Positions 1 to 17,615 of a stretch of DNA of 17,615 nt are shown here, piece after piece. The notes under the pieces are model-generated. The model was not told where the DNA came from. It did no database searches and worked only from the letters and a program-made list of their open reading frames with translations. Positions within the stretch are counted from its first letter, which is position 1. Every line of letters starts with the position of its first letter. The stretch is taken from positions 1 through 17,615 of the forward strand of contig JACRDV010000034.1 in NCBI GenBank assembly GCA_024860865.1. Direction: 5' to 3'. The position numbers and the translations under genes are program-made. Source of the stretch: JACRDV01 sp024860865 [NCBI: Methanobacteriota archaeon] (GTDB taxonomy: Archaea; JACRDV01).

Positions 1-48
1 AAGAAGGTATGGAGCTGAAATAATAAAGTCCTGAAGTCTTCCGAATAA

Positions 49-1164
49 ATGATTCATATGGGAAAGCAATTTATTCCAATCACTAAGCCGATTTTAACTG
101 AAAATGAAACCCAGGCTGTAGCAGAAGTCCTCAGCTCTGGAATATTAGTCCAAGGTCCAAAAGTTCAAGAGTTTGAAAAAAAATTTGCAAAATATTTAGG
201 AGTAAAACATGCTATTGCCGTCAGCTCAGGCACAGCAGCACTTCATTTGGCTTTGCTTGCTGCAGGTATAAAAAAGAATGATGAAGTGATTACAACCCCT
301 TATAGCTTTGTTGCCTCGGCGACAGCTATTTTATTTTGTAATGCAATTCCAGTTTTTATTGATATCGATAAATCTTACAATTTGGACTCGGGTCAAATTA
401 CAGCAGCCATTACCGAAAAAACAAAAGCCATTCTCCCGGTTCATTTATTTGGGCATCCAGCAGATATGCCACAAATTGCAGAAATTGCGAATAGGCGTGA
501 CTTAATAGTTATTGAAGATTGTGCTCAAGCGTTAGGTGCAGAAATTAGTCATAAGAAAGTAGGAACTTTTGGAACTGTTGCTTGCTTTAGCTTTTACCCG
601 AGCAAGGCAATTACAACAGGAGAAGGTGGCTTAATCGCAACAAATGATGGACAAATTGCAGATAAGGCAAGGTTGTTAAGGGATCATGGACAAATTGCAA
701 AATATGAACACATTATATTAGGATACAATCTAAGAATGACAGAAATTGCAGCAGCCATTGGTCTTTGCCAATTAGAAAAGCTTGATGAGTGGAATGAAAA
801 GAGAATTGAAAATGCAGAACAGTATGCTGAGCAATTAAAAAAAATTAAAGACATTGAGCCGCCCTTCGTGGCGCATAATGTTAAACATGTTTTTAATCTA
901 TATGTCTGCCAGACAAAACAAAAACTTCGAAACAAAATTGTTTCATATTTACAAAAAAATGGGATTGACGCAAGAAAAGGTTATCCTAGACCAATTTATC
1001 GCCAATTGTTATTTAAGAACCATAAGTATCGGAAATTGCCTTGCGATAAAACTGAACAAATAATCAATCAAGTTTTGCAACTTCCTATTCACCCATTGCT
1101 ATCCAAATCAGAGATAGAGTATATAGTGACTAAGTTAAAGGAGTCATTTAAGAAATCTGTATAG
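49..1164 (+). CDS. DegT/DnrJ/EryC1-family PLP sugar aminotransferase
   Basis: Fold-type I PLP enzyme that by family would transfer an amino group to a keto-sugar nucleotide (UDP- or dTDP-linked) for a surface glycan. Visible marks are the SSGTAAL phosphate-binding loop at residues 59-65, the IEDCAQALGAE stretch with the pyridine-contacting Asp157, the PLP lysine Lys186 in SFYPSKAITTGEGG, and the GYNLRMTE motif around Asn227. The length, 371 aa, is normal for the family. ATG at 49 gives MIHMGKQF; ATG at 58 (MGKQFIP) fits the family N-terminus equally well and neither has a clear ribosome site. The first 34 bases may be the tail of an upstream gene: one frame stops at 34 and another at 23, and I cannot choose between them. 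It converges on the next gene with a 7-bp gap. Exact sugar substrate unknown. Confidence 0.9.
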   Translation: MIHMGKQFIPITKPILTENETQAVAEVLSSGILVQGPKVQEFEKKFAKYLGVKHAIAVSSGTAALHLALLAAGIKKNDEVITTPYSFVASATAILFCNAIPVFIDIDKSYNLDSGQITAAITEKTKAILPVHLFGHPADMPQIAEIANRRDLIVIEDCAQALGAEISHKKVGTFGTVACFSFYPSKAITTGEGGLIATNDGQIADKARLLRDHGQIAKYEHIILGYNLRMTEIAAAIGLCQLEKLDEWNEKRIENAEQYAEQLKKIKDIEPPFVAHNVKHVFNLYVCQTKQKLRNKIVSYLQKNGIDARKGYPRPIYRQLLFKNHKYRKLPCDKTEQIINQVLQLPIHPLLSKSEIEYIVTKLKESFKKSV

Positions 1165-1171
1165 GCGCCCA

Positions 1172-1783
1172 TTAATACTGATAAACTTCTTGTCCGTTTA
1201 TAGTTGAAGGATATATCTTATTTTTTGATGTAGCTCCATAGCATTTGTGTTCCCAAGTATACTGCTCATTCGGGCGAACAAAATATCTTGTTATATTGAA
1301 TTCCCCTTCTCCAGGTTTTGGCATATTTGGTTGAATCCCATTTCTCGCTTCAAATGCGCCAGCTATTATTTGCCAAGGTCTTTCAGCTTCTATAAAATAG
1401 CCATGATAGAAGGCATTCGGTAGAACTCTATACTCATCATGACAAATAACTTGTACTATCCTTCCATCTTTATCCTTCACTAGCTCTTGTGTGCGAAGGA
1501 CACCTGACCAATATTTCGCTACAAAAGCTGCTTTAGAACCGCATATTTCCGCATCAAAACCAAAACTTTCAGCTGAGGCATTATAGGTTTCTGTACACCA
1601 TGTAATTGCTTTCCCAAAAACATCAGGATTTAAAGAATTTAAAAACTCTACGGATACTTTATCCATGGGACGTTTTTCGTAAGGCGCAGGTTTAGAATAT
1701 TTATCATAAACTAGGTAAGCTACAAAAAAACTTACAAAAACAATAGCTAAGATCAGGACTAAATATGAACTAAATTTTTTCAA
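1172..1783 (-). CDS. membrane-anchored extracytoplasmic protein, function unknown
   Basis: I do not recognise this 203-aa protein. It has one hydrophobic segment at residues 7-25, preceded by two lysines, and looks like an uncleaved anchor or signal peptide. A soluble domain of about 170 residues follows, rich in aromatics, with four cysteines (63, 81, 114, 181) that could form two disulfides outside the cell. No catalytic motif is obvious. The start is TTG at 1783. A GGGGT ribosome-site-like element lies 6 nt upstream, and the membrane segment begins just after, so the N-terminus is credible. It sits alone on the minus strand between two plus-strand polysaccharide genes and may act on, or simply lie near, the surface glycan pathway; that link is inference from position only. 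Confidence 0.7.
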   Translation of the reverse strand: MKKFSSYLVLILAIVFVSFFVAYLVYDKYSKPAPYEKRPMDKVSVEFLNSLNPDVFGKAITWCTETYNASAESFGFDAEICGSKAAFVAKYWSGVLRTQELVKDKDGRIVQVICHDEYRVLPNAFYHGYFIEAERPWQIIAGAFEARNGIQPNMPKPGEGEFNITRYFVRPNEQYTWEHKCYGATSKNKIYPSTINGQEVYQY

Positions 1784-1892
1784 TTTTTTACCCCAAGTTA
1801 ATATCCGTTTAACTGGGATGCAACCTATTTAAAGGTAATTTTGAAACGATTGCAGTCATGTAATCTAGAAATCAAATACTGATTTTTAATAG

Positions 1893-1907
1893 CTGAAAAA
1901 GTTTCAG
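1893..1907. repeat. short perfect inverted repeat in the 1784-2019 intergenic region
   Basis: CTGAAA and TTTCAG arms separated by 3 nt lie between the divergent TTG-started membrane protein and the polysaccharide deacetylase. The position suits an operator, but a repeat this short can arise by chance in AT-rich DNA. Confidence 0.3.
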
Positions 1908-1982
1908 AATGCTTTCCAACACTTTCAAAAGCTAAGAAAGCTCTTTTATGTATAAGTGTACCTAATTAAATCAGAGAGTTGT

Positions 1983-1992
1983 AATATAATAA
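1983..1992 (+). promoter_or_regulatory. TATA-like element upstream of the polysaccharide deacetylase
   Basis: An ATATAATAA run lies about 30 nt before the ATG at 2020. That would put transcription start within a few bases of the start codon, as is common in archaea. A GGATGAT element at 2008-2014 could alternatively act as a weak ribosome site. Confidence 0.35.
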
Positions 1993-2019
1993 TTTGAAAA
2001 CTATCTTCGGATGATATAA

Positions 2020-2913
2020 ATGACTAACATTGTGCTGACAATGGATGTTGAACTTTGGAATTGGAGAGGAAATTTTGCAGAAGATATAGAAAAACCAGTA
2101 TTAAAAACAATAGAATTATTGCAAAAAGAGAATGTTCCAATTACACTTTTTATCTCCCTTTCTGATAAAGGCTTTAAGTGCGAAGATTACTTCTATAGAA
2201 TTACTAATTTTGTTTCTTCATTACCAAAAACAGCTTTAATTGAGATAGGAATCCATACCCATTGTCGCAATTTATCTGTTACCTTCCCAACAAAGAGCGA
2301 TAATTTGAGAGATTATAATCAAAAGCAAATTGAAGAAATAGTAACAATGTATAAAGAGGCTCTTGAGAACGCTTCGAAAAGAAGAATTTATGCCCATAGA
2401 GCAGGGAGTTATGCAATACCGCCTTTAAATGTGTTAGATGAAATCTTTGAGAGGCTAAAAATAACCGTTGATAGCTCAGATATTTCTACATATTACTCAG
2501 AAATAAGAAAGTATGAGAGTTTCTATGAAATACCGCCTGCAACAAATGAGCAACTCTCAAAAAACTTGCGTGTTTTCTCTCCTGACCAAATGAGCTTCAA
2601 TGAAATGATCAAATTTTACAATAAATCAAAATCTTACTCACAAAATTTAGTAATTAATTTACATAGTTTCTCCATATACGGAGAATCAATTATTCGTCCT
2701 AGTTCATTATCAGTTAGATTTTGGTATGGTATTCCCTCTTCTCTACAAAAAATGCTGAGACCTGAAATGAAAATATATCAAAAAATCTATAGGAGATTTA
2801 GAGGTCATGAGCCCAATGAGAATACGGAAGCCTTTGAAACACTGAGAAAAATAATTGTTTTTTTAAAGCAAGATGGATGTAAATTTGTCACATTTGATGA
2901 TTTGGCAAGATAG
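2020..2913 (+). CDS. NodB-like polysaccharide deacetylase
   Basis: Metal-dependent carbohydrate esterase-type enzyme (polysaccharide deacetylase superfamily) expected to remove N- or O-acyl groups from a surface glycan or its precursor. Motif 1 is MDVE (Asp9, Glu11), which is degenerate compared with TFDD. The metal-binding histidines are His79 and His81 in IHTHCRN, the arginine is in AHRAGSY (Arg127), and LHSFS around His215 fits the late catalytic histidine motif. At 297 aa it is about the usual length, with no signal peptide or membrane segment, so it probably acts in the cytoplasm on a lipid- or nucleotide-linked intermediate. It converges on the glycosyltransferase with a 19-bp gap. The sequence ends FVTFDDLAR, as many family members do. 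Substrate not known. Confidence 0.85.
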   Translation: MTNIVLTMDVELWNWRGNFAEDIEKPVLKTIELLQKENVPITLFISLSDKGFKCEDYFYRITNFVSSLPKTALIEIGIHTHCRNLSVTFPTKSDNLRDYNQKQIEEIVTMYKEALENASKRRIYAHRAGSYAIPPLNVLDEIFERLKITVDSSDISTYYSEIRKYESFYEIPPATNEQLSKNLRVFSPDQMSFNEMIKFYNKSKSYSQNLVINLHSFSIYGESIIRPSSLSVRFWYGIPSSLQKMLRPEMKIYQKIYRRFRGHEPNENTEAFETLRKIIVFLKQDGCKFVTFDDLAR

Positions 2914-2932
2914 AAAGTTTCAGAAGAAATCT

Positions 2933-4021
2933 TCACATAGCAAGGACTTCTCCATAAACTTTTATAACTTCATTTGCTACGGCATCCCAACCGAACTTCT
3001 TCACAAACTTTAATCCACTTTCTGATAATTTTTTTGCCAAATCTGGATTAGATAGTATACTGATAATAGCCCCTGCCAATTCACTTGGATTTTCTGGCTC
3101 AACTATTATACCATTTTCGAAGTTCTTAACAAGTTCTGGAATGCCTCCAACGTTAGTCGCCACCACAGGTTTTCCACTTGCCATAGCTTCGAGTAAAACC
3201 TCTCCTAACCCTTCTGAGCGCGAAGGTAAAACTAGCACGTCAACAGCTGTTAAAATTTGAGGTACATCAGTTCTATATCCTGTAAAGATTGCTGAACCTT
3301 TAAGTTTAGTTGCAAGTTTCTCAAGTTTGCTCTTGAGCGGGCCATCCCCAACTATAACTAATTTCGCATTTTTAAAAGTTTTAGCTACACTTAGAAAAGC
3401 TTGGATAAGTAAGTCTACTCCCTTATTTTCGACTAAACTCCCAACAAATAATACAATTGCTTCATCCTTTAAATTTAGTTCTTTTCTAAAAGAAGTAACT
3501 TGATTTGGAGAAAATTTTTTCAAATCGACGCCATTTGGGATGCAAATCAATTTTTTAGGTTTTATTTTGAGCTCAATGGCTTTCTTTTTTAAAGCCTCAC
3601 TAACAACAATAAACTTGTCTGAATAATTTCCAATTCTCCTTATAAGCTGTCGATAAAAGTAGTTTTTACCAAGTATAAGCAAATCAGTTCCATGAGAGGT
3701 GATTATCAATGGTTTTTTTACAGCTCTTTTTGCGATTGCTCCAACAAGACCTTGTGGCAATACATAATGAGCATGGATTAAGTCAAAGTTGTATCTTTCC
3801 ACGATTTTTTTTGTTAAAGATGAGGCCCCCAACACAAATGAAGAACCCCTCAGAAAAGGAAAATTAATAGTTCTCACACCATGCACGTTGTCATGGGAAA
3901 AACCATATGTCACAATGTGCACTTCGTGCCCAAGATCCGTTAATGCTTTCGAGAGATCTGAAAGATGAGAAGCCACGCCTCCGAGAATTGGCGGATATTC
4001 ACCAATCATACAAATTCGCAA
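2933..4021 (-). CDS. GT4-family (GT-B fold) glycosyltransferase
   Basis: Retaining GT-B glycosyltransferase that would add a sugar from an NDP-sugar donor during surface-polysaccharide assembly. The N-terminal acceptor domain opens with IGEYPPILGGVASH (residues 6-19), including the glycine-rich loop of GT4 enzymes. The donor domain carries LFVGSLVENKG (191-201) and the EX7E pair Glu270/Glu278 followed by MASGKPVVATNVGGIPE (280-296). Length 362 aa is normal. The best start is TTG at 4021: the upstream polymerase stops one base before it and GGTGAT lies 5-6 nt ahead. An internal ATG at 4009 would remove the beta-strand MRIC and is less likely. It is the last gene of a three-gene operon with the polymerase and the DUF4330 protein. 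Donor and acceptor sugars cannot be read from sequence. Confidence 0.92.
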   Translation of the reverse strand: MRICMIGEYPPILGGVASHLSDLSKALTDLGHEVHIVTYGFSHDNVHGVRTINFPFLRGSSFVLGASSLTKKIVERYNFDLIHAHYVLPQGLVGAIAKRAVKKPLIITSHGTDLLILGKNYFYRQLIRRIGNYSDKFIVVSEALKKKAIELKIKPKKLICIPNGVDLKKFSPNQVTSFRKELNLKDEAIVLFVGSLVENKGVDLLIQAFLSVAKTFKNAKLVIVGDGPLKSKLEKLATKLKGSAIFTGYRTDVPQILTAVDVLVLPSRSEGLGEVLLEAMASGKPVVATNVGGIPELVKNFENGIIVEPENPSELAGAIISILSNPDLAKKLSESGLKFVKKFGWDAVANEVIKVYGEVLAM

Positions 4022-4022
4022 A

Positions 4023-5294
4023 TCAAATCACCGCTGCTAGAAATACAAAAATTCCAAAAATAAAGTAAATTATTACAATAAAATCAACCAATCCTGTCTC
4101 TATACCAGTTATAACGAATGCTAGTAAAAGGGCTTGTGTTGCAGCAATGAATCCATCTTTAGTTATTTTTGTAAGTTTATGGCCTATCCCAACAATCCCC
4201 CCTAAAATTACCATTCCAACTATAACCCCAATCAACCCAAAGTCAATCACAATAGGCCCAAGCAAAGTTGAAGTTGTGCTTATATGTTCCCTTCCACCTA
4301 AAAAATGTGTAATTAGTGTTCTAGGCCCAAAAGGCGTGCCTGGGATCCACCTTAAAAATCCGAGAGAGGAAAAGCTAGAAAGATAAACTAAACCATGAGA
4401 AATTCCCGTTAATCCGCCTCTATTTGCTAGGTAGTCAAAGGCTGCTAGAGTCGCACCTATTCTTCCGCCTATAATCGCAGCGGTTACATCTCCTCCTAAC
4501 CATAGCTGCCTTAAGAAGCTCAAACCCAAAGCAATGATAACGATTGAAATAATAAAAATAAAACTTTCAAAGAAACTAAACAGGTCTAAATAAATCGCAA
4601 TAAAAAAAATTCCAAGTAATAAAACTAGAATCTCAGTGCGATAACCAAGCAAACTAACTAAAGCAGTTGAAATTATAGTTAAAAGCAAAATCCAATTTCT
4701 TGCAATTTTTCTGTCTAATTTTTCTCGCTGAACTAAATTGCCAATATGGCCAGCTAAAAATAATGCCCCGGGCACTAACAAAAATGCGAGATATTCATAT
4801 TCTGCACTTAATATTCGCCGCAAACTTGGATTGAATAAAGGAATCCCACTCGCGTGAATAAGACTTATAGATAAAAATACAAGTCCAATAATACTAAGAA
4901 TTGATCCAAATACAGCAGCTACACTTTTTGAAAATAGAGGCCGGTCTTTTAATCGGATTCTACTCATTAATAAAGCAGTTAAAGAAAATACGATTAAAGC
5001 AATGGATATAACTAAAAAACCATATCCAGAAAGGACGTAATTTGATAAGTACATAAATGCTAAAAAAATAAGCAGAAAAAGTACAGCAGGGTGAATCAAC
5101 TTCGGGAATAAGTTAAACTCAAATTTAGGAAGATAATCCAAAAAAGAAAAAATCCTTGATGTAACTTTAAAAGCGCGCAGAAAAATGCTATAACTAAAAG
5201 ATGCGCCAAAAAAGAGCCAAAATCTAGCCAATATATCAAATACCTTGCTTGTTTTAAAGCTTAGCTTTAAAAAGCCAAAGAACTCTGTGAGCAT
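4023..5294 (-). CDS. Wzy-like oligosaccharide repeat-unit polymerase
   Basis: Polytopic membrane protein of 423 aa with roughly ten to twelve hydrophobic segments. It has the layout of O-antigen/oligosaccharide repeat-unit polymerases, which join lipid-linked repeat units outside the membrane. Supporting features are the GIPLFNPSLRR segment (150-160), the arginine in GYRTEIL (217-223), and a large extracytoplasmic loop at about 268-345 containing several arginines and the STTSTLLGPIVIDFGLIG stretch (339-356). ATG at 5294 is used; the upstream gene stops one base before it with a purine-rich GGCGGATGAG ahead, so translation is probably coupled. Sequence identity in this family is always low; the call rests on topology, loop position and the neighbouring glycosyltransferase. 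A flippase or ligase cannot be excluded. Confidence 0.75.
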   Translation of the reverse strand: MLTEFFGFLKLSFKTSKVFDILARFWLFFGASFSYSIFLRAFKVTSRIFSFLDYLPKFEFNLFPKLIHPAVLFLLIFLAFMYLSNYVLSGYGFLVISIALIVFSLTALLMSRIRLKDRPLFSKSVAAVFGSILSIIGLVFLSISLIHASGIPLFNPSLRRILSAEYEYLAFLLVPGALFLAGHIGNLVQREKLDRKIARNWILLLTIISTALVSLLGYRTEILVLLLGIFFIAIYLDLFSFFESFIFIISIVIIALGLSFLRQLWLGGDVTAAIIGGRIGATLAAFDYLANRGGLTGISHGLVYLSSFSSLGFLRWIPGTPFGPRTLITHFLGGREHISTTSTLLGPIVIDFGLIGVIVGMVILGGIVGIGHKLTKITKDGFIAATQALLLAFVITGIETGLVDFIVIIYFIFGIFVFLAAVI

Positions 5295-5295
5295 C

Positions 5296-6162
5296 TCATC
5301 CGCCTAGCGGTTTAAGAACAACATGAATAGCAGAAGATTCAATCTCCGGATTGCCCATAATTTTAAGTTTAATATTATTAGCGTCATTTTTAGAAAGTAA
5401 TTTTTCAGTGCCAATGTATAAGTCTATTGAACTAGTTACTATTTTTTGTGGATACAAATTATGTTGCCTTAAAATTTTATCAATACTAGAGAGATCATTA
5501 TAGCTTAGATGAGTAAAAAGTATCTCAAATCCATTCTCCCTGGTGATTACAGTCATTCCTTTAGCAAAGACTTGATCATAAAGTGCATTGTCTACTTCTT
5601 GACTAACTGCAGGTGATGACTGCATACCTGAAATTTCAATGCCAACTTTAAATGTAGCCAGTATATTATTCGGGGAATACTCTATAAAAGAATCCGCGAG
5701 ATTCTTAATTTTATTTTGTATTTCTTCAAAGGATGAAACAGTTTGACCCTTCATTTTCGCTTGAACAACTGATTTAGATTGACACTTTAAGAAAATCCGA
5801 TCAGCTGCAATGTCTTCAACATAAGAGAGCGGCCCTCCAACAGTAACTTTTCGATGGTTTAATAAAATCACAAATTGGCCGCTTTTCGCATCCACTATTA
5901 GACCTCCACCCGAGAATGGTTGCCTTTCCCCAGTCCACACCCCTTTAATCTCGGCTTTAACTAAAAATCCTTGAGTACTCAAAATAGTGTAAGTACTAAC
6001 TGCCCTATAGATGTCTGAGCCACTAAATTCAAATGTTTCAATAGTATAGCTCACATACCTAAAGGTAAGAAATCCAATTAGGACCAAAATTCCAAGTAAA
6101 ACGATTAGATCAACAAAGTTTATCCCGAATATTTTTCCTTTTTCTCGATCAATTAGTTTCAA
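5296..6162 (-). CDS. DUF4330-family single-span membrane protein
   Basis: A 288-aa protein with the DUF4330 opening: a short charged head (KLIDREKGKIFGINFVDL), then one membrane helix at residues 15-36, then a beta-rich extracytoplasmic domain. The family is of unknown function. It is the first gene of an operon with the polymerase (1-nt gap) and the GT4 enzyme, which places it in surface-polysaccharide assembly; a role as accessory or length-setting factor is inference. The start is TTG at 6162 with GGAAGGT about 6 nt upstream, a good archaeal ribosome site. No enzyme motif is visible. Confidence 0.75.
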   Translation of the reverse strand: MKLIDREKGKIFGINFVDLIVLLGILVLIGFLTFRYVSYTIETFEFSGSDIYRAVSTYTILSTQGFLVKAEIKGVWTGERQPFSGGGLIVDAKSGQFVILLNHRKVTVGGPLSYVEDIAADRIFLKCQSKSVVQAKMKGQTVSSFEEIQNKIKNLADSFIEYSPNNILATFKVGIEISGMQSSPAVSQEVDNALYDQVFAKGMTVITRENGFEILFTHLSYNDLSSIDKILRQHNLYPQKIVTSSIDLYIGTEKLLSKNDANNIKLKIMGNPEIESSAIHVVLKPLGG

Positions 6163-6242
6163 TATATTACCTTCCAGTGATGTATCTACTCATGGTTTTA
6201 ATTTTTAAGTTTTTAGCTTATCTCTTTGAATCCCAAGCTCAA

Positions 6243-6253
6243 GTTTATAAATC
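6243..6253 (-). promoter_or_regulatory. candidate TATA box for the DUF4330-polymerase-GT4 operon
   Basis: GTTTATAAATC in the 227-bp gap between the divergent DUF4330 operon and the OGG gene. On the minus strand it would give a leader of roughly 60 nt, in keeping with the ribosome site before the TTG start. The element is nearly symmetric, so it might also serve the plus strand; another TATA-like run (ACTATATGC) lies at about 6311-6319. Confidence 0.35.
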
Positions 6254-6389
6254 TCCCGATTGGAATTTAAACCTAAGTTAAAAAGAGCAATTTTATTTAT
6301 TTATCTGTAAACTATATGCTATTTTAAAAACCTGAAGGAAAGATAAGTGGCTGGAAGTATTCGCTACTCTTGCTAATAAGCTATTCCCT

Positions 6390-7241
6390 GTGATTTTAGT
6401 GGAAATTCAATTAAATCAACCATTTAATCTCAAACACACACTAGAATGTGGCCAAGCTTTTCGTTGGCAAAAACTGAATGATTGGTATTTTGGAGTGGTA
6501 AATAATTTTATTATTAAAATCAAGCAAACCTCAGATTCTGAACTAGGATTTTACACATCGCCAGGAAAAGACAATATTGCATTAATAACAAAATATTTTA
6601 GACTAAATGATGATTTGACTCAAATCTTATCCAAGATAAATCGGGATAAGCACATTAAAAAAGCAATCAACCAATTACAAGGTTTGCGACTTCTTAGGCA
6701 AGATCCTTGGGAGTGCTTAATATCATATGTTTGTTCAGCCGCCTCAAATATCCCGCAAATTAGTAAAACAATTAACAAGCTTTCTGAACAATTTGGAGAA
6801 AAACTAGTCCAAGATTATTTTGTAGGTTACACATTTCCCACATCTAAACAACTCGCAAATACAACTGAAAAAGAATTAAGAAAAACTGGAATGGGTTTCA
6901 GAGCTAAATATGTTTCAAAAATAGCAAAAATCATAGAAAATGGAAGTTTCACTCTCGAAGAGATTAAACAACTGGACTATACGGAAGCCAAAAATAAATT
7001 AATGGTATTACTAGGTGTGGGCCACAAAATTGCAGACTGTGTTTTACTATATTCTTTAGATAAACTTGGAGCATTTCCAATTGATAGATGGGTTAGGCGC
7101 ATTATGCATGAACTATATTTCGATAAAAAAGCTTCAGACGAAACTATTGGAAGGTTTGCTCGAGATTACTTTGGCAAATATGCGGGATACGCCCAATTAT
7201 ATCTTTTTTATTATAAGAGATTAAATCAAAAATTTTCTTAA
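6390..7241 (+). CDS. ogg: OGG1-type 8-oxoguanine DNA glycosylase/AP lyase
   Basis: Base-excision repair enzyme that removes 8-oxoguanine and nicks the abasic site. The N-terminal OGG_N-like part shows HTLECGQAFRWQ (16-27), and the helix-hairpin-helix-GPD domain follows. LLGVGHKIADC (207-217) is the hairpin with catalytic Lys213, and Asp232 in FPIDRW is the catalytic aspartate. The Lys-Asp spacing of 19 matches human OGG1 (Lys249/Asp268). The 283-aa length and N-terminal domain fit the OGG1 branch rather than the short archaeal AGOG or OGG2 types. The start is uncertain: GTG at 6390 or GTG at 6399. The frame is open back to 6336 but has no ATG, GTG or TTG there, and no convincing ribosome site is seen. 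It stands alone and is unlinked in function to its neighbours. Confidence 0.88.
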   Translation: MILVEIQLNQPFNLKHTLECGQAFRWQKLNDWYFGVVNNFIIKIKQTSDSELGFYTSPGKDNIALITKYFRLNDDLTQILSKINRDKHIKKAINQLQGLRLLRQDPWECLISYVCSAASNIPQISKTINKLSEQFGEKLVQDYFVGYTFPTSKQLANTTEKELRKTGMGFRAKYVSKIAKIIENGSFTLEEIKQLDYTEAKNKLMVLLGVGHKIADCVLLYSLDKLGAFPIDRWVRRIMHELYFDKKASDETIGRFARDYFGKYAGYAQLYLFYYKRLNQKFS

Positions 7242-7285
7242 GTGAAATATTTTGGAAATACACAAAAACATTACTAAAACTTAAC

Positions 7286-7470
7286 AGCTTCAATTGGGCA
7301 TCCACCACTTCGAGAACTCACTCCCTCACCGGAGGCACAGGTTCGCTTAATACTTACGGATGCTTTCGAGGTTGCTGCCTTTACTCGGCTATCAGCTAAA
7401 GCAAATGGTATTCTCGCGAACACCCACAATAATAAAGTAGAGCGTGAATATCGATTACGTGGCGCTTCAA
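7286..7470. other. GC-richer block of unknown nature (gene remnant or structured RNA)
   Basis: The 233-bp gap between the OGG gene and the AbrB gene contains a block of about 48 percent G+C, while the flanks are near one third. A plus-strand frame is open from 7278 to the stop at 7485-7487 (69 codons) but has no ATG, GTG or TTG. It translates into plausible, charged protein sequence (for example EVAAFTRLSAKANG). The minus strand is also open across most of it. Nested complementary segments are present: GGGCATCC (7296-7303) with GGATGCTT (7358-7365), GAAC (7314-7317) with GTTC (7341-7344), and a CCTC-ACCG-GAGG hairpin (7324-7335). It could be the end of a truncated gene, a mobile-element scar, or an RNA gene. 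I cannot decide. Confidence 0.4.
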
Positions 7471-7473
7471 AAG

Positions 7474-7710
7474 TTAAACTCCTTTAAAAAGTGTTTTTTT
7501 AGCTCGTTTAATGATTTCACCAAGATCGATACCCTTCCAAGCTTCCTTCATTAAACCTCGTAACTCTCGAGTGGGTAAGCTTGGTTTTAACAATATTCCC
7601 TCTTTATGGGGAATAACACGCAACCTTTGCCCTGGTTTTAAACCATATTTCTCTCGTATCTTTTTGGGGATTACTACCTGCCCCTTTGAAGATACCAAAG
7701 TTTCAGTCAT
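7474..7710 (-). CDS. AbrB/SpoVT-type DNA-binding protein, VapB-like antitoxin
   Basis: A 78-aa swapped-hairpin AbrB-family protein. The DNA-binding domain is at residues 4-45 with the standard SSKGQVVIPKKIREKYGLKPG core, followed by a short helical tail (about 48-75) of the kind that binds a PIN-domain VapC toxin. The start is ATG at 7710; no ribosome site is seen, so the message may be leaderless. The expected downstream VapC gene is absent: after the stop come 200 bp with no startable frame. So it is either an orphan antitoxin, a remnant of a toxin-antitoxin pair, or an independent regulator. A palindrome overlaps its putative promoter, suggesting self-repression. Confidence 0.88.
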   Translation of the reverse strand: MTETLVSSKGQVVIPKKIREKYGLKPGQRLRVIPHKEGILLKPSLPTRELRGLMKEAWKGIDLGEIIKRAKKTLFKGV

Positions 7711-7743
7711 AATTTATGGTAATACTCTCTTACTTTTAAAATC

Positions 7744-7763
7744 TTACTATAAATTTTTAGTAA
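7744..7763 (-). promoter_or_regulatory. palindrome overlapping the AbrB gene promoter
   Basis: Perfect 6-bp arms TTACTA and TAGTAA are separated by 8 nt, 34-53 nt upstream of the AbrB start. The spacer and right arm read AAATTTATAG on the minus strand, a fair TATA box. AbrB-family antitoxins usually repress their own promoter, so this is a reasonable operator candidate. Confidence 0.45.
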
Positions 7764-7791
7764 AATAATTCATTTTCGAGTGGTTGTATTT

Positions 7792-7817
7792 AACTCATCG
7801 AGAGTTCAAAATGAGTT
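7792..7817 (-). terminator. hairpin directly after the MobB stop codon
   Basis: AACTCAT and ATGAGTT form a perfect 7-bp stem with a 12-nt loop starting at the last base of the mobB stop codon. No clear T-run follows on the minus strand, so it may be a 3'-end stabiliser rather than a terminator. Confidence 0.3.
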
Positions 7818-8503
7818 TAAGTTTTCTTCACTACTAATTTGATTTCCTTGGCATTCGAGTCTACGTCTTTTAATGAGGAAAGCATTCCAACTACTGTAGT
7901 TTTAATGAAATCCTGAACAAAAGATTTTAATGGAATTTGTTTTTCATTCACTGTTAGTTTAACAACTTTGGTTGATATTTTTGATAATTTATTTTCAATA
8001 ACATTAACTAATCTGCCTATTTCAGTCTCGTGATCAAGTATCTCAACATTTGTTTTTGACTTTAATTGAAGTTTTTCTTCCTCATTCTTTACAATTGGGC
8101 CAGTTACTGCAATTGAATATCCATCAGATAAAATCTCTTGAACTTCTTTTGCATTTGTTCCAACTATCAGCTTTGGTTGCCCTATACTATGCCAACCCTC
8201 AATTATGATAACATCTATATCTCTGAGAAATTCAATTAATTGCTCAAGCTCAGGTTCGGATTGAGATTTAATGAAAGCTGTTTCACCTTTAGCAACGCTG
8301 GCAACTATAGTTGCTCCTGCTCGAGCATGTCTAAAAGTATCTTTACCAGGAGTATCAATTGTAAAGTCTGCTTTATGAGTATGTTTAATTGTTCCAACTT
8401 TATAGCCGCGAGATACAAACTCTTTAACTAAAGCTTCAACCACATCTGTTTTATTTGCCTCTCTGCCCGGGCCTACTACAGAGAAAATTAACAATTCCAT
8501 CAC
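7817..8503 (-). CDS. mobB: MobB, molybdopterin-guanine dinucleotide biosynthesis protein B (archaeal form)
   Basis: P-loop protein that by family assists MobA in making the guanine dinucleotide form of the molybdenum cofactor. Characteristic stretches are SRGYKVGTIKHTHKADF (31-47), DTPGKDTFRHARAGA (50-64) and VIIIEGWHS (98-106). A C-terminal extension (from about 180, with IPLKSFVQDFIKTTVVGMLSSLK) is shared with archaeal homologues. The Walker A loop is unusual: VVG-PGREA-NKT instead of VVG-xxxx-GKT, one residue longer and Asn for Gly. The start is uncertain: GTG at 8503, ATG at 8500, or TTG at 8494. AGGTGAT overlaps the first two and lies about 4 nt before the TTG, which would begin MLIFSVVG as the family does. 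Last gene of the molybdenum operon, 22 nt after the transporter. Confidence 0.88.
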   Translation of the reverse strand: MMELLIFSVVGPGREANKTDVVEALVKEFVSRGYKVGTIKHTHKADFTIDTPGKDTFRHARAGATIVASVAKGETAFIKSQSEPELEQLIEFLRDIDVIIIEGWHSIGQPKLIVGTNAKEVQEILSDGYSIAVTGPIVKNEEEKLQLKSKTNVEILDHETEIGRLVNVIENKLSKISTKVVKLTVNEKQIPLKSFVQDFIKTTVVGMLSSLKDVDSNAKEIKLVVKKT

Positions 8504-8525
8504 CTATTTTGGATGACAAAATGGT

Positions 8526-9713
8526 TTATTGCATATTCTGTGGTTCGATATATTTTATTATCTTATGTTTAATCGCTAATGCTACAGCGAGCCCTGCAAA
8601 GAATCCAATCGCAATATTTGTTACGATGCTCAGCACAGCTATGAACACTACTACAAACATATTAACGTATTCTCTCATGTCTCGGATGTAAAGACAAAGC
8701 TCTAAACCGGCAAATAGTAGAATTGCTCCAATAATGCTCATCGGCATTGCTCTTATAAATGCTATTATTGAATTGCCAAAGAACAAACCTAAAACCATCA
8801 TTACAACCCCAAGCACAACCATCGACCCACCAGTGCGAGCGCCAAATCGATACTGGCCAGAGATTCCTCCAGCCCCATGGCACATCGGAATCCCCCCAAT
8901 GAATGGAGATAAAATATTTAAAAAACCAACGCTTGTTGCAACTGTACGAGTATTAACCGGTTTTGAAGGAAAAAGATCCCGAGCGATAGCCACAGTAGCG
9001 ATTATTGAATTTCCGATTGTTAATGGAACCTGCGCAATCGCAGCTTTAAAGCCTGCTGTAAAATCATTCACTCCAGGGATGATCGGTGTAGGCATATGGA
9101 AACCTACCGAAAGTTTAGATAGGAGACTTGGAGCTGAAATCATAGCCAATCCAATGCCAAGCCCAAATATAGCAAGTCCTGCTGGAATTTTCCGACTATT
9201 CGCTAGAAAGAAAACCAGTATTATTGCAATAATTCCGACTGCAACGCTATCATATCCAATCCAAGGTGTTCCATTTCCATAGATATATCCTAGACCATTC
9301 ATAGCAAGCGAGATACCAAGACCGAGCTGTACTCCACGAATCACTGGTCTAGGAACATATCTATCAAGAAATTCAATCCCTCCTAATAGCACAATCATTA
9401 GAATTGCCATTCCAGTTACTAGACCAGCAGCCGCAATCTGTTCTGGCGTAAATTTTTCCGCAATTGCTATTGCTCCAATCGCTTTCATTGGCTGCACTGC
9501 CATAGGTATTGCAAACGTTATTCCTGTTATAATATGAAATGCACCAAACATCAACATAATTCCAACTGGGGATACGCCACAAAATACGACTATGCCGATA
9601 AAAAATGGAATGAAAGTCCCCATATCTCCGAGTGATCCGGCAATTTCATGCCTATCATATCGGAAGCCAGAAATCTGTTTTTTAACATCTGCAGCGATGG
9701 ACATAATCCCCAC
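8526..9713 (-). CDS. MOT1-type molybdate transporter (SulP-related)
   Basis: Integral membrane protein of about 395 aa with ten or more hydrophobic segments and the two MOT1 signature regions. These are EIAGSLGDMGTFIPFFIG (23-40) with MAVQPMKAIGA (71-81), and PMCHGAGGISGQYRFGARTGG (276-296). These features define the molybdate/sulfate MOT1 family, known for high-affinity molybdate uptake in algae and plants and also present in prokaryotes. Its place between two moeA genes and mobB argues for molybdate, or tungstate, rather than sulfate. GTG at 9713 overlaps the stop of the preceding MoeA by one base (TAGTG); ATG at 9704 is the alternative. It would replace an ABC ModABC system, none of which is in the window. 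Confidence 0.9.
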   Translation of the reverse strand: MGIMSIAADVKKQISGFRYDRHEIAGSLGDMGTFIPFFIGIVVFCGVSPVGIMLMFGAFHIITGITFAIPMAVQPMKAIGAIAIAEKFTPEQIAAAGLVTGMAILMIVLLGGIEFLDRYVPRPVIRGVQLGLGISLAMNGLGYIYGNGTPWIGYDSVAVGIIAIILVFFLANSRKIPAGLAIFGLGIGLAMISAPSLLSKLSVGFHMPTPIIPGVNDFTAGFKAAIAQVPLTIGNSIIATVAIARDLFPSKPVNTRTVATSVGFLNILSPFIGGIPMCHGAGGISGQYRFGARTGGSMVVLGVVMMVLGLFFGNSIIAFIRAMPMSIIGAILLFAGLELCLYIRDMREYVNMFVVVFIAVLSIVTNIAIGFFAGLAVALAIKHKIIKYIEPQNMQ

Positions 9714-10960
9714 TATTCCACTGGTCTAAATAGTTCAACCTCAACTTCTTCTCCTGTTTCTACCCTATCCTTCCCCTCAGGGATAACTAACAATCCATTG
9801 GCTCTTACCATAGAAGAAAGAACTCCAGAACCTTTTTTTAATGGCTCTACAAAAAGCTGACTTTCTTTCTCAAAAACTCGAACTCGAACAAATTCTCTTA
9901 TTTTAAGCATAGAATTAATGTTCTTTACAGCTCTTGCTTTAACAATGGTTTTAATTTCTTTGCTCACTCCAAGCATTTTTCGAATTACAGGCTTGGCAAG
10001 AGTTTCAAATCCAATCATAGCACCAATTGGATAGCCGGATAAAAATACAATCGGTTTATCGCTAACAATACCTAAGCCCGCAACTTTACCCGGCTTTATT
10101 GCAACACCGTGAATGATTATTGAACCAAATTTTTCAATAGCCTTACATACAAAATCATTAGTTCCAGGCCCTGCTCCACCCATTGTAATGATTATATCTG
10201 TCTTTCCAATTCCTTCTTTTATCTTATTTTCAATTTCATCAAGATTATCTCTAGCGATCCCTAGATTGAGCGGTGTTGCTCCAGCTTCAATAACCATTCC
10301 GCTGATTATTGTTCTATTTGTGCTAGCTACTTTGCAAAGTGGAACTGGTTTGCCCGCCTCAACTAATTCATTCCCAGTAGATATCAATGCCACAAGTGGT
10401 TTTTTTATAACCTTAACAGTTGTTTTTTCAAGAGAAATTACAATGCCAAGATCTGCTGGTTTTAAAACCTCTCCCTTTCTAAGTAAAATCTCTCCTGCTG
10501 TAAAATCTTCTCCCCTCTTGGAAACATCTTTTTCCGATGCAATAGGAAATGTAATTTGGATTTCATCATCAGAAATTTTTTTAGTGTGCTCCACTCTAAT
10601 AACAGCATCAGAACCCTTTGGCATTGCTCCTCCAGTTGGAATATATGCAGCTTGATTTTTTTCAAGCATAAATGCTGGAACTTCTCCAATCTCAACGCTT
10701 CTAATTACTTTAAGGATAGCTGGATTTTCTTGTGAAGCCCCAAAAGTATCGCTTGCTCTAACTGCAAATCCGTCCATTGCTGCTCTATCAAAATTAGGAA
10801 CGTCTCTATCTGCTACAATATCCTCGGCTAAAACTCTTCCAAGAGCATCATGAATCGGAATTTCTTCGGGCTCAAGCTGTTTAATCTCTGTAGTCTCGAA
10901 AAATTTTCTTACAGCATCTTGCACGCTTATTCTTTTTAATGCTGAACTTCCTTTACTCAA
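9713..10960 (-). CDS. moeA: MoeA-family molybdopterin molybdenumtransferase, diverged paralogue
   Basis: MoeA inserts molybdate (or tungstate) into adenylylated molybdopterin. All parts are present in 415 aa: an N-terminal domain with NFDRAAMDGFAVRA (57-69), a YIPTGGAMPKGSDAVIRVE segment (106-124), the MoCF domain with ALISTGNEL (191-199), and a C-terminal beta domain (from about 335). The active loops differ from the usual sequences: GGAGPGTNDF (261-270) in place of GGVSVGxxDF, and FLSGYPIGA (306-314) in place of LPGNP-type. The last Asp and the second Pro are kept. The start appears to be TTG at 10960, with GATGAGG 8-9 nt upstream in the 21-nt gap after the other MoeA. Archaea often have two MoeA proteins, proposed to separate Mo from W. 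Which metal this one handles is not known. Confidence 0.92.
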   Translation of the reverse strand: MSKGSSALKRISVQDAVRKFFETTEIKQLEPEEIPIHDALGRVLAEDIVADRDVPNFDRAAMDGFAVRASDTFGASQENPAILKVIRSVEIGEVPAFMLEKNQAAYIPTGGAMPKGSDAVIRVEHTKKISDDEIQITFPIASEKDVSKRGEDFTAGEILLRKGEVLKPADLGIVISLEKTTVKVIKKPLVALISTGNELVEAGKPVPLCKVASTNRTIISGMVIEAGATPLNLGIARDNLDEIENKIKEGIGKTDIIITMGGAGPGTNDFVCKAIEKFGSIIIHGVAIKPGKVAGLGIVSDKPIVFLSGYPIGAMIGFETLAKPVIRKMLGVSKEIKTIVKARAVKNINSMLKIREFVRVRVFEKESQLFVEPLKKGSGVLSSMVRANGLLVIPEGKDRVETGEEVEVELFRPVE

Positions 10961-10981
10961 TCTGAGTTCCTCATCAGTATA

Positions 10982-12172
10982 TTAGAACAAAATAACTTCT
11001 ACTTCATCCCCCTTGTTTAGGTCTCTATCAGTGAGGAAATACCCATCTGCAAAAACACTTGACCTTAGTGTATGTGCAATAATTGATACTTTGTATGGAG
11101 AACCTGGAGCGAATACTTTCAAGGGGGACTTTTCTGATCCAATGGGAATTGCTTCTCCATCCTTGATTTGAGTGAATACCCCATATACGAACCCTTTTTT
11201 TGGCAGCAAAATATCCTCAGAGGTTCTAAATTTTTTTACAACTTTTGGATGATTGCTATCGAAAAATCGTTTTACAATTAACTCCCATGCAATCAAGGTT
11301 CCATTCGGTTTTCCTGGTAAAGCAAAAACTGGCTTTCCATTTATTACTCCAACCGCTAGTGGTTTTCCTGGCCGAGTTTGTACTTTATGAAAAATTAGTT
11401 CACCTAGATCGGAGATTGCCTTTGGCACAAAATCTCTCTCTCCAACAGAAACGCCACCAATTGTGATTATTGCATCATACTTAGCTCCTTCTAATAGCTT
11501 CTGTTTTATCAGCTCAAGATCATCAGGTACTGATTTTAGATCCGTGGGAGCACAATTTACCTCTTTTAGAAAGGCAATAACCATCGGTGCATTAGTGTTC
11601 GTGGTCAAATTATTGTGAATTTCACTGCCAGTTGAAATTATTGCTACAGTATGTTTTTTAAAAACAAATATTTGAGAGAGCCCAAGTTTATGGAGAATAC
11701 CTATGTCTTGAGCTCTAATCCGATGGCCTGGTTTAAATATGGTTTCTCCTTCTTCAAAATCGGTTCCGGCACGAAGCACATTCTCAAATTGTTTCATCTT
11801 TTTACCGAATAACAAATTACCTTCTATTTGTGCATCCTCAATCTTGAGAACAGCATCTGCGCCTTCAGGCAGCAAAGCACCGGTAGCTACATACATTGTT
11901 TCTCCATTTTGGATCTCTTTACTAGAATCATCGCCAGCGTAAATTTTCCCTATTAAACGCAATGGATATTGATCAGATGATTTGAGAGCATATCCATCGA
12001 ACGTAGATTTATGGCGAGATGGTGATCTGAACTGTGCCGTTATCGGTTCTGCAAGTTCTCTGTCCAGCGCATCATCTATATTAATGCGTTCTGTAGTTCT
12101 TCTTGATTGAAACTTCTCTCTAAGTTGGTCAATTATTGATTTGGCTTGAGCAAGTGGTATCATATTTAACAT
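10982..12172 (-). CDS. moeA: MoeA-family molybdopterin molybdenumtransferase, canonical paralogue
   Basis: Second MoeA of the operon, 396 aa. It has SRHKSTFDGYALK (52-64), YVATGALLPEGADAVLKIED (94-113), the MoCF domain with AIISTGSEI (177-185), the regular loop GGVSVGERDF (239-248) and ALPGKPNGT (284-292), and a C-terminal domain from about 310. The nucleotide/metal loops are closer to the family consensus than in the downstream copy, although STGDE-type Asp is Ser here (TGSE). GGTGATC overlaps the stop of the DUF1786 gene and is 2 nt before ATG 12172 but 9 nt before ATG 12163, so MIPLAQAK at 12163 may be the true N-terminus. Expected to insert Mo or W into molybdopterin in the cytoplasm. Confidence 0.93.
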   Translation of the reverse strand: MLNMIPLAQAKSIIDQLREKFQSRRTTERINIDDALDRELAEPITAQFRSPSRHKSTFDGYALKSSDQYPLRLIGKIYAGDDSSKEIQNGETMYVATGALLPEGADAVLKIEDAQIEGNLLFGKKMKQFENVLRAGTDFEEGETIFKPGHRIRAQDIGILHKLGLSQIFVFKKHTVAIISTGSEIHNNLTTNTNAPMVIAFLKEVNCAPTDLKSVPDDLELIKQKLLEGAKYDAIITIGGVSVGERDFVPKAISDLGELIFHKVQTRPGKPLAVGVINGKPVFALPGKPNGTLIAWELIVKRFFDSNHPKVVKKFRTSEDILLPKKGFVYGVFTQIKDGEAIPIGSEKSPLKVFAPGSPYKVSIIAHTLRSSVFADGYFLTDRDLNKGDEVEVILF

Positions 12173-12176
12173 TAGA

Positions 12177-13343
12177 TCACCATCTGATTTCTAAGCGTCT
12201 ATGCGCAGCTTCTATTAGTCCAACTGTACCAGCCATCATAACATCCCCTCCTGGGCTTGCAAAATGAAATTTTAAATGCGTTTTATTGAAAATTGATCTT
12301 TTTGGACCTGTTACAAGGATGGCTTTGAGACTGCCAAATCCTAATGAGTTCAAAACGTAAACTCCATGCCCGCCATCATCAAGTACCTCTTTGTTTGTGA
12401 GACTTCCATTTGCAAATCTAACCAAAAATCCTTCAAGTTTATTTGGAGATAGCAATCCAGTATGGTGCTCAAAAATCCCATCAATCTTGCCATCTGAGAT
12501 AAGAGCTGCTGTAGTGTGACCATTGCCAACATTGACTGCCATCAAATTTCCAATATAATTAGCTCTTGGATCTTTTAAACATCCTAAAAATGCAGCTGGA
12601 GCGGTATCCATTACTATTACTTTAGCATTAGGCAAGTCTCTTTTTACAGCTTTAACTGCTGACCTCATTCTGACGAAATAGCGGGGTATTTCGTTTTCTT
12701 TAAAAGCAAATGATTCGAGCCTTTGATTTTTCTTTAACAAATCTTTGATTTTCTCGAATCTAAACACTCTATCGCTTATGCCCTTAGGACTAACTCCATG
12801 GTCTTGAACAGCAATGGCCACAACCCTAAGATCACTTAAATCTTCTCCAATTTTTTCAAAAAAGTTTTTCAGCTCTCCGAGATCTATTTCCTTTATAATT
12901 AGTTTAATTCCATCAAAATTCACAGGTTCTTTTCCAACTATTTCTATCCCTAAGTTTCTCACTTGATCTAAGTCATTTCTAACTGTATAAGCAGCGTTCT
13001 CGGTCATTAAAACTTTGTAACCTTTCTCTACATGTTTTTTCAATGCAAATGCAAAAGCTCCTCCCCCTATCACATCGCCATCTATAAAAATGTGTTTTCT
13101 ATTTCGAGTAGCCTTTTGAACCTGTTTGGCAAAAACTATTGAAGGGGAAGGCAGTACCATTTTTGTACAATTTTCAAGGTTTTTTCTTTTATCATAAAGA
13201 AGAATATCTAAAGTTCCAGAGCCAACATCTAAAGCTAATATTTTTTTGGCAGCATTAATATCCAAGTTAAATTTTTCCTTGCAGCGTGGACAAAAATTTT
13301 CTTTTTTGGTTTTTTTTCTAGATTTAGATTGTGGGTGATTCAA
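12177..13343 (-). CDS. DUF1786-family protein, ASKHA-like fold, in a molybdenum operon
   Basis: A 388-aa protein of the archaeal DUF1786 family, often labelled as pyruvate formate-lyase activating related without direct proof. Two sugar-kinase/actin-like phosphate loops are visible: ILALDVGSGTLDILLYD (35-51) and AVNVGNGHTTAALI (269-282), so ATP binding is likely. Other conserved-looking stretches are QDHG (180-183), EHHTG (292-296), DDGGHG (322-327) and SPGGDVMMAGTVGL (363-376). The basic N-terminus carries one CPRC pair (Cys18, Cys21). The start is TTG at 13343, overlapping the tfx stop by 4 nt. If initiation were later, the CPRC part would be lost. Membership of this tight operon suggests a role in cofactor synthesis, metal sensing or enzyme maturation. 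The function is unknown. Confidence 0.82.
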   Translation of the reverse strand: MNHPQSKSRKKTKKENFCPRCKEKFNLDINAAKKILALDVGSGTLDILLYDKRKNLENCTKMVLPSPSIVFAKQVQKATRNRKHIFIDGDVIGGGAFAFALKKHVEKGYKVLMTENAAYTVRNDLDQVRNLGIEIVGKEPVNFDGIKLIIKEIDLGELKNFFEKIGEDLSDLRVVAIAVQDHGVSPKGISDRVFRFEKIKDLLKKNQRLESFAFKENEIPRYFVRMRSAVKAVKRDLPNAKVIVMDTAPAAFLGCLKDPRANYIGNLMAVNVGNGHTTAALISDGKIDGIFEHHTGLLSPNKLEGFLVRFANGSLTNKEVLDDGGHGVYVLNSLGFGSLKAILVTGPKRSIFNKTHLKFHFASPGGDVMMAGTVGLIEAAHRRLEIRW

Positions 13344-13744
13344 CTAATATGCACATCTCCCTTTGAAGTTATTATAATGTCAAATGGTTCGATAACACGA
13401 CGGCCATCAAGTTTTGCAGATTCTTTTGTGCTTATCATTTCAACAATCTTTGTTGCATTTTCACGCACATGAATGCCTTTAGTATTGGCAACATTAAGCA
13501 CTAATCCCGGAACTTCAAAAACATCTGTTCCCGGCTTGACTGTAACATGAACTGGAGATTCAAATTTTTCAATTAATCTAAGCGTTTCGCGAGCGGCTTC
13601 AATTTTTTGGCGTGCTCTTCGCTCCATAATAGTTATGTTAACTCTAGTAGTTTTAAGGCGCTTTGCTATTTCTTCTTGTGTTAGACCTTGAACTCTCAAG
13701 CGAAGGACTTCAAATTGTTTTTTAGTAAGTAGACCACGTTTCAT
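13340..13744 (-). CDS. tfx: Tfx-family transcriptional regulator
   Basis: DNA-binding protein of 134 aa. The N-terminal helix-turn-helix is at about 6-50 (LTKKQFEVLRLRVQGLTQEE then IAKRLKTTRVNITIMERRA), of the sigma-70 region 4 type. The C-terminal Tfx domain is at about 65-134 (VHVTVKPGTDVFEVPG, VNVANTKGIHVRENA). In Methanothermobacter the founding member binds DNA near the promoter of the molybdenum formylmethanofuran dehydrogenase operon, which makes its place at the head of a molybdenum operon telling. ATG at 13744 directly follows a perfect palindrome, and a TATA box is centred about 28 nt upstream, so the transcript is likely leaderless. Self-regulation, and control of the five genes downstream, are inference. 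Signal ligand not known; molybdate or cofactor status is the natural guess. Confidence 0.92.
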   Translation of the reverse strand: MKRGLLTKKQFEVLRLRVQGLTQEEIAKRLKTTRVNITIMERRARQKIEAARETLRLIEKFESPVHVTVKPGTDVFEVPGLVLNVANTKGIHVRENATKIVEMISTKESAKLDGRRVIEPFDIIITSKGDVHIS

Positions 13745-13764
13745 AGTAATCGATTATGATTACT
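13745..13764 (-). promoter_or_regulatory. perfect palindrome abutting the tfx start codon (candidate Tfx operator)
   Basis: AGTAATC and GATTACT arms (7 bp, perfect) are separated by 6 nt and end exactly at the base before the tfx ATG. With the TATA box just upstream this covers the expected transcription start, an ideal place for a repressor. Confidence 0.6.
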
Positions 13765-13766
13765 AA

Positions 13767-13778
13767 TTATATATAAAG
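13767..13778 (-). promoter_or_regulatory. TATA box of the tfx-led molybdenum operon
   Basis: CTTTATATATAA on the minus strand, centred about 28 nt before the tfx ATG, predicts a leaderless transcript. Upstream at 13792-13804 lies TTACC-TTT-GGTAA, a second perfect short inverted repeat, with another GGTAA at about 13822; these may be upstream regulator sites. Confidence 0.6.
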
Positions 13779-13804
13779 TAAACGTTGCCATTTACCTTTG
13801 GTAA

Positions 13805-14133
13805 AATTAAAATTAACATAGGGTAACTTCTGATCCAGCGAATTCTTATGAACCATCGATCGCTTTGATTCAAACGGAAATGTACGCATCGCATGGTATG
13901 ATATAGAGATGGAAATTTTGAGATTTATTATAAAAGGAGCACTGCACCGCTGGTACCTGAATTTCCAGAGCCTATGTGGATAGCGATAATGGCCCCATGT
14001 GTATACTCTATTCTTTATTATAAGTTTGCTATGCTCTACAATTTGAACCAGAATACATCAAAAGTAAAGTTAAACAAATGAAATTAATAGTTAAGCTTAA
14101 AACTCAAGATATTTTAAAATTTCTTCTTAGTTT
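13805..14133. other. intergenic stretch without a recognised gene
   Basis: Beyond the tfx promoter elements nothing definite is seen here. Short frames exist on both strands. The longest plus-strand one runs for about 43 codons to a stop near 13984 and includes RFDSNGNVRIAWYDIEMEIL; it has no supported start or family. On the minus strand an open frame of about 65 codons runs into the tfx TATA box, so it is unlikely to be a functional gene. The stretch near 13850-13990 is less AT-rich than the rest and could be decayed coding sequence. The last 100 bp are very AT-rich and probably hold the 3' end of the iron-sulfur gene transcript. Confidence 0.4.
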
Positions 14134-15264
14134 TTAATGAGCCATAAAAGTAGAAAGAGATTCTATTAACTCTTTCTCTTTTTTACAGGAAAGACACAAA
14201 TTTTCTCCTTTTTGGCTAATGTAAGAGTTTCCACATTTTGAGCATTTTGATTTCTCAAGCTGAATCAACACCTTCCTCTTATCATCAAGGAGATCATGTG
14301 GATTAACATACGATGAATGTTTTATTACCCCCTCTGGGCAAACCTCTGAACATAAACCGCATTTAGTGCAATATGCCAACTTGATACAAATGATGGCTTT
14401 GTCTTCATTATCATATCTACTCAATGCGCCTGTTGGACATAAAATTACACACAAATCACAGCCTTTGCAACTCTTATCTATCTCTACTTTAGAGAATGGT
14501 AATTCATCAACATTAATTTTATCTGTAACCGGTTTCCCGAGCTCTTTAAAAAGTTTTAGTAAAAGTGCTCGCTTCTCTGGCAACCTTGGAATAAATCTTT
14601 TCTTAGTAAAATCTTTAATTGGAACTTCAGCAATCAGGGCTTCCGTTACAGTTGTGGTTATATTAGAGGCTACATTGGTCGCTTCCTCTCTGAGATAGGA
14701 GAAAAATTCTCTCCTTGAGTAACCATCCACTAAGTTATTAGCTTCGGAAGATACAAAGATCTTTTTTTCTTTACCAAAGATATCTAGAATTTCATTTGCA
14801 TTTTTAACGCTTTTCAAAGCTACATTTAACCCTAATTTGAATTCACATCCTTTACATTGGCTTGCATTTAACCAAATATTCTCTACACCTGAAAGAGCAG
14901 CTCCTACCAAAACAGTCTCATTTAAAAAGCCAAGACAAGGAACCTCTATATTGCCCCTAGAATTCGGCGATAAAGAACACGCGAATACCGCCATTTTTCT
15001 ATTCCTCATTTTCTGAAGGAGGCGCTCAAAAGATAATTTCCTTAACTCAAATGCTCCGGTAGGGCATAAATTAGTACAAATGCCGCAACCGTTGCATATA
15101 GAATTAACTTTAAGAGGATCGTTTAAAGTAATAGCTTTGAGCGGGCAATTTTCTATGCAGAGTTTGCACTTAGAATTTTTATACCGAAATTTCAAACATA
15201 AGTTTGGCTGGAAATTCACCAGAGGTTGCGATAAAATCTTACCTACTATATCTAGCTCAACCAT
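14134..15264 (-). CDS. multi-cluster ferredoxin-like iron-sulfur protein with C-terminal zinc ribbon
   Basis: A 376-aa soluble electron-transfer protein. Ferredoxin module 1 binds about two [4Fe-4S] clusters through Cys33, 36, 40 (then Pro) and Cys57, 60, 63, 67 (SICNGCGICTNLCPTGA), with Cys23 nearby. A middle part (90-145) has single cysteines at 96 and 110 and a QCKGC pair (137, 140). A YSRREFFSYLREEA stretch follows at 182-195. Module 2 has CKGCDLCVILCP (266-277) and CTKCGLCSEVCP (299-310). The C-terminus is a CSKC...CLSC zinc ribbon (341-360). ATG at 15264 has AGGT 7 nt upstream. It follows the TorD gene by 20 nt, so it probably passes electrons to or from the molybdoenzyme cluster, or helps in its maturation. 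No signal peptide, so cytoplasmic. Confidence 0.85.
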   Translation of the reverse strand: MVELDIVGKILSQPLVNFQPNLCLKFRYKNSKCKLCIENCPLKAITLNDPLKVNSICNGCGICTNLCPTGAFELRKLSFERLLQKMRNRKMAVFACSLSPNSRGNIEVPCLGFLNETVLVGAALSGVENIWLNASQCKGCEFKLGLNVALKSVKNANEILDIFGKEKKIFVSSEANNLVDGYSRREFFSYLREEATNVASNITTTVTEALIAEVPIKDFTKKRFIPRLPEKRALLLKLFKELGKPVTDKINVDELPFSKVEIDKSCKGCDLCVILCPTGALSRYDNEDKAIICIKLAYCTKCGLCSEVCPEGVIKHSSYVNPHDLLDDKRKVLIQLEKSKCSKCGNSYISQKGENLCLSCKKEKELIESLSTFMAH

Positions 15265-15284
15265 TGAATTGACCTGAAGATAAT

Positions 15285-16040
15285 CTATAGAATTAATTTA
15301 ATTTTAAGAGACTTTTTGGCCTCTTCTATTAATAAATCCATTTCTTTATGCTCTAACTCAATATATTCTTTTGTCAACTTTGCAATTGTTTTATAAAATA
15401 TATGTTTTGAAGATTCTTTAACTTTACTACAAAATTTTGGAGCCCATGTTATCAGATGTTCAGTAAGAAATTCCTTTTGCATCTCTAAGAATTTTATTGC
15501 ACTATCTTTATCCCTAGATTTCCAGGCTTCAAATTCCTTGTTAGTTAAATAATGCATAAACTCTAATTCTAGGCCAATGTGATCTGGCAAATCTTTGCAA
15601 TTTTCTGAAATTTTTACGCCAGCTTTTCTATATTTTTCTTTTACAGCTACTGTAGATTTGCCATAAAGTAAACCTTCAACAACTTCTGTCTTTGGAGATA
15701 ATCCTGCTTCTGGAACGCCAGAATATTCAATAGTCCATTTATCTTTGTATACTGATTCATATGGCGGAACATAATCCAAACCCGGTGCTGTGAACAAACG
15801 AGTATATTCAATTTCAAGCTCATTGAGCAGAGTATTCAGCTCTGAATTTTCAATAAACTTTGAAAGAGAAGCAAATATCGAACCTGAAAAACTTCTAAGT
15901 GCTAATAAAAAATTTTTGTCCTTTATTTTCTCTACAAATTCTTTTGAAGGTTTAAAAGAATAAATTAATGAAAAAAAATTATATATATTGCTTCTAGCTT
16001 CAGCTAATTCTTCAAAGTCTTTAAAATTTTTCTCACTCAT
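15285..16040 (-). CDS. TorD/DmsD-type chaperone for a molybdopterin oxidoreductase
   Basis: All-helical redox-enzyme maturation protein that binds the apo catalytic subunit and its leader until the cofactor is inserted. Family marks in the 251-aa form are EYTRLFTAPGLDYVPPYESVY (78-98 region), LPDHIGLELEFMHYL (151-165) and FLTEHLITWAPKFC (191-204). ATG at 16040 is chosen. The frame stays open for 89 codons further upstream, but that part is hydrophobic, low-complexity, unlike TorD, and would overlap the cytochrome gene. A TATA-like element centred 27 nt before 16040 suggests a leaderless start of its own. It is 20 nt ahead of the iron-sulfur gene and downstream of the cytochrome and reductase genes, the usual company for TorD. 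Confidence 0.9.
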   Translation of the reverse strand: MSEKNFKDFEELAEARSNIYNFFSLIYSFKPSKEFVEKIKDKNFLLALRSFSGSIFASLSKFIENSELNTLLNELEIEYTRLFTAPGLDYVPPYESVYKDKWTIEYSGVPEAGLSPKTEVVEGLLYGKSTVAVKEKYRKAGVKISENCKDLPDHIGLELEFMHYLTNKEFEAWKSRDKDSAIKFLEMQKEFLTEHLITWAPKFCSKVKESSKHIFYKTIAKLTKEYIELEHKEMDLLIEEAKKSLKIKLIL

Positions 16041-16063
16041 AGTTTTATTTTTTGACAATATCA

Positions 16064-16087
16064 ATAATATAGTTATTGGCTTAAGCC
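16064..16087 (-). promoter_or_regulatory. candidate promoter of the torD-like gene
   Basis: TATATTAT on the minus strand (16064-16071) is centred about 27 nt before the ATG at 16040. Immediately upstream is the perfect 10-bp palindrome GGCTTAAGCC (16078-16087). Together they look like a promoter with an operator, in a 208-bp gap that has no other gene. Confidence 0.45.
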
Positions 16088-16222
16088 TATCAAAGAATTT
16101 ATTTCCATAAAAAATGGTTCTGAGCCTTCCAATTAATATAAGAAAGCCATTTTTAAATAACAATATTTGGGAAGCTAGGAATAGAACTACAGATTTCCTT
16201 GAGGTACCCAAAACTAAAATTG

Positions 16223-16247
16223 GAGAAAAGAAAAAATAAAAAATTTT
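16223..16247 (-). terminator. T-rich tract just after the cytochrome gene
   Basis: Right after the cytochrome stop codon the minus strand runs through several groups of five to six T with few other bases. Oligo-T runs are the known intrinsic termination signal of archaeal RNA polymerase, so the reductase-cytochrome transcript probably ends here in part. Confidence 0.5.
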
Positions 16248-16248
16248 T

Positions 16249-16677
16249 TCACATATTTTTTCTGTACTTTCTGTATAGACTATATAGCAAAACAGGTAGT
16301 ATAGCAACTACCACTATTGCGGTTGGCCCACATATAGGTTTCTTTTCTTCTTTAGGAGGAGCTGGAGTTGGAGCAACTAAAGAGTGAATATTTATTTTGC
16401 CCAGAAGATTGCCCCTATCAGCATGGCACCCATTGCAGATCTCAGGAGTAGGTCTCGTCATCTTTGTGTGTACAGTACCCATTTGCTCAGTGCCCCTATG
16501 GCATACAAAGCACTCAGTGCCCTCTTTACTATGTTTGCTTGCCTTCCAATCTTCTACAATTTTTGGCGTTGTTCCCGTGTGGCATTTTACGCAATCCTCA
16601 AATTTTTCTTGCGCCGATACAGTTTGGATAAGAAATATAGTTACAAGAACTAATGATATCGCAATTAGTTTTTTCAT
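16249..16677 (-). CDS. triheme cytochrome c with signal peptide and CGP-CTERM-like anchor
   Basis: A 142-aa exported multiheme cytochrome. A signal peptide (MKKLIAISLVLVTIFLIQ then TVSA, cut before Gln) is followed by three CxxCH heme sites: CVKCH, CFVCH and CNGCH. Spare histidines (in SKHSKEG, TVHTK and NIHSL) could be distal ligands. After a Pro/Lys-rich linker comes ICGPTAIVVVAILPVLLYS and a basic tail. This layout resembles the CGP-CTERM sorting signal described from Thermococcales, implying attachment at the outer face of the membrane. Upstream GTG codons at 16689 and 16686 are in frame, but AAGGTGGTGA lies 5 nt before ATG 16677, so that ATG is preferred. It follows the reductase gene closely and would exchange electrons with it or with a quinol oxidase. 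Confidence 0.88.
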   Translation of the reverse strand: MKKLIAISLVLVTIFLIQTVSAQEKFEDCVKCHTGTTPKIVEDWKASKHSKEGTECFVCHRGTEQMGTVHTKMTRPTPEICNGCHADRGNLLGKINIHSLVAPTPAPPKEEKKPICGPTAIVVVAILPVLLYSLYRKYRKNM

Positions 16678-16690
16678 CTCTTTCACCACC

Positions 16691-17615
16691 TTATGCCTTC
16701 ACAAGCTTTACTTTAGTATCATAGAAAACTGCACTTCCGCCAGTTAGATCTGAGAGACACGTGTTTTTAAGATGAGGATCAACTAACATTGCTGCATTAG
16801 CATGAATGCCTCTACCCCTGCGTTCATCTCCTTTGACAACAACTCCATCAACACTTATATCCCGGCTCCCAGTAGCCCAGTTACCAAAGCCAAGTGAAAA
16901 GGCAATTACTCCAGGTGCGATGGCTTGAGAAACTTTAACTTTGCCCACCATTGGTAGTTTTCCTCCTGCTTTAAGGTCCCATGTGCCTTCAGGATTAGAT
17001 GGTGAAACAACCTTTGTTTTATCCCCATCTTTTAATCCTAACCTATCTGCATCCTTTTTATTTATCAAGATGAAATTCTCTGAGAGTACGGCTAAGAGCC
17101 AATAGTCGACACACGTCCTCGATTTTGTCTGGGTTACTTCTCTATGGGTAATCAGCTGAAGATCATACTCTGGATCAAATTTGATCTCATTGCCCAAAGA
17201 ATCTGTTAAAGGCATATATGCTGGCAAACCATAGAAGTACTTTCCAGTTCTGGAATTTTTAGTAGTAGCTGTCTTCTCTTGGTACATGTTGATTAAGTTC
17301 TGACCAGATTTCTTGTAAGTGTGAACAATCCAACCAGGTTGTTTGCCTTTCTTTCCCTCTTCAAAGTCCTCAAAGGCTCCCCCACGATTGAGCGCATACA
17401 CTGTTTTTCTCCAATTATCTCCTGCAATCTTTTTCCATCTTTCAACATCGAAAACTGTCTTTGAAAGGTGTCTTCGTGCTTTTGTAAAAAGTTCTATCTC
17501 TTCATCGCTTGCATCAGGCACTTTAGCATCCACTGCAACATTCGCAGCTTGCCTTACATAATAATCATCTGGCTTTTTAAGATCTACGCCTTTCTCAAAT
17601 CCATCTGGGCCAAAA
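16691..17615 (-). CDS. molybdopterin oxidoreductase catalytic subunit (DMSO-reductase family), 5' end outside window
   Basis: The C-terminal 307 residues of a large molybdopterin enzyme; the frame is open to the window edge, so the start and the cofactor-binding N-terminal domains are missing. The molybdopterin dinucleotide-binding domain is evident: LITHREVTQTKSRTCVDYWL, NFILINKKDADRLGLKDGD, then GVIAFSLGFGNWATGS and GRGIHANAAMLVDPHLKNTC, ending GGSAVFYDTKVKLVKA. This arrangement resembles the tetrathionate/arsenate/polysulfide-type branch of the family, but the substrate cannot be assigned from this part. The gene precedes the cytochrome (13 nt to its ATG), then TorD and the iron-sulfur protein. 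Whether a Tat leader is present needs the missing 5' part. Confidence 0.9.
   Translation of the reverse strand, partial: FGPDGFEKGVDLKKPDDYYVRQAANVAVDAKVPDASDEEIELFTKARRHLSKTVFDVERWKKIAGDNWRKTVYALNRGGAFEDFEEGKKGKQPGWIVHTYKKSGQNLINMYQEKTATTKNSRTGKYFYGLPAYMPLTDSLGNEIKFDPEYDLQLITHREVTQTKSRTCVDYWLLAVLSENFILINKKDADRLGLKDGDKTKVVSPSNPEGTWDLKAGGKLPMVGKVKVSQAIAPGVIAFSLGFGNWATGSRDISVDGVVVKGDERRGRGIHANAAMLVDPHLKNTCLSDLTGGSAVFYDTKVKLVKA

What the first reader, a model, noticed from the sequence alone, without database searches (positions are those of the whole stretch)
7817..13764. A complete Tfx-led molybdenum operon
Six genes run on one strand with gaps of at most 22 nt: tfx, DUF1786, two moeA, a MOT1 transporter and mobB. 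Tfx is known from one methanogen as a DNA-binding protein at a molybdenum formylmethanofuran dehydrogenase operon. Finding it at the head of uptake and cofactor genes suggests Tfx is a general molybdenum or cofactor regulator in archaea rather than a methanogenesis factor. No ModE is seen.
Basis: partly seen in the sequence, partly recalled or inferred. Interest (0 to 1): 0.75.

Follow-up and report, generated by a model that had tools for sequence, protein, structure and literature searches.

The report
Archaeal Tfx switch on molybdenum genes
In an uncultured archaeon a small DNA-binding protein called Tfx heads a row of genes for taking up and loading molybdenum, and a short paired DNA signal found in front of this and several related tfx genes suggests that Tfx controls molybdenum and tungsten genes in many archaea, though not in all.

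Summary
Six genes (tfx, DUF1786, moeA, moeA, MOT1, mobB) run on one strand at 7817-13744; their junctions range from a 4-nt overlap to a 22-nt gap. "Complete" overstates it: no moa gene, mobA or ABC transporter lies in the cluster. No ModE match was found in the draft genome.

Of 125 distinct Tfx sites, 43 have a gene of the classes named beforehand (MoeA, MobB, MOT1, molybdate/tungstate binding protein) within five genes; such genes fill 52 of 719 near positions against 13 of 828 distant ones. Whole clades lack the link, including Thermococcales EnfR.

New here: an 18-bp dyad, GTAAAY-N6-RTTTAC. In 2.07 Mb of tfx-centred sequence, 7 of 8 strict copies lie within 250 bp upstream of a tfx start; the window's copy (13778-13795) abuts the TATA-like box. 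Genome-wide the dyad is not in excess. The genome's second Tfx, 55% identical, is divergent from a tungstate-type ABC transporter.

Likely: Tfx is a self-regulating switch for Mo/W genes in this and several other lineages. Binding, direction of control and signal are untested.

The parts
13340..13744 (-). tfx: 134-aa Tfx-family DNA-binding protein (sigma-70 region-4-like HTH plus TFX_C domain)
   Evidence: EnfR DNA-contact residues R35/R43/R44 align with R34/R42/R43 here; predicted fold best matches EnfR 8hno, E 2.3e-11 but TM 0.60
12177..13343 (-). DUF1786 protein, predicted actin-like (ASKHA) ATPase fold with a low-confidence N-terminal extension of about 26 aa; overlaps tfx by 4 nt
   Evidence: model pLDDT 89.5; low-TM but consistent PDB matches FtsA, glucokinase, MreB, PPX
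10982..12172 (-). moeA paralogue 1 (molybdopterin molybdotransferase-like, no MoeA_C match)
9713..10960 (-). moeA paralogue 2 (MoeA_N, MoCF_biosynth and MoeA_C)
8526..9713 (-). MOT1-type molybdate transporter
7817..8503 (-). mobB (molybdopterin-guanine dinucleotide adaptor), last gene of the cluster
13778..13795 (-). strict operator-like dyad GTAAATGGCAACGTTTAC, centre 42 bp before the tfx start, immediately upstream of the TATA-like box
   Evidence: enrichment at tfx starts
13765..13777 (-). TATA-like box TTTATATATAATT of the tfx promoter
   Evidence: sequence; assignment inferred
13744..13765 (.). second dyad, perfect inverted repeat TAGTAATC-N6-GATTACTA (core GTAATC-N6-GATTAC, the same 6-6-6 layout), over the inferred transcription start
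   Evidence: (I4)
14134..15264 (-). neighbouring 4Fe-4S polyferredoxin, end of the upstream molybdoenzyme group
15285..16037 (-). TorD/DmsD/type II DMSO reductase chaperone-like protein (the ORF as listed runs to 16307)
16249..16689 (-). cytochrome c (Cytochrome_C7/DmsE-like)
16691..17533 (-). C-terminal part of a TtrA-like molybdopterin oxidoreductase near the contig end; probable molybdoenzyme client

Best explanation
The cluster is a Tfx-headed molybdenum supply operon. The Tfx dimer most likely binds the dyad GTAAAY-N6-RTTTAC beside the TATA box of its own promoter, and probably the second dyad over the start site, and so sets transcription of tfx together with the downstream genes for molybdate uptake (MOT1), metal insertion (two MoeA) and MGD finishing (MobB), which serve molybdoenzymes such as the one encoded just upstream. 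Repression with release when metal or cofactor is short is the most likely sign, because at 6 of the 7 distinct strict sites the dyad centre lies 21-45 bp before the tfx start, where it overlaps or abuts the basal promoter; activation from the BRE side is possible in this promoter. A paralogous Tfx in the same genome sits divergently beside a tungstate-type ABC operon whose shared promoter region carries one-mismatch and 17-bp variants of the dyad. Shown: gene content and order, neighbour enrichment, dyad enrichment at tfx starts, the paralogue. Inferred: co-transcription, dyad binding, direction of control, metal response.
For: Gene content and spacing. Neighbour enrichment for the classes named beforehand, odds ratio 4.9, thinned 4.65; against genome-wide positions, MOT1 lies within 5 kb of Tfx at 6 of 108 sites (0.21 expected) and FmdE at 15 of 108 (0.74 expected). 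The 29 nearby binding proteins hit only TupA/WtpA/ModA models. Strict dyad: 7 of 8 copies in 2,069,811 bp of tfx loci lie in the 30,832 bp just upstream of tfx starts (binomial 1.3e-12), in 6 family codes; 6 of 62 non-redundant tfx upstreams against 0 of 1327 control upstreams. Left-out-family scoring keeps the sites of f57, f119, f109, f77 and f2 (L093) above all 1327 controls. Copies away from tfx lie 13 bp before a tupA-like ORF (G341, L250) and 27 bp before a WtpC-like permease/ATPase pair (G217, L242). In f6 (Thermococcales-type), 17 of 20 tfx starts carry the same 6-6-6 layout, 12 of them with perfectly matched arms in three versions. Literature: Methanothermobacter tfx precedes fmdECB, binds downstream of its promoter, and tfx transcription is repressed by tungstate (PMC3087415, passages).
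Against: No binding or expression data for this organism. Genome-wide the dyad is not in excess: 36 strict sites against 31 for the reversed control in 42 genomes (23 against 7 in the first 32 handles, 13 against 24 in the 10 methanogen/Thermococcales-type and other comparison genomes), and in this genome GTAAA-N7/8-TTTAC occurs 11 times against 10. Leaving family f1 out, the window's strict dyad is not the top 18-mer of its own upstream; the second dyad is, and 8 of 1327 controls score as high. Only 7 of 123 distinct tfx upstreams carry the strict dyad and 27 of 123 the relaxed one, 18 of these Thermococcales-type. The clade nearest the studied methanogen protein shows no strict dyad, and in the tfx-fmdE gap of two f34 loci I saw none. 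Of 29 strict sites away from tfx starts I looked at 14; 12 are not in front of a Mo/W gene, among them the other strict copy in this genome, between two convergent gene ends. The EnfR footprint holds one perfect half-site and a poor partner, no better than 35 of 1327 controls. The binding-protein matches checked singly are below NCBIfam's equivalog cut-offs, so Mo against W cannot be assigned. The genome-wide MoeA test showed no excess (1 of 108 within 5 kb, 1.30 expected) but used a listing cut at 150 matches. The EnfR authors find no effector pocket, so direct metal sensing is doubtful.
Confidence: 0.64

Rival explanations
1. Tfx is a general energy-metabolism regulator whose neighbours vary by clade; here it happens to sit by Moco genes because molybdoenzymes are part of respiration, and it does not answer to molybdenum itself but to redox state or substrate.
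For: EnfR represses a CO dehydrogenase cluster and binds antiporter, sulfhydrogenase and formate dehydrogenase promoters (PMC10570040, abstract and passages); several Tfx clades have no Mo/W neighbours; the window operon lies next to a respiratory molybdoenzyme group.
Against: The enriched neighbours include uptake genes (TupA-, WtpA- and ModA-like, MOT1), which concern the metal rather than one respiration; methanogen tfx transcription answers to tungstate.
Confidence: 0.23
2. The dyad is the site of another regulator, or part of basal promoters, and Tfx is only a bystander gene in Mo/W loci.
For: Only a minority of tfx promoters carry it; it is not in excess genome-wide; no binding shown; the arms are AT-rich and overlap TATA-like sequence in several loci.
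Against: 7 of 8 strict copies in the tfx loci are at tfx starts; the same layout recurs at the Thermococcales-type tfx start, where the neighbours are not Mo genes; the EnfR footprint contains a GTTTAC half-site.
Confidence: 0.13

Closest known systems
Tfx of Methanothermobacter (MTH916) at the fmdECB molybdenum formylmethanofuran dehydrogenase operon
   Same: Tfx family, directly in front of molybdenum genes, metal-linked (PMC3087415 passages); in the four f34 genomes of this survey tfx-FmdE-MopB with an ABC operon beside it repeats that order.
   Different: Here the downstream genes are uptake and cofactor genes (MOT1, moeA, mobB) rather than the enzyme; no FmdE match in the whole draft genome; the protein falls outside the 14-row clade (SH-aLRT 90) that holds the f34 row.
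EnfR (TON_1525) of Thermococcus onnurineus, a Tfx-family repressor of the CODH cluster
   Same: Closest solved structure (8hno), conserved DNA-contact residues and T55 equivalent, pseudo-palindromic target.
   Different: EnfR's clade has no Mo/W neighbours (0 of 20 f6 sites); its published 36-bp site is only a partial match to the dyad.
ModE, the molybdate-responsive regulator of mod genes
   Same: Same proposed role: one regulator for molybdate uptake and Moco genes (ModE's role is recalled).
   Different: Different family; none in this genome. Tfx-bearing genomes have a good ModE match (E <= 1e-10) less often, 10 of 86 against 88 of 308, but there is no difference at E <= 1e-3 (24 of 86 against 99 of 308), and kinship is not corrected for.

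Membership tests
Tfx family of DNA-binding proteins | TFX_C domain and full-length Tfx model above curated cut-offs | tested here: met
   PF14601 80.9 bits (cut-off 27); TIGR00721 127 bits (cut-off 60.25)
Tfx family of DNA-binding proteins | Sigma-70 region-4-like HTH with the EnfR DNA-contact arginines | tested here: met
   R34/R42/R43 present (R35/R43/R44 of EnfR); across 127 rows residue 34 is R in 111, residue 42 R in 46 and K in 71, residue 43 R in 93, T54 in 127
Tfx family of DNA-binding proteins | 'Eighth note' dimer fold | tested here: inconclusive
   Monomer model best matches 8hno/8hnp with E 2.3e-11 but TM 0.6 and rmsd about 6 A; the dimer was not modelled
Mo/W-responsive regulator (ModE-like role, not ModE family) | Genomic linkage to Mo/W uptake and cofactor genes beyond chance | tested here: met
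Mo/W-responsive regulator (ModE-like role, not ModE family) | Conserved operator in the regulated promoters | tested here: inconclusive
   Dyad present in this promoter and in other Mo/W-linked tfx/tup promoters, but not in excess genome-wide and binding untested
Mo/W-responsive regulator (ModE-like role, not ModE family) | Expression or DNA binding changes with molybdate or tungstate | not testable with these tools
   needs growth or binding assays
ModE family | ModE HTH model match | tested here: not met
   No TIGR00637 match in G000, 0 candidates; the HTH here matches sigma-r4/GerE models

The most novel reading that the evidence does not exclude
Archaea without ModE run molybdenum and tungsten homeostasis with Tfx. 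In this lineage tfx was duplicated and split: one copy controls molybdate uptake and Moco loading (MOT1, MoeA, MobB), the other tungstate uptake (Tup-type ABC), each reading diverged versions of one 18-bp dyad, so that the cell can tell the two metals apart with a regulator fold that has no known metal pocket. The co-transcribed actin-like DUF1786 ATPase could be the missing sensor or anti-repressor.
Probability: 0.25. Interest if true: 0.78.

Novelty: new variant of a known kind. Interest (0 to 1): 0.57.

Why it matters
How archaea without ModE sense molybdate and tungstate is, to my knowledge, open. A candidate regulator with an 18-bp operator candidate, two copies in one genome beside Mo and W uptake genes, and relatives in cultured archaea makes the question testable. 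The dyad also predicts autoregulation of EnfR in Thermococcus.

Tried and rejected
Rejected: that Tfx is linked to Mo genes throughout archaea. Rejected: DUF1786 as part of a conserved Tfx signature (1 of 127 sites; at the other 26 DUF1786 loci, held with 1.5 kb flanks, there was no profile hit for MobB, MOT1, FmdE, MopB or a Mo/W binding protein, and a MoeA-profile hit at two, of which the one scanned is a small MoCF-domain protein). Uninformative: the genome-wide MoeA distance test (listing cut at 150 matches). Weak: Tfx against ModE exclusion (depends on threshold). Against a wide regulon: no genome-wide excess of the dyad. Led nowhere: class and phylum searches returned only the window's own genome; tRNA and Rfam scans were empty; a geometry-only test for any 5-mer or 6-mer arms showed no enrichment once GTAAA was left out (12 of 62 against 251 of 1327; 5 of 62 against 91 of 1327).

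Rows dropped: 3 of 13 named loci (L113-L115, partial matches) were left out throughout. The other ten named loci included two that repeat surveyed genomes (L106 = L160, L109 = L199); still hold them, one search does not. A few fetched stretches of one contig overlap, so some bases are counted twice. 2 of 127 tfx upstreams were too short. 80 of 127 proteins went into the tree after thinning.
Full report
Observation. The window's own genome is a draft of 1.54 Mb in 160 contigs, 92.45% complete, and the only member of its phylum that the tool searched. On the minus strand six ORFs lie head to tail: tfx 13340-13744, DUF1786 12177-13343, moeA 10982-12172, moeA 9713-10960, MOT1 8526-9713, mobB 7817-8503, with junctions -4, +4, +21, -1 and +22 nt (families). 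This confirms the finding. The cluster is not a complete Moco pathway: it has uptake, metal insertion and the MobB adaptor. The first MoeA has no MoeA_C match. No ModE was found in the assembly. Above the cluster, after 389 nt, a group with a truncated TtrA-like molybdopterin oxidoreductase, a cytochrome c, a TorD-type chaperone and a polyferredoxin runs in the same direction; it is a likely client of the cofactor.

Neighbour survey. PF14601 matches 117 places in 86 of 394 archaeal genomes (count). I fetched up to 10 kb on each side where contigs allowed, added 10 named loci, and called ORFs mechanically. Two named loci repeat surveyed genomes, which leaves 125 distinct sites; earlier calls hold all 127. 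Profiles grown from seeds in these loci were used at E <= 1e-5. The density is 52 of 719 at positions 1-3 and 13 of 828 at positions 7-12, odds ratio 4.89, p 3e-8; thinned 28 of 360 against 7 of 393, odds ratio 4.65, p 9e-5. With FmdE and MopB added after inspection it is 48 of 125 sites, in 15 of 21 anonymous family codes and 3 of 8 distinct named loci. The 29 binding proteins within five genes (28 distinct) hit only TupA (15 members), WtpA and ModA models in NCBIfam at E <= 1e-10, so phosphate-type proteins do not seem to inflate the count; the ones scored singly fall below the equivalog cut-offs, so tungstate against molybdate is not settled. Against genome-wide positions in 80 genomes, MOT1 is within 5 kb of Tfx at 6 of 108 sites (0.21 expected) and FmdE at 15 of 108 (0.74 expected). 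The same test for MoeA gave 1 of 108 (1.30 expected), but its listing was cut at 150 matches, so the weaker MoeA copies beside tfx were not in it.

The link is not universal. The tree has one clade of 14 rows, all with Mo/W neighbours, that contains the f34 row with the tfx-FmdE-MopB order known from Methanothermobacter. Thermococcales-type f6 (0 of 20), f42 (0 of 8) and f23 (1 of 12) are almost free of Mo/W neighbours, and f30 has 4 of 23. With 138 columns many forks are open. That f6 is Thermococcales-type rests on the EnfR likeness and on named locus L110, a Thermococcus, that groups with it. The window Tfx groups with the second Tfx of its own genome (55% identity, SH-aLRT 94). That second copy, on contig 116, is divergent from a TupA-like binding protein, a permease and a WtpC-like ATPase with a TOBE domain.

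The dyad. Searching 200 bp upstream of non-redundant Mo/W-linked tfx genes for inverted repeats gave GTAAA-N7/8-TTTAC in 7 of 27 against 1 of 1327 control upstreams from the same loci. The strict form GTAAAY-N6-RTTTAC occurs 8 times in the 2,069,811 bp of the distinct loci; seven of these are in the 30,832 bp just upstream of tfx starts (binomial 1.3e-12; with the repeated locus 8 of 9), in f1, f57, f119, f2, f109 and f77. In divergent loci the same site also precedes the tungstate or molybdate binding-protein gene. The window copy is at 13778-13795, directly before a TATA-like box at 13765-13777; a second perfect repeat of the same 6-6-6 layout, GTAATC-N6-GATTAC, spans the inferred start. The second tfx of the genome has a one-mismatch copy at -26 and a 17-bp variant.

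Limits of the dyad. Genome-wide it is not in excess: 36 strict sites against 31 for the reversed pattern in 42 genomes, 23 against 7 in the first 32 handles given and 13 against 24 in the last 10. Of 29 sites not at a tfx start I looked at 14: one is 13 bp before a tupA-like ORF, one 27 bp before a WtpC-like permease/ATPase pair, and 12 are not in front of Mo/W genes. So the signal is its concentration at tfx, and any regulon beyond the neighbours is small or uses weaker sites. A relaxed form, KTAARY-N6-RYTTAM, is in 12 of 62 non-redundant tfx upstreams and 5 of 1327 controls; it was widened after seeing f6, so that is not an independent test. In 17 of 20 f6 loci it lies 10-24 bp before the start; 12 have perfectly matched arms (10 TTAAAC/GTTTAA, 1 TTAAGC/GCTTAA, 1 GTAAGC/GCTTAC) and 5 have a mismatch. 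It overlaps the likely ribosome site there, so an RNA role is possible. The published EnfR footprint contains GTTTAC with an imperfect partner.

Proteins. The window Tfx keeps the EnfR contact arginines and the T55 equivalent; its model matches EnfR best. The EnfR authors argue that the C-terminal domain is probably not an effector-binding domain and suggest an unknown antirepressor (section 19, read; of section 20 I read part 1 of 2). DUF1786 models as an actin-like ATPase fold, with low TM-scores but many E < 1e-3 matches of that class; Pfam's description, a putative activating enzyme, finds no support in the fold. No paper holding the word DUF1786 is in the library.

Mechanism. The most economical reading is autoregulation plus control of Mo/W genes through the dyad, probably as a repressor, since the site overlaps or abuts basal promoter elements. 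What is sensed is unknown: metal, a cofactor intermediate, or a partner protein. Methanothermobacter tfx transcription is repressed by tungstate (PMC3087415, passages read; the primary paper by Hochheimer and colleagues was not read).

Prior art. Among the rows listed by the searches, only PMC3087415 and PMC10570040 treat this protein; one search was too broad to be useful. Neither, in the parts I read, reports this neighbour pattern or the dyad. The library lacks most subscription journals, so this is not proof of absence.

Removing the two repeated loci lowered the counts slightly, and the lack of a genome-wide excess is now stated; confidence went from 0.66 to 0.64 and interest from 0.58 to 0.57.

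Noticed in passing
G000:C116 (L086:2917-6261): Second tfx of the same genome, 55% identical, divergent from a tungstate-type ABC operon; its promoter holds several GTAAA/TTTAC half-sites.
   Followed up: yes
upstream of tfx/EnfR in f6 loci, e.g. L192, L195, L075: Inverted repeat of the same layout centred 10-11 bp before the start codon in 16 of 20 loci (one more at 24 bp), 12 of the 17 with matched arms in three versions; predicts autoregulation of EnfR, or an RNA hairpin at the ribosome site.
   Followed up: partly
window:12177-13343: DUF1786 models as an actin-like (ASKHA) ATPase, not an activating enzyme as Pfam describes it; the window copy has an extra low-confidence N-terminus with a CPRC motif.
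   Followed up: partly
G146, G002, G024 and other f34/f3 genomes (L254, L255, L257): DUF1786 lies about 6 kb from the ModE-matching gene in eight of these genomes (positions), a possible second link of DUF1786 to molybdenum control; stretches fetched but not analysed.
   Followed up: no
L074, L084, L085, L091, L154, L156, L162-L164: A recurring group of tfx, FmdE and MoeA, often with MobB, outside the f34 methanogen-type order; suggests that FmdE is a Moco-related protein rather than a methanogenesis subunit.
   Followed up: partly
L241:803-3938: A strict dyad in G217 lies 65 bp before a Peripla_BP_2/CWB2 protein and a FecCD-type permease; substrate unknown.
   Followed up: partly
window:16691-17533: TtrA-like molybdopterin oxidoreductase cut off near the contig end, so its promoter could not be checked for the dyad.
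   Followed up: no
window:10982-12172 and 9713-10960: Two tandem moeA genes, one without the C-terminal domain; could be Mo- and W-specific versions (recalled idea, not tested).
   Followed up: no
window:49-6162: Cell-surface or sugar genes by sequence look (DegT-like aminotransferase, polysaccharide deacetylase-like, glycosyltransferase, membrane protein), seemingly unrelated to the operon; recognised by eye only.
   Followed up: no
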